From Reichenbachiella sp. 5M10 (lineage in GTDB: Bacteria > Bacteroidota > Bacteroidia > Cytophagales > Cyclobacteriaceae), in contig NZ_MDGR01000007.1 of assembly GCF_002742335.1 (NCBI RefSeq), positions 3,290,501-3,354,500 on the forward strand: a stretch of DNA of 64,000 nucleotides, given 5' to 3'. The position numbers and the translations under genes are program-made. Each line of letters begins with the position of its first letter. The stretch's first letter is position 1. Shown here piece after piece: positions 1 to 64,000 of the stretch. The notes beneath the pieces are model-generated. The model searched no databases. It was not told the origin of the DNA and saw nothing but the letters and a program-made list of their open reading frames with translations.

Positions 1-2314
1 TCATCAAGTAAGACTTGTAGTAATCACCCGTCGCATCGTAGGTCATGCCCGTCATGTACCCGATACGGATCTCTGATTGAGGAGCTCCAGCCTTATCGAC
101 GAGGTATATCTTGGTGTTTGACCCTGTCTGTGCCTCTGGCAATTCAGGTATCTTCACTTCTTTGGCTTCCCATGATGTCAAAAAGCCCAATTGACCTTTG
201 ATCTCCTGCTCCGATACATCTCCCACGATGACCAGCTCTGACACAGTCGGTGAGTAGTACTGGCTGTAGAAACTACGTACATCCTCTACAGTGATGGTCT
301 CTACAGTCTCTATGATCCCTTCGGTCGGTACCGAGAGAATGTGCTCATCACCATACAGCAATCGGTCATACACCAAATCAGCAATACTGCCTGGATCCTT
401 GTGCGAAGACTTGATTCCTTCGATCTGCTGATTTTTCAATCGGTCAAAATCCTCTTGTGTGAATGCTGGATTCTTCAAAATCTCGTCGGCCAGTTCCAAT
501 GTTCTATCCAGGTTTTTCTTGAGTGTACTGATACGCATGGTGGTCGCACCGGCATTGCTCGAGACATGGATCTCACTACCTATTTTTCTTAGCTCCTCTT
601 GGATTTGCTCCGAACTATAATTCTCCGTAGACTCGTTCATCAACGCAGCAGTCAAGCTCGCCAACCCTGACTTGGTCGGGGCGTATGCATCCATCTTGTG
701 TCCCCCGTTGATTGTCAACTGCAGAGTGACTGTGGGTACCTCTTTGGATTCTGTACCGATCACTTTGATACCATTGGCCAACTCGTCCGTCCAAAAGTCC
801 GGCACCTTGATCGATGGGTTTGGTCCCAAAGGAGGTCTCTTGCTACGGTCAAAATTATCCTTCCCTGGCTTCTTGTATGTTACTTTGTCATAATCTGTGG
901 TAGGAAACGGGTTGGGTCCTTCGGTCTGTGGCACAAAATTGTCTGGATGCGCCAGGGCAGTCTCTTCGTTTGGCACCACACTCTGGATCACTCCCGGTTT
1001 GCCATTGACATACTGGTTGAATACACGCATGACATCCTCTTTGGTGAAGTTGAGGTAGCGGTCCAAGTCATACTTGATGCTGTTAGGATCACCCAAAAAT
1101 GTCTCGTAGCTTGCCAGTTGGCTCGCTTTCCCACTGACACTTTCCAGTCCCGTGATGATGTTTTTTTCCATCGCCGCTTTGAACTTTTCGACATCCTCAT
1201 CAGTCACCCCATTCTCAGCAAACTCCTTCATGGCTTTACGCATCTCAGCTTCTGTATCGGTCAATGACTGACCTGGGAAGGCAAACACCATCATGGTAAA
1301 CTGCCCACCCAATTCACTGCATGGATGAGACACATTGGCTTGAATTGCCTTTTGTGTCAAGACAAATTTCTTGTAAAAATAAGAGCTACGTCCCGAGCCC
1401 AAAATATCCGACAAACAGTCCAATGGAGCTTCGTCAGGATGAAATCTAGGTACCGTAGGCACGGTAAAAAACAAAGCAGGGAAACGAATATTGCTATCTA
1501 CATACGACACATAGCGATCCTGATCCACTACAGGTGCATCGAGTTTCATTTTGTCCACTTCGGGTCCTCTTGGGATCACTCCAAAATACTTCTCGACAAG
1601 CTTGACTACTTCTGCGGTATTGACGTCTCCACCGACAGTCAAGGTCGCGTTGTTTGGGCCATACCAACGCATAAAAAACTTCTTGAGGTCATTTACATCC
1701 ACACGATCCAAATCCTCCAATCTACCGATGGTCAACCAAGAATATGGATGTCCATATGGATACAAGGCCGCTGCATTGACCTCACTCCATCTCCCATATG
1801 GGCGGTTGTCATAGTTCTGCCCTTTCTCATTCTTGACCGTGGCACGTTGCACTTCAAATTTCTTTTGCGTCACCGCATCGAGGAAGAAGCCCATGCGATC
1901 CGATTCCAACCACAGCATCGTCTCTAGTTGATTGCTCGGTACGGTCTCAAAATAGTTCGTCCTATCGGTGTTCGTCGTACCGTTCATGGTACCCCCTGCT
2001 TCTGTCACGATCCCTATATGCTCTTCGTCAGCGACGTGATCAGACCCTTGAAACATCATGTGCTCAAAGAAGTGAGCAAAACCAGATTTATTGAGTTCTT
2101 CGCGGGCAGACCCCACATGATAGGTCACATCCACATGCACCAAGGGATCCGAATGATCCTCATGTACAATGAGCGTGAGGCCGTTGGCCAGTTCGTATTT
2201 AGCATAAGGGATGATGACTTCATCACCCGTCTTGTTGACAGTCTCGATCAGCTTCGTCTGCGCAAAGGCAGTCGAGGAGACGAGTAGGGACAGTACAAAT
2301 AGTATTTTTTTCAT
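1..2314 (-). CDS. M16 family zinc metallopeptidase (insulinase/pitrilysin type), 3' end outside window
   Basis: About 771 codons are visible, starting at the ATG at 2314-2312 and still open at base 1, so the C-terminus lies outside the window. The product opens with a signal peptide (MKKILFVLSLLVSSTAFAQ) and then a Peptidase_M16 domain with the inverted zinc motif HFFEH (HxxEH) near residue 75 and the downstream 'TNTDRTNYFE' block typical of the family. A second M16 half (inactive-type domain) follows after about residue 500, matching the roughly 900-residue two-domain periplasmic proteases of Bacteroidota. It probably degrades peptides in the periplasm. It is divergent from the permease at 2635. 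Family assignment is firm; substrate is unknown. Confidence 0.92.
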   Translation of the reverse strand, partial: MKKILFVLSLLVSSTAFAQTKLIETVNKTGDEVIIPYAKYELANGLTLIVHEDHSDPLVHVDVTYHVGSAREELNKSGFAHFFEHMMFQGSDHVADEEHIGIVTEAGGTMNGTTNTDRTNYFETVPSNQLETMLWLESDRMGFFLDAVTQKKFEVQRATVKNEKGQNYDNRPYGRWSEVNAAALYPYGHPYSWLTIGRLEDLDRVDVNDLKKFFMRWYGPNNATLTVGGDVNTAEVVKLVEKYFGVIPRGPEVDKMKLDAPVVDQDRYVSYVDSNIRFPALFFTVPTVPRFHPDEAPLDCLSDILGSGRSSYFYKKFVLTQKAIQANVSHPCSELGGQFTMMVFAFPGQSLTDTEAEMRKAMKEFAENGVTDEDVEKFKAAMEKNIITGLESVSGKASQLASYETFLGDPNSIKYDLDRYLNFTKEDVMRVFNQYVNGKPGVIQSVVPNEETALAHPDNFVPQTEGPNPFPTTDYDKVTYKKPGKDNFDRSKRPPLGPNPSIKVPDFWTDELANGIKVIGTESKEVPTVTLQLTINGGHKMDAYAPTKSGLASLTAALMNESTENYSSEQIQEELRKIGSEIHVSSNAGATTMRISTLKKNLDRTLELADEILKNPAFTQEDFDRLKNQQIEGIKSSHKDPGSIADLVYDRLLYGDEHILSVPTEGIIETVETITVEDVRSFYSQYYSPTVSELVIVGDVSEQEIKGQLGFLTSWEAKEVKIPELPEAQTGSNTKIYLVDKAGAPQSEIRIGYMTGMTYDATGDYYKSYLM

Positions 2315-2634
2315 TCTGGATTTATGATTTGGTTATAAACTAAAGGTCGAAATCATAGGTCGATTCCTTTTGTAAGATGCATAAATCATCGAACATTCGA
2401 AAACCGCCCATGTAACTATTGGCTCAATCATAGGCCTCTCACTGGGCTTAGTAGCTTATTTTGGATGGTTTATTACAACCCGTCATCGAAATTTTCCAAG
2501 ATCATGGGTCTCAAGCATAGATTTGCCATCCTAAAGACTTGAGTTACCTTTGGATACGAAGGGTGTGTTTTGGGTATACACCCTTCGTATCCAAAAGGAC
2601 ATATTGCACAAACAACTCTTGAACAGAATCTCAC
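2315..2634. other. 320-bp divergent intergenic region
   Basis: This region separates the M16 peptidase (minus) from the APC permease (plus) and must hold both promoters. I see no open reading frame worth calling. Its one clear structure is the long inverted repeat at 2549-2595, listed separately. Confidence 0.6.
2549..2595 (+). promoter_or_regulatory. 18-bp perfect inverted repeat in the permease leader
   Basis: The left arm at 2549-2566 (TTTGGATACGAAGGGTGT) is perfectly complementary to the right arm at 2578-2595, with an 11-nt loop. It ends 39 bp before the permease start codon. No T-tract follows on the plus strand, and no gene ends just upstream on either strand, so it does not look like a terminator. 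An operator or a 5'-UTR hairpin for the permease is more likely. The structure is seen directly; the role is inference. Confidence 0.7.
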
Positions 2635-3918
2635 ATGAACGATAAAATAGGACTGAAAGAAGCCATCTCGATCGGAATAGGAGGCATGGTAGGCGGTGGT
2701 ATCTTCGCCGTACTTGGCCTAGCCGTATCCTTGGCACAAGGCGGCACGCCACTAGCCTTTCTGTTTGCTGGTATCTTGGCACTGATCACCTCATACAGCT
2801 ACGTCAAGTTGTCCACTACCTTCCCTGACCATGGAGGGACAGTCAAGTTCATCAACCAAGGCTTCGGCAAGTCTATTTTCAGCGGTGGGACAAACAATCT
2901 ACTGTGGGTCAGCTACATCATCATGCTCTCTCTCTATGCCTCGGCCTTTGGTTCTTATGCCCCCAACCTACTCTCCCTCACCCACGACAAGTCTCTCGAC
3001 TTTCACCTCTATGCCAGTGCCATCATTGTGCTGGCCACTGGCATCAACTACTACAGCATCGCAGTAGTAGGCAAAATCGAATCCTACGCAGTGATCATCA
3101 AGCTCGTCATTCTCATTTCTTTCATATTCATCGGGGCATACGGGCTCATTGGCAATCCCAACCTTGCCCAACTCTCCGTGACACAATGGGAGACACCTCT
3201 CAAGATTTTTGCTGGTGGCATGGTCATCTTTGTCGCCTATGAGGGGTTTGAGCTCATCGCCAATGCAGCACCAGACATCATCGATCCGAACAAAAACATT
3301 CCCCGGGCCTACTATTACTCAGTACTATTCGTGATCATACTCTACATCGTCATAGCCATCGTGACAGTCGGTTCGCTCCCTTTCGGAAAAATCGCCACTG
3401 CAGAAGACTATGTGATGGCAGAAGCTGCCAAACCCATGCTCGGCCAACTCGGGTTCACCATCATCACAGTAGCCGCGCTGATCTCCACCTTCTCCGCCAT
3501 CAACGCCTCCTTGTATGGAGGCAGCCATGTCAATTTTGAGATTGCTGAGGATGACGAACTGCCACAGTACTATCTAGCACAAATACACAACCAACCCATC
3601 GGACTGCTGATCACGTCAGGTGCTACTCTACTGCTCGTCAACATTCTCGAACTGGAAAGTATCTCGACTGCAGGCAGCATTGGATTTCTACTCATCTTCG
3701 GGGTGGTCAACCTCGCCGGGTATCGACTCTCCAGTCAGACCGGTAGCAACAAGATCATACCGCTCTCTGGCTTTGCGCTCTGCCTCATTGCCACCGCTGC
3801 ACTCATCAACCAACAATACGAAACGAACCTCACAGGTGTACTCGTAGCAATTGGGATCATCGCGTTTTGCTTCCTCACTGAGTGGATCTACAAATCCACA
3901 GAGTCCAAATCGATTTGA
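2635..3918 (+). CDS. APC superfamily amino acid permease
   Basis: This 427-residue integral membrane protein has about twelve hydrophobic segments. TM1 carries the APC signature (GIGGMVGGGIFAVLG), the unwound glycine-rich helix that binds the amino acid amino and carboxyl groups in LeuT-fold transporters. The segment 'FVAYEGFELIANAAPDI' near residue 200 matches TM6 of bacterial APC permeases. It probably imports or exchanges an amino acid across the inner membrane by proton or sodium coupling; the substrate cannot be read from sequence. It stands alone, preceded by a large inverted repeat that may regulate it. Family confident, substrate unknown. Confidence 0.88.
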   Translation: MNDKIGLKEAISIGIGGMVGGGIFAVLGLAVSLAQGGTPLAFLFAGILALITSYSYVKLSTTFPDHGGTVKFINQGFGKSIFSGGTNNLLWVSYIIMLSLYASAFGSYAPNLLSLTHDKSLDFHLYASAIIVLATGINYYSIAVVGKIESYAVIIKLVILISFIFIGAYGLIGNPNLAQLSVTQWETPLKIFAGGMVIFVAYEGFELIANAAPDIIDPNKNIPRAYYYSVLFVIILYIVIAIVTVGSLPFGKIATAEDYVMAEAAKPMLGQLGFTIITVAALISTFSAINASLYGGSHVNFEIAEDDELPQYYLAQIHNQPIGLLITSGATLLLVNILELESISTAGSIGFLLIFGVVNLAGYRLSSQTGSNKIIPLSGFALCLIATAALINQQYETNLTGVLVAIGIIAFCFLTEWIYKSTESKSI

Positions 3919-4036
3919 TATGTGGAGAAAAAAAACTAAGTTAGTTCATGATGATTAGTCCGCTACATTTAATTCAAAAACGGGCAGTTTATTTCCCTCG
4001 AAAGCAAACTCAATCATTCAAAAAAACCAACTCTGT

Positions 4037-5908
4037 TTGAACCCAATAGCAAAAATCCCCATTCCCAAATATTGGGCGACATACCTAATCGGCACCATCA
4101 ACATCTGCGTGTACGCGACATATGGTTTCGAAACTATAGACTCCCTCAAACTTCTTCATCTAGGGGGCAACTTTGCCCCCTTCACTTTAGAGAATGAACC
4201 AAGCCGGCTCATCACATCCATGTTCCTCCATGGCAACTTGGTCCACTTGCTTGCCAATATGTATAGCCTATTATACATCGGTCGTCAGGTTGAAGAAATG
4301 ACAAGCCCTCTTAGGTTTTTAGAAATATATCTACTCACAGGCCTCGTCGCAGGGTTGACCAGTCTGAACTACAACCTATTCGTAATCAGTGTGGGAGCTA
4401 GTGGAGCCATTTTTGGAATCTATGGATACTTGATTGTAGACCTCTTCAAAAAGGATCATCATAATCGCTCCTCGGTTCTGATTAACTTCGTCATATATCT
4501 CGTAGTAGTCACCCTTATCGGGTCAAAGCTAAACTTTGACAATGCAGCTCATCTAGGGGGAGCTGCTGCTGGAATTCTTCTCGGGCTACTACAAAATACT
4601 CTAAAATCAAAAGCATCGTATTTGATCCCATTCGGAATCATAGTTGTAGCTTATTTGCTGAACCCAAGGCACCAAGTCGAGTATTTCAAGTTGTATCAAA
4701 AACTGATTGAGGCAGACCAAAAAATAACCACTGTTTTCCACTTGGATGTCAATGACTCTACTCTCTTGGGTACTATCTCAGTACATGACACTATTCCTAA
4801 TCAACTCATTTCTGAATTCCGAGCGTTAGAGTTCGTCCCCCCAAAACTCAGTCAGGACACCTTCTACATTATAAAATATCTTGATATAAAGAATCAAACA
4901 CTAGAATACCTAAAGAAGGGGATTTTACAAGAATCATATATTTACCTTGATAGTATTTCGTGGCTAAACTCTCTCATCGCCAAGCATCCTCCGGTCCAAT
5001 ACAACCTCTATTTTGGAGATGGCTCACCCACAAATCCCCCCATAAAACCTGAATCCACAGAATCCCTCACGTATGTCAAGCAGCACTATGACTCCAATTG
5101 GTTTGAAACCACCTCTCTTGCATATGAATACTATAGGATAGGAAAAAAAGACAGTTTAGGTGATTGGCATGGGTTCGTAGAAGACTACTATTCAAACGGA
5201 GGAATTCAAATGAAGGGGCACTACCATAGAGGTCTTCGAGACGGTATCTTTATATACTACACTCGTGACAGTACATACTCCTCTCTGGGCAGATACGTCT
5301 CTGACTATTCCATTGGAAAATGGGAATCCTATTATAGAAACGGCATCCTCGCCTCTGAAATCAGACATGAAGACCAGTTTTCTTATATCGAAAACACATG
5401 GGATTCTTTGGGACACCCGATGGTTGTTGACAGACAAGGTGAAGAGGTCCTTACCTACCCCAATGGAAGGGTACGATTCAAAAGGTCGATAAAAAATGGT
5501 CTATATCATGGCTTTATAGAAGCCTACTACAAAAACGGAGATTTAAAATTCAAAGAGTATTATCAAAATGGAGAACTAATTAATGGCGTATCGTTTGCTC
5601 ATAACACCGAAAACACATACGACGCAAGCATATATATGCCTTACCCTGAGGGAGGTTTTGACGCTTTCTACAACTACATTCATCAATACAATGAATTAGA
5701 ATCAGACACAGTTGATCAAACAGTCATCATCAAATTTGACGTACACCATTCAGGCAAAATTCATAACATCAGGTTTTTGAAAAGATTTCACCCTCGATAT
5801 GATGAGTACGCCAAGCGACTCCTACTCAATGGTCCAACATGGTTTCCGGCTAAACTTCACGGACTAGAAGACATGAATACCAGCACTAGAGTGTATATAA
5901 AATTTTGA
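4037..5908 (+). CDS. Rhomboid intramembrane serine protease fused to MORN-like repeats and a TonB-C-like domain
   Basis: Residues 1-185 form a rhomboid domain: HxxxN (His70-Asn74) in TM2, catalytic Ser122 in GASGAIFG and catalytic His172 in AAHLGG. Residues 190-345 are a soluble linker. Residues 365-520 hold YwqK/MORN-type repeats (YY.NG / G.Y..G.R.G motifs), and residues 560-623 resemble a TonB C-terminal domain ('IIKFDVHHSG' ... 'GPTWFPAKLHG'). Typical bacterial rhomboids are 200-300 residues, so the 400-residue C-terminal extension is unusual. The start is TTG at 4037, because the next in-frame ATG falls inside TM2. The stop lies 4 bp from the stop of the convergent sigma factor. The protease assignment is strong; the roles of the added domains are inference. 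Confidence 0.85.
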   Translation: MNPIAKIPIPKYWATYLIGTINICVYATYGFETIDSLKLLHLGGNFAPFTLENEPSRLITSMFLHGNLVHLLANMYSLLYIGRQVEEMTSPLRFLEIYLLTGLVAGLTSLNYNLFVISVGASGAIFGIYGYLIVDLFKKDHHNRSSVLINFVIYLVVVTLIGSKLNFDNAAHLGGAAAGILLGLLQNTLKSKASYLIPFGIIVVAYLLNPRHQVEYFKLYQKLIEADQKITTVFHLDVNDSTLLGTISVHDTIPNQLISEFRALEFVPPKLSQDTFYIIKYLDIKNQTLEYLKKGILQESYIYLDSISWLNSLIAKHPPVQYNLYFGDGSPTNPPIKPESTESLTYVKQHYDSNWFETTSLAYEYYRIGKKDSLGDWHGFVEDYYSNGGIQMKGHYHRGLRDGIFIYYTRDSTYSSLGRYVSDYSIGKWESYYRNGILASEIRHEDQFSYIENTWDSLGHPMVVDRQGEEVLTYPNGRVRFKRSIKNGLYHGFIEAYYKNGDLKFKEYYQNGELINGVSFAHNTENTYDASIYMPYPEGGFDAFYNYIHQYNELESDTVDQTVIIKFDVHHSGKIHNIRFLKRFHPRYDEYAKRLLLNGPTWFPAKLHGLEDMNTSTRVYIKF

Positions 5909-5912
5909 TCAA

Positions 5913-6467
5913 CTACCCCTTCAGTAGGTCATTGATGTGCTGACGGGCTCGCTTGATACGCATCTTGACGGCACTCTGAGACAAGCCTAGCGACTGCTGT
6001 ATATCTTGTATGCTGTGTTTGTCTTTGTACTTGAGCAGAAGGATGATCTTCTCGTCCTGAGAGAGGCGATCTAGTAGGGACTCCATCATCGGTATGGTCA
6101 GCTCTTCTTCCATATCTTGATCCTCGACGAGATCTGCGATTTCGTCAATCAGCTTTTCGCTGAGCACCAAGTGCTGACGCTTCTTGTCCTTGCGCATGTG
6201 GTCTATACAGGTGTGGTAAATGATAGAATACAACCACGTCGAAAACCGTGCATCCTTGCGATAGGCCTTGAGCTGCAAAAACACCTTGATCAGAATCTCC
6301 TGTGACAAATCCTTCGCCACATCCTCTGATTTGACCATGCTTTTACACTTGGATAGGATCGTCGCTCGATAGCGCTCCGCTAAAGCACCAAAGTAGCGTG
6401 CATCGCCTTCTTTGATCAAATGAATGACCTCCTCGTCCGTCAAATTCTTGGTTGAAAAAATTGTCAT
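5913..6467 (-). CDS. ECF-type RNA polymerase sigma factor
   Basis: This 184-residue sigma-70 family protein has region 2 at about residues 25-95 ('DLSQEILIKVFLQLKAYRKD', then 'RFSTWLYSI', the -10 recognition and melting helix) and a region 4 helix-turn-helix at about 130-180 ('HSIQDIQQSLGLSQSAVK'). Regions 1 and 3 are absent, as expected for ECF (group 4) sigma factors. No anti-sigma gene follows: the downstream neighbour is the convergent rhomboid gene. Its promoter region (about 55 bp) is shared with the divergent amidoligase operon starting at 6523, which makes that operon a possible target. Identity is firm; regulon is unknown. Confidence 0.92.
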   Translation of the reverse strand: MTIFSTKNLTDEEVIHLIKEGDARYFGALAERYRATILSKCKSMVKSEDVAKDLSQEILIKVFLQLKAYRKDARFSTWLYSIIYHTCIDHMRKDKKRQHLVLSEKLIDEIADLVEDQDMEEELTIPMMESLLDRLSQDEKIILLLKYKDKHSIQDIQQSLGLSQSAVKMRIKRARQHINDLLKG

Positions 6468-6522
6468 ACAGTTTCGGTGACTTTATCTAAAGCATGCGTC
6501 TAAGGAACAAAGAAATACAATA

Positions 6523-7242
6523 ATGAGCGATTCTGAAGTCGATGCAAAACAATTGAAACTGCAAATCTTGGCACAGCCCAACGATGTGACCTGTGGACCG
6601 ACGTGCTTGCACTCTGTCTACAGTTATTTCAACGACGACATAGGTCTGGGACAAGTGATCGAAGAGGTCAAGCAGTTTGCTACAGGTGGCACACTAGCCG
6701 TCATGCTGGGCAACCACGCCCTGAGCCGAGGCTACCGTGCCACGATCTACACCTACAATGTCCACATGTTTGACCCGACCTGGTTTTCCTCCAAGGTAGA
6801 CCTTCGTCAAAAACTCATCGAACAGCGTGAGCTCAAGTCCGACGAACGCATACAGTCCTATACTCAGTCGTATTTGCAGTTTTTGGAGCAAGGTGGCAAG
6901 ATCAAATTCGAAGAACTATCGAGTGCGCTGATACGTCGCTTTCTCAACAAAAACATCCCTGTACTGACCGGACTGAGCGCTACCTACCTCTACCACAGTG
7001 CACGAGAGATACCCGAAACCAACGCATACGATGACCTCAGGGGAGAACCTAGTGGACATTTTGTGGTACTCTACGCCTACGACAAGACCAAGCGAGAGAT
7101 CACTATTGCGGACCCGCTCGACCCCAACCCGATCAGTGATCGGGTACAATACTATACAGTCAATACACAGCGTCTGATCAATGCCATCATGCTCGGCATA
7201 GTGACCTATGACGCCAATCTTCTAATCATCGAACCCCAATAA
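6523..7242 (+). CDS. C39-like papain-fold cysteine peptidase of an amidoligase operon
   Basis: This 239-residue cytoplasmic protein has no signal peptide. The peptidase signature is visible: Gln18 (oxyanion) and Cys24 in 'QPNDVTCGPTCL', His179 in 'SGHFVVLY' and Asp197 in 'ITIADP', giving a full Cys-His-Asp triad of the C39/papain-like type. It has no ABC-transporter fusion, unlike bacteriocin-exporting C39 peptidases. It is the first gene of a four-gene operon; the next gene starts 1 bp after its stop. In related clusters such peptidases are thought to cleave or transfer the amide made by the neighbouring ligases. Fold assignment is good; the reaction is inferred. Confidence 0.82.
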   Translation: MSDSEVDAKQLKLQILAQPNDVTCGPTCLHSVYSYFNDDIGLGQVIEEVKQFATGGTLAVMLGNHALSRGYRATIYTYNVHMFDPTWFSSKVDLRQKLIEQRELKSDERIQSYTQSYLQFLEQGGKIKFEELSSALIRRFLNKNIPVLTGLSATYLYHSAREIPETNAYDDLRGEPSGHFVVLYAYDKTKREITIADPLDPNPISDRVQYYTVNTQRLINAIMLGIVTYDANLLIIEPQ

Positions 7243-7243
7243 A

Positions 7244-8686
7244 GTGCAAAAAATAATCGTAACCGAAAACCCCAGCAAATGGAACCTAGAACTGCTCGAT
7301 GCACGCGTCGTATCAGCAGAAGACTACCTCAATTCGGAAGAGTGGAAGCATCAAAAACACGCCAAGGTAATCAATCTCTGCGGCAGCTACCAATACCAAA
7401 GTACGGGCTACTACGTGTCCATGCTCGCGGATGCGCGTGGACAAAAAGTCATCCCCTCTACAGCGACGATGCAGGACTGCAAATTCCACCACATCATCAG
7501 ACAAGACACCGTCGATTTTGAGGAAGTCATACTCCCCATACTCGACAAAGTCGATGAACAGGAAATTGAATTCGGGATCTACTACGGCTTCACCGAAAAC
7601 CCCACATTGGGAAAAATCGGTGCACTGCTGTTCAACCTATTCAACATGCCGCTGCTCAAGGTCAAGTTTCAGAAAAAAGACAAATGGCACCTCAAATGGT
7701 TGCGCCCGGTCAACCTCAAGGACTTGGACCAAGAGGAAACCAATCAGATGATCAACTGCCTCACACTGTTTTTGAGTGGTAAAAAAGTCGTCAAAAAAAA
7801 CTTCAGCAGGAAGAAGTATGACCTAGCCATACTGGTCAATCCTGATGAAGAAACCCCTCCCTCTGACGCCAAGGCTTTGCAAAAGTTCATCAAGGCGGCA
7901 GACAAGATCGGTTTCACCACAGAGATGATCACCAAGACAGACTTTGGCAAAATCTCGTCCTTCGACGCGCTGTTTATCCGGGAGACGACCAATGTCAACC
8001 ACCACACCTTCCGTTTTGCACGCAAAGCGGAGTACGAAGGGCTCGCTGTGATCGATGACCCTAGCTCTATACTCAAGTGTACCAACAAAGTCTACCTCCA
8101 AGAACTGATGACCGAAAACGGTATCCCCATGCCAAAAGCATGCATCGTGAGCAAAAACCAAAAGGTAAAACCTGAATTGGAATACCCCTTCATCATCAAG
8201 CAACCCGATGGGTCGTTTAGCAAAGGTGTCAAGAAAGTCTCCACCCCAGAAGAGTACCAACTCTACCTCAAGGACTTTTTGCAAACTAGCGACTTGGCCA
8301 TTATCCAAGAGTTCATGCCCACGGACTTTGATTGGCGTGTAGGCATGCTCGGTGGACAAGCCATCTATGTCTGCAAATACTACATGGCACGCAACCACTG
8401 GCAAATCGTCGATTGGAAATCCAAAGGGGCTGGGCGAGAAGGGAAAAGTGAAACCATCGCGCTCTCCGAAGCACCTCCCGCACTGATCAAAGTAGCCCAA
8501 AAAGCCACCAAACTGATCGGTCAAGGGCTATACGGTGTGGACATCAAACAGAAAGGCAACAAATACTACGTCATAGAGGTCAACGACAATCCAAGCATCG
8601 ATGCTGGAGTCGAGGACAAACAAGGCAAAAACCTCATCTATGAACAAATCATGCAGCATTTAATGAACATTGTATCCAACAAATAA
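7244..8686 (+). CDS. RimK-type ATP-grasp amidoligase with N-terminal RLAN-like domain
   Basis: This 480-residue protein starts at a GTG placed 1 bp after the upstream stop. Residues 1 to about 170 match the RimK-like ATP-grasp N-terminal (RLAN) region ('VINLCGSYQYQSTGYYVSML', 'VIPSTATMQD'). Residues 195-480 are an ATP-grasp fold with 'YPFIIKQPDGSFSKGV' (ATP-binding lysine and glycine loop) and 'VIEVNDNPSIDAGVED' (Mg-binding Glu/Asn near the C-terminus). RimK-type enzymes join an amino acid, often glutamate, to a carboxylate through an acyl phosphate. Together with the GCS2 ligase and two hydrolases it forms a predicted peptide or amide biosynthesis operon. The actual substrate is unknown. Confidence 0.88.
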   Translation: MQKIIVTENPSKWNLELLDARVVSAEDYLNSEEWKHQKHAKVINLCGSYQYQSTGYYVSMLADARGQKVIPSTATMQDCKFHHIIRQDTVDFEEVILPILDKVDEQEIEFGIYYGFTENPTLGKIGALLFNLFNMPLLKVKFQKKDKWHLKWLRPVNLKDLDQEETNQMINCLTLFLSGKKVVKKNFSRKKYDLAILVNPDEETPPSDAKALQKFIKAADKIGFTTEMITKTDFGKISSFDALFIRETTNVNHHTFRFARKAEYEGLAVIDDPSSILKCTNKVYLQELMTENGIPMPKACIVSKNQKVKPELEYPFIIKQPDGSFSKGVKKVSTPEEYQLYLKDFLQTSDLAIIQEFMPTDFDWRVGMLGGQAIYVCKYYMARNHWQIVDWKSKGAGREGKSETIALSEAPPALIKVAQKATKLIGQGLYGVDIKQKGNKYYVIEVNDNPSIDAGVEDKQGKNLIYEQIMQHLMNIVSNK

Positions 8687-8687
8687 T

Positions 8688-9947
8688 ATGAAAGCACATT
8701 CGAAACGCCTACACCTCTACCAGGCCTACGGCATAGAACTAGAATACATGATCGTCGACCGGGACACACTGGCCGTCAAACCTATCGCTGACCAATTGCT
8801 AGCCGATGCAGCTGGCAAGCAGACCGATACCTACACCCATGGTATGGTCACTTGGTCCAATGAACTCGTGCTACACGTCATCGAGCTCAAATGCACCGAG
8901 CCCGTGTCGGATTTGGTAGCTCTCAACCGTGCCTTTCACGAAAACATCCTGCTCATCAATCACCTCCTCGAGAAGTACAATGCACGCCTACTCGGTTCGG
9001 CTGCTCACCCGTGGATGAACCCAGAGACAGACACCTACCTCTGGCCTCATGGCAATGCCGACATCTACCAAACCTACGACCGCATCTTTGGCTGCAAAGG
9101 TCATGGATGGAGCAACCTACAGAGCACACATTTGAACTTGCCGTTTTACGATGACGAGGAGTTTGCTCCCTTGCATGCTGCGGCACGTGTGCTTCTGCCT
9201 CTATTGCCCGCGTTGAGTGCGAGTTCGCCGATTCTTGATGGGCATTTCACCGGCTACCAAGACAAGCGAATGTCCTACTACAAGATGAACCAGCATCGCA
9301 TCCCTTCGATCACGGGCAAAGTCATTCCTGAGCGCGCCTTCTCCAAACGAGAGTATGGCAAACTCATCTATGAGAAAATCGCCGAAGATTTGGTGGCCTA
9401 TGACACAGAGAGGCTCTTGGATCCAGTATGGGTCAACTCCCGCGGTATCATTGCGCGGTTTGACAGAGGATCAATCGAGATACGGATCTTGGACATCCAA
9501 GAAAACCCAGGTGCAGACTTGGCCATCATTGCCTTGATCATCCACGTGCTCAAACTGATGACAGATGGCAAGCTGGCACCTCTCCATGACTTGATGGCTT
9601 GGGAAAAAGAGCCTCTCTATGACCTCCTCAATGAGGTCATCAAAAAAGGACAAGACACCCTCATCAAGGACGAAGCATACTTGCGCATGTTTGGATGTAC
9701 CCAAAGTAGCCTCCCCATCACCGCACTGTGGCAGCTACTCATCGACCAAGTACAGGCCGTCTATCCTACGGAGATCGCTCCTTGGCTGCCGACATTGGAC
9801 AAAATCATGTCACAAGGTACGCTCTCAAAGCGCATTCTCTCCATGGTGGATGGAGAATACTCGCAGGACAACCTCCGCTTGCTCTGCCGTGAACTGTCAG
9901 AAAATCTCGAGGAAAACAAAATGCTCAGTGTATGCGAAACCGTATAA
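8688..9947 (+). CDS. GCS2-family carboxylate-amine ligase (glutamate-cysteine ligase-like)
   Basis: This 419-residue protein belongs to the GCS2 glutamine-synthetase-like ligase superfamily. Landmarks are 'GIELEYMIVD' near residue 16 (metal-binding glutamates), 'HVIELKCTEP' near residue 66, and 'FDRGSIEIRILDIQENP' near residue 265. Family members activate a glutamate gamma-carboxylate with ATP and couple it to an amine. The ATG at 8688, 1 bp after the upstream stop, is preferred over an in-frame TTG at 8670. The 3' end overlaps the next gene by 16 bp, which implies translational coupling. In this context it probably acts on the same compound as the ATP-grasp ligase rather than making glutathione, since no glutathione synthetase is present here. 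Confidence 0.87.
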   Translation: MKAHSKRLHLYQAYGIELEYMIVDRDTLAVKPIADQLLADAAGKQTDTYTHGMVTWSNELVLHVIELKCTEPVSDLVALNRAFHENILLINHLLEKYNARLLGSAAHPWMNPETDTYLWPHGNADIYQTYDRIFGCKGHGWSNLQSTHLNLPFYDDEEFAPLHAAARVLLPLLPALSASSPILDGHFTGYQDKRMSYYKMNQHRIPSITGKVIPERAFSKREYGKLIYEKIAEDLVAYDTERLLDPVWVNSRGIIARFDRGSIEIRILDIQENPGADLAIIALIIHVLKLMTDGKLAPLHDLMAWEKEPLYDLLNEVIKKGQDTLIKDEAYLRMFGCTQSSLPITALWQLLIDQVQAVYPTEIAPWLPTLDKIMSQGTLSKRILSMVDGEYSQDNLRLLCRELSENLEENKMLSVCETV

Positions 9948-10642
9948 TTATCAGTTGTGAGCACGCAGGCAACTACGTGCCACTAGGGTACCAGCATTTG
10001 TTTGCTCAGGAATCTGAAGTATTGGAGACACATCGAGGGTACGACATAGGTGCCCTCGATGTGGCCAAATATATGGCCAAGCAATTGGGCATCCATTTGC
10101 ACTATCAAAAGATCAGCAGGTTGCTCATCGAGTCCAACCGCTCGACAACCCACCCCGAACTCTATTCTGAATATTCGCGTGGACTGAGTGCAGAAGCCAA
10201 GGCAATCTTGCAGGCCAAGTACTACAACCCCTACCGGACAGCCATCGAGCAAGAAATCAATCGGGCGAAAGCCAATGGATCACTGTGCATACACGTCTCT
10301 GTCCATTCCTTCACTCCCGTCCTCAACGGGAGCGAACGCCTCGTAGACATTGGGTTGCTCTTTGATGATCAGCGACAGCCCGAACAGCAATTCTGTCATG
10401 ATTGGAAGCCACTACTCGCTGCGGCTCTGCCCGAGCAGGTCGTCCTCTACAACTGCCCCTACCACGGAGCGGATGATGGGCTGACGACTTACTTGCGCAC
10501 ACGTTTTACTCCGGAGGAGTATCTTGGAATCGAGATCGAGATCAATCAAAAATACGCTCATACCACGGCACTCCAAAACATCCGGCAAGCGCTGACATTG
10601 ACCTTGCAGTCCTTGACTTCTAGTGAACTGATGAAATCATGA
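9932..10642 (+). CDS. N-formylglutamate amidohydrolase family protein
   Basis: This 236-residue protein carries the FGase signatures: 'ISCEHAGNYVP' at the N-terminus, 'IHVSVHSFTPV' near residue 120, 'DIGLLFDD' near 142 and 'GIEIEINQKY' near 205. The histidines and glutamates in these blocks build the metal site of a zinc carboxypeptidase-like fold. The classical enzyme hydrolyses N-formyl-glutamate in histidine degradation, but no hut genes are nearby. As the fourth gene of an amidoligase operon (ATG inside the end of the GCS2 gene) it more likely hydrolyses an amide linked to the operon's own product. Family call is firm, physiological substrate inferred. Confidence 0.85.
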   Translation: MRNRIIISCEHAGNYVPLGYQHLFAQESEVLETHRGYDIGALDVAKYMAKQLGIHLHYQKISRLLIESNRSTTHPELYSEYSRGLSAEAKAILQAKYYNPYRTAIEQEINRAKANGSLCIHVSVHSFTPVLNGSERLVDIGLLFDDQRQPEQQFCHDWKPLLAAALPEQVVLYNCPYHGADDGLTTYLRTRFTPEEYLGIEIEINQKYAHTTALQNIRQALTLTLQSLTSSELMKS

Positions 10643-10942
10643 CATGTCCGTGAACTAGCCTCAAAAGTACGTCGCTCATCAAACCTATGTGCTCCAAGAA
10701 ATTCACGCTAAGCGCCAGTATTGTCTAGTTTTTTTTACATTCTCAGGGCGAGGGAGGAGACATGCCCCTCGTCTCTCTGAGACCAGCACGACACCCCTCG
10801 TTCCTCCGCGCATAATCTAATTGTTTCTTGAATAAATCACTATTCAGAAATTATTCTCACTTATATAGGCGATGCTTTACAAATTATGGAGATGGCGCAA
10901 CTAATTTGACGTATCTTCCAAAAATTTACTGTTTGAAAATAT
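10643..10942. other. 300-bp intergenic region with a two-part inverted repeat
   Basis: No gene is seen. It contains a T8 tract near 10729-10737 and a nested inverted repeat at 10741-10782: outer arms TCTCAG/CTGAGA and inner arms CGAGGG/CCCTCG. No T-run follows it, so it is not a canonical terminator for the amidoligase operon. The downstream 160 bp is AT-rich and probably holds the desaturase promoter, but I cannot pick a clear -33/-7 pair. Confidence 0.55.
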
Positions 10943-12028
10943 ATGGAGGTATCAGTGGTGCGGTTCAATCGCGAAAAAGGAACCGATTTTGTAACTGAGT
11001 TGAGGCGAAGGGTTAACAATCATTTTACAGAACATAATCTATCAAAATTTGGCAATGCAAACATGCAATGGAAGACCGCATTCATTCTTGGTCTCTATTT
11101 CATTCCATTTGTGATTTTGCTATCAGGGATCGTTTCATCAGTAGGCATGATGATGCTGCTATGGATTATCATGAGTTTTGGGATGTGTGGTATCGGTTTG
11201 TCAATCATGCATGATGCCAACCACGGGGCCTACTCCAAAAACAAACGAGTCAACAAGCTCCTCGGCTATCTCCTCAATGTGATCGGGTCCTACCATGTCA
11301 CCTGGAAGATCCAGCACAATGTCCTCCACCATTCCTCTACCAATGTGCACGAGTTTGACGAGGACCTAGACAATCAGATCATGCGATTCTCTCCCAACCA
11401 GGCACACAAACGCATCAACAAATACCAAGCTTTTTATGCTCCGTTTTTCTATGGGTTGCTCTCACTGTACAAAATGCTGAGCAAGGACTTTGAACAAATC
11501 GCCCGGTTTCATCGCAAGAAACTCTTGGCAGGTGAAGGACTGACTTTGCGCAAAGCCATCTTTCAAATCACCACCAACAAGATCATTTATTTTGCCACGA
11601 CACTCGTATTGCCGATGATCGTACTGAGCTTTGCTTGGTGGCAAGTCCTGTTGGGATTCTTATTGATGCATTTCATCTGCGGATTGATCTTGGCACTGGT
11701 CTTTCAGTCTGCACATGTATTGGAAAAAACAGAATTTTTCGTAGCAGACGAGCAAGGTAGCGTAGACAATTGCTGGGCGATTCATCAGCTCAACACTACG
11801 GCGAATTTTTCACGAAAAGGCAAATTATTTTCATGGCTGATCGGTGGCCTCAACTACCAAGTAGAGCACCATCTATTTCCCACGATATGCCATGTACACT
11901 ACGACTCGATTTCCCACATTGTCCGTAGTACGGCCCAAGAGTATAACATCCAATACCACGAATACCGTACGTTTTGGTGTGCCGTCAAGAGCCACTTCAA
12001 AATGCTGCATCACTTGGGGAGGGCATAA
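10943..12028 (+). CDS. Membrane fatty acid (acyl-lipid/acyl-CoA) desaturase
   Basis: This 361-residue membrane protein has the three histidine boxes of di-iron desaturases: HDANH (HxxxH) near residue 90, HNVLHH (HxxHH) near 127 and QVEHH (QxxHH) near 305. The Gln in the third box is typical of front-end or acyl-lipid desaturases. Hydrophobic hairpins at about residues 45-85 and 215-250 fit the four-helix membrane topology. There is no fused cytochrome b5 domain, so an external electron donor is needed. It would introduce a cis double bond into membrane acyl chains. It is monocistronic and followed by a good terminator. Regioselectivity cannot be told. Confidence 0.9.
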   Translation: MEVSVVRFNREKGTDFVTELRRRVNNHFTEHNLSKFGNANMQWKTAFILGLYFIPFVILLSGIVSSVGMMMLLWIIMSFGMCGIGLSIMHDANHGAYSKNKRVNKLLGYLLNVIGSYHVTWKIQHNVLHHSSTNVHEFDEDLDNQIMRFSPNQAHKRINKYQAFYAPFFYGLLSLYKMLSKDFEQIARFHRKKLLAGEGLTLRKAIFQITTNKIIYFATTLVLPMIVLSFAWWQVLLGFLLMHFICGLILALVFQSAHVLEKTEFFVADEQGSVDNCWAIHQLNTTANFSRKGKLFSWLIGGLNYQVEHHLFPTICHVHYDSISHIVRSTAQEYNIQYHEYRTFWCAVKSHFKMLHHLGRA

Positions 12029-12080
12029 CAACATCTCTACACCAGGCATTTGATAAAAACATGTACATGACCTCACAACA

Positions 12081-12112
12081 AAAGCAAGGCTGATTGAGCC
12101 TTGCTTTTTCTT
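12081..12112 (+). terminator. Rho-independent terminator of the desaturase gene
   Basis: An 11-bp perfect stem (12081-12091 with 12097-12107, AAAGCAAGGCT) with a 5-nt loop is followed by a T-rich tail (TTTTTCTTTTC) on the plus strand, about 50 bp after the desaturase stop. Confidence 0.9.
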
Positions 12113-12407
12113 TTCTATTACATCCAAACGGACACTTTACTCCTACCTCTTGATCGCTCCATATGCCTCCCTTGCCCGCAGGAGCTAAAAAGCACTCCCT
12201 ATCCGTTGACCGGATTAAATATGCATAAACCAGCCCAATGGCCCACTACCTATCCTCTGATTGGAGCATTGGCACCACAAGTTGAAACGCTTGCTACCAA
12301 ATCATTCAAAATTCGGAATCAATTCCAACCATGTTCAAAATTGGCGTGTCTCTGACTACAGTACCAAATACAACATTTGAACTAATCACACAAAACACAA
12401 TCAAACT
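12113..12407. other. Intergenic region before the cadherin-like lipoprotein
   Basis: Apart from the terminator just upstream, I see no gene, RNA or repeat here. A short 84-codon open frame at 12101-12355 begins inside the terminator and has no recognisable features. The last 60 bp are AT-rich and probably carry the promoter for the gene at 12408. Confidence 0.5.
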
Positions 12408-13403
12408 ATGAAAATTTTGAACCCACTAGCTTCTCTACTTTTATTAATTAGTCTATCCATTGTATCAGGATGCGGTAGCGAAGATGATGGAAGCGCTTCA
12501 CTAACTGCTCCAGAGCAAACGCTCACCGTACAAGAAGATATTGAGTCGGGTGATCTAATTGGAGAAATCCAAGTCGAAAATGCGCAAACTACCTCCTTAA
12601 GCTTTAGTATCTCATCTGGAAATGATGCAGGGATCTTTGAGCTATCCGATGATGGCAAGATTACCTTGGCTGATGGCATATCTCTAGACTATGAAGAAAC
12701 CGATAGTTATGAACTGACGGTGACGATTTCGGATGGTGTGTCCTCCGATGAGACAATCGTCACAATCAATGTCTCGGACGTAGACGAAACAGGCATCTTA
12801 CTCCTCAATGGAATCACCTACGAATTTGGCGATGAAGGGCTCGTTTTGGACGAAGGTCCGTCTGACCCTTTCCACGATGACAACAACACGCACGTTGTTT
12901 ACAACTTCAGTTTCGCAGAAGGGGATCTAACACAGGATGAAGAGGACGAAGAGGATTTTGAGTTTACAAACATCACCCTGCTTGTCGCAACCGAACTCTA
13001 CTCTCCAGGAACCACATCTTTCAGCCTAGGTACATTCGAGTATGCCTCAGGAGATGCCACTGCAGAAGAACTAGATGGTAAATACTTCTTTAGAGAACTC
13101 GCCTTTGTTATGGATGGAAATGACAATGGGACGGTTTTGGCCAACGAAGATGACGTAGCGAAAGACGTCATATTCCTAGCCACTTCTGGTACTGTAGAGG
13201 TAAGCTCTCCCGAAAGCAATGCCTTCAAATTAGTGTTTGACATTACTATTTCACAAATAGATTTCAATCCCGAACTAAACTGGCTGTATGAAAATGATAT
13301 AGTACCTCATACAGAAAGGCATATAAGATTTACTTATGATGCTCCATTCAAAATCATGAGCGGTGACACTGCTGTAGAAGTAGAAGCTGATGACATAAAT
13401 TAA
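12408..13403 (+). CDS. Secreted lipoprotein with a cadherin-like domain
   Basis: This 331-residue protein has a lipoprotein signal peptide ending in a lipobox (SIVSGC, Cys22) followed by acidic residues. Residues 35-125 resemble a cadherin tandem repeat domain: 'GDLIGEIQVENAQ', 'FELSDDGKITLADGISLDYE' and 'YELTVTISDG', the last being a calcium-binding type edge strand. The remaining 200 residues are acidic, probably beta-rich and unrecognised. It is likely an envelope lipoprotein. It is monocistronic, bounded by terminators on both sides. No specific role can be assigned. Confidence 0.72.
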   Translation: MKILNPLASLLLLISLSIVSGCGSEDDGSASLTAPEQTLTVQEDIESGDLIGEIQVENAQTTSLSFSISSGNDAGIFELSDDGKITLADGISLDYEETDSYELTVTISDGVSSDETIVTINVSDVDETGILLLNGITYEFGDEGLVLDEGPSDPFHDDNNTHVVYNFSFAEGDLTQDEEDEEDFEFTNITLLVATELYSPGTTSFSLGTFEYASGDATAEELDGKYFFRELAFVMDGNDNGTVLANEDDVAKDVIFLATSGTVEVSSPESNAFKLVFDITISQIDFNPELNWLYENDIVPHTERHIRFTYDAPFKIMSGDTAVEVEADDIN

Positions 13404-13421
13404 TCACTAGCTACAGAATAC

Positions 13422-13467
13422 CTAAACAAAGAAAAGGCTACTGTAGAGTAGCCTCTTCTTTGTTTAG
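13422..13467. terminator. Bidirectional terminator between convergent genes
   Basis: A 21-nt stem (13422-13442 against 13447-13467) with one A-C mismatch and a GTAG loop lies between the stop of the cadherin-like lipoprotein and the stop of the ThuA-like gene. The arms have T-rich 3' halves in both directions, so one hairpin can end both transcripts. Confidence 0.88.
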
Positions 13468-13509
13468 AATGAACACCTCATCCTTCCAGATGTAGGTCCT
13501 CTATACCTC

Positions 13510-14310
13510 CTATCTCTTTTTCTTCTTGACAGGTTCGGGCTGAGCCAAAATCCCCTTGCCCGTAGCGGCCCAAAATATACCGCCGTAAATATGCTCTTGA
13601 AAGATCGCGTCACTATAGGTGCCTGGCAAGTGCCCGAGCGCTGTATAAAATGCACGCCCACCGTCGTGGGTATGATACCACGCCATCGGATGATTGCCAT
13701 CCATGCCCTGCGCTACTCGGTTTTCACCCCATTGGGCTTTGTAGTCGTAGGTTGACTCATCCACCGTCAACAGATACTGGAGGTTGTCCGCCTTTTCTTC
13801 CAAGAACTCATAATACTCATCTGTCCACCATCGTGTATCAGGCATGAGCTGCATACCCGGAAAGTTGCGATCCTCCACTCGGAGTAGTGCTGTCTGATTG
13901 CGCGGATGGATATGAAACATACGCCCCACCAACTGCGTGTACCAAGGCCAATCATACTCCGTATCAGAGGCCGAGTGAATCCCCACATAGCCCTTGCCTG
14001 ACTGGATGAACCGCTCGAAGACAGCCTGCTGCTCTTCGTTGAGCACATCACCTGTCGTGTTGAGGAATATCACCACACTGTACTGTGCCAATCGCTTATC
14101 CGTGAAAAACAGTCCTGCATTTTCGGACCAATCAAGCTGAAAGTCGTTTCGCTCAGCGATCGTACGTATCGCGGTGACCCCTTCGTGAATCGAACCATGG
14201 TGCCAGCCATCAGTCTTGGTAAACAACAACGCTTTGAATTGTTGTGCTTGCGCATAAAAAGTAGTCATCACTAGTGCTAGGACAACCATTGTCATCTTAT
14301 TCATCATCAT
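13510..14310 (-). CDS. Secreted ThuA-like domain protein
   Basis: This 266-residue protein has a signal peptide (about residues 1-22, ending YAQA-Q) followed by a ThuA/trehalose-utilisation-like class I glutamine amidotransferase-like fold. Visible blocks are 'ALLFTKTDGWHHGSIHEG', 'VVIFLNTTGDVL', 'GKGYVGIHSASDTEYDWPW' and 'HPMAWYHTHDGGRAFYTALGH'. Such proteins are common in Bacteroidota next to glycoside hydrolases and are thought to act on sugar derivatives; no reaction is proven for this branch. The basic tail (VKKKKR) is notable. Several ATGs are clustered at the start, so a shift of a few codons is possible. Confidence 0.85.
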   Translation of the reverse strand: MMMNKMTMVVLALVMTTFYAQAQQFKALLFTKTDGWHHGSIHEGVTAIRTIAERNDFQLDWSENAGLFFTDKRLAQYSVVIFLNTTGDVLNEEQQAVFERFIQSGKGYVGIHSASDTEYDWPWYTQLVGRMFHIHPRNQTALLRVEDRNFPGMQLMPDTRWWTDEYYEFLEEKADNLQYLLTVDESTYDYKAQWGENRVAQGMDGNHPMAWYHTHDGGRAFYTALGHLPGTYSDAIFQEHIYGGIFWAATGKGILAQPEPVKKKKR

Positions 14311-14629
14311 TTAGTCTTTTAAATATCTTTCTAGATCGAAAATTAACAAGAATATTCGAGTTCATGGTTTCAATTTTCCGCTATCACTTCCAATGAAGTA
14401 GGAAAACCCAAGACACTGGAGCAATGGATCTACCTCATCGGTCAAGTATTCCTCATCGCATTCACAAGTAGCCCAACCTCGCAAGCAAGGTAAAAGCACC
14501 GAGCCCCCTTCTCCTGCAGGTTTCGGTACACAAAGCAACTGCCCAAAAAGATAAACGGTGCCATGTCATAACTAGAAAAACGTCTCTACCGTGGTTTCTC
14601 AATCAAATGCTCAAAGTTCGAAATTTTAA
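14311..14629. other. Intergenic region upstream of the zinc-type operators
   Basis: No gene is seen between the ThuA-like start and the regulatory repeats at 14630. The sequence shows no convincing open frame or RNA. It must contain the minus-strand promoter of the ThuA-like gene. Confidence 0.45.
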
Positions 14630-14688
14630 TTGCAACAATATTGCATTTTAGAATTCCAAGACTTTATGTTTGCAACAATATTGCATTT
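14630..14688 (+). promoter_or_regulatory. Tandem palindromic operators (Zur-like) around a promoter
   Basis: The 19-bp sequence TTGCAACAATATTGCATTT occurs twice, at 14630-14648 and 14670-14688, exactly 40 bp apart. Each copy contains the interrupted palindrome TGCAA-CAATA-TTGCA. A Bacteroidota -7 element (TAnnTTTG) is at 14665-14672, with a TTG 21 bp upstream at 14641-14643 as a possible -33. The two operators therefore sit over the -33 and over the region from -7 to +1, a classic repressor layout. Because the gene 12 bp downstream is AztD-like, a zinc-responsive Fur-family repressor (Zur) is the best guess. Repeats are seen; regulator identity is inference. Confidence 0.65.
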
Positions 14689-14699
14689 AAAACATAACA

Positions 14700-15911
14700 A
14701 TGATGACACTTATTAGAAAGTATGCGGTGATGGCCGCTCTCAGTTTATTGATTTTCTCCTGTTCGGAAGATGATGGTGATCTAGACCTAGAAGGATCTGC
14801 AAAAGAATACGCCAACATCCGCTTGGTCGTCTCTGATGCAACGACCAACACCGTATCGATCATTAGCCCTGCTACTGCGGAAGTTCAAAATTTGGATGCC
14901 ACTCACGCTACCTCCAGCGTCTATCCTAGTGGTTCGGGACGTTACGCTGCGCTGGTACATCGCGCCCAAAATTTAGTAGAGTTCATAGATACGGGGCTAG
15001 AGCTACATGGCAACCATGTGGACATTCATCATGCAGAGGCAGCCTTTGGCAGTCTGACTGCTACGGGTCTATCTCCTACACACTTCAAAAGTCGCTACAA
15101 CCAGCTCCTCCTCTTCAACGACGGAGACGGCACGCTATCCAGCGCATCAGAAGGAGATATCAACGAAGAGACAGACATGAAAACACTCTCCTTTGACGGG
15201 ATAGCACACCATGGAGCAATGACCATCTTCAGCAATGGCAGCTACAGCGTCACAGTGAAGGACAATACTGTAGAGGGGACACTCCCAGAACGAGTCAAGG
15301 TAATCGACATTGACGGCCACACCCTCTATGCATCTGAGGTACAGACCCAAGGTATCCACGGCAGTGCTACCAACGGTGACGTAGCGCTCTACGGCTCGGT
15401 CGACGGCATACTGGTAGTGGCCTCTTCGGGCGAACAACATCTGATTGACTACCCTACAGATTTTGGTGAGGTATGGATTGGCAGTTTGAGCGAGACATTC
15501 TCTGACAACCTATTCATAGGCTCTGCCAGTGGCTTGGGACTCTACCTGATCAACATAGCCAATGAATCGATTACCGAACTGGTCGAAAACAGCGAAATCA
15601 TGAAATATGCGCTAAGTCTAGACGAAACCCAACTGGCTGTACTGACCTACGAAGGCAGCTTGCAGATCTATGACTTGACTACCCAAACACTCGTGGAAGA
15701 AAAATCCGGTTTGATCCCTGCCAACGACAAACCTACTGGACATGGTGCTACCCTGCCCAATCTCGCTTTGACTGAGGGCTATATCTATATCACCCAACCT
15801 GCCACTGGAGAGATTCTGCAGTTTAGCACGAGCAGTCTCTCACATACTGCGTCATATACCGTGAGTAGTACACCACAAAGCATGGCTCTACTGGGCTATG
15901 AGATGAATTAA
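14700..15911 (+). CDS. AztD-like periplasmic zinc chaperone lipoprotein
   Basis: This 403-residue protein has a lipobox signal peptide (LLIFSC, Cys21) and a beta-propeller-like body. Histidine motifs align by eye with the zinc metallochaperone AztD: 'GLELHGNHVDIHH' near residue 100, 'LSPTHF', 'IAHHGAM' near 177, 'LPERVKVIDIDG', 'GIHGSA' near 220 and 'KPTGHGATLPNLAL' near 343. AztD binds zinc and hands it to the AztC solute-binding protein of an ABC importer. No transporter gene is adjacent, so this is an orphan, and membrane anchoring differs from the soluble Paracoccus protein. The tandem palindromes upstream fit zinc control. Similarity was judged from memory, not from a search. Confidence 0.72.
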   Translation: MMTLIRKYAVMAALSLLIFSCSEDDGDLDLEGSAKEYANIRLVVSDATTNTVSIISPATAEVQNLDATHATSSVYPSGSGRYAALVHRAQNLVEFIDTGLELHGNHVDIHHAEAAFGSLTATGLSPTHFKSRYNQLLLFNDGDGTLSSASEGDINEETDMKTLSFDGIAHHGAMTIFSNGSYSVTVKDNTVEGTLPERVKVIDIDGHTLYASEVQTQGIHGSATNGDVALYGSVDGILVVASSGEQHLIDYPTDFGEVWIGSLSETFSDNLFIGSASGLGLYLINIANESITELVENSEIMKYALSLDETQLAVLTYEGSLQIYDLTTQTLVEEKSGLIPANDKPTGHGATLPNLALTEGYIYITQPATGEILQFSTSSLSHTASYTVSSTPQSMALLGYEMN

Positions 15912-15922
15912 GTAAGATTTGA

Positions 15923-16007
15923 AACTTTGTCAAAGTTAAGCTGCCGATGCGTGATGGTGCTGAAGCCCAAAGCCTAACTCGTACGTTTATTTAACTTTGA
16001 CAAAGTT
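15923..16007. repeat. Paired palindromic repeat, REP-like
   Basis: Two 17-bp arms, AACTTTGTCAAAGTTAA at 15923-15939 and its exact reverse complement at 15991-16007, are separated by 51 bp. Each arm is itself palindromic (AACTTTG-N-CAAAGTT), so each could fold alone or pair with the other. The element starts 12 bp after the AztD-like stop, so it may act as a terminator or be a REP/BIME-type mobile palindrome. Structure seen; nature inferred. Confidence 0.65.
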
Positions 16008-16229
16008 CTACTTCCAAGATAAAAGTACAAAGACTAGCTCTCCCAATACAAGACCTCCAATCTCCCTACTGAAACCCACCCTATCATCCAGACTGAGACA
16101 ACTAGCTATCTAACATAGATAGAACAAGCCCATACCATCAACTTACAATTTGTATCGTGTTTGCTTTGTGTAAGCATACCATCCCAAAAGCAACAACAAA
16201 CCGCCTAGTACAGTACTCAACCAAACCCA
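16008..16229. other. Non-coding stretch between repeat and intron-like RNA
   Basis: No convincing gene is present. A 71-codon minus-strand frame at 16138-16353 overlaps the structured RNA region and has no family features, so it is not called. Confidence 0.4.
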
Positions 16230-16558
16230 AAGCCTCTGCTGGGGCCCTCAAGGAAAGAATAAATTGCTGATTGGTCAGCTGAGGCATTACAAATGCTGCC
16301 GAGCGAGATGGGCAGTAGCCCAGAGTCCTATCATTGAGGACGAACATTCCCATCCCTAGGCTTAAGAAAAGAGGCTGTGAAAGTCTGATGGGATGAACTG
16401 GAGCGGTGCGTAAAGAAAATATCTGTTAGATATTTTTAGCGAGAACCCGGTCTGTAGGGTAGGGATTGAGAACCACTTAGCCTGTCCTGACGAAGAAAGG
16501 ATCTGGCGGTGTGAGAGGCGCACTGGCAGTCATTTGACCGTCAGCTGTCTACTCGATT
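16230..16558 (+). ncRNA. Degenerate or ORF-less group II intron-like RNA
   Basis: The 3' end resembles group II intron domains V and VI. A GCC...GGC-closed hairpin at about 16479-16510 is followed by GTGTGAGAGG. Then comes a stem with ATTT loop (CTGGCAGTC/GACCGTCAG) and the terminal CTACTCGAT with a candidate bulged branch-point A at 16551. Upstream lie compact hairpins: GGGC-AGTA-GCCC, GTCCT/AGGAC, CCCATC/GATGGG and ATATCT/AGATAT, plus a GTGCG motif at 16407. No reverse transcriptase frame is present, and domain V is shorter than the canonical 34 nt, so it is probably inactive. The 5' boundary is uncertain. Confidence 0.45.
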
Positions 16559-16811
16559 AGCGGCTGCTTTTATATTCTAAAAATAAATTGTCATTTCCAC
16601 CAATTGATACTAAAGATTCATTTAATAATCTATCATTAGTGTTGTCGTAGCGTCCGCTCGATGATAAGTAGCTTAACACCAAGCTCCCTTCCTCTCCTGC
16701 ATACTGTCTGGCAATCCACTCTCTGCGGCTTTCTGCATTTGCTTTATCCTCCAAGATATCCGAACCTACTAGCGTATCGGTGAGAGCTGCGTTCCACCGA
16801 AGCTGGCCAAA
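16557..16811 (-). pseudogene. Fragment of an unrecognised gene beside the intron-like RNA
   Basis: About 84 sense codons (only the last 65 following an ATG at 16754) end in a TAA exactly at the 3' edge of the intron-like RNA. The translated text ('NAESRREWIARQY', 'LSYLSSSGRYDNTNDRLL') reads like real coding sequence, but I do not recognise the family. A gene interrupted by intron insertion, or a cassette remnant, would explain the position. Weakly supported. Confidence 0.25.
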
Positions 16812-16843
16812 TGCTCAATTCGCACATGCACTATGACGCCATG

Positions 16844-17503
16844 TTATCTTCCTTTTTTCGTTTTGACAGTTTGTTCTTGGTTGCGTAGTTCAATGAATTT
16901 ATTGCGATAATCTTCAAATTTGAAAGTATCCATAATCATTTTGTAGCAAAATGAAGCTTTGTAAAGTTCTGGTACATACCATTTTTGATTGGAGTTCTGT
17001 AGTTTTTCAAGCATCTCAGATGGTGCGTAATACATTACTGTTCGCGTTCCGTGTTGGTTGGAAAGTTCAGACACAAAATTAGCCAAATCAGTCGGATACA
17101 TTTTTTGGTAGGTTTCGTATGGTAGCACGAACAACTTCCCGTTCGCAATAACTTTGAAAGTCACTTCGTCTTCTGTTTTCATTGTTAGAAAGCCAAGTTC
17201 GACTAGCTGATTCCAGATGTTGCCGATGTTAGGCGTTGAATCCATTGGAGAAAGTTCAACCCTCTCACCATCAACGTTCTTAATCAGATATCGCTTATAG
17301 TTCCAGATGCTATCCTGATTATATGTTAGTTCGAGGTAAGAGGAATAGAGCCAAGGGCTTGATATCGTGAACTTAAATTCGAAGATGTTCGCAGAATCGT
17401 AAGGTTTATCAAATAGAGTTGAGTCGTTGTTCGGTTCAAATGAAAACTGACATTGCCCAGTTAGTGGGCCTAAAAGTATGAGAACAACTAATATCGGCTT
17501 CAT
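16844..17503 (-). CDS. Secreted hypothetical protein
   Basis: This 219-residue product starts at the ATG at 17503-17501, chosen because it gives a clean signal peptide (MKPILVVLILLGPLTGQCQ). An upstream in-frame start at 17533 would add ten residues before it. The mature part has mixed alpha/beta composition with two aromatic-rich stretches ('SSPWLYSSYLELTY', 'KWYVPELYKASFCYKM') and a basic C-terminus. No family is recognised. Base composition is AT-richer than the flanking genes, and an ACAACGCC motif sits just upstream, so it may be a recently acquired cassette. Confidence 0.6.
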   Translation of the reverse strand: MKPILVVLILLGPLTGQCQFSFEPNNDSTLFDKPYDSANIFEFKFTISSPWLYSSYLELTYNQDSIWNYKRYLIKNVDGERVELSPMDSTPNIGNIWNQLVELGFLTMKTEDEVTFKVIANGKLFVLPYETYQKMYPTDLANFVSELSNQHGTRTVMYYAPSEMLEKLQNSNQKWYVPELYKASFCYKMIMDTFKFEDYRNKFIELRNQEQTVKTKKGR

Positions 17504-17687
17504 GGTGCATGGAAGACAACGCCTCTGTATCAAGCGTGGCGTGTGATTTAGTTTAAGATTCGGCTACAAGATAGCCAAATCTCTGATTTGCGCTATCCCT
17601 TTTAGATTCCATAGTGCTAATCTGAGATATGGCGAGGCTTGCAGAATGCAGAGAGTTTTCGTTTTCAGCTTAATCGCCATGATTTGA

Positions 17688-17900
17688 TCACAGTATGTTG
17701 TATGCCTTTTTAATTTTAATTGATGCAGGACTGATTTGAAATGTTGATTGTCCGTCAAATTCAATATTCTTACCATTAGGTTCTACAAATTCTACTTCAA
17801 TGCAGCTTGAATCATATACTTCTAGAATAACTCCTTCCATGCCCCTTCTGGCCACTGTATTAATATCTTCTACCAATATAAATGTATCGTATTGTTTCAT
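17688..17900 (-). CDS. DUF4926-type small protein (possible antitoxin or immunity)
   Basis: This 70-residue protein has the DUF4926 pattern: 'YDTFILVEDI', a glycine turn ('RRGMEGVILEVY'), then 'IEVEFVEPNG', a compact SH3-like beta barrel. Its ATG follows the TAA of the HEPN-motif gene with no spacer (TAAATG), so the two are translated as a unit. Small DUF4926 proteins are often found beside toxin-like or cassette genes. An antitoxin or immunity role is inferred from position only. Domain call moderate, function speculative. Confidence 0.68.
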   Translation of the reverse strand: MKQYDTFILVEDINTVARRGMEGVILEVYDSSCIEVEFVEPNGKNIEFDGQSTFQISPASIKIKKAYNIL

Positions 17901-18677
17901 TTAAAAGTCTTTTCCACAGTCACATTCTATTATGTACTTGGGCTTATAAAAGTTCATAAATAATGCTACAGCCTCTAGTGCCTTGTTGTAGTTAAAGTTA
18001 AGAGAGGTTTTGATTAAGTCATCATATTGAAGGATTGTTGGATTGGGTTTCGTATGTATTATAGCATCTCTAAACTTCTTGAGGTTCCAAATAAGTTGGT
18101 TCGAGGGTGTCTGCTTATGAAAAAAATCCTTTCCTGAAACTTCCTTTAAGACACTTGTTACCTTCGTTTTAAAATCTAGGTATTCTTGAATTTGCTGCTT
18201 GTTATATAATTCTGTCTTCTTGGACAGTTGATTTTCAAATACAAACCCATCAGGGATTTGTTGATTTATAAAAGATTCTATTGCTGTGAACAAGAATATG
18301 ACAAAGCCACTTGTTGTACCGTAAAAATTGTAGATTTCATTAAGAGCAGGTTCTCCAAGGGATTTATCGAAATCAATTCTTTCTAAGAGTTTAGCTTTGG
18401 TAGCAGTTATTCTTGCTACACTTAATTGAGCATTATTAAAATAGATTAAGGTTGGGTCTGGAACAGGGAAGACAAAATGCTTTCCATTTACCTTATGTAC
18501 AAAACCACCATAAATATGCCCGTTATCAGTTTCTAAAAACGCAGCACTTTTCTTGTTTTTAGTAAGTTCAGAATTATCTACTCCTTTGGTTAGATCAACT
18601 TCATAGAAGCCAGGTTGGCTAAAGTCAATATTGCCCTTTTTTGATTCAAGTAGAAATTTCTTTTTTATGTGCTTCAT
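17901..18677 (-). CDS. HEPN-motif protein, candidate RNase toxin
   Basis: This 258-residue protein starts at the ATG at 18677-18675 (MKHIKKKF). A longer frame starting at 18716 would begin inside the inverted repeat at 18693-18727 and is less likely. Residues 112-250 look helical and contain 'LKKFRDAIIHTKPN': Arg203 to His208 forms the Rx4H motif of HEPN ribonucleases in the usual place on the last helices. The N-terminal 110 residues are beta-rich and unrecognised. It is cotranscribed with the DUF4926-type protein. HEPN proteins act in toxin-antitoxin, abortive infection and other RNA-cleaving systems. Motif seen, nuclease role inferred. Confidence 0.6.
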   Translation of the reverse strand: MKHIKKKFLLESKKGNIDFSQPGFYEVDLTKGVDNSELTKNKKSAAFLETDNGHIYGGFVHKVNGKHFVFPVPDPTLIYFNNAQLSVARITATKAKLLERIDFDKSLGEPALNEIYNFYGTTSGFVIFLFTAIESFINQQIPDGFVFENQLSKKTELYNKQQIQEYLDFKTKVTSVLKEVSGKDFFHKQTPSNQLIWNLKKFRDAIIHTKPNPTILQYDDLIKTSLNFNYNKALEAVALFMNFYKPKYIIECDCGKDF

Positions 18678-18692
18678 TTGATGCCCTACAAC

Positions 18693-18727
18693 GTACATAT
18701 AAAGTACACCATGCACTTTATATGTAC
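18693..18727 (-). promoter_or_regulatory. 13-bp perfect inverted repeat upstream of the HEPN gene
   Basis: Arms GTACATATAAAGT (18693-18705) and ACTTTATATGTAC (18715-18727) are perfectly complementary with a 9-nt spacer. The repeat begins 15 bp upstream of the preferred ATG of the HEPN gene, in the position of a promoter operator. Self-regulation by the toxin-antitoxin-like pair is a natural guess. Structure seen, role inferred. Confidence 0.6.
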
Positions 18728-18774
18728 TATGTATTATCCAAATCTAAAGTTTTTTTGGTTAGCTGGAGAGACAA

Positions 18775-18811
18775 CGTAGGCTTTAGGGCGTGAAACTCCC
18801 TAAAGCCTACG
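18775..18811 (-). terminator. Terminator hairpin after the T9SS GH53 gene
   Basis: A perfect 14-bp stem (CGTAGGCTTTAGGG at 18775-18788 with 18798-18811) and a 9-nt loop lie 24 bp past the stop of the minus-strand galactanase gene, at the end of the PUL. The following minus-strand sequence is only weakly T-rich. Confidence 0.7.
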
Positions 18812-18835
18812 AGAAGGACACCACTCTATAGCAGC

Positions 18836-20116
18836 CTACTCCTTCATCACTTTGGTTTGGATTTCCTCCTCTCCCGAGCGAACCGTGAGCAAGTACATGC
18901 CTGTTTGCCAAGCAGACATATCGATGGCATTGTCACCCGATGACAACTGCAAGCGAGCCAGCGCTTGACCTTCTAGGCTGTAGACGGTCGCTTCACCACT
19001 CTCATGACTCCCGATATCGATTTTCAGTTGGTTTTGCACAGGGTTGGGGTAGACTTGGACATCTATCTGCGGCGCTGACTGTGCCTCGCTGATATCCGCC
19101 ACTCTCGACCCTCCATTGGACCAGACGAAGGCATCCAGTGCCCAAGTCGGCTGGCCGTTGCTCTGCCAGCAGTGCTTGCCATAGCCTGCCCAGTTGTTGT
19201 AGCCCTGTGGCTCCCAATAGAACACCCCCAAACTACCGTTGGCTGCTGATTGGTTGATGATTTCGTAGAGCGCATCGTAGGACGTAGCGATCGGTGAGGC
19301 AGCCATGCCTACTTCGCAGAGCATGGTACTCTTGCCGTAGCGGTTGGATAGGTAGCCGATGTTGTATGCGTAGTTGCTCACCGTAGATTGCCAAGAAGAT
19401 CCCGGATACAGCGAAAGCCCAATAATGTCATAGGTCGCTCCATAACTCGCCAAGCCATCCAGGTTCCATTGCAACACAGACAGGTTCTCGCCATTCGCGA
19501 GATGCACGATAGTCTTTGCATTCGGGAATACCGATTTGGAGGCATTGTTCCCCGTATTGACCAACCAAGCGTAGTTCTGAAAACCATTGGTGGATGCTTT
19601 GCCCAGAGGCCACATCATCCCATCATTGGTCTCGTTACCGATCTGAACCCATTTGGGGGTTACGCCTGCATTTTTGACAGCTGTCAAAACACTGACCGTA
19701 TGGTTCCATACGGCATTCATCATCTGGCTCATGTTGTAGCCTGACCATGCCGCTGGTGGAGTTTGATGGCCCGGATCTGCCCAAGTGTCACTGTAGTGAA
19801 AATCAATCATCACATCCATCCCGGCATTCTTGGCCCATACCGCTTTGGTGACGACATCACTTTGGTTGTTCCATCCACTGGCAGGATTGACCCACACACG
19901 GAGGCGGATGGCACTCATGTGGTGATCCTTGAGGATGTCATGTAGTGGTCTACTGTATCCGCTATCATCGTACCACTGATAGCCCGAGGCGATCATCTCA
20001 CTCTGCCAACTGATGTCGGCTCCTTTGACGAATTGTGCGTGTGCCAAAGGAGAAATCAGGCATAGCACGAGTGCACAGAGGATGATTCCCATCCTCTTGG
20101 TTAAAAATGTAAACAT
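18836..20116 (-). CDS. GH53 endo-beta-1,4-galactanase with T9SS type A sorting domain
   Basis: This 426-residue protein has a signal peptide (about 1-27, ending AHAQ) and a GH53 catalytic barrel (28-340). The acid/base Glu162 lies in 'VQIGNETNDGM' and the nucleophile Glu268 in 'MLCEVGMA'. The 'FHYSDTWADPG' block is typical of GH53. Residues 350-426 form a Por secretion tail ('VYPNPVQNQLKIDI' ... 'GMYLLTVRSG' ... 'KVMKE'), which directs export through the type IX system to the surface or medium. It hydrolyses beta-1,4-galactan side chains of pectin or arabinogalactan. Last gene of the PUL, 135 bp after the GH-A enzyme, so it may also have its own promoter. Confidence 0.94.
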   Translation of the reverse strand: MFTFLTKRMGIILCALVLCLISPLAHAQFVKGADISWQSEMIASGYQWYDDSGYSRPLHDILKDHHMSAIRLRVWVNPASGWNNQSDVVTKAVWAKNAGMDVMIDFHYSDTWADPGHQTPPAAWSGYNMSQMMNAVWNHTVSVLTAVKNAGVTPKWVQIGNETNDGMMWPLGKASTNGFQNYAWLVNTGNNASKSVFPNAKTIVHLANGENLSVLQWNLDGLASYGATYDIIGLSLYPGSSWQSTVSNYAYNIGYLSNRYGKSTMLCEVGMAASPIATSYDALYEIINQSAANGSLGVFYWEPQGYNNWAGYGKHCWQSNGQPTWALDAFVWSNGGSRVADISEAQSAPQIDVQVYPNPVQNQLKIDIGSHESGEATVYSLEGQALARLQLSSGDNAIDMSAWQTGMYLLTVRSGEEEIQTKVMKE

Positions 20117-20208
20117 AATCTAGTCTATTTAAATTAGTAGCCCCTCACTTGAGAGGCGATCATAATCATTGCTTTTCATGCTGTTGTTGTGGAAAAGAAA
20201 TAATCATG

Positions 20209-20229
20209 GGCGCAACGGACGGTTGCGCC
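20209..20229 (-). terminator. Short hairpin between two PUL hydrolase genes
   Basis: A perfect 8-bp GC-rich stem (GGCGCAAC/GTTGCGCC) with a 5-nt loop sits 22 bp after the stop of the GH-A enzyme, followed on the minus strand by CATGATTATTTCTTTT. It may be a weak terminator or an mRNA-stabilising processing hairpin within the operon. Confidence 0.5.
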
Positions 20230-20251
20230 ATAGACCTGATTCGACCTTATG

Positions 20252-22795
20252 CTACTTTGTCAAGCGTATGCTTTCGATGCTGTATTGGTAAGTCTCCTGT
20301 CCCCCGATAGAAATCTGTATCGATTCGATCCGAGAGATGTCTAGCTGCTCCACTACGGCACTGCGCTCGAAGTAGTAGGGCAAAAAGCCTGGGTAGGGTC
20401 TCGGTAGCGTCACCAGCTGCGTCGGTTTCAGATCTGCCAGCGCCAAACTGTAATCCTTCGCTTCTGCACCGAGCGTCACTGTCGCCCCAAAACTACTCCC
20501 GTCCTCACCGATGAGTGTGACCGTCACAGGCGTGTCGCGCTGCGAGCTTCCTCGGAGCACCAGCTGGGTATAGCCTGCCAACGCTGCGGCTCTCGCTCCG
20601 ATCACATCTCCAAAATATGACCGCACCGAATAGTCCGTCATGAGGCTCTTGTCTTCGTTGGTGGGCAACTGCTCCATATCGAGGGTCAAGGTAGACTTGG
20701 CAGGCTCAGCACTCGGCAGCAATGCCACGTCTGAGGACCACACCCAGTTCAGCTCTTCAAAATCCCGCGCTGCATCGAAGAGATATAGATCCGAATCCTC
20801 GCCCACGACTCTCGTGGTATAGGTCGCCTCTTGGTAAAAATCCCAATCCTTCGGTGCGCCCATCACTCCAGCAGGATAGGTCTTCGTCTCCTCCTCAGTC
20901 TCCACGAGCAGATAATAACTGAAATACCCCGCTTTGACCGCCTCCGCAGGGACCGTCACTGCATAACTATAACCCGCCGTTCGTTGCATGTCGTAGGTCT
21001 TTGCGCCCCATGTATTGGGGAGGATTTTGACCGATGCAGGTGCGGATGCACTGACGACCTCCGCCTCTATCTCTAGTGCTGTGCCAGCGGTCACTTCCTG
21101 TGTCGCGCTGTGCAGTACGACAGTCCCTTCGAGGGTAGTCGCAGGGGCAGTGTACTCCCCTAGTCTGATGTTTTTATAGGTATCTGCTGCGCTCCACTTT
21201 ACGGCTTTCCCCTTGCGGGAAATGAGGTACGTGCCGGGAGATACAGCGACAGTCTGCCCTTCTGCTTTTCCGCTCACGGCATTTCCTGTATTGATGCCTT
21301 GGATGGAAAAATCCTTTCCCAAATCGGGCAACTGCACCGTCATCGGCCAGGTATTCCATACGATATCGGCGAGCTTCTTGTCAGGGCTATTGGTGCCAAA
21401 CAAGTTGTCAATCCACACGGCATCCGGCATCACCTCTAGTCTCCAGACGCCTTTCTCCAGTTGGTCGAGGAAGTAAGCCCCTCTCCCCTCGTACTGTACC
21501 ACGGCAGAGTTGCCAAAGCCAGCGATCTCTTTCAATTTCTTCGTATTGGACGGTAGGGTACTCGTGTGATTCGTATAGTAGAATTTGTCCTCCGTGACCA
21601 TCTCTGCTAGATCCTCCTCGTAGCTGACGCGAAAGGCTTCAAAAGACGCATTGGCTGGATAGGCCCCATAGTCCGCATATACGGGCACTTGATGAAACAC
21701 CTCCGAACATATCTTCAAACTCAGCGCCTTTTGCGGAGCATATACTAGATTCATGTAGTGGGTATCGTACTCGGTATTGTTGGCAGCCATGTAGGTCGGG
21801 TCATAGGCAAAATGTGTCGCCCACTGAATCCCCGCTGTACGAAAACTCCGCGCCATGGCAGGGTAAATGTACGAGCGGCCCACGTCTGCTGCATCAAATT
21901 CGTAGACCACTTTCGCTCCTTTCTTGAAGCCCTCGTGTGCCTTGAACGGGATATCGTAGTTGTCCACGTTAGGCAAAAGGTTGCCTCCGATTTCTTCGCC
22001 AGACCCTAGTCCAGTAGGATACCACTGAAAGGTCCCACCATCGATCCCTGCTGCGTAGTAGGCATCCTCTAGGTGTATGCTGTGGCTGACGTTGTAGAAG
22101 ATCGGCTTTTGGCAGCCTGTCTTCTTCATCGCCTGCACCATCTTGCTGACGAATGCCGTCACTTTCTCTATCGACTCGTCGTGGTGCGGCTCATTGCTCA
22201 CCTCGAATGCCACGATATCTGGATCGTCCTTGTAGGCAACTCCTGTGTAGGGATTGACGTGATTGAGAAACTGATAGAGATAGTTGGCCTGCGCCTCTAT
22301 GGCATCCGGGTGGGTCAAACAATCCTCTTTGCCGTACTTGTTGGCAAAGCCTGGTGTTTTCTCCGCTGGTTCGGGCCAGCCGTTGTCCCAAAACGCAATC
22401 GGTGTGATGAGGAACTTCATGTTGCGCTCCTTCATTTTCATGAGCATGTAATCGAACAGCTCCAAATGCTCGTTTTCGATCAAATTGCCCAACGAGTCAC
22501 AGATCTCAGTGTCCCAGACGTGTACACGGTAGGCATCAAACCCCAATCGTGCAAAATGATACACATCTTTGTCGATCTCCGCTTTGATGTCTACCCCTTG
22601 GCGCATGGCCGTGCGGTAGGCATGCGCAAACGGCACGGTATAGTTGACCCCAAAACCCTGCACCTCGGTCTGGTCTGGCCAGTGCATGATTCCGTTGGCA
22701 TCCACGGTCACATCAGTACGGCTACCCGTGCTGTTTTGTCCCTGCGATGTATGCACCAGCATCACCGCGATTATCATCAGATATATATGTTTCAT
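20252..22795 (-). CDS. Large GH-A clan glycoside hydrolase (GH5-like) of the galactan PUL
   Basis: This product has 847 residues from the ATG at 22795; an in-frame TTG at 22813 would add six. It has a signal peptide (MKHIYLMIIAVMLVHTSQGQ) and a catalytic barrel to about residue 400. 'VAFEVSNEPHHD' holds the acid/base Glu202 in the NEP motif of clan GH-A, and 'KVVYEFDAADV' holds the likely nucleophile Glu299. About 450 residues follow, apparently beta-rich accessory domains. Clan assignment is good; the family is not certain (GH5-like, or one of the newer beta-galactosidase families such as GH147). From context it probably trims galacto-oligosaccharides made by the GH53 enzymes. Confidence 0.78.
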   Translation of the reverse strand: MKHIYLMIIAVMLVHTSQGQNSTGSRTDVTVDANGIMHWPDQTEVQGFGVNYTVPFAHAYRTAMRQGVDIKAEIDKDVYHFARLGFDAYRVHVWDTEICDSLGNLIENEHLELFDYMLMKMKERNMKFLITPIAFWDNGWPEPAEKTPGFANKYGKEDCLTHPDAIEAQANYLYQFLNHVNPYTGVAYKDDPDIVAFEVSNEPHHDESIEKVTAFVSKMVQAMKKTGCQKPIFYNVSHSIHLEDAYYAAGIDGGTFQWYPTGLGSGEEIGGNLLPNVDNYDIPFKAHEGFKKGAKVVYEFDAADVGRSYIYPAMARSFRTAGIQWATHFAYDPTYMAANNTEYDTHYMNLVYAPQKALSLKICSEVFHQVPVYADYGAYPANASFEAFRVSYEEDLAEMVTEDKFYYTNHTSTLPSNTKKLKEIAGFGNSAVVQYEGRGAYFLDQLEKGVWRLEVMPDAVWIDNLFGTNSPDKKLADIVWNTWPMTVQLPDLGKDFSIQGINTGNAVSGKAEGQTVAVSPGTYLISRKGKAVKWSAADTYKNIRLGEYTAPATTLEGTVVLHSATQEVTAGTALEIEAEVVSASAPASVKILPNTWGAKTYDMQRTAGYSYAVTVPAEAVKAGYFSYYLLVETEEETKTYPAGVMGAPKDWDFYQEATYTTRVVGEDSDLYLFDAARDFEELNWVWSSDVALLPSAEPAKSTLTLDMEQLPTNEDKSLMTDYSVRSYFGDVIGARAAALAGYTQLVLRGSSQRDTPVTVTLIGEDGSSFGATVTLGAEAKDYSLALADLKPTQLVTLPRPYPGFLPYYFERSAVVEQLDISRIESIQISIGGQETYQYSIESIRLTK

Positions 22796-22900
22796 CGTAA
22801 AAATCTTTCGCAATACACTCCCCTTCAGCCTATCTCGCGATAGCTGTCCGGTGTATTTTTCTATGTCCTTGTTTGTGCTTACTTGGCGCGTAGGGAGTCC

Positions 22901-24115
22901 TTACTCCTGCCCCTCATAGGTAGCGGTCATGTAGTCAAATCCGGCGTTGGCATTGCCGTCATAATCAAAAAATGCGTTGTTCTCCCAAGCAGAGCCTGTA
23001 CCCCAGAGGTCCTTCATATCCGAAGAAATCCAAGCAGGCTCCCAATAAATGACACCCATTCCGCCGGCATTGATCATGCTCTGCGTGATGGATTGCAACA
23101 AATCCGATTGTCCAGTCGGCGTGTATGGATAGCCTGACAGTGCCTCTTCTCCACCGAAGAGGTTGTTGTAACTATCGTCTCCCTCGGTCGTCCATGGGTA
23201 GGCTGTCTCTAGGATCATCACGTCCTTACGGTATTTGGCCTTGAAGCCCGCAACCGTCTCCTCCAACTGCGACAAACCAATCGTCGTGTGCCACAGTGGG
23301 TAATATGAAAACCCGATGATGTCGTACCCCGATAGTCCGAGGTTGTCAAACCACCAGTCGACGTTCTTGGGATCAGCGACGTGTAGGATGACCTGAGTAT
23401 CCACCGTAGAATTGGCTTCTACATCGTTGACGGCCAAGATGCCCTTGTTGATCACCGCTCTAAAATTCGTCCAACTGTCGTTGCACACGTTGCAATTTGG
23501 GAAAGCCGCTTTGGCATCCGAGTACATCATGCCGCAGTTGGTCTCATTGCCTAACTGTACGTACTCTGGCATCAGGCCTTTGTCGTTGAGATAGGTCAGT
23601 GTCTTGTGCGTGTAGTTGTAGACCGAGTCCTCTAGCACCGCGATATCTGTGATATCTGCCCATGCCTCAGGCACATACTGCTTCTCTGGATCTGCCCAGG
23701 TATCACTGTAGTGAAAATCCAAAAGTACCTGCATCCCTGCGGCCTTGCTCGCGACGATCGCACGCTCCACATCGGCTAGATCATTGTACATCTGGGTTCC
23801 GTCCTCGCCGTAGACCTCTTGTGTCCATGTCGGCGTGTGCCACAGTCTGAGCCTCACGATTTGGTTTCCCTTGTCGGCAAAAATCTTGTAAGGATTCGTC
23901 TCCTGTCCTTCTACTTGAAAAATCCCTCCTTGGTCCAAAATCTGATTGACATAAGACAAATCAGCGCCAAACTGAAAATCAACTACTTCCGGTTCTGGTT
24001 CTGGATCGGGATCAGGAGTTGATCCTTCGTCCTCACTGCAGTTCCACAGGGTCAACAACATCAAAAAGGCGAATAAGAGGTTCATCTTGGGTATCTGATT
24101 CATGTTACAAAACAT
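22901..24115 (-). CDS. Surface lipoprotein GH53 endo-beta-1,4-galactanase
   Basis: This 404-residue protein has a lipoprotein signal peptide (Cys26 in LTLWNC) and a tether of Asp/Glu/Pro repeats (residues 27-45), as in surface-exposed PUL enzymes. The GH53 barrel follows, with acid/base Glu191 ('QLGNETNCGM') and nucleophile Glu303 ('ILETAYPW'), plus the same 'FHYSDTWADP' block as the second GH53. ATGs at 24115, 24103 and 24085 all give workable signal peptides. It would make the first cuts in galactan on the cell surface, feeding SusCD. It lies 183 bp after the SusE-like gene. Confidence 0.93.
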   Translation of the reverse strand: MFCNMNQIPKMNLLFAFLMLLTLWNCSEDEGSTPDPDPEPEPEVVDFQFGADLSYVNQILDQGGIFQVEGQETNPYKIFADKGNQIVRLRLWHTPTWTQEVYGEDGTQMYNDLADVERAIVASKAAGMQVLLDFHYSDTWADPEKQYVPEAWADITDIAVLEDSVYNYTHKTLTYLNDKGLMPEYVQLGNETNCGMMYSDAKAAFPNCNVCNDSWTNFRAVINKGILAVNDVEANSTVDTQVILHVADPKNVDWWFDNLGLSGYDIIGFSYYPLWHTTIGLSQLEETVAGFKAKYRKDVMILETAYPWTTEGDDSYNNLFGGEEALSGYPYTPTGQSDLLQSITQSMINAGGMGVIYWEPAWISSDMKDLWGTGSAWENNAFFDYDGNANAGFDYMTATYEGQE

Positions 24116-24254
24116 CTAATTTAAACCTGAAACATTGACCAAAGGCAGCCTCTGATCAATATTTGAGGCATAAAAAGTTAAAAGTACAATATTTAAAAGC
24201 CGCTCTTCAGCTGACAGTTTTCGACAGCCCACGGCTATCTGTTTGGTTCTAAGG

Positions 24255-24286
24255 CTATCTCGGAGCAACTACACGCCACGAGATAG
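24255..24286 (-). promoter_or_regulatory. Hairpin between SusE-like and GH53 lipoprotein genes
   Basis: A perfect 8-bp stem (CTATCTCG/CGAGATAG) with a 16-nt loop begins 13 bp after the SusE-like stop. No T-tract follows on the minus strand. It may cause partial termination, lowering hydrolase expression relative to susCDE. Confidence 0.4.
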
Positions 24287-24298
24287 TTTAGTCATTGC

Positions 24299-25738
24299 TT
24301 ATTGAGTCAACTCGATGGTTTTGGCTGTCAAGTCAATGGCTATCGCATAGCTACCGGTCTCTCCCACTACTACAAAATTGCTGTCTGCATCTTCGTTGTC
24401 TCCGAGCACTTCCGTCACCGAACCTTCGGCGAAGTAGCTGTACCCGAACACAGGGTCACTCCAGTTGTCCATTTCGCCAAAGAATCTAAACGAAGACCCG
24501 TTGGTAAAATCGGTAGTCCCTTCGAACTTGCCATCCCCGAGATAAGTCAGTTCGTAGGCTGTCCCAAAAGACCACCCTTGGTCATCTCCCACCAAAAACA
24601 GCGTCGTGACTTCCGTTGGTGTTTCTTCCTCTTCCTCCTCCTCTTCTTCTTCTAACTCTCCAGCGACCATCTCGATCGTCTTCTCATTGAGGTTCACTGT
24701 GATCGTATAAGCTCCCGTGGCTGCACCGTTGGTGAAGTTGTTGTCTGCAGGTCCGCCGTCCGTCAAATCAGCAGGAATCGTACCTCCTTCGAAGTAGGTA
24801 TAATTGTACTGTGTAGCAGCCCAATCGGCGTGCTCAAAGAATCTCCAAATACTCCCCTGTGTGAAAGTGGTCGTCCCTTCGAACACACCCGGAGCAATCG
24901 CTCCCAACTGGAAAGCCGTATTGGTATCCCATCCCTGGTCATCACCAATGATATACAGCGTCGGCGCATCTTCCATCGTGATGGTCTTGGTGTTGAGATT
25001 CACAGTGATCTGATAATCTTGATCAGTGCTCGTATACTGGAAGTTGGCATCACCATCCCCCGAATTGATCAACACATCGGGTATCGTTCCACCTTCGAAA
25101 TAGTCTGCATTCCACTGGGTAGCATCCCAAGCCGGCGTCTCGAAGAATCGGAAAAATCCGTCAGCCACAAATGGGCCGATACCTATGTACTCACCTGGAC
25201 CTGTACTCTCCAAAACCATCGGAGCAGCCAAGTCCCAATTTTGGGCATCCCCTATCAAATAGATCGGAGGAAATGTCGTTGCGTAAGTCGTGATTGATGC
25301 AGAGATGGTATTGGAAGCAACAGGATCAACTCCCTCACCAATCGATGACACCACTCTAAAATCCACAGCATACGCCTCCTCTGGCATAGCACCCAAACTC
25401 AACAACGCAGTATTCAACGCACCTTGAGTCAGAGACAAGGTATCTTCCTGCGTCGAGCCCAGTGCCATGGCATCTGAGAAATCACTGCCTGATGGAGCCA
25501 CTTGCAACTGATATACAACCGATGCAGAGAATCCATAATCCGCTGCAGTCCATTCGAATGTATCGAATGCATCACCTGCCTCCTCATACAAAAAAACGTA
25601 ACTACTTGAGGGCAATGCTGACAGTTCGTTGACTGCCGCGTCCGTATCTAAGATGGCCTTTTCGACGAGTTCTTCTTCACAACTCGACATGACCAAAGCC
25701 AGCAATAGCGCTGTATATATTTTAAGAATATTCTTCAT
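24299..25738 (-). CDS. SusE/SusF-like outer membrane glycan-binding lipoprotein
   Basis: This 479-residue lipoprotein has Cys20 in LVMSSC. Residues 30-150 match the SusE N-terminal Ig-like domain ('SSYVFLYEEAGDAFDTFEWT'). Three tandem SusE/F-type starch-binding-like modules follow (about 155-255, 258-365 and 385-479), each with 'LIGD.QNW/QGW' at the start and 'FRFF' or 'WRFF' in the middle. A run of ten glutamates (about 370-380) links modules two and three. It probably sits on the outer leaflet and holds galactan near SusCD. Third gene of the operon, 11 bp after SusD. Confidence 0.9.
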   Translation of the reverse strand: MKNILKIYTALLLALVMSSCEEELVEKAILDTDAAVNELSALPSSSYVFLYEEAGDAFDTFEWTAADYGFSASVVYQLQVAPSGSDFSDAMALGSTQEDTLSLTQGALNTALLSLGAMPEEAYAVDFRVVSSIGEGVDPVASNTISASITTYATTFPPIYLIGDAQNWDLAAPMVLESTGPGEYIGIGPFVADGFFRFFETPAWDATQWNADYFEGGTIPDVLINSGDGDANFQYTSTDQDYQITVNLNTKTITMEDAPTLYIIGDDQGWDTNTAFQLGAIAPGVFEGTTTFTQGSIWRFFEHADWAATQYNYTYFEGGTIPADLTDGGPADNNFTNGAATGAYTITVNLNEKTIEMVAGELEEEEEEEEEETPTEVTTLFLVGDDQGWSFGTAYELTYLGDGKFEGTTDFTNGSSFRFFGEMDNWSDPVFGYSYFAEGSVTEVLGDNEDADSNFVVVGETGSYAIAIDLTAKTIELTQ

Positions 25739-25749
25739 GTCTTTCTATT

Positions 25750-27306
25750 TTAATAACCGTCAGTTGGAGTAAGATTTGGGTTGGCTACCAGCTGTGCTGA
25801 AGGCACTGGGAACACGTCTCTAAAACTACCTGTAGCCATTCCATCTTTCACTTTCCCTTTCCAAGGCCACTGATAGGTCCCGTCTGTGAACTGCTCAAAA
25901 CGCACCAAATCCGTACGTCTGTGTCCTTCCCAGTAGAGTTCTCTCGCTCTTTCATCCAAGATGAAATTCAAGTCCAAATCTGCATCGACTATATTCCCAG
26001 AGTTGTCTCCATAGGCGCGTGTGCGCAGCGCATTGACGTAGGTCAAAGCCTGTGCACGCGACCCACCTTGTCCACCACGTAGCACTGCTTCGGCATACAT
26101 CAAGTAGGCATCCGCCAATCTAAACAGTGGAAAGTCAGTATCTACCTGCACACTCTGATTGGAGTCCGATAGGTCACCATTCAATTTTCTATTTCTATAC
26201 TTGGTGATCGCATACCCATCCGAAAACAGTCCGATATCGTTGATTTCCAAACTCTGTCCGTCTGTCCAAAACAAAGCTCTCGTATCGTTGGTCAAATCAA
26301 ACTTGTTGACCAAAGCAGAGGTGGTTCTCAAACCGGACCACGCATCGCCTGTCCCAAACATCCCTAGGGCATCCATCGATCCACCGATTTGTGAGTGCAG
26401 TAGGTACACCATGCCTCCCCAAGTCTGCGTCTGCAACCCATCGTAAGTAATCGGAAAAATCATCTCCGGACTGGTATGGTTGTCCGCCACAAAACTGTGC
26501 ATGTAGGCCGTCGGGATTGTATACCCCGCAGCAAGCACGGGCTGCAAGGCTGTCAAACACTCATCGTATCTCGATTCACCAATGTATACTTCGGCGTTGA
26601 GGTACATTTTGGCCAAGAGCATCCCTGCTGCTCCTTGGTCGGCACGGCCATACTCGAAGCGTGCATCGCCCAACAACGGCAGGATTTCCGTCAACTCATC
26701 CACTACATAGGCAAACAAATCTTCTCTCGTGATACGCTCAGGAAAGAATGCTCCTGGCAAATCCTCCTCCGTCACAAAAGGCATCGCGCCAAACAAGTCC
26801 ACTCCATGAGCATAGGCCAAAGCACGCAAAAATCTCGCCTCGGCATGAAACCGCTGAACTTCCGCTTCCGAATGTCCTGCAGCAGCACGCAAGTACTCGT
26901 TGCACAGTGCTACAGTGTACATGATCCGTGAATGCATCGCAGCGATGAATCCATCGTTGGCCGTCCATGTATGCCAGTGAAAATCCTTGATCGTCGCATC
27001 GTTCCATGAGAGGACTGCTTCGTCGGTCGTCAACTCTTGATGATTCCAATACTGACGCAAGTAGTTGCCAAACCCTTCGTCGATCCCTTCGATATCAGGA
27101 TATCCATCGGGTCCTTGCTGTCCACTGAGTGCCAGTGTTGCATAGAGCTTTGCCAGCCCCTCTTTATAGTCTGCAGTAGTCGTATAAGCCTTGTCAGCAC
27201 TCACTACGTCTGGATCGGTAGGGCTGACATCCAAATCATTGACACAAGACACGAGTGTCAGTATGCACAACAATAGGATCGATGTATAAATATTATTTGC
27301 TTTCAT
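25750..27306 (-). CDS. SusD/RagB-family glycan-binding outer membrane lipoprotein
   Basis: This 518-residue protein has Cys21 in a lipobox (LTLVSC). TPR-like SusD helices include 'EVQRFHAEARFLRALAYAHGVDLFGAMPFVTEE', the family landmark, and the C-terminus has 'FILDERARELYWEGHRRTDLVRF', also diagnostic. SusD forms a lid on the SusC barrel and captures oligosaccharide. It lies 18 bp downstream of susC and is clearly cotranscribed with it. Ligand from context: beta-1,4-galacto-oligosaccharides. Confidence 0.96.
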   Translation of the reverse strand: MKANNIYTSILLLCILTLVSCVNDLDVSPTDPDVVSADKAYTTTADYKEGLAKLYATLALSGQQGPDGYPDIEGIDEGFGNYLRQYWNHQELTTDEAVLSWNDATIKDFHWHTWTANDGFIAAMHSRIMYTVALCNEYLRAAAGHSEAEVQRFHAEARFLRALAYAHGVDLFGAMPFVTEEDLPGAFFPERITREDLFAYVVDELTEILPLLGDARFEYGRADQGAAGMLLAKMYLNAEVYIGESRYDECLTALQPVLAAGYTIPTAYMHSFVADNHTSPEMIFPITYDGLQTQTWGGMVYLLHSQIGGSMDALGMFGTGDAWSGLRTTSALVNKFDLTNDTRALFWTDGQSLEINDIGLFSDGYAITKYRNRKLNGDLSDSNQSVQVDTDFPLFRLADAYLMYAEAVLRGGQGGSRAQALTYVNALRTRAYGDNSGNIVDADLDLNFILDERARELYWEGHRRTDLVRFEQFTDGTYQWPWKGKVKDGMATGSFRDVFPVPSAQLVANPNLTPTDGY

Positions 27307-27324
27307 TTTAATGCGCTTTTGGGA

Positions 27325-30300
27325 TTAAAAATTAAGATTTAGACCAACGAGATAGGTTCTAGGTCTTGGGTAGATGTTGTTGTCTATGCCACCATCTACC
27401 TCTGGATCCATGCCCTCATAGTCTGTAATCACGAAGGCATTTTGAACCGTGAAGCTCAACCTTGCTTTCAGCTTGTCTGCAAACAGACCATCCATGGTGT
27501 ATCCCACACTGATGTTGTCCATTTTGAAGAAAGATGCATCCTGCACATACATATCTGACCAATACTGTGGGATGGTAAACCCAATCTCCGCAGCACTCTG
27601 TCTGATGTTTCCAAAGTATCCGTTGGCAGAGGACTGGTACAAGCTAGAGAGGCTGTTGTCTGCCAGGCCATTGTTGTACACATAGTTGCCGATACTCCAC
27701 CTTCCCGAAAAAGAGAAATCGATGTTTTTGTAGTTCAACCTAGAGTTGACACCTACCAGAAAATCCGCATTTGGATTTTGGTTGTGGTACTTGTTGTTCT
27801 GATTGCTGATGACATCACCACCTTCACCCGAGCGATCTACATAGATCCCCTCGATGGGGTTGCCGTTGGTGTCATACACTTGCTGAAAAGTATAAAAAGC
27901 ATACGGCGCATGATCTACAGTCAAGATCTGGATCCTATTGTCTGTACCCCCAGCAATCGCTCCTACGAGCACTCCTGGGTCGTTGGGATCGTTCGTTTTG
28001 CTCAACTGCGTGATTTCTCTCGTGTTGTAGGTAAAGTTCGTGCCCACAGACCAAGTAAAATCTGCTTTGGAGACAAGGCGACCTGTCAGAGACAACTCCA
28101 ACCCATTGATATCCATCGACCCGACATTGGTCACGAGGTAGTTGCTCAAATTGCTCCCATCTGCAATCGGAATATTGTTGAGTAGATCATCCGTCGTCTT
28201 TTGATAGTATTCGATGCTACCCGAAAGTTTGTCATCCCAAAAGCCGAAATCCAAGCCTATGTTGTAAGTCGTCGTTTCTTCCCACTTGAGGTTGGCATCA
28301 TATGCCGCTGGACGCAAGGTCTGATAGTATTGGTTGCCAAACTGCACCGATGCACCTGTAGTACTTCGGAGGTACTTGGCGATCGCTGGGTAGTATGGGT
28401 CTACCAAATCAGGTGACAAGCCTTGCTGTCCAGTCACCCCGTATCCCAATCTCAATTTCAACATAGAGAGTGACGATACACTCTCAAGGAATGACTCATT
28501 GTGGAGGTTCCAGGCAAGTGCTAATGAAGGAAACATCCCCCACTGGTTGTCCCCAATGAATCGAGACGAACCGTCCTGTCTCAAGGTAGCTGTAAGGACG
28601 TAGCGGTTGTCATAGTCATAGATCAAACGGCCATAAAACGACACCAAGAAGTTTTCGTCCGAATCCTTCGTATCCTGTACCACTTGCGTACCGTCCGTGT
28701 TGCGATCAAAGGTCGTCCCGTCTCTCTCCCAGTGCTGCCAAGAGTATCCACCGATCACATCGATGCTGTGGGCTCCTATTTTCTTGTTGTAATTGAGATA
28801 AAACTCCAACAACTCTGAATTGGAATTGCTGGTATAGTCGAGCAAACGACCGTTGTCTCCGGTGTAGTCTCTGTACGTCCAAGTCGTGCCAGGTAGTGCA
28901 TTGTCTACACCTGTAGTACTCGTACGGTCCATACCCAAATTGAGGTTGGCCTTCAAGTCTGGCAAAAAGTGAAACTTGTAATCCAACTGCACATTACCTA
29001 TAAAGCGGTTGACATCCGCCGTGTTCTCTCTCAGCTCTAGCATCGCTACTGGGTTGCTGATGAAGGTATTGGCAGGTCCCTCTGGGTCGATGCTACCATC
29101 AGGCAGTGTCGTGGTGGTGTAGGCAAAGTAGCCTTCGTATCTGCTGTTGCCGTTGTAGACCGGTTGTGTCGGATCAAAATTGACCGCAGCACCAACTGCT
29201 CCCTCATCCCCGAAGTTTGAATTGGCAAACGTCCCTTTGGCATTGACATTGACCTGTAGGTGATTGTCCAACAAACTAGGACTCAAATTGAGCGACACAG
29301 AATGTCTGGTCGTAGAAGTCGTCTTGAGGATACCGTTTTGATCGGTAAACCCGTATGACGCACGGAAAGGAATCCCTGCCGCTGCACCAGACACACTCAA
29401 ATTGTAGTTTTGCGAAACCGCATTTTCAAAAATCTCCTTTTGCCAATCGGTATTCTCTGCGCCCAATTTGGCCACCGCCGCGTCATCGATCCCCGTGAAT
29501 CCCGCATCATGTAGATCGTTGACCAATGTACGGTACTCATCGCCCGTCAATACATCCACATACTTGGTAGGAGTGCTGACAGACACTTGACTATTCAAGT
29601 TCACTTTGAGTTTGCCTGAGTTTCCCTTTTTGGTCGTAATCAAGATGACACCATTGGATGCTCTTGAGCCATAGATGGCTGCCGCTGAAGCATCTTTCAA
29701 GACTGTGAATGATTCGATATCGTTAGGGTTCAAGGTATTGAGAGGGTTGGACAATCCACTCACAGCACCATCGTCTATTGGGAAGCCATCGATCACAATC
29801 AAAGGGTCATTGGTCGCACCACCCAGTGACGAACCTCCTCTGATCCGGATGGTCGACGCGCTACCTGGCGCACCGCCTGCGCTCGTCACCGACACACCCG
29901 CCATACGACCTGTCAATAGGTCCTGTGGAGAAGTGGTCACTCCTTGGTTGAAATCAGCGTCACCCAAGGTGGCTACTGCTCCCGTCACGTCATCTTTCTC
30001 GACCTCTCCATAGCCAATCACGACGATCTCGGATAGAGTCTCAATGTCCATATCCAACACGACATCTATGGTAGATCTCCCTGCCACGGCTACTTCTGAG
30101 GTCTCGTACCCCACGAAAGAAAATACCAAAACGGCTTCTTCGGATTTGAGAGTCATGGAAAACTGCCCATCGAGATTGGTCACCGTACCATTGGTCGTAC
30201 CCTTCTCTAGGACACTGACTCCCGGCATGCCCCCTGCCTCGTCAATGGCGGTCACCGTACCTGTCACGCTCTGTTGAGCTAAGGCAGTCACTGCCCCCAG

Positions 30301-30336
30301 TAGGATGAAACAAATTGTTAGTAATTGCTTTTTCAT
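27325..30336 (-). CDS. SusC/RagA-family TonB-dependent outer membrane transporter
   Basis: This 1003-residue protein has a signal peptide (about 1-20), a carboxypeptidase-D-like regulatory domain (22-105), a TonB-linked plug (110-235, with 'VVIGYGEVEKDDVTGAV' and 'DPLIVIDGFPIDDG') and a 22-strand-type barrel ending in an aromatic residue (GLNLNF). There is no extra N-terminal STN domain, so no anti-sigma signalling is expected; control fits the divergent hybrid regulator instead. It imports oligosaccharides using TonB/ExbBD energy. First gene of the PUL operon; its promoter lies in the 254 bp shared with the regulator. Confidence 0.96.
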   Translation of the reverse strand: MKKQLLTICFILLGAVTALAQQSVTGTVTAIDEAGGMPGVSVLEKGTTNGTVTNLDGQFSMTLKSEEAVLVFSFVGYETSEVAVAGRSTIDVVLDMDIETLSEIVVIGYGEVEKDDVTGAVATLGDADFNQGVTTSPQDLLTGRMAGVSVTSAGGAPGSASTIRIRGGSSLGGATNDPLIVIDGFPIDDGAVSGLSNPLNTLNPNDIESFTVLKDASAAAIYGSRASNGVILITTKKGNSGKLKVNLNSQVSVSTPTKYVDVLTGDEYRTLVNDLHDAGFTGIDDAAVAKLGAENTDWQKEIFENAVSQNYNLSVSGAAAGIPFRASYGFTDQNGILKTTSTTRHSVSLNLSPSLLDNHLQVNVNAKGTFANSNFGDEGAVGAAVNFDPTQPVYNGNSRYEGYFAYTTTTLPDGSIDPEGPANTFISNPVAMLELRENTADVNRFIGNVQLDYKFHFLPDLKANLNLGMDRTSTTGVDNALPGTTWTYRDYTGDNGRLLDYTSNSNSELLEFYLNYNKKIGAHSIDVIGGYSWQHWERDGTTFDRNTDGTQVVQDTKDSDENFLVSFYGRLIYDYDNRYVLTATLRQDGSSRFIGDNQWGMFPSLALAWNLHNESFLESVSSLSMLKLRLGYGVTGQQGLSPDLVDPYYPAIAKYLRSTTGASVQFGNQYYQTLRPAAYDANLKWEETTTYNIGLDFGFWDDKLSGSIEYYQKTTDDLLNNIPIADGSNLSNYLVTNVGSMDINGLELSLTGRLVSKADFTWSVGTNFTYNTREITQLSKTNDPNDPGVLVGAIAGGTDNRIQILTVDHAPYAFYTFQQVYDTNGNPIEGIYVDRSGEGGDVISNQNNKYHNQNPNADFLVGVNSRLNYKNIDFSFSGRWSIGNYVYNNGLADNSLSSLYQSSANGYFGNIRQSAAEIGFTIPQYWSDMYVQDASFFKMDNISVGYTMDGLFADKLKARLSFTVQNAFVITDYEGMDPEVDGGIDNNIYPRPRTYLVGLNLNF

Positions 30337-30590
30337 ACGCTCATGCTTATTAGTTTAATAGTAGTTTCAAATAATCGAATTCAAAACTAGATTTTCACTC
30401 TTTCAACTACTTGTACAAATCATACACAAACTATGAACTTTAATTCATTTCCATGCTATAAAGCATGTTTCAGCCTGTTTATGTACAAATTAGCGGATCG
30501 GTTGAGCTTAGGTCTGACACGACGTATGAGGACGGTTGATCCCTCACACCTACAATCCATTGGTTATATTGCAGGCAGATTTTGTAGTAC

Positions 30591-33500
30591 ATGAACACGA
30601 ACAAACAACTACCCATTTCTCTCCTACTAGGATTAGTGATGTGCCTATACAGTTTTTGGGCATCCGCCCAAGAGTTGTACTTCTCTACACTATCGATGCG
30701 CGACGGTCTCCCGACCAACATCATTGCAGGAATCACCCAAGACAAATATGATTTCATCTGGGTCAGCACAGGAAGCGGACTGGCCAGGTATGATGGCAAC
30801 AAATTTACACTATTTAAAAAAGAAGAAGGACAAAACTCTCTCCCCTCCAATGAACTAACCTCCGTGATCTCCACGGGTGACTATGTATGGGTTGGGAGCT
30901 GGGATGGCCTCTGCAAAATCAATGTCAAGACCTTTGCAATCACTCGGATCGATCTCGGAGGCTCCAATACCATCCGAGTACTGCACAAAGGGCACAACAA
31001 TACGCTTTGGATCGGAACGGCCAAAGGACTCATCCAATACGATCTCAAGACCAACCAATACACCTCCTACAATGCGGAGCAAAACAAGCTCTCCCACAAC
31101 ATGGTCCGCAGCATCCACCAAGACCAAAATGGCGCAGTATGGGTGGGGACCTACGACGGACTCAATGTTCTCAAAAAAGGAAAGAAGCACTTTGAACCCG
31201 TCTCTCTTGCCAAACGCCCTGAATCGGAACATCAAAACCACCTCATATTGGACATCAAACCCTCGATCAACAACGACCCCAACCTATGGATCGGGACCGA
31301 GCTAGGGCTCTATCGCGTCAACATCAACAGCACAGAGTCTTACGCCTTTACGGAAGAAAATGACCAACTGAGCAATCCGGTGATCAAATGCATCTACACC
31401 GACCAACAAGGAGAGCTATGGCTGGGTACGGATTTTGGACTCAACCGATTCGAACCGATCACCAAGTCCATCACTACGCACTTTCACAATCCCCAGCTCC
31501 CCTACTCCATCGCCAACAATGTCGTGATCCAGATCTTCGAAGACAAGAGCGGCGTGGTCTGGTTTGTCACCTCCAACGGGCTCAGCCGAATGAACAAGTA
31601 CGGCAATTTCTACTCATTTCATGACATCTCTTATGAAGCCAACGGACAAGTCATCGGCAATCAAATCAAATCTTTCCTCATCGGGTCTAAAGGCGACTAC
31701 TGGCTCGCCACACAACATGGTGTGATCCAGATCGATCCCCACACGGGAGACAAGACCATCTACAACACCCAGTCGCCCCCTCCTCGACGCATCTTGCTCG
31801 ACAATGTATCCACCCTCGAAGAAGACTCCTATGGACGCATCTGGATAGGAACCGCCAGTGGGATCAATATCTGGGATCGCCAGCACCAACACATGACGGT
31901 CATCAAATCGGATTCAGCCAACGGGCTGCAATCCAACTACATTGGCAACTTCACCCAGCAACCAGATGGCACGCTCTGGATGAGTGCTTGGCAAGGGGGG
32001 CTCTACCAAATCATCGGCGATAGACAATCCCTCCAAGACATCCGATTCGCTGAGGTCACCGCACTCGAGTCAGGCTCAGAAAAACACGTGTATGGAGGAG
32101 CTGCACTCTGGACCATCGAATATGACAAACTCTACCGCATAGACCCACATACGCTAGAAGCACAAGCTGTCGATCGCTTCAACCAAGCGGCGGCCAATCA
32201 CGTGATCTACACCCTCTACTATGCAACCAACGACCAGATCTGGGCCAGTACACACGACGGTCTCATCCAGTACGACACCCAGCGTGATGTAGTCACAATG
32301 CACCCCTTCTTGACGGGCAATGACGAGATAGTCAATAGCATCATCGAAGACGATGCAGGAGACATCTGGAGTATCACCAATTCATCACTACAAAAAGTAT
32401 CCCCCGACAACCAACGCATCGAAATTTTTCCTTTGGACCCCAATCTCCCCATCAAAAGCTTCTATTTTGGCTGTGCCGCCAAAACACACGATGGACAGCT
32501 CATTTTTGGTGGTGACAATGGTTTCATTCAGTTCTCCCCCAATCAAGCCACTCCCAACGACTACATTCCCTCTGTATATGTGACCGACTTGGAGATCAAC
32601 AACCAACCCATCGCCATCGGCCAACAGCTCGATGGTCGTACCCTGCTCACCCAGGACATTTCCTTCGTCGACCACTTGGTTCTCGACTATGACGAACGAT
32701 CCTTTGCCCTCCAGTTTTCTTCATTGGACTTTTGGCAGCCCGACAAAAACCTCTACACCTACCAACTCCAAGGACTAGAAGACACTTGGCATCAAGTCTC
32801 TGGAGCCAAAAACCTCGCCATCTACTCCAACGTCAAAGCAGGCGACTACACCTTTGTTGTCAAGGCACTCAACAATTATGGTCTAGAAAGTGAAGCCGTC
32901 TCACAACTCGACATCACGATCAATCCGCCGCTGTTTCTCAGCGGCTACTTCATCACACTCTATGTAGTCCTCTTGCTGATTCTCGTCTATTATGCCCTCA
33001 CATTTTACTCCACGAGAGTTCACCTCAAAAACCAACTCAAAATCACTCGGCTAGAAGTACAGCATGCCGAAGAAATCGAACGTACCAAAGAAATCTTTTT
33101 CACCAACATCTCGCATGAGCTCCGTACACCGATCAGTCTCATCCTACCCCCCATTCATCAAATCCAAAACAAAGGCATCCTCGATACGGAAAGCAGCAAA
33201 CTGATCGCCTTGGCGGAAAAAAATTCCGTCCGCCTCCTACGTCTGGTCAATCAGATCTTAGACTTCAACAAAATTCAAAATGACAGCCTCCAACTCAAAG
33301 TGCGTCGTATCGAACTGGTCTCCTATTGTGAAGAAGTCTTCTCCATGTTTAGCGACAAAGCCCAGCGACACCACATCGAATACCAGTTTGACAAGCAAAT
33401 AGCTGAATATGACGTATGGGTCGATGTAGAAAAAGTCGAAACGATCCTCTTCAATCTACTATCCAATGCCTTCAAGTTCACCCCCGATCGTGGTAAAATC

Positions 33501-34673
33501 CAGCTCTCTGTCTCTGTGGACACCAAGCAGCCAGACTACAAAGAGGGAACCTTCAAAATCGAAATCAGCGATTCAGGAGTTGGCATATCCAAAGAAGACC
33601 AGAGCAAAATATTCGAGCGATTCTACCAAGCCGAAGACGGCAAGCGCAAAGAATCTGGTAGCGGTATCGGCCTCACCCTCGCAGCAGAATATATCGAACT
33701 ACACCACGGAGAAATCATTGTGGATAGCCACATCGGACTAGGCACGACCTTCACCATCCATCTGCCCCTCGGCAAAGCTCACCTACCGATCGATACCCTA
33801 GAGACTGATGCTCCTATCGAGCTACGCGCAGTTCCTTCGGTCCACGGGCGCCAAAACGGCGCCAAATACTACCAACTCGATCTGGCCTCTGACAAACCAA
33901 CCGTCCTCATCATCGAGGACAACAACGACATGGTGGAGTTCATCCAAACAAGCCTGAGTCACAAATACAACTTTGTCGCGGCAGAAAACGGCCAAGAAGG
34001 CCTCATCAAGGCCAATAATTTTCTCCCTCAGGTGATCATAAGCGACATCATGATGCCCGTCATGGACGGCATCACACTCTGCCGAGAGATCAAAAACGAC
34101 CCCAAAACCAGTCATGTATCGGTCATCCTCCTCACCGCCAAAGCCCTCATCTCCAACAAGGTCGAAGGAATCAAAACTGGGGCGGATGCCTACATCACCA
34201 AGCCCTTTGAGATGGATCTGCTCGAAGCACACATCGACCAGCTCATCAAACGCAAAGTAGAACTCACCGAGTTTTTTAGAAAGGACTTGATCCAACTACC
34301 CAATACCACTGATGCCGCCAACAACGAGGACAACATTTTCGTCAAGCGCGTGATGGACATCATAGAGGCCAACATCTCCAATTCCGAACTGACCGTCGAC
34401 ATGATCAGCTCCGAGATGGCCATGAGTACCACACACCTCTACCGAAAGCTCAAAGCTACGACGGACCACTCGGCCAAGGAGATCATCCAAAAATACCGCC
34501 TCAAAAAAGCCTCTCTTCTCCTACAAAACAAAGAAGGAAATATCACTGAGATCATGTATCAAGTCGGATTCTCTAGTCTCTCCTACTTCTCCAAATGCTT
34601 CAAAGCAGAGTTTAAGCTATCACCCAAAAAATACCAAGAGAAATTTGAAGGAGACAGAAGCAAAGTCAACTAA
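30591..34673 (+). CDS. Hybrid two-component system sensor/regulator (HTCS) of the PUL
   Basis: This 1360-residue protein has a signal peptide/TM (about 5-26), two seven-bladed propellers of Reg_prop repeats (30-700, many 'LWIGT..GL..' units), a Y_Y_Y domain (720-785) and a TM helix (about 790-812). A HisKA domain (His842 in 'FTNISHELRTP') and HATPase_c ('SNAFKFTP', 'SGSGIGLTLA') follow. The receiver domain has phospho-acceptor Asp1152 in 'ISDIMMPVMDG', and an AraC-type DNA-binding domain occupies 1250-1355. Such proteins bind a specific oligosaccharide in the periplasm and activate the adjacent PUL. Divergent from susC, so the target promoter is probably the intervening 254 bp. Confidence 0.97.
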   Translation: MNTNKQLPISLLLGLVMCLYSFWASAQELYFSTLSMRDGLPTNIIAGITQDKYDFIWVSTGSGLARYDGNKFTLFKKEEGQNSLPSNELTSVISTGDYVWVGSWDGLCKINVKTFAITRIDLGGSNTIRVLHKGHNNTLWIGTAKGLIQYDLKTNQYTSYNAEQNKLSHNMVRSIHQDQNGAVWVGTYDGLNVLKKGKKHFEPVSLAKRPESEHQNHLILDIKPSINNDPNLWIGTELGLYRVNINSTESYAFTEENDQLSNPVIKCIYTDQQGELWLGTDFGLNRFEPITKSITTHFHNPQLPYSIANNVVIQIFEDKSGVVWFVTSNGLSRMNKYGNFYSFHDISYEANGQVIGNQIKSFLIGSKGDYWLATQHGVIQIDPHTGDKTIYNTQSPPPRRILLDNVSTLEEDSYGRIWIGTASGINIWDRQHQHMTVIKSDSANGLQSNYIGNFTQQPDGTLWMSAWQGGLYQIIGDRQSLQDIRFAEVTALESGSEKHVYGGAALWTIEYDKLYRIDPHTLEAQAVDRFNQAAANHVIYTLYYATNDQIWASTHDGLIQYDTQRDVVTMHPFLTGNDEIVNSIIEDDAGDIWSITNSSLQKVSPDNQRIEIFPLDPNLPIKSFYFGCAAKTHDGQLIFGGDNGFIQFSPNQATPNDYIPSVYVTDLEINNQPIAIGQQLDGRTLLTQDISFVDHLVLDYDERSFALQFSSLDFWQPDKNLYTYQLQGLEDTWHQVSGAKNLAIYSNVKAGDYTFVVKALNNYGLESEAVSQLDITINPPLFLSGYFITLYVVLLLILVYYALTFYSTRVHLKNQLKITRLEVQHAEEIERTKEIFFTNISHELRTPISLILPPIHQIQNKGILDTESSKLIALAEKNSVRLLRLVNQILDFNKIQNDSLQLKVRRIELVSYCEEVFSMFSDKAQRHHIEYQFDKQIAEYDVWVDVEKVETILFNLLSNAFKFTPDRGKIQLSVSVDTKQPDYKEGTFKIEISDSGVGISKEDQSKIFERFYQAEDGKRKESGSGIGLTLAAEYIELHHGEIIVDSHIGLGTTFTIHLPLGKAHLPIDTLETDAPIELRAVPSVHGRQNGAKYYQLDLASDKPTVLIIEDNNDMVEFIQTSLSHKYNFVAAENGQEGLIKANNFLPQVIISDIMMPVMDGITLCREIKNDPKTSHVSVILLTAKALISNKVEGIKTGADAYITKPFEMDLLEAHIDQLIKRKVELTEFFRKDLIQLPNTTDAANNEDNIFVKRVMDIIEANISNSELTVDMISSEMAMSTTHLYRKLKATTDHSAKEIIQKYRLKKASLLLQNKEGNITEIMYQVGFSSLSYFSKCFKAEFKLSPKKYQEKFEGDRSKVN

Positions 34674-34743
34674 AGATACGGCTGGAGCATGAGTTTGAGA
34701 ATCTCCGCACCCATGCATTCCTTTCTACTACAGGATGATCGAG

Positions 34744-35250
34744 TCAATCCATTTTGGCGCGACTGCCTAGTTTGATGACTTCTAAGTCACTGATCTTGCC
34801 TAGGCTCAAAGTGAAGCGCAGCAATGTCCGCTCTTTATGAAAACCGTGCCTACCTGCCGCACCAGGGTTCATGAATAGTACGCCTTTGTGTTTCGGGTCA
34901 TGCATCACCGTCAGAATATGTGAATGCCCGCAAATGAATAAATCGGGCCTCCACCGCTGTATCAAGGGCTTGACACGAGGGTTGTAGCGAGGAGCCTTGC
35001 CTCCAATATGTGTCATCCAGACTTTGACTCCCTCGCACTCGAACTTCTGATCCTCAGGAAACAGCTGGCGCACATCCTGCCCATCGATGTTGCCATAGAC
35101 CCCCAGGACAGGCTTGAACGCCCCCAACTCCTCGATCAGCCCCGCATGACCTACATCTCCTGCATGCCAAATCTGGTCCACGTGCTTGAAGTATTCAAAA
35201 ACCTGTGGATCCAAAAAACCATGCGTATCTGATATCAATCCAATCCGCAT
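34744..35250 (-). CDS. YfcE/MJ0936-family metallophosphoesterase
   Basis: This 168-residue protein contains all calcineurin-like phosphoesterase motifs: DTH (Asp8, His10), 'HAGDVG', 'GVYGNID', 'THIGG' and 'GHSH', which ligate two divalent metals. This small family hydrolyses phosphodiesters such as 2',3'-cAMP in vitro; the in vivo substrate is unsettled. It starts 2 bp after the stop of the SLC12-type cotransporter gene, so it is the last gene of that operon, and it converges on the HTCS gene. Confidence 0.92.
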   Translation of the reverse strand: MRIGLISDTHGFLDPQVFEYFKHVDQIWHAGDVGHAGLIEELGAFKPVLGVYGNIDGQDVRQLFPEDQKFECEGVKVWMTHIGGKAPRYNPRVKPLIQRWRPDLFICGHSHILTVMHDPKHKGVLFMNPGAAGRHGFHKERTLLRFTLSLGKISDLEVIKLGSRAKMD

Positions 35251-35252
35251 AT

Positions 35253-37475
35253 TTATTTGATCTCTTTGGATTCGGTCGAGTTGACGAATAGCACGTCACC
35301 TACGTCCTCAAACCCATCGAAGAGCTCAACTCCTTTCTGTTTGATGGCTTCTGATCGGAACCCGACAATCGTCAGGTCTGCATCCTTTGAATACTCGTTG
35401 ATCAGCTCCTTGTTGCTACGCTCAACCTCTCGCTCGATGATCGTGACGTTGTTGGCAGAGATCGGTAGCCTACCAGATTTGATAAGCTCCAGTAGCTCCT
35501 TTTTCTCCTCTTCCATCTCAGACTTTTGGACGATCACAGAGATTTTTATTTCGGCCTTTTTCCACTGGGGGTGGCCCAAAATCACATACCCCAACAAGAT
35601 CATCAAATTGGAGTTCATATAATCCGATGGTGTCACCCATATATGAATTTCGGTCTTCACCTCCAACCCTCGATCGCTACTCGCCAAAATACAAGTATCA
35701 AATCCTGACGAACGCACCATGGCGTAGTTTTCCATGATATCGGTCAAGTTCTCAGGGTTAGATTTTGAGAATTCAAATAGGATCATATTGTTTTCCTTGC
35801 CAGACACACTCGGGAGCTGCAGCGTCTGAGCAATAGCCGAAGTGTAGGATGGGGACACCATTGTATCGACGTAGACATTGCTCTCGGAGATATCTGCCAC
35901 TCGAATGAGTCGTCCAAGCTCCTCTTTGGATTGCTTGTTGGTCTCTTTCGAGAAATAACCTTTGATGAAGTGTAAATAAGTCCCAAAACCGTAGCGATGC
36001 GAAATCCACCGCATCATCTCAAAAGCCGCTGGTCTCTCAAATGCATCACCAGAGATACAAATCACGGATGGACGCCAGTTTTGATCGTCTTTGTCTGCCT
36101 TCTGAATGAAAACCTGTATCTGACGGATCAGTTGGAAAATCACCCCTTGAAAGATATTGGCCATGCCAGCCTTTTCTTTGTTGAACCGCGAAAGCGCCAA
36201 GTAAATCAATACCATGATCATCATCGAAAAGAAAGCATATGCAGCATCCATCTTGAACACCATAAACAAACACATCACTGCACCCAGAAGCGAGATGTAC
36301 CACTTGGACCGAAAGGCAGGGCGATACGAAGGATCCGCTGCAAAATGCTGAAAAAACGAGATCGTACAGATCGAGCCATACGTCACCATAAAAAACATCG
36401 AGATCACCTTTGCCACCGAATTGATATCGCCCAAAGCGACAAAAAACAAAGCGATACCTACAGTCACCAGTGTGGCGTTGATGGGTTCGTTGCTGTCTTT
36501 CTTCCCTTTATTCAAAAAAGCATTCAAACCATGACTCGGAAAAATCTTGTCCCCAGCCAACGCCTGCAATGTCCGTGGAGCCACCATGATGGATCCTAGT
36601 GCCGACGAAATCGTCGCAGCAGCCAAACCAATCGGTATGATTGCCCCCCATAGTGCGATTTTAGACATGATCAATGGATCTGATACCAGGTCCGATGGCG
36701 TAGCGTTGACCGCCAGTTTGTAAGCAATGAAGACATAGATCACCATCCCAATGAGAGTCGCCGCGAGTGTCCCCAATGGGATCGATTTTTTAGGTTCCTT
36801 CAAATCGCCAGACAAGCCCACTCCAGCAGTCATGCCTGTAAATGCCGGAAATATGATCGCGAATACCACAAAGAAATCGTCGTTGGACGGGACATGCGCC
36901 AACATATCAAACTTCTCAAGGTTGACTTGATAATCCGTACTCCCCAAGAAGAACATGACCAATGATACAAATAGTGTAAACACGACTCCATAGAGTGCCT
37001 TCATACCCAAGTCCGCGCCTTTGGTAAGCATGAGGATACTGAGTAGCACAATCGCTGGGATGCTGATCATTCGCTTGTCATAGATGACGATACCTTGAGT
37101 ATCTGCCAACCACGCGATCACTGGGTCAAAAGCTTCCGCAAATGCAATGATATAAAAGGCTACACTGATGGCCTGAGATAGATACAGGGCTACTCCGATC
37201 GATGCACCGATATTGATCCCAAAAGACCGGGAAATGATGTAATACTCTCCTCCCCCCTCTACTTTTTGATTGGTCGCAATCTCAGCGATAGACATAGCTG
37301 TCGGTACAGTCACAAGGTGCCCAATCAATACGATCGCCAATGTACCCAAGAAGCCGACACTACCTACCGCATAGCCAAACCTCAAAAACATCACCGCACC
37401 GAGTATGGTAGATATCGCCGTAAAAAACACGGGCAATGTCCCAAAATTAGCTTTCTTCTTTACCAGTTCTTTCAT
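35253..37475 (-). CDS. SLC12-type cation-chloride cotransporter-like permease
   Basis: This 740-residue protein has about twelve TM helices in residues 15-440 and a large cytoplasmic C-terminus. TM1 ('ILGAVMFLRFGYAVGSVGF') and the loop 'GEYYIISRSFG' match the SLC12/NKCC branch of the APC superfamily rather than amino acid permeases. The C-terminal domain includes 'DLTIVGF', as in the regulatory domain of cation-chloride cotransporters. It probably moves chloride with sodium and/or potassium. Only 2 bp separate it from each operon neighbour. Branch assignment is good; ions are inferred. Confidence 0.85.
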   Translation of the reverse strand: MKELVKKKANFGTLPVFFTAISTILGAVMFLRFGYAVGSVGFLGTLAIVLIGHLVTVPTAMSIAEIATNQKVEGGGEYYIISRSFGINIGASIGVALYLSQAISVAFYIIAFAEAFDPVIAWLADTQGIVIYDKRMISIPAIVLLSILMLTKGADLGMKALYGVVFTLFVSLVMFFLGSTDYQVNLEKFDMLAHVPSNDDFFVVFAIIFPAFTGMTAGVGLSGDLKEPKKSIPLGTLAATLIGMVIYVFIAYKLAVNATPSDLVSDPLIMSKIALWGAIIPIGLAAATISSALGSIMVAPRTLQALAGDKIFPSHGLNAFLNKGKKDSNEPINATLVTVGIALFFVALGDINSVAKVISMFFMVTYGSICTISFFQHFAADPSYRPAFRSKWYISLLGAVMCLFMVFKMDAAYAFFSMMIMVLIYLALSRFNKEKAGMANIFQGVIFQLIRQIQVFIQKADKDDQNWRPSVICISGDAFERPAAFEMMRWISHRYGFGTYLHFIKGYFSKETNKQSKEELGRLIRVADISESNVYVDTMVSPSYTSAIAQTLQLPSVSGKENNMILFEFSKSNPENLTDIMENYAMVRSSGFDTCILASSDRGLEVKTEIHIWVTPSDYMNSNLMILLGYVILGHPQWKKAEIKISVIVQKSEMEEEKKELLELIKSGRLPISANNVTIIEREVERSNKELINEYSKDADLTIVGFRSEAIKQKGVELFDGFEDVGDVLFVNSTESKEIK

Positions 37476-37477
37476 TT

Positions 37478-40210
37478 CTATTTCTTTAGTCGCATGCGCT
37501 TGAATACTTCCCCTGCACTGACGAACAACTCGTACTCTTCACTACTCTCGTGGTACAACACAGCTAGTTTGTGCTTGGTCTTCAAAGGCTGACGGTGCAG
37601 CAATCCTCCATCCATACGATACATCCATGCGGTTTCGTTGACCGAGTCTATCACAATGATCACACGATTGTCTTCACTGAAGGTATAGTACTGGTATTCC
37701 AAATTGTCCGCAGGTGACTCGATCACGAACAAACTCTCTAGGTCCTCTCCAAAAAACTCTACACTCCCCTTCTTGTTTCGTACGACGATGAAATTTTCTC
37801 CGTCATTTGAGCCGATCAACTGGAAATTCTCTTGTGCATCGTCCTTACGTAATTGTCCTTTTCGGATGACCTCCCCTAGCAAGTTGAACACGATGAGGCC
37901 TCCGTTGCTGGTCATTGCACTGATTTCAGTTGTTTTGGGACTAGCGCCTTTCTCAATGTGCAGCGGGCTGGAAATCGGACCGTGCAGATCCAACGGAAAC
38001 CCATCTCTAGCAGACCCTCTACGCTCCATTCCATATGCGACTCCATTGTCCTGCAAGAACATCATGTAGTCGTTGGTCTTGACACGCAAGTGCACACCTC
38101 CCATGACCGGTTCACCTGCCAGCTTGATCGGATTCCACCCTTTGAGTTCTTTGCCTGTTTTGTCCATCAGATAGTAAAACCCTTTTTCAGTAGCAACCAG
38201 TATGCGGTAGTTTTTCGAATTGTCATAATCAATCAACGAGAGGAATTTGATCGGTTCGCTCGCCTTGATTTTCTTAGGATAGCCAGGGATATACGCTCCT
38301 GTACGATCCACTACATGCACTTCTTGAGAAGTCGAAAAGAGGTACTGCAGCTTCCCATTTTTATAGTAATCAATCTGTAGTACGGGACTCGTCAACACCT
38401 CAGCCAAGGGGATTTCCAACACACGACGGTTGTTTGCCGCCACCAAACTCAAGCGATACAATGAATCCTGCACCATCAATTCCAGCGTACGGTCGTTGTG
38501 GTTGCGCACCGCATAGGGCTTGGTGATCAATGGGGCTTCAAACGCCAGTTCTCCAGCCAACTCAAACTCCTGTGGACGCTGATGCTCGGTCAACTGACCT
38601 GGATGGCGCACACTCACGTTGGTGTAAAACTTATTGTCCACTCCTGTAAACTGAATCGCACCGTATTCGAGCTGCTTGAGTACCGGTTTGTTTTCTTCGA
38701 TGTATCGGCTCCACTCGTCATTGAAAGTAGTCCCCATCACACCCCAGAGTCCCGAAGACTTGACATACACACTGAGATTTGCATCATCATTGGTCGATTC
38801 CAAAAACGCATTCGTCTTGATGGATTTTCGCCATGTATTTTCCGCATCAATGTCGTCAATCAACACCTCCAATGCGTGCTGTGTATTGCCAATGAATACA
38901 AAATCCCGTCCCACATAGTAGTAGCTCGTCGCAAACCCCTCAAACAAATCACCAAACATCCTCGCAGGCAACTCGTCGAGCATGATCTCACCGATGATGC
39001 GGTTGGCATATGTCTCGTGATAAAACGACGTATCAGGGTTCGCATCCTTGGCCAACAGCTCGAGGTAATTTTCCGCACGGATCATGTCTTTGTGCTTGAT
39101 GCAAAATATCTTTTCCCTGTCTAAATTCTTTTTGGACTCCAGTACAAACAGGCCGATTTCACTGTCCACAAACTCATAGAATTTATCTACATCAAATCCA
39201 TATTTGTTTTCGATCTCTCCTATGCGTGTCAGCTGTCCAGGGTTATGCTTTCGCCAATAGTTTTTGAGTCCCTTGTGCCAGTCCCTCACCTCATCAAAGG
39301 ACATATGTATCACCAATGACGAGCGATCGGGCACCACATTTTTCATCTCAAACCCAGTCCCCTGTACTCCCAAAAAAGAAGAGAGGTAGTTGACATGCGC
39401 AGTATCGATATACGAGAATCCGGAAAACTCCAAGTCTGAGTTTTCAACCGTCACATCGAGATAGATCAAATCCGTCAGCCACTTGAGATTGCTCCCGTTG
39501 ACATCTATAGGGTCGACAAAGTGATGCACGAAGCTATTGAGTTCCTGCATATTGATATAAAGCCTTCCTTCGCCCAGAACGGTTTGATTACTGGTTGACT
39601 CTAGCGCGATATTACGTGTATAGGGGTTGGGCAATTTGCCCTCCAAACTTCGGATCGCGTCATCCACCAAAAACGGCGAAAAACTCATAATCAAGTAGTT
39701 GCGATAGAAAATATAGGCCAGCTGAATCTCTCCCTTTTTAAATTCCGTGATGGTATAGCCCTGGTAGATTCGCTCACTTTTTCTAAATCCCTCCACTTCG
39801 GTGAGGTAATCCACTGCCTTCGCCAAGAAATCATGTTGCTTGAGAGCCGAGACCTCCATGATGTAGAGGTTTGCAAGTCTCCCCTGAGCACCTTGGTGTA
39901 CTGATATCAACAAGTCATTTTCGCCAACGATACGTTGGATATTGAAACCTCCACCGATCAGTGAATCCAAACTGTCGAGCGAGGCACCTACTTGTGTCAA
40001 CTCGGGCAAGCGTTTGAGATTTACGAGCACCTTCTTCTTCTCATCAGACGACAGCAGTCTCGCCCAGTTGGTTGGCTGAAACACCAGGATGGAATTCTGA
40101 GGAACAAAAGACCATTTGGTAATACTGGCATAGTGCAAATGAAAATAAAAATAGATGCCAGATCCGATCAGAACTAGAAATACGGGAAGTAGGATAAGGG
40201 TTCTTTTCAC
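37478..40210 (-). CDS. Large membrane-anchored protein of unknown function (DUF3352-like N-terminal half)
   Basis: This 910-residue product starts from the GTG at 40210, which gives an uncleaved N-terminal TM anchor (MKRTLILLPVFLVLIGSGIYFYF); a TTG at 40255 would add 15 residues. Residues 40-530 resemble DUF3352-type proteins ('VPQNSILVFQP', 'MSFSPFLVDDAIRSL', 'YYYVGRDFVFIGNT'). Residues 580-910 look like a beta-propeller built of short repeats ('FYYLMDKTGKELKGW', 'LIVFNLLGEVIRKG'). It is probably periplasmic with an inner-membrane anchor. The stop is 2 bp before the cotransporter start, so the two are cotranscribed. Function unknown. Confidence 0.8.
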   Translation of the reverse strand: MKRTLILLPVFLVLIGSGIYFYFHLHYASITKWSFVPQNSILVFQPTNWARLLSSDEKKKVLVNLKRLPELTQVGASLDSLDSLIGGGFNIQRIVGENDLLISVHQGAQGRLANLYIMEVSALKQHDFLAKAVDYLTEVEGFRKSERIYQGYTITEFKKGEIQLAYIFYRNYLIMSFSPFLVDDAIRSLEGKLPNPYTRNIALESTSNQTVLGEGRLYINMQELNSFVHHFVDPIDVNGSNLKWLTDLIYLDVTVENSDLEFSGFSYIDTAHVNYLSSFLGVQGTGFEMKNVVPDRSSLVIHMSFDEVRDWHKGLKNYWRKHNPGQLTRIGEIENKYGFDVDKFYEFVDSEIGLFVLESKKNLDREKIFCIKHKDMIRAENYLELLAKDANPDTSFYHETYANRIIGEIMLDELPARMFGDLFEGFATSYYYVGRDFVFIGNTQHALEVLIDDIDAENTWRKSIKTNAFLESTNDDANLSVYVKSSGLWGVMGTTFNDEWSRYIEENKPVLKQLEYGAIQFTGVDNKFYTNVSVRHPGQLTEHQRPQEFELAGELAFEAPLITKPYAVRNHNDRTLELMVQDSLYRLSLVAANNRRVLEIPLAEVLTSPVLQIDYYKNGKLQYLFSTSQEVHVVDRTGAYIPGYPKKIKASEPIKFLSLIDYDNSKNYRILVATEKGFYYLMDKTGKELKGWNPIKLAGEPVMGGVHLRVKTNDYMMFLQDNGVAYGMERRGSARDGFPLDLHGPISSPLHIEKGASPKTTEISAMTSNGGLIVFNLLGEVIRKGQLRKDDAQENFQLIGSNDGENFIVVRNKKGSVEFFGEDLESLFVIESPADNLEYQYYTFSEDNRVIIVIDSVNETAWMYRMDGGLLHRQPLKTKHKLAVLYHESSEEYELFVSAGEVFKRMRLKK

Positions 40211-40316
40211 ACGCGTCTTTTTCTGCAAATTATTCAGTGCAACATACTTATGCAACTATGGCTTCATAGTTATTTGCAATGCCCCAAGAAGACACTACTC
40301 GTCAGTCAAAAACGGG

Positions 40317-41639
40317 TTACTTTCGTTTCAATCTAGACATTATGCTACTGGATTTCTCTTCTCTTTCCTTAGACTCCTCCTTCTTCTTGGGCTCTCTATC
40401 TTGCTTAGACCTATCCTCTGCTACCGGAGTAGCATCCACTTTGAATTCTACCTTCTTCCTCGGCGCTACCTCTCTCCGTGCAGGCCGATCTTCTTCGGAG
40501 CGCTTGCTCCCATCATAAAGCTCATATTCCAACAATCGACAGTCGATCTTGGCATTTTGAAATTCCGTACGGCTCTTGGTTCTCAACCCGATGACCTTGG
40601 CCAGACTCGTATTTCCTGTGAAAATATACCCCATCTTCCCCTTGCAGGATTGTTTGAAAAAGTCCCCAATATCCTTGTACACAGATTTGAGCATTTCTTC
40701 CTCGCCGAGTCGCTCTCCATACTCAGGATTGAGCATGATCACCCCTGGGCCCTGAGGGATAGGAGATTGTTCGAAGGGTACCTTTTCAAATGTAATCATA
40801 TGCTCCACCCCTGCAGTTTTGGCATTTTGACGCGCTGCATCGATCGCATCCCCATTCCAATCCGTCGCGACAATCTTTGATTTAATCTTATCTTTGATGT
40901 GCACTTTGGCTAGAGCGTCCTTCCACAATTGGTTGTCATAGCCCAAAATGTGCATGAACCCAAAGTTGCGACGCTTGTACCCCGGAGGCACCTCAGCCGC
41001 CATCAAAGCCGCCTCTATCGCCAGTGTCCCACTCCCACACATCGGGTTGACAAAGCTCCCCTTGTCATCACTCCACTCCGCCGATAAAAGGCACGCACTT
41101 GCAAGCGCTTCGATCATCGGTGCCTTGAAGGGGATCTTGCGGTACCCATGCTTGGCAATCGTTTCTCCCGATGTATCGATGTACACATGTACTTTATTGA
41201 GGTACCAATAGAGATAGACGACTGTTCGGTCACGTTCTTTACCCGAATCAGGCCGTTCGCCATTTTCTTCCTGCATCCTATCGACGATAGCATCCTTGAG
41301 CTTGAGGTTCGCAAACCGCACATCAAGGATAAAGTCGTTCTTGACGAAGGATTGAATAGATACATAACCCTTTGCAGGAATGATTTTGTGCCACGGAATC
41401 TTCTTCGCCTCCTCGTACAAATTGTCTGGTGTCGTCGCTTCAAAAGATTTGATCAACCACAACACACGGGATGCAGTACGTAGATGCAAATTGAGATCGA
41501 TGACTTCTTTCCACCCCCCTTCGACAGTCACACCACTTTTATCCGTTTTGAGAATACGGTAGCCACGACCTTCTACTTCCTTTTTGAGGAGTGGCGCAAT
41601 GCTGGGCTGACAGTTGATGACTAATTTGGATTGACGCAT
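40317..41639 (-). CDS. THUMP-domain class I RNA methyltransferase (RlmL/Trm14-like)
   Basis: This product has 440 residues from the ATG at 41639 (MRQSKLVINC); an upstream frame extension to 41696 is hydrophobic and unlikely. Residues 5-155 hold the ferredoxin-like and THUMP RNA-binding domains, and residues 160-375 a Rossmann methyltransferase with 'NPMCGSGTLAIEAAL' (motif I region) and 'MLNPEYGERLG' (the NPPY-type catalytic loop, here NPEY). It probably makes m2G in 23S rRNA, like the N-terminal half of RlmL. The last 65 residues are a highly charged Lys/Glu/Arg tail. Confidence 0.9.
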   Translation of the reverse strand: MRQSKLVINCQPSIAPLLKKEVEGRGYRILKTDKSGVTVEGGWKEVIDLNLHLRTASRVLWLIKSFEATTPDNLYEEAKKIPWHKIIPAKGYVSIQSFVKNDFILDVRFANLKLKDAIVDRMQEENGERPDSGKERDRTVVYLYWYLNKVHVYIDTSGETIAKHGYRKIPFKAPMIEALASACLLSAEWSDDKGSFVNPMCGSGTLAIEAALMAAEVPPGYKRRNFGFMHILGYDNQLWKDALAKVHIKDKIKSKIVATDWNGDAIDAARQNAKTAGVEHMITFEKVPFEQSPIPQGPGVIMLNPEYGERLGEEEMLKSVYKDIGDFFKQSCKGKMGYIFTGNTSLAKVIGLRTKSRTEFQNAKIDCRLLEYELYDGSKRSEEDRPARREVAPRKKVEFKVDATPVAEDRSKQDREPKKKEESKEREEKSSSIMSRLKRK

Positions 41640-41746
41640 GAATGCTTGAGTTAAAAGTGAAAAGATCAAAAGTAAAAAGCTGAAAATCGCAAGCACAAGA
41701 CTAGCCTCTTGGCATACTTTGCCTCTTTCAACTTTCTACTCCTTAG

Positions 41747-43105
41747 TTATTTAGAAAAATACTGATGAAACCAAGCGATGGTCTGGATTCCTTTGTAATA
41801 ATTGAACAATCCATAGCTCTCGTTTGGAGAATGAATGGCATCCTCATCCAGCCCCATACCCAACAGGACAGTGTCGACCTTGAGCACTTCAGAAAATAAC
41901 GCTACGATCGGAATACTCCCCCCATCTCTAGTTGGTATTGGTGTTTTCCCCCAAGCCTTCTCTATCGCTTCGCTTGCCGCTTTGTAGCCTTTGGCCTCTG
42001 TAGGTGTCACCGCAGGGTTGCCACCATGATGTGGGGACACCTTCACTTTGACATAGTCAGGCGCGATGCTTTCGATGTGCCTTTTTATCATTTCAGTGAT
42101 TTCAGTATGCTCCTGATTGGGCACGAGGCGCGTAGATATTTTGGCGTAAGCCTTAGAGGGCAATACCGTCTTGGCACCCTCACCCGTATAGCCTCCCCAG
42201 ATACCGTTGACATCCAGTGTCGGACGAATCCCCACTCGCTCCAGTGTAGTGTACCCTTCTTCACCTTTGACCGCTTCGATACCCAAATCCTTCTTGTATT
42301 CATCGAGACTAAAAGGTGCTTTGTTCAAATCCTCTCTTTCGGCCTGCGTGAGTTCTACGACTTTGTCATAAAAGCCTGGGATCGTCACTTTACCGGTTTC
42401 GTCCATCAGAGACGAAATCATCGTGCAGAGTGTATTGATTGGATTGGCCACTCCACCGCCGTATACTCCGGAGTGAAGGTCACGATTTGGACCTGTCACT
42501 TCTACCTCTAGGTAGCTGAGGCCTTTGAGGCCTACAGTGATCGACGGATGCTCGTTGCTGATGATACTCGTGTCAGAGATGAGGATCACATCCGACTTGA
42601 GTTTTTCTTTGTTGGCCTTGACGAAGTCTCCGAGGTTGTCAGAACCGACCTCTTCCTCTCCCTCGATCATGAACTTGACATTGCACGGTAGTTCGTCACA
42701 GGCGACCATCGCCTCGAAGGCCTTGACATGCATATACATCTGGCCTTTGTCATCGCAGGCTCCTCGGGCATAGATCCGCTCGTCTTTGATCACAGGTTCG
42801 AAAGGAGGCGAATCCCACAGCTCATACGGATCAGCAGGCTGCACATCATAGTGACCATACACCAATACGGTAGGCTTGGCTAGATCGATGATTTTCTCTG
42901 CGTACACGATTGGATGCCCCGGTGTCTCACAGATCTCGACATTATCCGCACCGATTTTTTCAAAGTTCGCCTTCAAAAATTCCGCAGCTTTTCGCACATC
43001 ACCTTTGAACTTAGAATCCGCACTCACAGACGGGATTCTGAGCAGATCCAGCAGCTCGTCCAAAAACCTTTGTTTATTCTCTTCTAAATATTGTATTGAT
43101 TTCAT
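41747..43105 (-). CDS. M20-family dipeptidase (CNDP-like metallopeptidase)
   Basis: This 452-residue cytoplasmic protein has the di-zinc site of M20 enzymes: His and catalytic Asp in 'VYGHYDVQPADP', the bridging Asp in 'ARGACDDKGQ', and the Glu pair in 'IEGEEEVGS' (general base and ligand). The dimerisation domain spans about residues 190-350 ('SYLEVEVTGPNRDLHSGVYG'). Closest relatives are cytosolic non-specific dipeptidases, which cut Xaa-Xaa dipeptides. Monocistronic in appearance. Confidence 0.94.
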   Translation of the reverse strand: MKSIQYLEENKQRFLDELLDLLRIPSVSADSKFKGDVRKAAEFLKANFEKIGADNVEICETPGHPIVYAEKIIDLAKPTVLVYGHYDVQPADPYELWDSPPFEPVIKDERIYARGACDDKGQMYMHVKAFEAMVACDELPCNVKFMIEGEEEVGSDNLGDFVKANKEKLKSDVILISDTSIISNEHPSITVGLKGLSYLEVEVTGPNRDLHSGVYGGGVANPINTLCTMISSLMDETGKVTIPGFYDKVVELTQAEREDLNKAPFSLDEYKKDLGIEAVKGEEGYTTLERVGIRPTLDVNGIWGGYTGEGAKTVLPSKAYAKISTRLVPNQEHTEITEMIKRHIESIAPDYVKVKVSPHHGGNPAVTPTEAKGYKAASEAIEKAWGKTPIPTRDGGSIPIVALFSEVLKVDTVLLGMGLDEDAIHSPNESYGLFNYYKGIQTIAWFHQYFSK

Positions 43106-43152
43106 ATTTCTGGGTTAAAAATTCTTAAAGTTAAAAGTTAGAAAGTTGATGG

Positions 43153-43496
43153 TTAGAAAGTTTTGATTAGGCCACAGAGTGGTTTAGAGATTTCCGATGA
43201 AAGAAGGCAAAGCCTGTCAAAATTTGTCTTATTGATTTTTTCAACTCAAACCCCAACAAAAGCATCGCTCCTACTTCGCCAGGCGAACCTTTGGCATAAA
43301 AAAGAAATTGCCTAAACTCATTGTTCGTTCTTCGCTCAAAGCCCTCTGCGATATTATTCATGATAGAAACTAAAGCTCTTTCGATCTGATTCTTAACACC
43401 AAAAGCACCCTGAGTTCCGAATAGGCTGTAAATCTCTACAGTCAGTGCTTTGGCCGTTTGCCAAGAAAGAATATCCTCAAACCGTTCGATTTTCAT
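43153..43496 (-). pseudogene. Four-helix-bundle (S23-type) protein gene with C-terminal frameshift
   Basis: The first 80 codons match the 'four helix bundle protein' family ('SWQTAKALTVEIYSLF', 'IERALVSIMNNIAEGFER'). The annotatable frame then runs to a TAA at 43167 with an unlike tail. In the -1 frame after the A6 run (T6 at 43237-43242 on the plus strand) the expected ending appears: 'NKTNFDRLCLLSSEISKPLCGLIKTF', stopping at 43155-43153. One missing A would therefore explain a 109-residue odd-ended product in place of a normal 113-residue one. It is a frameshift mutation, a sequencing error in a homopolymer, or slippage. Confidence 0.75.
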
Positions 43497-43513
43497 ATCA
43501 GCCCCTTTTCACT

Positions 43514-44329
43514 TTATGACTTTATACTTTCCACTAGCGGCTTCATTTCCTGCTGCAGCTTCAAAGCCTCTTCTCTCGCCTTGTCGGCAAAGTCCTCACC
43601 ACTAGACGCATAGATAATGCCCCGTGTCGAGTTGATCAAGAGGCCACATTGGCTATTCATGCCATACTTACAGACTTCCTGCAAATCCCCCCCTTGGGCT
43701 CCTACGCCTGGCACGAGCAAGAAATGGTCGGGTATCGTCTTGCGAATATCTGTGAGGTACTCTGGGCGAGTGGCTCCTACTACGTACATCATATTTTGGT
43801 CACTCCCCCACGTTTTGGAAGTCGCTAGGACATGCTGGTAGAGGGGTTTACCGTCCGCTTCGAGAAACTGAAAATCCTTGCCTCCCTCGTTGGAAGTCAC
43901 CCCGAGCAATATCACCCATTTGTCCTTGAACTGGAGAAATGGCTTGACCGAATCTGACCCCATATAGGGAGCCACGGTCACCGAATCAAAATCCATGTTC
44001 TCAAAAAAAGCTCTGGCATAGAGCGCTGAGGTATTGCCTATGTCTCCCCTCTTGGCATCTGCAATGGTAAAAATCTCGTTGGGAATATAATCTATCGTCT
44101 TTTCGAGGGATTCCCAGCCTTTGGCCCCCATAGCCTCGTAAAACGCAATATTGGGCTTGTAGGCTACCGCCAAGTCTTTGGTGGCATCTATGATCTGCTT
44201 GTTGAACTCAAAAACGGGGTCCTCACTCTCCAGTAAATGCGAGGGGATTTTGTTGATATCAGTATCCAGCCCTACGCACAAAAAAGATTGCTTCTGCTGA
44301 ATCTGCTCGAAAAGAAATTCTTTGGTCAT
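43514..44329 (-). CDS. pyrF: Orotidine 5'-phosphate decarboxylase
   Basis: This 271-residue protein belongs to the longer (type 2) OMP decarboxylase branch. The catalytic array Asp91-x-Lys93-x-x-Asp96 is in '[13 protein letters not shown]', the substrate-binding start is 'FLCVGLDTD', and the phosphate-binding loop is '[11 protein letters not shown]'. It converts OMP to UMP, the last step of de novo pyrimidine synthesis. No other pyr gene is nearby. Divergent from the toxin-antitoxin pair. Confidence 0.97.
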
Positions 44330-44404
44330 GGCGCAAAAATAAGGATAGCTAAATCAAAAATTAGGGATTCACAGTTCTAATTAAAATAAGTAATTTTGCA
44401 AGCT

Positions 44405-44707
44405 ATGGATTCAATATTGATACGGCCGAAAAATCAAAAAGAACTGGACTACATCGTAGAGTTGCTCCAAAATATCGGTGCGGCCCACAAAACAGTCAGC
44501 GAGGAAGCTACTGAAGAATTTGAAATGGCCATGATGATGAAAGCCGCCATCAGCACGACGGGGATCATTCGAGAAGAACGGGCAGCCAGCCCACTATCCG
44601 ACCTACAAAAGGAGCTATTGAACCAAAGTGACGAGGACATCAAAAACAAGTTGATCGTCACAGATATGAAAATCCAAACCGAAGAAGAAGAATGGTTAAA
44701 TCAGTAA
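44405..44707 (+). CDS. Antitoxin-like protein of a RelE/ParE-type pair
   Basis: This 100-residue acidic, helical protein starts at the ATG at 44405 (an in-frame TTG at 44396 is possible). It has an N-terminal beta/helix segment ('ILIRPKNQKELDYIVELLQ') and a Glu-rich flexible tail, the usual shape of a toxin-neutralising antitoxin. Its 3' end overlaps the toxin gene by 16 bp. No DNA-binding domain is obvious. The assignment rests mainly on position. Confidence 0.72.
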   Translation: MDSILIRPKNQKELDYIVELLQNIGAAHKTVSEEATEEFEMAMMMKAAISTTGIIREERAASPLSDLQKELLNQSDEDIKNKLIVTDMKIQTEEEEWLNQ

Positions 44708-44967
44708 TCTGGACCCTCACTGCGCGACAAGCCCGTCAAGACATCTTAGAAAAAATATATCAACAAACCGGAGACAAAGAAGAGTGTCGCAAGTTCACGC
44801 TACTCCTCAAACTCCACCTCAAATACATCGCCAAATACAATTTTGCAGGCATCGAATCAGAGTACCCTAGCACGCGAGAGACCACCTGTGGAGAATATCG
44901 ACTCTTTTATAAAATCCGCTCAGGATCGATCAACATTACCGGACTATTCGAAAGCGAGAACCAGTAG
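44692..44967 (+). CDS. RelE/ParE-superfamily toxin
   Basis: This 91-residue basic protein has the RelE/ParE layout: 'VIWTLTARQARQDILEKIYQQTG', a central helix, then 'REYPST'-like and 'GEYRLFYKIRSGSINITGLFES' C-terminal strands. ParE toxins inhibit gyrase and RelE toxins cut mRNA at ribosomes; the sequence does not decide which. It overlaps the antitoxin and ends 3 bp before a radical SAM gene, so all three are probably cotranscribed. Confidence 0.8.
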   Translation: MVKSVIWTLTARQARQDILEKIYQQTGDKEECRKFTLLLKLHLKYIAKYNFAGIESEYPSTRETTCGEYRLFYKIRSGSINITGLFESENQ

Positions 44968-44970
44968 TCT

Positions 44971-45951
44971 GTGCGCCTCGTCTCTCATCCCATACTGTGC
45001 AACTACTATGTCACCTACCGCTGCAACGCCCAGTGCGGCTTTTGCGACATCTGGGAACGCCCCTCTCCATACGTCACTAGAGAACAAGTAGAAACCAACC
45101 TGAAATCCCTCAAAAAACTTGGCGTCAAAGTCATCGACTTTACTGGAGGCGAGCCGCTTCTACACCGAGACATTGACCATTTTTTTGCATACGCCAAAAA
45201 AATGGGCTTCATCACCACACTCACCACCAACGGGCTCCTCTACCCCAAGTACGCTGAAAAGCTACACCACAACGTCGACATGCTACATTTCAGCCTCGAT
45301 ACCGCAGACAAAACTCAGCACGACACCATGCGTGGAGTGCCGTGCTACGATCATGTCATGGAGTCCATCCAAATTGCCAAATCCCTAGGCGAACGACCAG
45401 ACATCCTCATGACGGTCTTCGAAGACAATATCGGAGAGATCGAAAAGCTATATACCGACATCTGCTTGCCTCATGACCTGGTACTGATTCTCAATCCGTC
45501 CTTTGACTACAACGAAGTAGAAACAGGTACAAGTCTTTCGGAAAAATCCCTCCAAACCTTGACACGCTGGGGCCAGAAAAAAAACATCTATCTCAATCAA
45601 GCATTTATCCAGCTCCGCCGTGACGGTGGCAACCAAACAGACAGCCCTGTCTGCAAAGCCGCCAGTACGACACTCGTCATCAGTCCAGAAAATGAACTAC
45701 TACTCCCCTGCTACCACCTCGGCACCAAGGGATTTCCGATTGGGAGCAACCTCGAAGAGGTCTATCGGTCTACAGAAGCCCAAAAGCTCGTAGCTCTAGA
45801 AGGACGTCTGCCCGAATGCCAAGGCTGTGCCATCAATTGCTACATGCAGCCCAGTTTCGCGACCAATGTCAACAGATACTTTTGGTCTGCACTACCCAGT
45901 ACGATAAAATACAATTGGATCAAGGGCACGTGGAAGTCACTCATTCCCTAA
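44971..45951 (+). CDS. Radical SAM/SPASM-domain protein
   Basis: This 326-residue protein starts at a GTG 3 bp after the toxin stop. The [4Fe-4S] radical SAM cluster ligands are Cys18, Cys22 and Cys25 ('YRCNAQCGFCDIW'), and 'DFTGGEPLL' is the SAM-binding GGE motif. The C-terminus has cysteines arranged as in SPASM/twitch auxiliary cluster domains ('PCYHLG', 'CQGCAINCYM'). SPASM enzymes often modify ribosomal peptides, but no precursor peptide is visible nearby; other members act on lipids or cofactors. Substrate unknown. Confidence 0.88.
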   Translation: MRLVSHPILCNYYVTYRCNAQCGFCDIWERPSPYVTREQVETNLKSLKKLGVKVIDFTGGEPLLHRDIDHFFAYAKKMGFITTLTTNGLLYPKYAEKLHHNVDMLHFSLDTADKTQHDTMRGVPCYDHVMESIQIAKSLGERPDILMTVFEDNIGEIEKLYTDICLPHDLVLILNPSFDYNEVETGTSLSEKSLQTLTRWGQKKNIYLNQAFIQLRRDGGNQTDSPVCKAASTTLVISPENELLLPCYHLGTKGFPIGSNLEEVYRSTEAQKLVALEGRLPECQGCAINCYMQPSFATNVNRYFWSALPSTIKYNWIKGTWKSLIP

Positions 45952-46012
45952 CCACTCATAGTAATCCTAAAAAAGGCAGCATTTCTCTTTTCCATCCAAT
46001 GCACAAATGAGG

Positions 46013-46020
46013 TATATTTG
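46013..46020 (+). promoter_or_regulatory. Candidate -7 promoter element for the PKD lipoprotein
   Basis: TATATTTG fits the Bacteroidota sigma-ABfr -7 consensus TAnnTTTG and lies 65 bp upstream of the start codon at 46086. No good TTTG -33 element is seen at the expected spacing, so this is a tentative call. Confidence 0.4.
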
Positions 46021-46085
46021 TACGCTAAGTTACTTTAGGGTACCAAGCCCAACGAACTTCAACCGACACATAACTAGACTTATCC

Positions 46086-47759
46086 ATGCTAAAATCCCTC
46101 CAATATACGCTGATCGTTTCGATGATGCTAAGCATCCTCGCATGCTCTGACAAAGACCCTAACCCCAACAGCAAAAACACCCCTCCGACGGCTCATGCAG
46201 GTAGACTTCAAAATGTAGCCACTGGCACACAAGTCACGCTGGATGGCTCAGGGAGTACCGACGAAGACAGAGACCCACTCAGCTTCAGCTGGTCGATGGC
46301 CTCCAAACCAGAGAGCAGCAGCGCCAGCTTATCTGCCTCCAACACCTCTCACCCGACATTCACTGCGGATGTGGACGGAGAATACACCATACAACTCATC
46401 GTCAACGATGGAACGGCAGACAGTAGCCCTGCTATCGCAACAGTAACTGCCACTTCTGGTAATGTCACCCCTGTAGCTCATGCAGGCGCAGATCAAAATA
46501 TCACGGCAGGCACGGAAGTCAACCTGGACGGATCTTCTAGTTCAGATGCAGATGGAGACAACCTTACTTTCGCATGGACCATCGTCACCAGTCCTACGGG
46601 TAGCACGGCAGCCTTGTCAGAAGCCTCAACCTCTCATCCCACGTTCACTGCAGATGTAGATGGCACCTACCTTGTCACTCTACAGGTTCATGATGGCACC
46701 ATCACTTCGGTTGCAGACACAGTACAAATCACCGCCACACATACCGATCAAAACGCCCTACCCATCGCAGATGCGGGAGCAGACCGCAGCGTACATACTG
46801 GCACCCAAGTCTCCTTAGATGCTTCGGGCAGTTCGGATGCCGATAGCAACACCCTCAGCTACAGCTGGCATCTGTCATCCGTGCCTGCAGGGAGCTCGGC
46901 TTCACTCAACGACACGACATTAGTCAACCCGATGATCACCCCGGATATCGAAGGAGCGTATGTCCTTTCGTTGGTAGTCAATGATGGTACAGAGAACAGT
47001 GCGCCCGATTTTGTCACGATCCAAGCCACTACTTTTTCCGCTAAGGAGCAACTCATCAATATGGGAATAGACGCTTCAGACGCCGATTACCTAATTGCCA
47101 ATCACTCCGATGATGTCCAAACTGTACTCAATGATCAGGATCGGATATTCAAAGACATGCCTGCACTTGACAATATGTTTGCTCTACCGTCTGACCCAGC
47201 AGCTGCGGCGTTTGCTGACCCTCAGATGACCACTTGGTCTAACGAGAACAAGGTCAAGTTCCAAAAAATGTTTGGACGTTTTGTATTTGTCATCAACTCT
47301 CCCAAATTCATGACCGCCTTCAATACGAACATAGGCCTGCTCAACCCTGCCTATCAAGGACAAGCACCCGCAGTGCCTTTCCCTACCAACTACAGTCAGT
47401 TCAGAGCAGATGCCAATGCGGCCTTGATCAAAGATCAGTACCAGTACAAATTCTTTATCTCCAATAGAGAAAGTTGGACTGCCTGGGGACAAGCTGGTCT
47501 GCACCTCAAGGTAGAAAACATCATGTTTGGCCCACCTACCGACGGAGCTCCACACAATACAGAGGCACTGATCCTGCACGAAATAACACACACCTGGGGC
47601 TATGCCCATGATGGACCCGATGCAGAGGTCACACTCAAGCCCAATAATATCCCGTACTATGTGCAGTTCCTAGTAGGCAATAGCTACAAGGACCCTGCTG
47701 CGGCACCTGTATGGAACACCCCTGATGCATTATTGACTATTTATTTTGGCAATCCGTAA
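46086..47759 (+). CDS. PKD-repeat lipoprotein with a C-terminal metzincin-type zinc motif
   Basis: This 557-residue lipoprotein has a lipobox (LSILAC, Cys20). Three PKD-like Ig domains follow (about 32-120, 125-220 and 228-320), each with 'AHAGADQN..AGT.V.LDGS.S.D.DGD.L.F.W' type text. Residues 330-557 contain 'LILHEITHTWGYAHD': His498, Glu499, His502 and His508 make HExxHxxGxxH, the metzincin zinc signature. It is therefore a probable surface or periplasmic metalloprotease tethered through PKD repeats. The rest of the catalytic domain is not recognised and no typical Met-turn is obvious. Confidence 0.78.
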   Translation: MLKSLQYTLIVSMMLSILACSDKDPNPNSKNTPPTAHAGRLQNVATGTQVTLDGSGSTDEDRDPLSFSWSMASKPESSSASLSASNTSHPTFTADVDGEYTIQLIVNDGTADSSPAIATVTATSGNVTPVAHAGADQNITAGTEVNLDGSSSSDADGDNLTFAWTIVTSPTGSTAALSEASTSHPTFTADVDGTYLVTLQVHDGTITSVADTVQITATHTDQNALPIADAGADRSVHTGTQVSLDASGSSDADSNTLSYSWHLSSVPAGSSASLNDTTLVNPMITPDIEGAYVLSLVVNDGTENSAPDFVTIQATTFSAKEQLINMGIDASDADYLIANHSDDVQTVLNDQDRIFKDMPALDNMFALPSDPAAAAFADPQMTTWSNENKVKFQKMFGRFVFVINSPKFMTAFNTNIGLLNPAYQGQAPAVPFPTNYSQFRADANAALIKDQYQYKFFISNRESWTAWGQAGLHLKVENIMFGPPTDGAPHNTEALILHEITHTWGYAHDGPDAEVTLKPNNIPYYVQFLVGNSYKDPAAAPVWNTPDALLTIYFGNP

Positions 47760-48128
47760 GCCTTCGACTATTCCTAAATTTGTGAAAAATAACACTCACG
47801 TCTTGCCTTTGAGCTTAGATTAACAATTATCTGTATATGCTGCTCAATACATTCAGCTACCATCGATTCTTTGCCTTCTTGGTTTTTAATCTCAGCAACA
47901 AGGAAGGAGATCACTTAGTAACCATTGCTAGTCGTCTTGCTTTGTATTTTGACTTTGATAAGGCTTTAATCAACAAAGCTAAAGAGTGCTTATATTGACT
48001 TTAAAATGGGTATCATTAAATTAGAATACTCTACACTGATTTAGATTTCAATTGTGTCTGCAATTTTTCAACCCAATGAATTACATGAAACGTTCTTCGT
48101 CGGATTTTTAGAAAAAACCTATTTGAGT
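47760..48128. other. AT-rich gap after the PKD lipoprotein
   Basis: A 53-codon frame at 47837-47998 (start 'MLLNTFSYHRFF') reads plausibly but matches nothing I know and has no supporting context. No RNA, terminator or repeat is evident. The change to lower GC here marks the left edge of an AT-rich stretch that continues to about 51.3 kb. Confidence 0.45.
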
Positions 48129-48497
48129 ATGTTCTCAAAACACAACAATCAACTGGCTCTGGGAGCCCTCCTTTTATTTTTACATTTAGGACTGACCCAA
48201 ATTCAGTCTGAAAAAGGAGGATTATACACTTGTTTTTCTGGCACTACTGTGGGCCAAGTCAAACTAGACCCAACAGTGCCATGCAATGCAAAAGAGTCAT
48301 CAATCAACCAAATCACATTACCTGCCAATAAAAAGAGTGCTACAGTCAAGCTGATCAATTATACCTCACATTTACTTATAAGTAACCCACCCACTTTAGG
48401 TTATAACCATAAACTACATGAGGGGTCCGTATTTCAGTCAAGCAGAAACTTGGGCCAGCAGAAAGCCCACAAGCCGTTTCTAAAATGGCAACTGTAA
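48129..48497 (+). CDS. Small hypothetical secreted protein
   Basis: This product has 122 residues from the ATG at 48129, with a hydrophobic N-terminal segment (about residues 8-24, 'LALGALLLFLHLGLTQ') that could be a signal peptide. A longer GTG-started version (48054) would place that segment internally. Two cysteines in the mature part may form a disulphide. No family is recognised, composition is AT-rich, and coding potential is uncertain. Confidence 0.4.
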   Translation: MFSKHNNQLALGALLLFLHLGLTQIQSEKGGLYTCFSGTTVGQVKLDPTVPCNAKESSINQITLPANKKSATVKLINYTSHLLISNPPTLGYNHKLHEGSVFQSSRNLGQQKAHKPFLKWQL

Positions 48498-48629
48498 AAA
48501 ATCCAGTACTCAAAAAAGCGATAAAGACAAGCAATGTATGGCATTAAAAACAACGAGGAAATACCTCCAAAGAAGGACAGCCAGCCTCGCGAGCTCATTA
48601 TTTCACACCTTAAATAATAATTAATGTAG

Positions 48630-49457
48630 ATGAAAACTTCAATTTGCACTCGATTCATCAAAGCAGCGGCACTTCGGTCAGGAGTGTTTGTTGTGTTGTT
48701 CTTTCAGATGTCCGTGCTTCATGCACAGGAACTCAATGTTTATTTCGCTCTGGGTGGATTTCATCAATCCTTTCAAGATACGCGATTTTCGGATTTGCAA
48801 TACGGCACTTGGTCTATCAAACCAGAAATTGGCTTTAATAGAGAAACAAAAAAAAGTATTATCACGACAAGAATTAGTGCCTTTTTCTACCAAGATGAAT
48901 TCAAGCCAACAGGTGAAAAGCCGGTAGCGGTAGTGGGCTTCAATGGGGGCATCTCCTACCTTAGAGGTCTTCATGAAAACTGGTACCTGGGTGGTTCATG
49001 GGATATTGACTACTACAGCAGAGATAATGAATATCTGGAAAACGGTTCTAACTTTTACAGAACAGCATCTGACTGGTTTTTAGCTGGGAGATATCAAACC
49101 AAACTGAAAAAGCGATGGCCCGTTTACTGTTCACTTCAGTATAGCCTATTTGCCTTGATAAATTCTGCACCTAGCTTCACTGCCAACTTCCCTCAAAAAG
49201 TAGTCGATGAGGGTGGAGTCAGTTTTCAAGATGCCAATAGCCGCAATCCATGGTACTTAAAAGACTTTCAAATGCATGGGTTTTGGGACCACCTATATAT
49301 TAGGATGAGGTTTGGAGCTGCTTTAAGCAAGCGCTTTGGCTTGGAATATTCCTGGGACATGAGACACTATGCTTATCAAAAGGGATATCCCATCACCACG
49401 GGGCTTCATACTATTATGATCCGATGGAATTTCATTCACCGACCTGAACATTACTAA
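48630..49457 (+). CDS. Putative outer membrane beta-barrel protein
   Basis: This 275-residue protein has a signal peptide (about 1-33, ending LHAQ). The mature part alternates aromatic/polar strands and tight turns ('GTWSIKPEIGFNRETKKS', 'WYLGGSWDIDYYSRDNEY', 'LYIRMRFGAALSKRFGLEY') and ends in strands 'TTGLHTIMIRWNF', which fits an 8- to 10-strand barrel. No family is recognised. It stops 2 bp before the S41 peptidase gene, so the two form an operon. Confidence 0.65.
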   Translation: MKTSICTRFIKAAALRSGVFVVLFFQMSVLHAQELNVYFALGGFHQSFQDTRFSDLQYGTWSIKPEIGFNRETKKSIITTRISAFFYQDEFKPTGEKPVAVVGFNGGISYLRGLHENWYLGGSWDIDYYSRDNEYLENGSNFYRTASDWFLAGRYQTKLKKRWPVYCSLQYSLFALINSAPSFTANFPQKVVDEGGVSFQDANSRNPWYLKDFQMHGFWDHLYIRMRFGAALSKRFGLEYSWDMRHYAYQKGYPITTGLHTIMIRWNFIHRPEHY

Positions 49458-49459
49458 CT

Positions 49460-50503
49460 ATGAAAAATCTGCTAAGAATTAAAGTGTTTGTTGTCGCTGT
49501 GATACTTTTTATGTCATGCGAAAAAGTGTTCATGCATCCAAATACTGATGGAACAAATAAGGCTGTATTTGAAGAATATGCCAAAATAAGCATAGAAAAA
49601 TTCGGTCTGGAGGAAGTAAAAGGGATTGACTTGAGACCTTTGGTTGATTCCATTCGGCCATTAATCAACGAAAGTCTGAGTGAACAAGAACTCTTCAATT
49701 TGATGTCTATTATTACACTTCGGATGCAAGAGGGACACACCAACCTGACAGGATCAGATGACATGTATACATCCTATTTGTATTTTGCCGGTTATCCTGT
49801 AGGAGGCAATTTTTCGGTAATCCAAAAATACTATGGAGAGGAAAACAATCCTACCGTACGTAAGATTGCGCCTCCTGAATCATTATGGGAAATTGTCTAT
49901 GGATTCCTTCCTGACCACCCCACTATTGGTTTTATCCAAATTCTAACATTTGACATGGAAGTCAGTAATAGCGAATTGGATGAAATGATGGAATATTTAA
50001 GTAGTGCAGAAGGAATTATCATAGATGTCAGGAGCAATCTTGGTGGATACATAGAACTAGGTGCAAGGATGGCATCCAGATTTACCGACGAAGTGGTTCC
50101 ATTTGGCACCATATATGTCAAAAATGGGCCAGAAGCTGACGACTTTGCTCCTACAAAAACAACCCTTACCCCCTCTGATGGGCCGCATCATTTTACCAAA
50201 CCAGTTGCTGTGCTTCATGATCGTATCACCTTCAGTACCGGATCGCTGTTTTCTATCATGATGTACCACATGGATCATGTGACCACCCTAGGTATTCCGT
50301 TTGGAGGGGGAACAGGAGAAATCATGGATGGCATGTTGCAAAACGGATGGATTTATACTATCTCCACTGCCAATTTTGTAGACGAAATGGGAAGACCAAC
50401 TGACAATGGAATCGAACCTGATATACCTGTTGTGATAGACCCTGAAGACACAGTCCACGATGCGATAATCGAACGAGCAATTATGGAATTAAAACAAGGA
50501 TAA
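49460..50503 (+). CDS. S41-family peptidase-like lipoprotein
   Basis: This 347-residue protein has a lipobox (ILFMSC, Cys20). Residues 150-340 form the tail-specific protease core: 'EGIIIDVRSNLGGY' and 'FTKPVAVLHDRITFSTGSLFSIMMY', where a serine of the TFSTGS segment stands in the nucleophile position, then 'GIPFGGGTGEIMDG' and the terminal 'GIEPDIPV' block. No PDZ domain is evident. S41 enzymes use a Ser-Lys dyad; the lysine cannot be placed with confidence, so activity is uncertain. It follows the beta-barrel gene by 2 bp. Confidence 0.82.
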   Translation: MKNLLRIKVFVVAVILFMSCEKVFMHPNTDGTNKAVFEEYAKISIEKFGLEEVKGIDLRPLVDSIRPLINESLSEQELFNLMSIITLRMQEGHTNLTGSDDMYTSYLYFAGYPVGGNFSVIQKYYGEENNPTVRKIAPPESLWEIVYGFLPDHPTIGFIQILTFDMEVSNSELDEMMEYLSSAEGIIIDVRSNLGGYIELGARMASRFTDEVVPFGTIYVKNGPEADDFAPTKTTLTPSDGPHHFTKPVAVLHDRITFSTGSLFSIMMYHMDHVTTLGIPFGGGTGEIMDGMLQNGWIYTISTANFVDEMGRPTDNGIEPDIPVVIDPEDTVHDAIIERAIMELKQG

Positions 50504-50551
50504 CCCTCTAAATATTTTAGCATATATACAAACATCAAATAGCACTAAACT

Positions 50552-51277
50552 ATGAGACATCCCATCCGAAACCCCAAGAGTAAAAAAAGAAACTACTCCT
50601 TCTTTTTCATGTCATTCTTTTGTCTACTTGGCTTTGGTGCCACAGCGCAGGACAGCACGTCAGAAATACTGTCTGAATACAATATCACATTAGAAGACAT
50701 CACCCGAAATGTACAACCAACTTCAAAAGCATATTCTTTTGAATTGAAGTGTAACACGCCTGACCCGCAATACCCTACCGTTTATGAAGCTAACTATAAT
50801 CCTAACCAAAAACCAGCTTGGCAAATGACTAGTTGGAATGGAAAAAAGCCAGAAAAATATGCCACAGCCATTTTGAAGGATGTGGTAAAAAAATCTGCAA
50901 AGGATCCAGTCAAAGTGAATGAGTCTTCCTTATCTGTGAAATCAGAGGGAGGCTATGCAATCATATCATTCAGGCTAGACCCGAATACTGTACCTAAGAG
51001 ATACATGTACTTGAAAGACTGTGATGGCAAGGCATACATCAACACAGAATCGGGTCGGTTGGAAAAAACAGTTTGGGACAATTATAAGCCTACGCGAAAT
51101 GCCATAGTTAAAGTCAATAAGCTACATGAGGAAGTGATGTTTACTTATCAGGACGGGGATTACTTGGTGATAAAGGAGACCCAATTCATGGGAGGAAGTG
51201 TAAAAACTAGGGTCGGCGAAAAGAGCGGTGAGGCCAATCAAATTATTTCTTACTCCAATTATCAAAAGGTTCCATGA
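50552..51277 (+). CDS. Secreted hypothetical protein
   Basis: This 241-residue protein has a basic N-terminus and a signal peptide (ending about 'GFGATAQD', residue 34). The mature part is lysine-rich with beta-strand character ('YAIISFRLDPNTVPKRYMYL', 'EEVMFTYQDGDYLVIKETQF') and lacks recognisable motifs. It follows the S41 gene by 48 bp and may be part of the same AT-rich operon. Function unknown. Confidence 0.62.
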   Translation: MRHPIRNPKSKKRNYSFFFMSFFCLLGFGATAQDSTSEILSEYNITLEDITRNVQPTSKAYSFELKCNTPDPQYPTVYEANYNPNQKPAWQMTSWNGKKPEKYATAILKDVVKKSAKDPVKVNESSLSVKSEGGYAIISFRLDPNTVPKRYMYLKDCDGKAYINTESGRLEKTVWDNYKPTRNAIVKVNKLHEEVMFTYQDGDYLVIKETQFMGGSVKTRVGEKSGEANQIISYSNYQKVP

Positions 51278-51362
51278 TTACCAGATATCATTTTCGAACC
51301 CTATGCTAAAACTAGAAACATGATCAATTTCTATTTGGCAGGCATTTCAACCATAAAAACAA

Positions 51363-51370
51363 TAGATTTG
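51363..51370 (+). promoter_or_regulatory. Candidate -7 promoter element for the adhesin cassette
   Basis: TAGATTTG matches TAnnTTTG and lies 126 bp upstream of the preferred adhesin start. The nearest TTTG upstream (51334-51337) is 25 bp away, longer than the usual 19-21 bp, so the -33 match is poor. Confidence 0.35.
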
Positions 51371-51496
51371 TAGCCTTAAATTGGGTTTATCAATCTAATT
51401 ATTACTGAATGTTCATTATAGACTTGTATATCTAAATTCCTCCTACTACTTGACCCTACACATATGCCCAGAATTTACTTATCAATTTATACCACT

Positions 51497-54400
51497 ATGA
51501 ATTTAAGAGTATTCCTACTTTTACTATTTTTTTTAATAAATACAGCGATCGTTTCTGCCCAAACCGTCATGGAAGTGGAGCCGAATAACACTACTACCAA
51601 TGCGACTCTCATAGATCAAGGTTTTGCGACCTATCAAGGAACCGTAGCTGTTGACGGCTCAGATACCGACGTGTGGGACATCATTGTGCAAGATGCACAA
51701 GGGAAGATTGAACTTACCATCACAGATTTGGCAGATGTATCATCCGTCACTGGCGGAACTGCTGATGGTATAACTTTTGGGGCTTGGATCGTCGTTCAGA
51801 GTGGTGGAATTACAGGAAGTGACCATTTACTCCCTGGCACACATACCTACACCTGGGATCCCAGTAGGGGAGTAGTCAGGTTTAGAATTGTAATAACTGC
51901 AAACAATAGCTTACCAACATTGGCTTCATTTTTTCCGGGTATTCCAGACCCAATACCATACTCCATCACCTTTGGAAGTGAAACAACCATCACGCTTGAC
52001 GCAGCCCCTCCTACTGGTCCTTCCATCTCTCCCGGTGGCGTATCAGGCAGTAATCTTTGGCTGGCCGCAGACAAAGGAGTTACCAACAACGGTGGAGCAC
52101 TTACAGCCTGGGATGATCAGACAGGTACCAATACCTTCACCTCTACGGGAAATATTGAAAATGTACCGCAGGCAGTCAATTTTAACCCCACCAACTCCAT
52201 AACCAATGGAAGCAATAAGAGCGGCCTACCGGCTAACCGATTGGATGGCAATACTGAGATTACTATCTCCGAGGCTTATGCTGTATATAAGTTTCAAGAC
52301 CAAGGCAATGAAGGCGTGATCCTTGGCGGGCAATTCCCGGTGGGGTCTGGTGGTGGAGTGGCTGTATTTGCCGGTTTTGCCAGGGTTAGAGGGTTGACAT
52401 CAGATGGTACCAATGCTTTGATGTACGGCAGTCACGACCAGACATCCACATTTTCCATCACCAATCTGGACTTCTCGACAACAGACCCTCGGGCTACTAG
52501 CCGGATCAATGGCAACAATGTAGTGGTACAACCTATTTCAGGTGGTGATTTCTCTGATATACAATTTACCCCAATGATAGGAGGCTCCAATAAAGGAAGC
52601 AGTAGCAACTTATCGCACATGAACGGCCAATTGGCAGAGTTGATTACTTATCCCACGAGCCTGTCTGGTGAAGATAGAAAAAAAGTAGAATCCTATCTGG
52701 CCATAAAATATGGGATCACCCTAGACCCATCGGTCAGCCAATACCTGGCTTCTGACGGTACAGCCGTCTGGAATTATACTAGCTATTGGCATGATGTGTT
52801 TGGCATTGGGAGTGACTCAGATAGTGGACTCGAACAAGCTTCGTCCAACTCGATCAATACAGGCAGTGGCGATGGTACTGGGCAATCTGGTAAGGGAAAC
52901 ATTGTGATCAGTAATGCCTCTTCGCTGGAAAATGGCGACTTCCTGATGACTGGTCATGATGGTAGTAATCTGACCTTTGGTAGCTCCAGTCAGCTAGCGC
53001 GAAAATGGAAAGCGAAACGAACCGCTGATGTAGGCACAGTAGATCTGAGCTTCGATCTTCACGGCTTGACCTATACCGGGAGTGTTTCCAGCGATTTCAA
53101 AATGCTGATTGATGCTGATGGTGACGGGAATTTCAATACAGGCACAACTACCAAAGTAGTGCCTGCAAGCTTGAGAGACAGCGTACTTCAGTTTACCGGG
53201 GTGAATCTGCCTGATGGCGCGGTGTTCACCTTTTCAGACAAATCAGTGCCTGCTTTTGTTGCCTCCACGGATGAAACGCCGAATCGCATCATTGTGAATC
53301 CAAGCTTTGAGACTGGAAGTATAGTGCCTCATGCAGCAGTCGAATATCCACAATCGCAGGCAGGGGACAGCCCCCAATTGGACGGTTGGTACACCACACA
53401 TCCTGATTTTTTATTTAGAGGTACGAGTTTAAAGAAAAGTCCTATCGAACATTGGAGATCTGGTAATCAAGGGGTGCCAGCCAGTGATGGTGATTATTTT
53501 GTGGAGCTAAACGTCAGCGAATCTTCCAGACTATATCAAATTGTTTATTTGGTCAATGGCGAAACCATAAACTGGAGCTATGCACATCGCGCCAGAGTAA
53601 ATACAAATGAGACGGTTGTTTATGCGGTCTATTCAACAGATGGAAACACAAAAGTCAAAGAAATAAACAGACACCAAGCGACTAGTACGTCAGCTTGGGA
53701 TGATGTCACAGGATCGTTTGTTTGGAATCTGCCGACAGGCATCTATCAAATTGGGTTTGAATCTACAACGTCAGGCGGGACTGGCAATTTTCTTGACAAT
53801 GTCACCATAGGACTCAAAGCTTTTGTAGAATTCAGTAGAGATACCATCCGCCTTTCTGAAGGTGGGGCTATCGCCCCATATTTCTTGGTCAATGGTCAGG
53901 TGCAAAGTACATCCTCTTTTCAGGTAACTGTTAGTTCTGGGGATGCTGTGGAAGGTACCGATTATCAATTTGCCAATAAGACCAAATCTATTCCTGTAGG
54001 AAATTATGGGTTGGCTGATTCAATTTCACTCGATTTCGATATCATCGACAATTCGATACCTCAAAACAACCGCACCATCGTCTTAAATATTTCCAATACC
54101 TCTGGTGATGTAGATCAAAGAGACGCCAATTCAGATGGGATCTATCAGCAGACTCTGGTAGTGATCATCGAAGATGACGATGCGTGCAAAGATCCTGGCA
54201 CAGACGGTACACTTTCTTTCTGTGCTACCGGTGCTACCGATATTGATTTATTTGCTGGATTACAGGGTACCGTAGATACGGGAGGCACTTGGTCAGATGA
54301 TAGCACTTCTATGGTAAATTTAACAGATGCATCTAATGTGGATTTTTCTAGTTTGGCAGAGGGGACTTATGGTTTCACTTACTCCTTCCCCCAATCAGGG

Positions 54401-57400
54401 ATTTGTGCTGCACACCAGGCCAGCGTCGCAGTGACGATCGAGCGAGCCTTCCCTGCAGGCGAAGACAATAGCATCGATATTTGTAATACTGAAACTTCTG
54501 TTGACTTGTTTTCTCATTTGGGAGGTTCGCCTCTCACAGGAGGAAATTGGGTGCAGGAGACAGGCACTACTATTGATATCTCTGACCCTGCGGATGTGGA
54601 CTTCTCTGGGGTAGCGGCTGGCAGCTACACCTTTGACTATGTCCTGGCCAAACAGCCCACCTGTGATGGAAAAATAGCGTCTGCTCACGGTCGTGTTACA
54701 GTGAACGTCGGCAAAGATCCGGACCCGGGAGATTTCGGAACTGTAACCGCCTGTACAGATAAAATCATTGACTTAGTTGCTTCTCTAGGGGGTACACCTG
54801 ACGCTGGTGGCTACTGGACAGACGCAGACGCCACCGGGGTAGACATCAGCGATCCAACCAATGTAGATTTTACATCTATTGCGGCAGGCAGCTACGAATT
54901 CGGTTATTTTGTCAACGGGACAAACGGATGCCCCACCAATGCTACCAACGTGAAAGTCAAAGTCGATACAGACTTAAATCCAGGAACGGCGGCAACAGAC
55001 TATGTATGCAATTTTCATGGATATACCATCAATTTGATTGGAAATCTAGGAGGCTCAACTGATCAGGGAGGCACATGGGCGGACACGGATGGTACGGGTG
55101 TTTCGCTGGCTAAGCCCAATGAGGTTTCCTTCGAAGGGGTCGCTGCTGGTGACTATGTTTTTACTTATACCTTATCTGGAGATGCAGACTGTTCGGATCA
55201 ATCTCAAACCGTAACTGTGACAGTCTATGAGACACCAGATGCGGGCGCAGACAAAGCAGTAAGTATATGTGAAGGGGGTAGCTCGACCATTCTTAATCTC
55301 TTTACTTCACTGGGAGGTTCGCCCGATGGAGGAGGTACCTGGACAGATGTTGACAATGCGGGAGTCACGCTAGGTGATGGTACAGCGGTAGAGTTTGATG
55401 GGATTGCTTCAGGACAATATGATTTTCAATATGAGGTGAGCAACTTTTGCCATACTGAGAGTGCCATCGTTACAGTCAATATCGACATAGTAGCCCACCC
55501 CGGTAGCAACTCAAGGAGAAGTATTTGTGAAGGAGGTACTGCTGACATAACCAAATTTTTGTTGGGTAATCCTGATGCCGGTGGTACCTGGACAGAAACT
55601 TCACCGGTAAGCTCTGGGGCTGACATCTCGGATATCACCAGTGTATCTTTTGCGGGAGTCGCACCGGGTGACTATGAATTCACTTATACCTTAGCGGGTG
55701 ATGGATCTTGCCAGGATCAGTCTGCAATAGTATATCTGAACATCATGACCCAGCCTGATGCAGGTACAGATGGAAACATCACAGTATGTAATGGAAACAC
55801 TACACCCATCAACCTGTATGATCAACTGGGAGGGACACCCGATGCGGGTGGGGAATGGCATGACATATCTCGTGCGGCCGATTTTGTGAGCGGCGATTTG
55901 GCTAGCTTCTCTAATACCGCAGCAGGCACTTACAGATTTATCTACATCGTCAATGGCAGTGATCAGGTCTGTGGACCATATGGCAGTTCGGTGTACGTAA
56001 CCGTAGAAGATGCTCCCAATGCTGGCACTGACAGCCACATAGCCGTATGCGATGGTGGCACGGGTACAGTCAAAGATTTGTTTGGCTCCTTGGGTGGCAG
56101 CCCGGATAATGGAGGTACTTGGACAGATTTGGATGGGTCAGGAGCGGATATATCGGACCCTACAGCCGTAGAATTCAATGCCATAGCAGCTGGCAACTAC
56201 AATTTCAGATATGTATTGACAGCCGCAGGGTCTTGTGCTAATGACACTTCGGTAGTGAGTGTTACAGTCGACCAAGACCCAAATACAGGCACGAATACCA
56301 GCAAAACGATCTGCAATGGGATGGGTAATGCCCAGTCGATAAATTTATTAGACCAAATGGAAGGCTCACCGGCCACTGGGGGTACTTGGGCCTTTACTAG
56401 CACCGAAACCTTCGATATCAGCGATCCTACGCAAGCCAATATCTCAGGAGCGAGCGGCACCTACGAGCTGACCTACACGATCAGCGGCACGGGCACTTGT
56501 TCAGATGCTTCTTCCACTTTGACATTGGAGATCGAAGGGGACCCGTATGCCGGCGACCGTAGTCAGGTCAATAGCGTCTGCACCTCAGGTAGTACAATAG
56601 TAGACCTCACTGCGTTGCTGGGTAGTTCGGTAGATACGGGTGGCACCTGGTCAGATGTTGACGCTTCAGGTATAGACTTAACTGACCCAACGGCGGTAGA
56701 CTTTGCCGGATTAACCGCCGGAGACTATGACTTTAGCTATACGGTGACCAACACCTGTGGTACGGATGTAGCAACCAATACGATAACAGTAGTAGCCGCC
56801 AGCGATGCAGGAACGAACGGTACACTCGCTGTTTGTAATGACGACACAGCAGTCAATCTATTAGCAGCATTAGGCGGAACACCAGAAACTGGCGGATATT
56901 GGTCTGACAACAGCAGCAGTGGTATTACTTTGGGAGACGGGACAAGTGTAGACTTCAGCAACTTGACGGCTGGACAATACACCTTCAGTTACCAAGTCCA
57001 AGACAGTCCTTGTGCTCCAGATGTAGCTACAGTGACTGTGACGGTCAACAGCCTTCCCTATGCAGGAGTGGACAACACAGTACTGCTCTGCAATGCAGGG
57101 AACCTCACGGTAGACTTCACCACCGCCATACAAACAACAACCTCCTTAACTGCCGAATGGACAGACACCAACAATACAGGAGTAGATTTGAGCGATCCTA
57201 CATCCGTGGATTTCACTGGAGTAGCCAACGGCACCTATGCCTTTGTTCATACGGTAACAGGTCAAGGCAATTGTACCAACTCCTCTGCTACTCTGACCGT
57301 TCATATCAATGAAAACGGTAATCCTGGCATGAGCGCTAGTATCAATTCATGTAGCGGATCGACCATCGACTTGCCGAGTGCTATAGGTGTACATGACCAA

Positions 57401-59419
57401 GGAGGCACATGGTCTGATGACGACAACACAGGTGTAGATCTGTTTGATCCTCAAAACGTAGTACTCACCAATCTCTCAAGTGGTAGCTATGACTTCACCT
57501 ACACCTTGAGCGCCACCAGCGGCTGTAGCAACGGTGCTTCGACTACAGTCACGGTAGTTGTCGATAGAATTTCTGATTCGGGACAACCCAATAGTATTTC
57601 GGTTTGTGATGCTTCCAATGTCAATCTTTTCACTTCCTTAGATGGCACCCCTGATACTGGAGGCTCTTGGGTGGAGTCCACTAATTCTAATGTAGACTTT
57701 ACCGACCCTACCCATGTCGACTTTTCGGGAGTATCAAGTGGACGATACGAATTTTTCTACATACAAGATGCTCCAAACTGTACAGCTGTAGCTACTCAAC
57801 TCGTTGTAAACATAGGGCAAACCATCAATGCTGGTACAGATGCACAACTCGACATCTGTGGAGATAACTCTACCTACAATTTGGTCACACTTTTGGATAA
57901 TCCTGACCCAGGAGGAAGTTGGGTGGATACGGACAACTCAGGCATAGATCTAAGCAACCCTGAATCCGTCACATTCACTGGCGTATCGGGAGGCAGTTAT
58001 CGAATCACCCATACCCATGCAGGCGAAAACGGTTGCGCAACTTCTCAGGCAGTATTGACAGTCAAGATAGCCGAACCCGCCAATGCAGGAACCAACAATG
58101 TCCTAGCACTCTGCGGCACTGAGACGACTACCGTAAACTTCTTTGCCCAGCTAGGCGGATCACCTACAGCGGGAGGTGTTTGGTCAGACATGAATACCAG
58201 CGGAGTATCCCTAACCGACCCTACACAGGTCGACATATCTGCTTTGACAGCTGGTAACTATCAGTACAATTACACAGTCAATAACGCCAATACCTGTACA
58301 CCAGCAGTGGCGACACTAACCTTGGAGATCAGTACACAAAGCAACACAGGTATACCTGACATACCTAGCATAGAAGCTTGCAATGGTGCCAATGCCATCG
58401 TCGACCTGACAGCTAACCTATCTACTGGCTTTGACATGGGAGGTGTATGGACTGTCAATGGGCAAACAATAAGTGACCCCACGCAGTTCGATGCCTCAGG
58501 TTTTGCGGTAGGCTATTATGAGGTGAATTATGATTTCCCTGCCAATGGTACGTGCTCGACAGCTAGCGCCAGATACAACATCAATATACTCGAAGGAGTA
58601 AGTGCCGGAGACCCCGGATCCTCTGCACTATGCAACGATAGTGGTCCAATCAGTTTGTTTGACATCATCGCTGGGAGCTACAATACGGGAGGAACCTGGA
58701 CTGAATTGACCTCTTCTGGAGCAGACATCAGTGACCCTACGGCTGTTTCTTTCCAAGACATAGACGCGGGGACTTATCAGTTCCAATATGAAGTATCCAG
58801 CAACGGCAACTGTAGCGGCGATGACCTCAACACAGTCACAGTCAACCTATCCAACCAACCGTCGGCTGGACAAGGCAACTCAGTCACCGTTGGGCTCGGA
58901 GGGCTCACTTATTTCAACTTACTGGACAGCTTGCAAGGCAATCCTGATAACAATGGAGTATGGACAGATGACTCAAACTCAGGAGTCGACCTCTCTCAAC
59001 CAGATAGTGTCAACTTCGCTGATCTTCCGGACGGAGCCTACTCCTATATCTACAGCATAAGTGCGGATCCAGTATGTACACCAGCTGCCAGTATTCTCAA
59101 CGTCAGTATCAACCTCCAAGCAGACGAATCGAAGGTCGAACCGCTAGAAGGTTTCTCACCAAATGGAGATGGCATCAATGACACTTGGCAAATCCAATAC
59201 ATCGATCAGTATCCCAATAACCGGGTTCGGCTTTACAACCGATGGGGACACCTCGTCTTTGAGATGAAAGGGTATGACAACAACACCCGTGTCTTCACAG
59301 GACAATCCAACAACGGCAATGGAATCGGAGACAATTTGCCCGACGGCACCTACTTCTACTTGATCGAGCTCGGAGATAGCTCTACAGCAATGAAAGGATA
59401 TATCACGATAGTCAAATAA
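51497..59419 (+). CDS. Giant T9SS-secreted repetitive adhesin with type B sorting domain
   Basis: This product has 2640 residues from the ATG at 51497, which gives a clean signal peptide (MNLRVFLLLLFFLINTAIVSAQ); an ATG at 51464 would add eleven residues. Residues 25-165 form an N-terminal beta domain and 180-420 a DUF8202/LamG-like module ('NLWLAADKGVTNNGGALTAW', 'KKVESYLAIKYGITLD'). Next come a carbohydrate-binding-like region (about 600-775) and a Calx-beta-like segment (780-895). Nineteen repeats of about 87 residues follow, and a CHU_C gliding-associated sorting domain ('GFSPNGDGINDTW', 'NRWGHLVFEMKGYDN', 'LPDGTYFYLIEL') ends the protein. It is probably displayed on the surface, like SprB-type motility adhesins. 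The downstream SprF-like gene supports this. Confidence 0.9.
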   Translation: MNLRVFLLLLFFLINTAIVSAQTVMEVEPNNTTTNATLIDQGFATYQGTVAVDGSDTDVWDIIVQDAQGKIELTITDLADVSSVTGGTADGITFGAWIVVQSGGITGSDHLLPGTHTYTWDPSRGVVRFRIVITANNSLPTLASFFPGIPDPIPYSITFGSETTITLDAAPPTGPSISPGGVSGSNLWLAADKGVTNNGGALTAWDDQTGTNTFTSTGNIENVPQAVNFNPTNSITNGSNKSGLPANRLDGNTEITISEAYAVYKFQDQGNEGVILGGQFPVGSGGGVAVFAGFARVRGLTSDGTNALMYGSHDQTSTFSITNLDFSTTDPRATSRINGNNVVVQPISGGDFSDIQFTPMIGGSNKGSSSNLSHMNGQLAELITYPTSLSGEDRKKVESYLAIKYGITLDPSVSQYLASDGTAVWNYTSYWHDVFGIGSDSDSGLEQASSNSINTGSGDGTGQSGKGNIVISNASSLENGDFLMTGHDGSNLTFGSSSQLARKWKAKRTADVGTVDLSFDLHGLTYTGSVSSDFKMLIDADGDGNFNTGTTTKVVPASLRDSVLQFTGVNLPDGAVFTFSDKSVPAFVASTDETPNRIIVNPSFETGSIVPHAAVEYPQSQAGDSPQLDGWYTTHPDFLFRGTSLKKSPIEHWRSGNQGVPASDGDYFVELNVSESSRLYQIVYLVNGETINWSYAHRARVNTNETVVYAVYSTDGNTKVKEINRHQATSTSAWDDVTGSFVWNLPTGIYQIGFESTTSGGTGNFLDNVTIGLKAFVEFSRDTIRLSEGGAIAPYFLVNGQVQSTSSFQVTVSSGDAVEGTDYQFANKTKSIPVGNYGLADSISLDFDIIDNSIPQNNRTIVLNISNTSGDVDQRDANSDGIYQQTLVVIIEDDDACKDPGTDGTLSFCATGATDIDLFAGLQGTVDTGGTWSDDSTSMVNLTDASNVDFSSLAEGTYGFTYSFPQSGICAAHQASVAVTIERAFPAGEDNSIDICNTETSVDLFSHLGGSPLTGGNWVQETGTTIDISDPADVDFSGVAAGSYTFDYVLAKQPTCDGKIASAHGRVTVNVGKDPDPGDFGTVTACTDKIIDLVASLGGTPDAGGYWTDADATGVDISDPTNVDFTSIAAGSYEFGYFVNGTNGCPTNATNVKVKVDTDLNPGTAATDYVCNFHGYTINLIGNLGGSTDQGGTWADTDGTGVSLAKPNEVSFEGVAAGDYVFTYTLSGDADCSDQSQTVTVTVYETPDAGADKAVSICEGGSSTILNLFTSLGGSPDGGGTWTDVDNAGVTLGDGTAVEFDGIASGQYDFQYEVSNFCHTESAIVTVNIDIVAHPGSNSRRSICEGGTADITKFLLGNPDAGGTWTETSPVSSGADISDITSVSFAGVAPGDYEFTYTLAGDGSCQDQSAIVYLNIMTQPDAGTDGNITVCNGNTTPINLYDQLGGTPDAGGEWHDISRAADFVSGDLASFSNTAAGTYRFIYIVNGSDQVCGPYGSSVYVTVEDAPNAGTDSHIAVCDGGTGTVKDLFGSLGGSPDNGGTWTDLDGSGADISDPTAVEFNAIAAGNYNFRYVLTAAGSCANDTSVVSVTVDQDPNTGTNTSKTICNGMGNAQSINLLDQMEGSPATGGTWAFTSTETFDISDPTQANISGASGTYELTYTISGTGTCSDASSTLTLEIEGDPYAGDRSQVNSVCTSGSTIVDLTALLGSSVDTGGTWSDVDASGIDLTDPTAVDFAGLTAGDYDFSYTVTNTCGTDVATNTITVVAASDAGTNGTLAVCNDDTAVNLLAALGGTPETGGYWSDNSSSGITLGDGTSVDFSNLTAGQYTFSYQVQDSPCAPDVATVTVTVNSLPYAGVDNTVLLCNAGNLTVDFTTAIQTTTSLTAEWTDTNNTGVDLSDPTSVDFTGVANGTYAFVHTVTGQGNCTNSSATLTVHINENGNPGMSASINSCSGSTIDLPSAIGVHDQGGTWSDDDNTGVDLFDPQNVVLTNLSSGSYDFTYTLSATSGCSNGASTTVTVVVDRISDSGQPNSISVCDASNVNLFTSLDGTPDTGGSWVESTNSNVDFTDPTHVDFSGVSSGRYEFFYIQDAPNCTAVATQLVVNIGQTINAGTDAQLDICGDNSTYNLVTLLDNPDPGGSWVDTDNSGIDLSNPESVTFTGVSGGSYRITHTHAGENGCATSQAVLTVKIAEPANAGTNNVLALCGTETTTVNFFAQLGGSPTAGGVWSDMNTSGVSLTDPTQVDISALTAGNYQYNYTVNNANTCTPAVATLTLEISTQSNTGIPDIPSIEACNGANAIVDLTANLSTGFDMGGVWTVNGQTISDPTQFDASGFAVGYYEVNYDFPANGTCSTASARYNINILEGVSAGDPGSSALCNDSGPISLFDIIAGSYNTGGTWTELTSSGADISDPTAVSFQDIDAGTYQFQYEVSSNGNCSGDDLNTVTVNLSNQPSAGQGNSVTVGLGGLTYFNLLDSLQGNPDNNGVWTDDSNSGVDLSQPDSVNFADLPDGAYSYIYSISADPVCTPAASILNVSINLQADESKVEPLEGFSPNGDGINDTWQIQYIDQYPNNRVRLYNRWGHLVFEMKGYDNNTRVFTGQSNNGNGIGDNLPDGTYFYLIELGDSSTAMKGYITIVK
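54185..59130 (+). repeat. Nineteen tandem ~87-residue coding repeats in the adhesin
   Basis: Each unit reads roughly 'AGTD..i.vC.g...vdLf..LGGsPd.GGtWtD.d.sGvdlsDPt.vdFsgvaaGtYdf.Y.v....C'. Two cysteines per unit (one near the start and one near the end) suggest one disulphide per domain. Unit 12 has lost the GGTW core (it reads AEWTD), and unit 19 has lost its first cysteine and sits next to the sorting domain. Nucleotide sequence between units is diverged, so the array is old rather than freshly amplified. Confidence 0.9.
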
Positions 59420-59423
59420 GAAC

Positions 59424-60338
59424 ATGAAGAATTATTTTATAATCATCACAGCATTGATTGGCGTATCGTTTCAATCTCTGGCACAGCAAGCCCCCTTGTT
59501 TACTCAATATGCATTCAACCCCATTGCACTCAACCCTGCCATCGCAGGGACGCATGACGGCATCAGTATGACAGGGATTTCTAGGATTCAGTGGTCTTCC
59601 ATAGAAGGAGCCCCCAAGACCAACATGTTCACAGCACATGCCCCTATAGGAGACAAAAACATGGGGGTAGGCCTCACTTTTATGAATGACAGAATAGGCA
59701 TCTCTAGTGAAAATGAAATAGGCCTAGTCTATGCCTACAACATTCAATTCGAAAAAGCCACTCTATCTTTTGGGGTCAGAGGGAATTTTGACTTTTACAA
59801 AGCCACTTATTCCGACATTGATTTAGGAGGTGTCCAAGACCCTAATTTTGAGGGGTCCGATCTCAATGATTTCAAAATCAACTTTGGCGCAGGAGTATAT
59901 TACTACTCCGATAAATATTACGTCGGCCTCTCCGCTCCTTACATCAACACCAACACCTTTGAGAATGGCAACTCCGATTTCTCCTACCAAAAAGAAAGGC
60001 TGTTCTACCTGATGGGAGGATACGTATTTGACATCAATGCTGATTTCAAAATCAAACCCTATACCAATCTCAAAATCCCCATCAATGCCCCCATGCAGAT
60101 CGACGTGAACACCAGCCTCATCTACAGAGACATGGTCTACCTAGGTGCAGGATGGAGACCAACAGATTCGTTTTCGGTGCTTTTCGAATGGCAAATCCAA
60201 AAAAATCTAAGACTCGGATATGCCGCCGATTTCTACACCAATGATGCCAACCACCTCGGTGGCACTGCCCAAGAATTCATGATCAACTACCTGATCCCGC
60301 TACAAAAAGATCAAGTCGTAAACCCACGGTATTTCTAA
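59424..60338 (+). CDS. PorP/SprF-family type IX secretion system membrane protein
   Basis: This 304-residue outer membrane barrel has a signal peptide (about 1-20). Diagnostic text includes 'QQAPLFTQYAFNPIALNPAIAGTHDGI', 'GVGLTFMNDRIGISSENEIGLVYAY' and a C-terminal strand region. In Flavobacterium johnsoniae, SprF sits beside the SprB adhesin and is needed for SprB secretion. The gene starts 4 bp after the adhesin stop, so this is probably the partner that handles its type B signal. Paralogues are usually many per genome. Confidence 0.93.
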   Translation: MKNYFIIITALIGVSFQSLAQQAPLFTQYAFNPIALNPAIAGTHDGISMTGISRIQWSSIEGAPKTNMFTAHAPIGDKNMGVGLTFMNDRIGISSENEIGLVYAYNIQFEKATLSFGVRGNFDFYKATYSDIDLGGVQDPNFEGSDLNDFKINFGAGVYYYSDKYYVGLSAPYINTNTFENGNSDFSYQKERLFYLMGGYVFDINADFKIKPYTNLKIPINAPMQIDVNTSLIYRDMVYLGAGWRPTDSFSVLFEWQIQKNLRLGYAADFYTNDANHLGGTAQEFMINYLIPLQKDQVVNPRYF

Positions 60339-60340
60339 CT

Positions 60341-62167
60341 ATGAGATTTTTCTCCATACTACTATTTGTTCTTCTCCCATACATCTCATTCGCGCAGATT
60401 ACAGAGAGTCTCGACAAGGCCCAACAGGAAATCGAACGCAAACACTACTACCATGCGACCGAACTGCTGGAGCAGTATCTCGTACGATCCAAAGACTCCA
60501 CTGTCTTGCAAACCCTTGGCTACACACACGCCATGCAGGGTCACCAGAAGCAAGCCATCGAGTGGTTCGAAAAATCACAGGACGCAGGGATCAAGCTCAC
60601 AGACGAAAACACCATCCTCTATGCACAGCAGCTATACGTCGAAAAAAGATTTGATGCACTGACAGAAGTACTGAATAACTACGACGGAGCAGACCTCCGC
60701 TCCAAGAACAACCTACTGGATGGCGTCAAAAACTATGACCTATTTTACATCGACGAAGACCTCTACGAAGTACAGCGTTTGTCGCTCAATTCTACCATGA
60801 GTGATTTCGCACTGATTGCCTACGATAGCGGTTTTCTATTCACCTCCAACCGTAGCTTTGATGACAAAACAAAGAAGGAACTGGAATACAATTACTTCAA
60901 ACTGTACTTTACCCAATCGGATGATTTTAAGTCCTTCACCCAGCCGAGTGAATTTGAACCAAAGTTGGGTATCAAAGGAAATGATGGTCCCATCGCATTT
61001 TTTCCGTCCGAACAAAAAGCAATCGTATCTCGCAACAACTATCACCGTGGGATCAGAGGGATCACCCACAGAGGCACGAATGAAATCGAGCTCTACGAAA
61101 TCGAAAAAAACGCCAAAGGTGAATGGAAAGAACTCCTGCGTCTCCCCTTTGACAGTGATGATTTCAGCACCTTTCACCCAGTCCTATCATCAGATGGAAC
61201 TTGGATGATTTTTGCCTCCAATCGACCAGGAGGATATGGAGGATCGGATCTATACAAAGTAAGTTATACCAACCAACAATGGTCTGAGCCCGAAAACCTT
61301 GGTTCTGAAATAAACACGCCACAAAACGAGCTATTCCCCACCCTACTCGGAGATAGCGTACTATATTTCAGTTCGGACGGGCATGTCGGTATGGGAGGGC
61401 TAGACATCTACCGGAGCAATTTGGCCCAACCCAAAGCTATCAACCTAGGCAGTCCTTTCAACTCCACCGAAGATGACCTCAGTTGGTTCTATCTGGATGC
61501 ACAAAGACAAGTCATATCAACTGACAGAGGCAAAGAACAAGGAGATGATGACATGATTCTTATCCGTCAAACCGTAGACAAGAACCCGGCAAACATCGAC
61601 ACCAAATCACCCTCTGCGGCAGCTGCTGCCCTACCCTCGTTTGATATCTGGTGCTTCCAAAACCTCTCCCTACCAATCCAAGGGATAGGACTGGATAGCC
61701 AAAGAACCTTTCAATTCGTACTTGACGATAACCTATTGACCCTAACAGGAGACAAAGACGCGAGTCTACCACTCAACAACGCAAGTAAAATCAAAGAACA
61801 ACTATCCAAAACAATTAGCATCTCCAACTACCATGAGATCACTCCCTTCTTCTTCCAATTCGCATCAGATGAACTCATCAATGACGAAACCAAGCTGGAC
61901 ATGCTCATCAGCCTATTGAAACAAAACGAAGGAATCAACATCACACTCTACGGCTATACTGACAGCAAAGGCGCAGCAGCTTTTAATCTAGCTCTTGCCA
62001 AGCGTCGTGCACAAAGTGTCAAGGATCTCTTGACACAGCAAGGAATCGCCAGTTCTCGTATTCAAGTCATATCTAAAGGAGAGACACAGCTCCTAACCAA
62101 TTGTGGCACACAATGCACAGACGAAGAACACAAACATGAAAGAAGAGTTGAAGTCGAAATCAATTAA
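60341..62167 (+). CDS. OmpA-family protein with TPR and PD40 repeats (adhesin cassette)
   Basis: This 608-residue protein has a signal peptide (about 1-19) and TPR-like helices (22-115, 'QQEIERKHYYHATELLEQYL'). PD40/WD40-like beta-propeller blades follow (165-400, 'PVLSSDGTWMIFASNRPGGYGGSDLYKV'), and then a C-terminal OmpA peptidoglycan-binding domain (490-608, 'ITLYGYTDSKGAAAFNLALAKRRAQSV'). This architecture resembles T9SS-linked PorE/SprD-type proteins that connect the outer membrane to peptidoglycan. It starts 2 bp after the SprF-like gene and completes a three-gene adhesin cassette. Confidence 0.92.
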   Translation: MRFFSILLFVLLPYISFAQITESLDKAQQEIERKHYYHATELLEQYLVRSKDSTVLQTLGYTHAMQGHQKQAIEWFEKSQDAGIKLTDENTILYAQQLYVEKRFDALTEVLNNYDGADLRSKNNLLDGVKNYDLFYIDEDLYEVQRLSLNSTMSDFALIAYDSGFLFTSNRSFDDKTKKELEYNYFKLYFTQSDDFKSFTQPSEFEPKLGIKGNDGPIAFFPSEQKAIVSRNNYHRGIRGITHRGTNEIELYEIEKNAKGEWKELLRLPFDSDDFSTFHPVLSSDGTWMIFASNRPGGYGGSDLYKVSYTNQQWSEPENLGSEINTPQNELFPTLLGDSVLYFSSDGHVGMGGLDIYRSNLAQPKAINLGSPFNSTEDDLSWFYLDAQRQVISTDRGKEQGDDDMILIRQTVDKNPANIDTKSPSAAAAALPSFDIWCFQNLSLPIQGIGLDSQRTFQFVLDDNLLTLTGDKDASLPLNNASKIKEQLSKTISISNYHEITPFFFQFASDELINDETKLDMLISLLKQNEGINITLYGYTDSKGAAAFNLALAKRRAQSVKDLLTQQGIASSRIQVISKGETQLLTNCGTQCTDEEHKHERRVEVEIN

Positions 62168-62185
62168 CCTTCCCATTTGCTAAAC

Positions 62186-62238
62186 GATAAATCCGAGTCT
62201 CTTGACAGTACGTCCTATTTGGTAGTCTCGGATTTATC
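62186..62238. repeat. 12-bp inverted repeat across the convergent gene ends
   Basis: GATAAATCCGAG (62186-62197) is repeated as its reverse complement at 62227-62238, the latter inside the last codons of the VOC gene. It spans the 47-bp gap between the convergent OmpA-family and VOC genes and may serve as a weak terminator hairpin for the plus-strand operon. Confidence 0.5.
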
Positions 62239-62637
62239 CGCATACTCCTTCGTAAACACCTCGTCAACAGGCTCCCAAAGCTCAATTTTACGCCCTTCTG
62301 GATCCATCACCCAAGCAAATTTCCCATACTCGTACTCTTCCATCTCCCCCACTTGCTCTACCCCCTCCTTGATCAGTACCTCCAACAAACCCGTCAAGTT
62401 TTCAACTCTATAATTGATCATGAAATCCTGATCTGAAGGAGCATAATAATCAGTTTTTTCGTCCATCGGACTCCACTGCAAATAATTCTCTTTGCTCGGA
62501 TCTATTGCATTGCGTGTCTCAAACAAAGCCCCGTACTCGTTGGTCACCAACCCCAAACGGTCCCTATACCATTCTCTCAATTTTTGAGGGTCCTTGCTCT
62601 TAAAAAAGACCCCACCAATTCCGCTAACTCTCTTCAT
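62215..62637 (-). CDS. VOC-family (glyoxalase/bleomycin-resistance fold) protein
   Basis: This product has 140 residues from the ATG at 62637 (MKRVSGIGGVFFKSKDP); an upstream frame to 62718 encodes an unlike tail and is rejected. Paired beta-alpha-beta-beta-beta modules are visible: 'GGVFFKSKDPQKLREWYRDRLGL' and the C-terminal 'AWVMDPEGRKIELWEP' with its metal-ligand-type Glu. Such stand-alone proteins bind a divalent metal and act as lyases, isomerases or dioxygenases; the reaction is unknown here. Divergent from nqrF. Confidence 0.88.
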   Translation of the reverse strand: MKRVSGIGGVFFKSKDPQKLREWYRDRLGLVTNEYGALFETRNAIDPSKENYLQWSPMDEKTDYYAPSDQDFMINYRVENLTGLLEVLIKEGVEQVGEMEEYEYGKFAWVMDPEGRKIELWEPVDEVFTKEYADKSETTK

Positions 62638-62793
62638 ATTCAGATTATTTAATTGATTGAATAAAATAAAAATACATGAAGCATTCGAGACAAATCGCTC
62701 TATGCTCAAATAAGACAATTACATTGTCTTAGGATTCACCATTCACTACTTACTTTTAGGATTTATCTCTTAACTATTCGGTATTAATTCATT

Positions 62794-62801
62794 TATATTT
62801 G
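62794..62801 (+). promoter_or_regulatory. Candidate -7 promoter element for nqrF
   Basis: TATATTTG matches the Bacteroidota TAnnTTTG -7 consensus and lies 40 bp upstream of the nqrF start codon. It supports nqrF having its own promoter. No clear TTTG -33 element is visible. Confidence 0.5.
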
Positions 62802-62841
62802 TGCCCATAAAAATTGTGACGGAAAATTTAATTTACAAACA

Positions 62842-64000
62842 ATGTCCTTTATCATATTTACCTCAATAGTTGCCTTCACTTTGGTGATCTTGCTATTGGT
62901 TTTTATACTACTTTTTGCCCAATCTAAATTGGTGCAGTCGGGTGATGTCAACATCACTATCAACGGTGACACAGCTAACCCAGTGGTCACAGCAGCAGGG
63001 TCTACTCTACTGAGTACACTTTCTGGACAAAAAATATTCCTACCCTCAGCATGTGGTGGAGGTGGTACTTGCGCAATGTGTAAGTGTAAGGTCATCGATG
63101 GTGGAGGAGACGTACTCCCTACAGAAGTCGGTCACCTCAATCGTACGGAGCAAAAAGAGCACGTGAGATTGGCTTGTCAAGTCAAAGTGAAAGAGGACAT
63201 GAACATTGAGATTCCAGAAGAAATCTTCGGCATCAAAAAATGGGAATGTGAGGTAGTCTCTAACTACAACGTAGCAACATTCATCAAGGCATTCATCGTG
63301 AGATTGCCAGAAGGTGAAACCTTGAACTTCGAAGCTGGAGGGTACATCCAAGTAGACGTACCGAAGTGTGAAGTAGACTTCAGCAAGGACATTGACATCT
63401 CTCCCGAACCAAATGATCCTGCAGGACCAGACAAATTCAAAGAAGACTGGGACAAATTTGGAATTTGGGATTTGAAAATGAAAAACGACGAGGAGATATT
63501 CAGAGCCTACTCGATGGCCAACCACCCTGCCGAAGGCAACATCGTGATGCTAACGATCCGTATCGCTACCCCACCATGGGATAGAGCCAAAAACGCATGG
63601 ATGGATGTCAACCCAGGAATCTGTTCTTCTTATGTATTCTCTAGAAAACCAGGTGACAAAGTAACAATCTCTGGACCATATGGTGAATTCTTCATCAAAG
63701 AGACAGAGGCCGAAATGATCTACGTAGGCGGTGGTGCAGGTATGGCTCCAATGAGATCTCACCTTTTCCACCTGTTCCATACCTTGAAAACAGGGAGAAA
63801 AGTAACCTACTGGTACGGTGGACGATCCAAAAGAGAATTATTCTACGAAGAAGACTTCAGAAAGATCGAAAGAGAATTTCCGAACTTCCAATTCGAAATC
63901 GTACTCTCAGACCCTCTACCAGAAGACAACTGGGTAGAGAAAAAAGACATGGATGATACAGAAGGTGATGGTTTCTTAGGGTTTGTTCACAATGCCGTGA
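62842..64000 (+). CDS. nqrF: Na+-translocating NADH:quinone reductase subunit F, 3' end outside window
   Basis: The first 386 residues are visible; the gene runs past base 64000 (family length about 405-410). There is an N-terminal TM helix (about 3-26) and a ferredoxin domain whose 2Fe-2S ligands are Cys71, Cys77, Cys80 and Cys112 ('LPSACGGGGTCAMC', 'RLACQV'). The flavin domain has 'FRAYSMANHP' (FAD), and the NADH-binding 'VGGGAGMAPMRSH' and 'YGGRSKRELFYEEDF' blocks are typical. NqrF takes electrons from NADH and starts the sodium-pumping chain. nqrA-E are not upstream: the gene before it is the divergent VOC gene. Confidence 0.97.
   Translation, partial: MSFIIFTSIVAFTLVILLLVFILLFAQSKLVQSGDVNITINGDTANPVVTAAGSTLLSTLSGQKIFLPSACGGGGTCAMCKCKVIDGGGDVLPTEVGHLNRTEQKEHVRLACQVKVKEDMNIEIPEEIFGIKKWECEVVSNYNVATFIKAFIVRLPEGETLNFEAGGYIQVDVPKCEVDFSKDIDISPEPNDPAGPDKFKEDWDKFGIWDLKMKNDEEIFRAYSMANHPAEGNIVMLTIRIATPPWDRAKNAWMDVNPGICSSYVFSRKPGDKVTISGPYGEFFIKETEAEMIYVGGGAGMAPMRSHLFHLFHTLKTGRKVTYWYGGRSKRELFYEEDFRKIEREFPNFQFEIVLSDPLPEDNWVEKKDMDDTEGDGFLGFVHNAV

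What the first reader, a model, noticed from the sequence alone, without database searches (positions are those of the whole stretch)
6523..10642. Compact amidoligase operon likely making or remodelling an unknown peptide or amide
Four genes with 1-bp gaps or overlaps encode a C39-like cysteine peptidase (Cys24-His179-Asp197), an RLAN/RimK ATP-grasp ligase, a GCS2 ligase and an N-formylglutamate amidohydrolase. Two ligases plus two amide hydrolases suggest a built-and-trimmed product. Comparative genomics has predicted such clusters, but I know of no characterised product. There is no exporter or precursor peptide nearby, which favours an intracellular metabolite or protein tag.
Basis: partly seen in the sequence, partly recalled or inferred. 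Interest (0 to 1): 0.7.

Follow-up and report, generated by a model that had tools for sequence, protein, structure and literature searches.

The report
Conserved two-ligase amide-building operon
Four neighbouring genes in a Bacteroidota genome form a widely conserved but biochemically unstudied operon that probably builds and later trims a small capped peptide or amide; a related version replaces one of its ligases with an acetyltransferase, which hints at how it works.

Summary
Four co-directional genes (C39-like cysteine peptidase, RLAN+ATP-grasp ligase "RLANK", GCS2 ligase, N-formylglutamate-amidohydrolase-like "NFGA") lie at 6523-10642 with 1-bp gaps and a 16-bp overlap. The cluster is a real unit. 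In 198 Bacteroidota genomes, 16 carry non-GNAT RLANK; all 16 also carry this GCS2 and C39, and none of the other 182 has a strong match to either. Of 80 GCS2-seeded loci, 78 have RLANK, 63 NFGA and 47 C39. No fifth gene or small ORF is conserved. In one family GCS2 is in 22 of 22 genomes with short RLANK and 0 of 11 with long, GNAT-sized RLANK, though few genera are involved. No position separates the two RLANK classes. Best reading: RLANK makes a common amide, GCS2 gamma-glutamylates (GNAT acetylates) an amine, and the hydrolases trim. All catalytic steps are inferred and the substrate is unknown. Glutathione replacement is unlikely because BshC is nearly universal. Related clusters were predicted before (recalled).

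The parts
6523..7242 (+). C39-like papain-fold cysteine peptidase (239 aa), probable cytoplasmic amide hydrolase or transferase; Gln18, Cys24, His179, Asp197
   Evidence: Pfam PF13529 2e-10; residues invariant in 16 rows; present beside RLANK in 47 of 80 GCS2-seeded loci
7244..8686 (+). RLANK: RLAN N-terminal domain plus RimK/LysX-like ATP-grasp ligase (480 aa, GTG start)
   Evidence: Pfam RLAN 1.8e-42, RimK 2.3e-8; next to GCS2 in 78 of 80 GCS2-seeded loci; 58 positions near-invariant in both GCS2-type and GNAT-type RLANKs
8688..9947 (+). GCS2 carboxylate-amine ligase (419 aa), predicted gamma-glutamyl (or related acyl) ligase
   Evidence: Pfam GCS2 2.6e-26; Gly15/Glu17/Glu19, His148/Asn150, Arg194, Glu264/Arg266 invariant in 42 rows; their catalytic roles are recalled from the family, not tested
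9932..10642 (+). NFGA: N-formylglutamate-amidohydrolase-like amide hydrolase (236 aa), zinc enzyme by family precedent
   Evidence: Pfam FGase 3.1e-22; Glu10/His11, Asp38, His121, His125 invariant in 9 rows, one of them truncated; closest solved chain 2odf, 1.1e-34, hypothetical protein Atu2144

Best explanation
A self-contained, probably cytoplasmic amidoligase pathway that assembles a small N-capped peptide or amide and also turns it over. RLANK uses ATP to activate a carboxylate and joins it to an amino acid (family precedent: RimK, LysX). GCS2 uses ATP to acylate an amine, most likely with the gamma-carboxyl of glutamate. In sister systems a RimI-like GNAT does the capping with an acetyl group instead. 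C39, which occurs in some systems of both cap types, probably cleaves or transfers the amide made by RLANK. NFGA, seen beside RLANK only in the GCS2 type, probably removes or trims the glutamyl/acyl cap. Shown here: gene content, linkage, conservation of residues and the GCS2/GNAT alternation. Inferred: every catalytic step, the order of steps and the roles of the hydrolases. Unknown: the core substrate and the amino acid added.
For: In 198 Bacteroidota genomes, 16 of 16 with non-GNAT RLANK have strong GCS2 and strong C39, and none of the other 182 has a strong match to either (in G179 the GCS2 is split over two frames). In 92 genomes of one family, short-frame RLANK has GCS2 in 22 of 22, C39 in 20 of 22 (one partial, one with an internal stop) and NFGA in 19 of 22; long-frame RLANK has 0 of 11 for each. 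GNAT partners come in three gene structures: fused to RLANK, fused to a C39-type DUF3335 domain, separate overlapping gene. In 4 of 4 GNAT-bearing proteins scanned the acetyltransferase part scores best to RimI, an N-terminal amine acetyltransferase; 1 of the 4 is over the cut-off. RLANK: 58 positions near-invariant in both classes, and no position that separates them (32 GCS2-type, 9 GNAT-type rows). No conserved fifth gene or small ORF. At least one of the two hydrolases is present in 75 of 78 RLANK-GCS2 loci. Precedent for the logic: NAGGN synthesis, where Ngg N-acetylates one Gln and joins a second (PMC8070244, passages read).
Against: No substrate or product evidence. GCS2, NFGA and C39 score below every NCBIfam cut-off listed, and so does RLANK in the 25 of 37 rows shown, so donors are assumed. 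The label changes on the RLANK tree could be as few as 1 by well-supported branches, and in the family survey the 22 short and 11 long frames come from only 5 and 2 genera, so exclusivity may largely reflect descent. Six of the 11 long frames were judged GNAT-fused by length only. Whether GCS2-type genomes hold a RimI-like GNAT elsewhere was not tested, nor whether the GNAT-type plasmid hosts or G326 hold GCS2 elsewhere. No GCS2, C39 or NFGA lies near RLANK in a P. aeruginosa and an Aeromonas plasmid record and a phage-like contig. Two GCS2 loci lack RLANK. C39 is absent from all GNAT-RLANK fusion genomes searched (0 of 6, 0 of 11, sharing 5 genomes). The window-type C39 model matches the C39-type half of the G155 fusion (3.8e-9) but not those of Azospirillum and Tistrella at 1e-3. 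NFGA stands alone in 5 of 12 genomes of one genus without RLANK.
Confidence: 0.48

Rival explanations
1. Protein tagging: RLANK extends the C-terminus (or a side chain) of a cellular protein, as RimK does with ribosomal protein S6; GCS2 or GNAT modifies an N-terminus, and C39/NFGA remove the tags.
For: The ATP-grasp half is nearest to RimK and LysX, which act on protein C-termini (LysX recalled; RimK/RimB in PMC12239564 passages). The GNAT partner is RimI-like, and RimI acetylates a ribosomal protein (family name). A peptidase gene is present in 47 of 80 loci.
Against: RLANK misses the RimK family cut-off (81.4 of 143.4 bits). GCS2 enzymes I recall act on free amino acids. RLANK is patchy (23 of 198 genomes), whereas a ribosomal target would be universal.
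Confidence: 0.22
2. Glutathione-like thiol synthesis: GCS2 makes gamma-Glu-Cys and RLANK adds a third residue.
For: The GCS2 plus ATP-grasp pairing mirrors GshA/GshB, and weak GshA model hits exist (TIGR02048 41.5 bits). Papain-fold partners recall phytochelatin synthase (from memory).
Against: Below all GshA/EgtA cut-offs listed. BshC for bacillithiol is over cut-off in 192 of 198 genomes, including this genome, so a thiol is probably already supplied. No fifth gene is conserved nearby.
Confidence: 0.06
3. Amine or amide catabolism/detoxification: gamma-glutamylation of an incoming amine followed by hydrolysis, as in Puu-type pathways.
For: GCS2 with amide hydrolases; Iyer et al. 2009 predicted amine-utilisation clusters (recalled, paper not held).
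Against: No fifth gene family, hence no oxidase, dehydrogenase or transporter, is conserved in the neighbourhoods. The second ligase and the C39 would be superfluous.
Confidence: 0.12
4. Ribosomal peptide (graspetide-like) maturation with a precursor encoded elsewhere.
For: An ATP-grasp ligase beside a C39-type peptidase resembles RiPP loci; C39 peptidase-transporters head the list of graspetide-associated families in PMC8939145 (passages).
Against: No conserved small ORF (at most 4 of 94 loci share one) and no conserved C39-ABC exporter. GCS2 is not a RiPP enzyme that I recall. The C39 is a stand-alone form, not transporter-fused.
Confidence: 0.04

Closest known systems
NAGGN (N-acetylglutaminylglutamine amide) pathway, Ngg/AsnO/peptidase
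   Same: Small capped peptide made by an enzyme that both N-acylates and forms a peptide bond, with a peptidase gene in the operon (PMC8070244 passages).
   Different: The cap enzyme here is GCS2, not GNAT; no asparagine-synthase-like gene is conserved (no fifth gene); the GNAT-C39 protein of Azospirillum scores 37.7 against a 569-bit cut-off for TIGR03103.
Glutathione synthesis (GshA of the GCS2 family + ATP-grasp GshB)
   Same: GCS2 ligase together with an ATP-grasp ligase.
   Different: RLAN domain, two amide hydrolases, cut-offs not met, BshC already encoded.
RimK/RimB system (S6 polyglutamylation and its protease)
   Same: RimK-type ligase with an opposing peptidase (PMC12239564 passages).
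   Different: Retropepsin-type versus papain-type peptidase; GCS2/NFGA have no counterpart; RimK cut-off not met.
GNAT-DUF3335 + RLAN/RimK clusters (Iyer et al. 2009, paper not held; DUF3335-GNAT fusion noted in a PMC10318531 passage)
   Same: RLANK is homologous. The C39-type half shares the motifs TCGP, GG, H-V-V and DP in an alignment, and the G155 one is matched by the window-type C39 model (3.8e-9).
   Different: GNAT is present there, GCS2 and NFGA here; the Azospirillum and Tistrella C39-type halves are not matched by the window-type C39 model at 1e-3.
Butirosin BtrJ/BtrH/BtrG gamma-glutamyl protection logic (recalled)
   Same: ATP-grasp, papain-fold transferase and removal of a gamma-glutamyl group.
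   Different: No carrier protein or aminoglycoside genes conserved here; homology not tested.

Membership tests
RLAN/ATP-grasp amidoligase clusters predicted by comparative genomics (recalled; source paper not held) | RLAN domain fused to a RimK-type ATP-grasp domain | tested here: met
   Pfam RLAN 145 bits and RimK 34.3 bits, both over cut-off
RLAN/ATP-grasp amidoligase clusters predicted by comparative genomics (recalled; source paper not held) | Conserved linkage with a papain-fold peptidase and/or a second ligase | tested here: met
RimK family alpha-L-glutamate ligase (TIGR00768) | Score over curated cut-off | tested here: not met
   81.4 of 143.4 bits
LysX (TIGR02144) | Score over curated cut-off | tested here: not met
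   85.2 of 275.6 bits
Glutamate-cysteine ligase GshA/EgtA | Score over curated cut-offs TIGR02048, TIGR03444 | tested here: not met
   41.5 of 249.05 and 18.8 of 370.8 bits
Glutamate-cysteine ligase GshA/EgtA | Forms gamma-Glu-Cys | not testable with these tools
   Needs an enzyme assay
HutG N-formylglutamate deformylase (TIGR02017) | Score over curated cut-off | tested here: not met
   23.9 of 278.75 bits
Bacteriocin C39 leader peptidase | Fused to or beside an ABC exporter, with a precursor peptide gene | tested here: not met
   Stand-alone 239 aa; no conserved fifth gene or small ORF; precursors elsewhere in the genome not searched
NAGGN synthetase (TIGR03103) | Window RLANK scores over curated cut-off | tested here: inconclusive
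   Not among the best 25 of 37 rows shown for RLANK, so any score is weak, but the remaining rows were not seen; GNAT-C39 protein of Azospirillum 37.7 of 569 bits
Known anti-phage defence systems (PADLOC) | Match to a PADLOC-DB model | tested here: not met
   0 families for 4 proteins at E<=0.001

The most novel reading that the evidence does not exclude
A modular, widely distributed cytoplasmic pathway for an undescribed class of capped small peptides or amides, in which one common ligase core (RLANK with an optional C39 amidase) is paired with interchangeable capping enzymes: gamma-glutamyl (GCS2, with NFGA as its remover) or acetyl (RimI-like GNAT). The cap, not the core, differs between lineages.
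Probability: 0.38. Interest if true: 0.72.

Novelty: new variant of a known kind. Interest (0 to 1): 0.52.

Why it matters
The operon recurs in Bacteroidota genera that I know, from their names, as marine, soil and haloalkaliphilic, and turns up in the phylum of G198 (labelled Myxococcota by the tree tool) and in a Legionella record. No product was found in the literature searched (nine searches). If the cap-swap reading is right, it predicts a class of undetected N-gamma-glutamyl or N-acetyl metabolites and gives a direct test: the same core ion with two different caps in GCS2-type and GNAT-type species.

Tried and rejected
Glutathione substitute: tested through BshC, over cut-off in 192 of 198 genomes, so unlikely. 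Ribosomal precursor: small-ORF clustering over 94 loci gave at most 4 loci per family. Defence system: PADLOC empty. A link to the divergent ECF sigma gene (window 5913-6467) or to the DUF155 gene: their sequence clusters recur in 21 and 23 of 103 regions, mostly records labelled as Cytophagales-type, so not taken as part of the unit. Number of GCS2/GNAT switches: the tree needs 4 changes for the GNAT label but its starred branches force only 1, so repeated swapping is not claimed. Residues that separate the two RLANK classes: none at the thresholds used (the fragmentary L046 row was left out of the GNAT group). Structure prediction: planned for GCS2 and RLANK, machine busy in every attempt, so no fold search was made. 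Literature: nine searches, listings seen, passages of six papers read; none names a characterised product of this cluster. The four papers listed for PA1345 (a locus name I recalled for the P. aeruginosa relative) were not opened. The key paper (Iyer et al. 2009) is not held. Promoter- and terminator-like sites were at chance level. The L104 and L112 loci (GCS2 without RLANK in the locus) were not explained. A solved-structure hit of GCS2 to a designed helical bundle (E 0.033) was set aside as chance.
Full report
WHAT IS THERE. Four + strand genes occupy 6523-10642: C39 (6523-7242), RLANK (7244-8686, GTG start), GCS2 (8688-9947) and NFGA (9932-10642), with gaps of 1 and 1 bp and a 16-bp overlap. 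All four match their Pfam families over the cut-offs. The C39 residues Gln18, Cys24, His179 and Asp197 are invariant in 16 aligned rows. RLANK, GCS2 and NFGA have sets of invariant residues in 38, 42 and 9 aligned rows (one NFGA row is truncated). No N-terminus looks hydrophobic (best 10-residue mean 0.56-0.93 near the start). Two internal stretches do reach 19-residue means of 1.82 (C39) and 1.65 (GCS2), so a membrane contact is not strictly excluded. No signal-peptide predictor was available. I take all four as probably cytoplasmic. The genome has one GCS2 match.

IS IT A UNIT. Seeding with RLAN in 198 evenly drawn Bacteroidota genomes gave 23 genomes. Sixteen have RLANK without a fused or C39-fused GNAT, and all 16 have GCS2 (E below 1e-80; in G179 split in two frames) and C39 (E below 1e-100). 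None of the other 182 has a strong match to either: 6 have weak GCS2 hits and 20 weak C39 hits, all with E between 1e-7 and 1e-3, set aside as other members of those superfamilies. NFGA is in 9 of the 16, strongly in 2 others (G081, G151) and weakly in 2 more. Gene sets of the 80: C39-RLANK-GCS2-NFGA 35, RLANK-GCS2-NFGA 28, C39-RLANK-GCS2 12, RLANK-GCS2 3, GCS2 alone 2. Some loci are cut by contig ends, and in two (L067, L075) NFGA is near but not next to GCS2. Beyond the four families the commonest neighbours recur in 25, 23 and 21 of 103 regions. No small ORF recurs in more than 4 of 94 loci. C39 has no match anywhere in three genomes checked whole: L116 (Psychroserpens), L104 and L112 (two Cyclobacteriaceae MAGs, possibly incomplete).

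THE PARTNER SWAP. Six of the other seven RLAN genomes in the 198 have an RLANK of 648-663 aa. Three were scanned with Pfam and are GNAT-RLAN-ATP-grasp fusions. All six match a GNAT model, which was built partly from them. The seventh (G155) has RLAN and ATP-grasp in two overlapping frames next to a GNAT-DUF3335 (C39-type) fusion. None of the seven has a strong match to GCS2, C39 or NFGA in the whole genome (G155 has a weak C39 hit, in its GNAT-C39 fusion). Outside Bacteroidota, among 148 genomes of the phylum of G198 (record labelled Deltaproteobacteria; Myxococcota by the tree tool), 4 have RLAN. Three are GCS2-type (L122, L137, L139) and one has a GNAT gene overlapping the RLANK end and no GCS2 in 16 kb (L138). 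Of 11 plasmid records with RLANK I opened 5. Azospirillum and Tistrella have GNAT-C39 fusions beside RLANK and no GCS2 in the stretch. Legionella adelaidensis has RLANK-GCS2-NFGA. P. aeruginosa and Aeromonas have no GCS2, C39 or NFGA near RLANK; the P. aeruginosa annotation shows no GNAT either, and the Aeromonas stretch was not screened for one. In the family of G061, 33 of 92 genomes have RLAN. Of these, 22 have short-frame RLANK (488-551 aa, one cut at 211), from 5 genera, and all 22 have GCS2. The other 11 have long-frame RLANK (657-675 aa), from 2 genera, and none has GCS2. C39 is in 20 of 22 against 0 of 11 (G370 is a partial match, G395 has an internal stop). NFGA is in 19 of 22 against 0 of 11. 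Two fragmented genomes (G379, G383) have GCS2 without a RLAN match, and 5 of 12 genomes of one genus have NFGA alone. Five of the 11 long frames were checked with the GNAT model; the other six are inferred from length. The GNAT model was run on the window and L025-L126: outside the GNAT-type loci it hit one ORF, weakly, on the opposite strand (28 bits, L076). It was not run on L127-L141. A GNAT elsewhere in GCS2-type genomes was not sought. The combinatorial values printed ignore shared ancestry and are not used as probabilities.

WHAT THE SWAP SUGGESTS. Comparing 32 GCS2-type and 9 GNAT-type RLANKs, 58 positions are near-invariant in both (at least 97% and 99%), and none is fixed differently between the classes (at least 90% and 85%). 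RLANK therefore probably does the same reaction in both. What changes is the enzyme that acylates an amine: a GCS2 ligase (glutamate donor in the members I recall) or a GNAT closest to RimI, which acetylates an N-terminal amine (best hit in 4 of 4 proteins scanned; the Azospirillum domain reaches 88.0 bits against a cut-off of 86.4, the other three are below it). C39-type domains occur in both classes, but not in the GNAT-RLANK fusion genomes (0 of 6, 0 of 11, sharing 5 genomes). The link between the two C39 types rests on a model match for G155 (3.8e-9) and on shared motifs; the Azospirillum and Tistrella halves did not reach 1e-3. On this basis C39 plausibly acts on the RLANK-made amide. NFGA accompanies RLANK only in the GCS2 class in these samples, so it plausibly acts on the glutamyl side. 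At least one of C39/NFGA is present in 75 of 78 RLANK-GCS2 loci. All this is inference from gene content; no activity was measured.

RIVALS. Protein tagging remains the strongest rival, because RimK/LysX and RimI are protein-directed enzymes. Glutathione replacement is unlikely: BshC is over cut-off in 192 of 198 genomes, including this one, and GCS2 is below all GshA/EgtA cut-offs listed. A RiPP lacks a conserved precursor and exporter in cis. Amine catabolism lacks any conserved oxidase or transporter.

RELATION TO THE KNOWN. None of the four proteins meets a curated NCBIfam cut-off in the rows shown (best 25 of 37 for RLANK; C39 14 of 150 bits, GCS2 at best 54.3 of 176.4, NFGA 23.9 of 278.75). 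Solved relatives are mostly distant: RLANK to RimK/LysX (3vpd 5e-10, 1uc8 1e-8), GCS2 to plant GCL and YbdK only at E 0.3-0.7, C39 to ComA-type peptidases (1.5e-4), NFGA to Atu2144 (2odf, 1e-34). [quoted passage not shown] The DUF3335-GNAT fusion is noted in PMC10318531 (passage), which cites Iyer et al. 2009; I recall that paper as the source of the RLAN name and of predicted clusters of this kind, but could not read it. Nine literature searches showed no characterised product.

LIMITS. Structure prediction could not be run. The number of switches on the RLANK tree is unresolved. Pseudomonadota were sampled only through plasmid records. Verdict: a real, conserved, uncharacterised amidoligase operon; the GCS2/GNAT alternation is the new and testable clue.

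Noticed in passing
L132:7998-9158 (IMG/VR contig): A contig with phage-like replication genes (judged by eye) carries a lone RLANK gene of 386 aa (47% identity to the window's), with no GCS2, C39 or NFGA match beside it.
   Followed up: partly
window 5913-6467 (-): A divergent ECF sigma factor gene sits 55 bp upstream of the operon; members of the same sequence cluster recur in 21 of 103 regions, upstream or downstream.
   Followed up: partly
L048:4405-5193 and relatives: A DUF155 (RMND1/Mrx10-like) gene cluster is in 23 of 103 regions, directly beside C39 in many of them.
   Followed up: no
L104 and L112, about 7971-9242: GCS2 without RLANK in the locus and without C39 in the genome held, at a position that in related loci holds C39-RLANK-GCS2; RLANK elsewhere in these genomes was not searched for.
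   Followed up: partly
L025 (G179): GCS2 and RLANK are each split over overlapping frames; decay or sequencing error not distinguished.
   Followed up: no
L028 (G070): NFGA ends early (190 aa) with a further short piece downstream in another frame.
   Followed up: no
window 4037-5908 (+): A rhomboid protease domain in a 623-aa protein with MORN-type repeat similarity below cut-off.
   Followed up: no
L140, L141 (G081, G151): NFGA of this operon type standing alone in genomes without RLANK; 5 of 12 genomes of that genus.
   Followed up: partly
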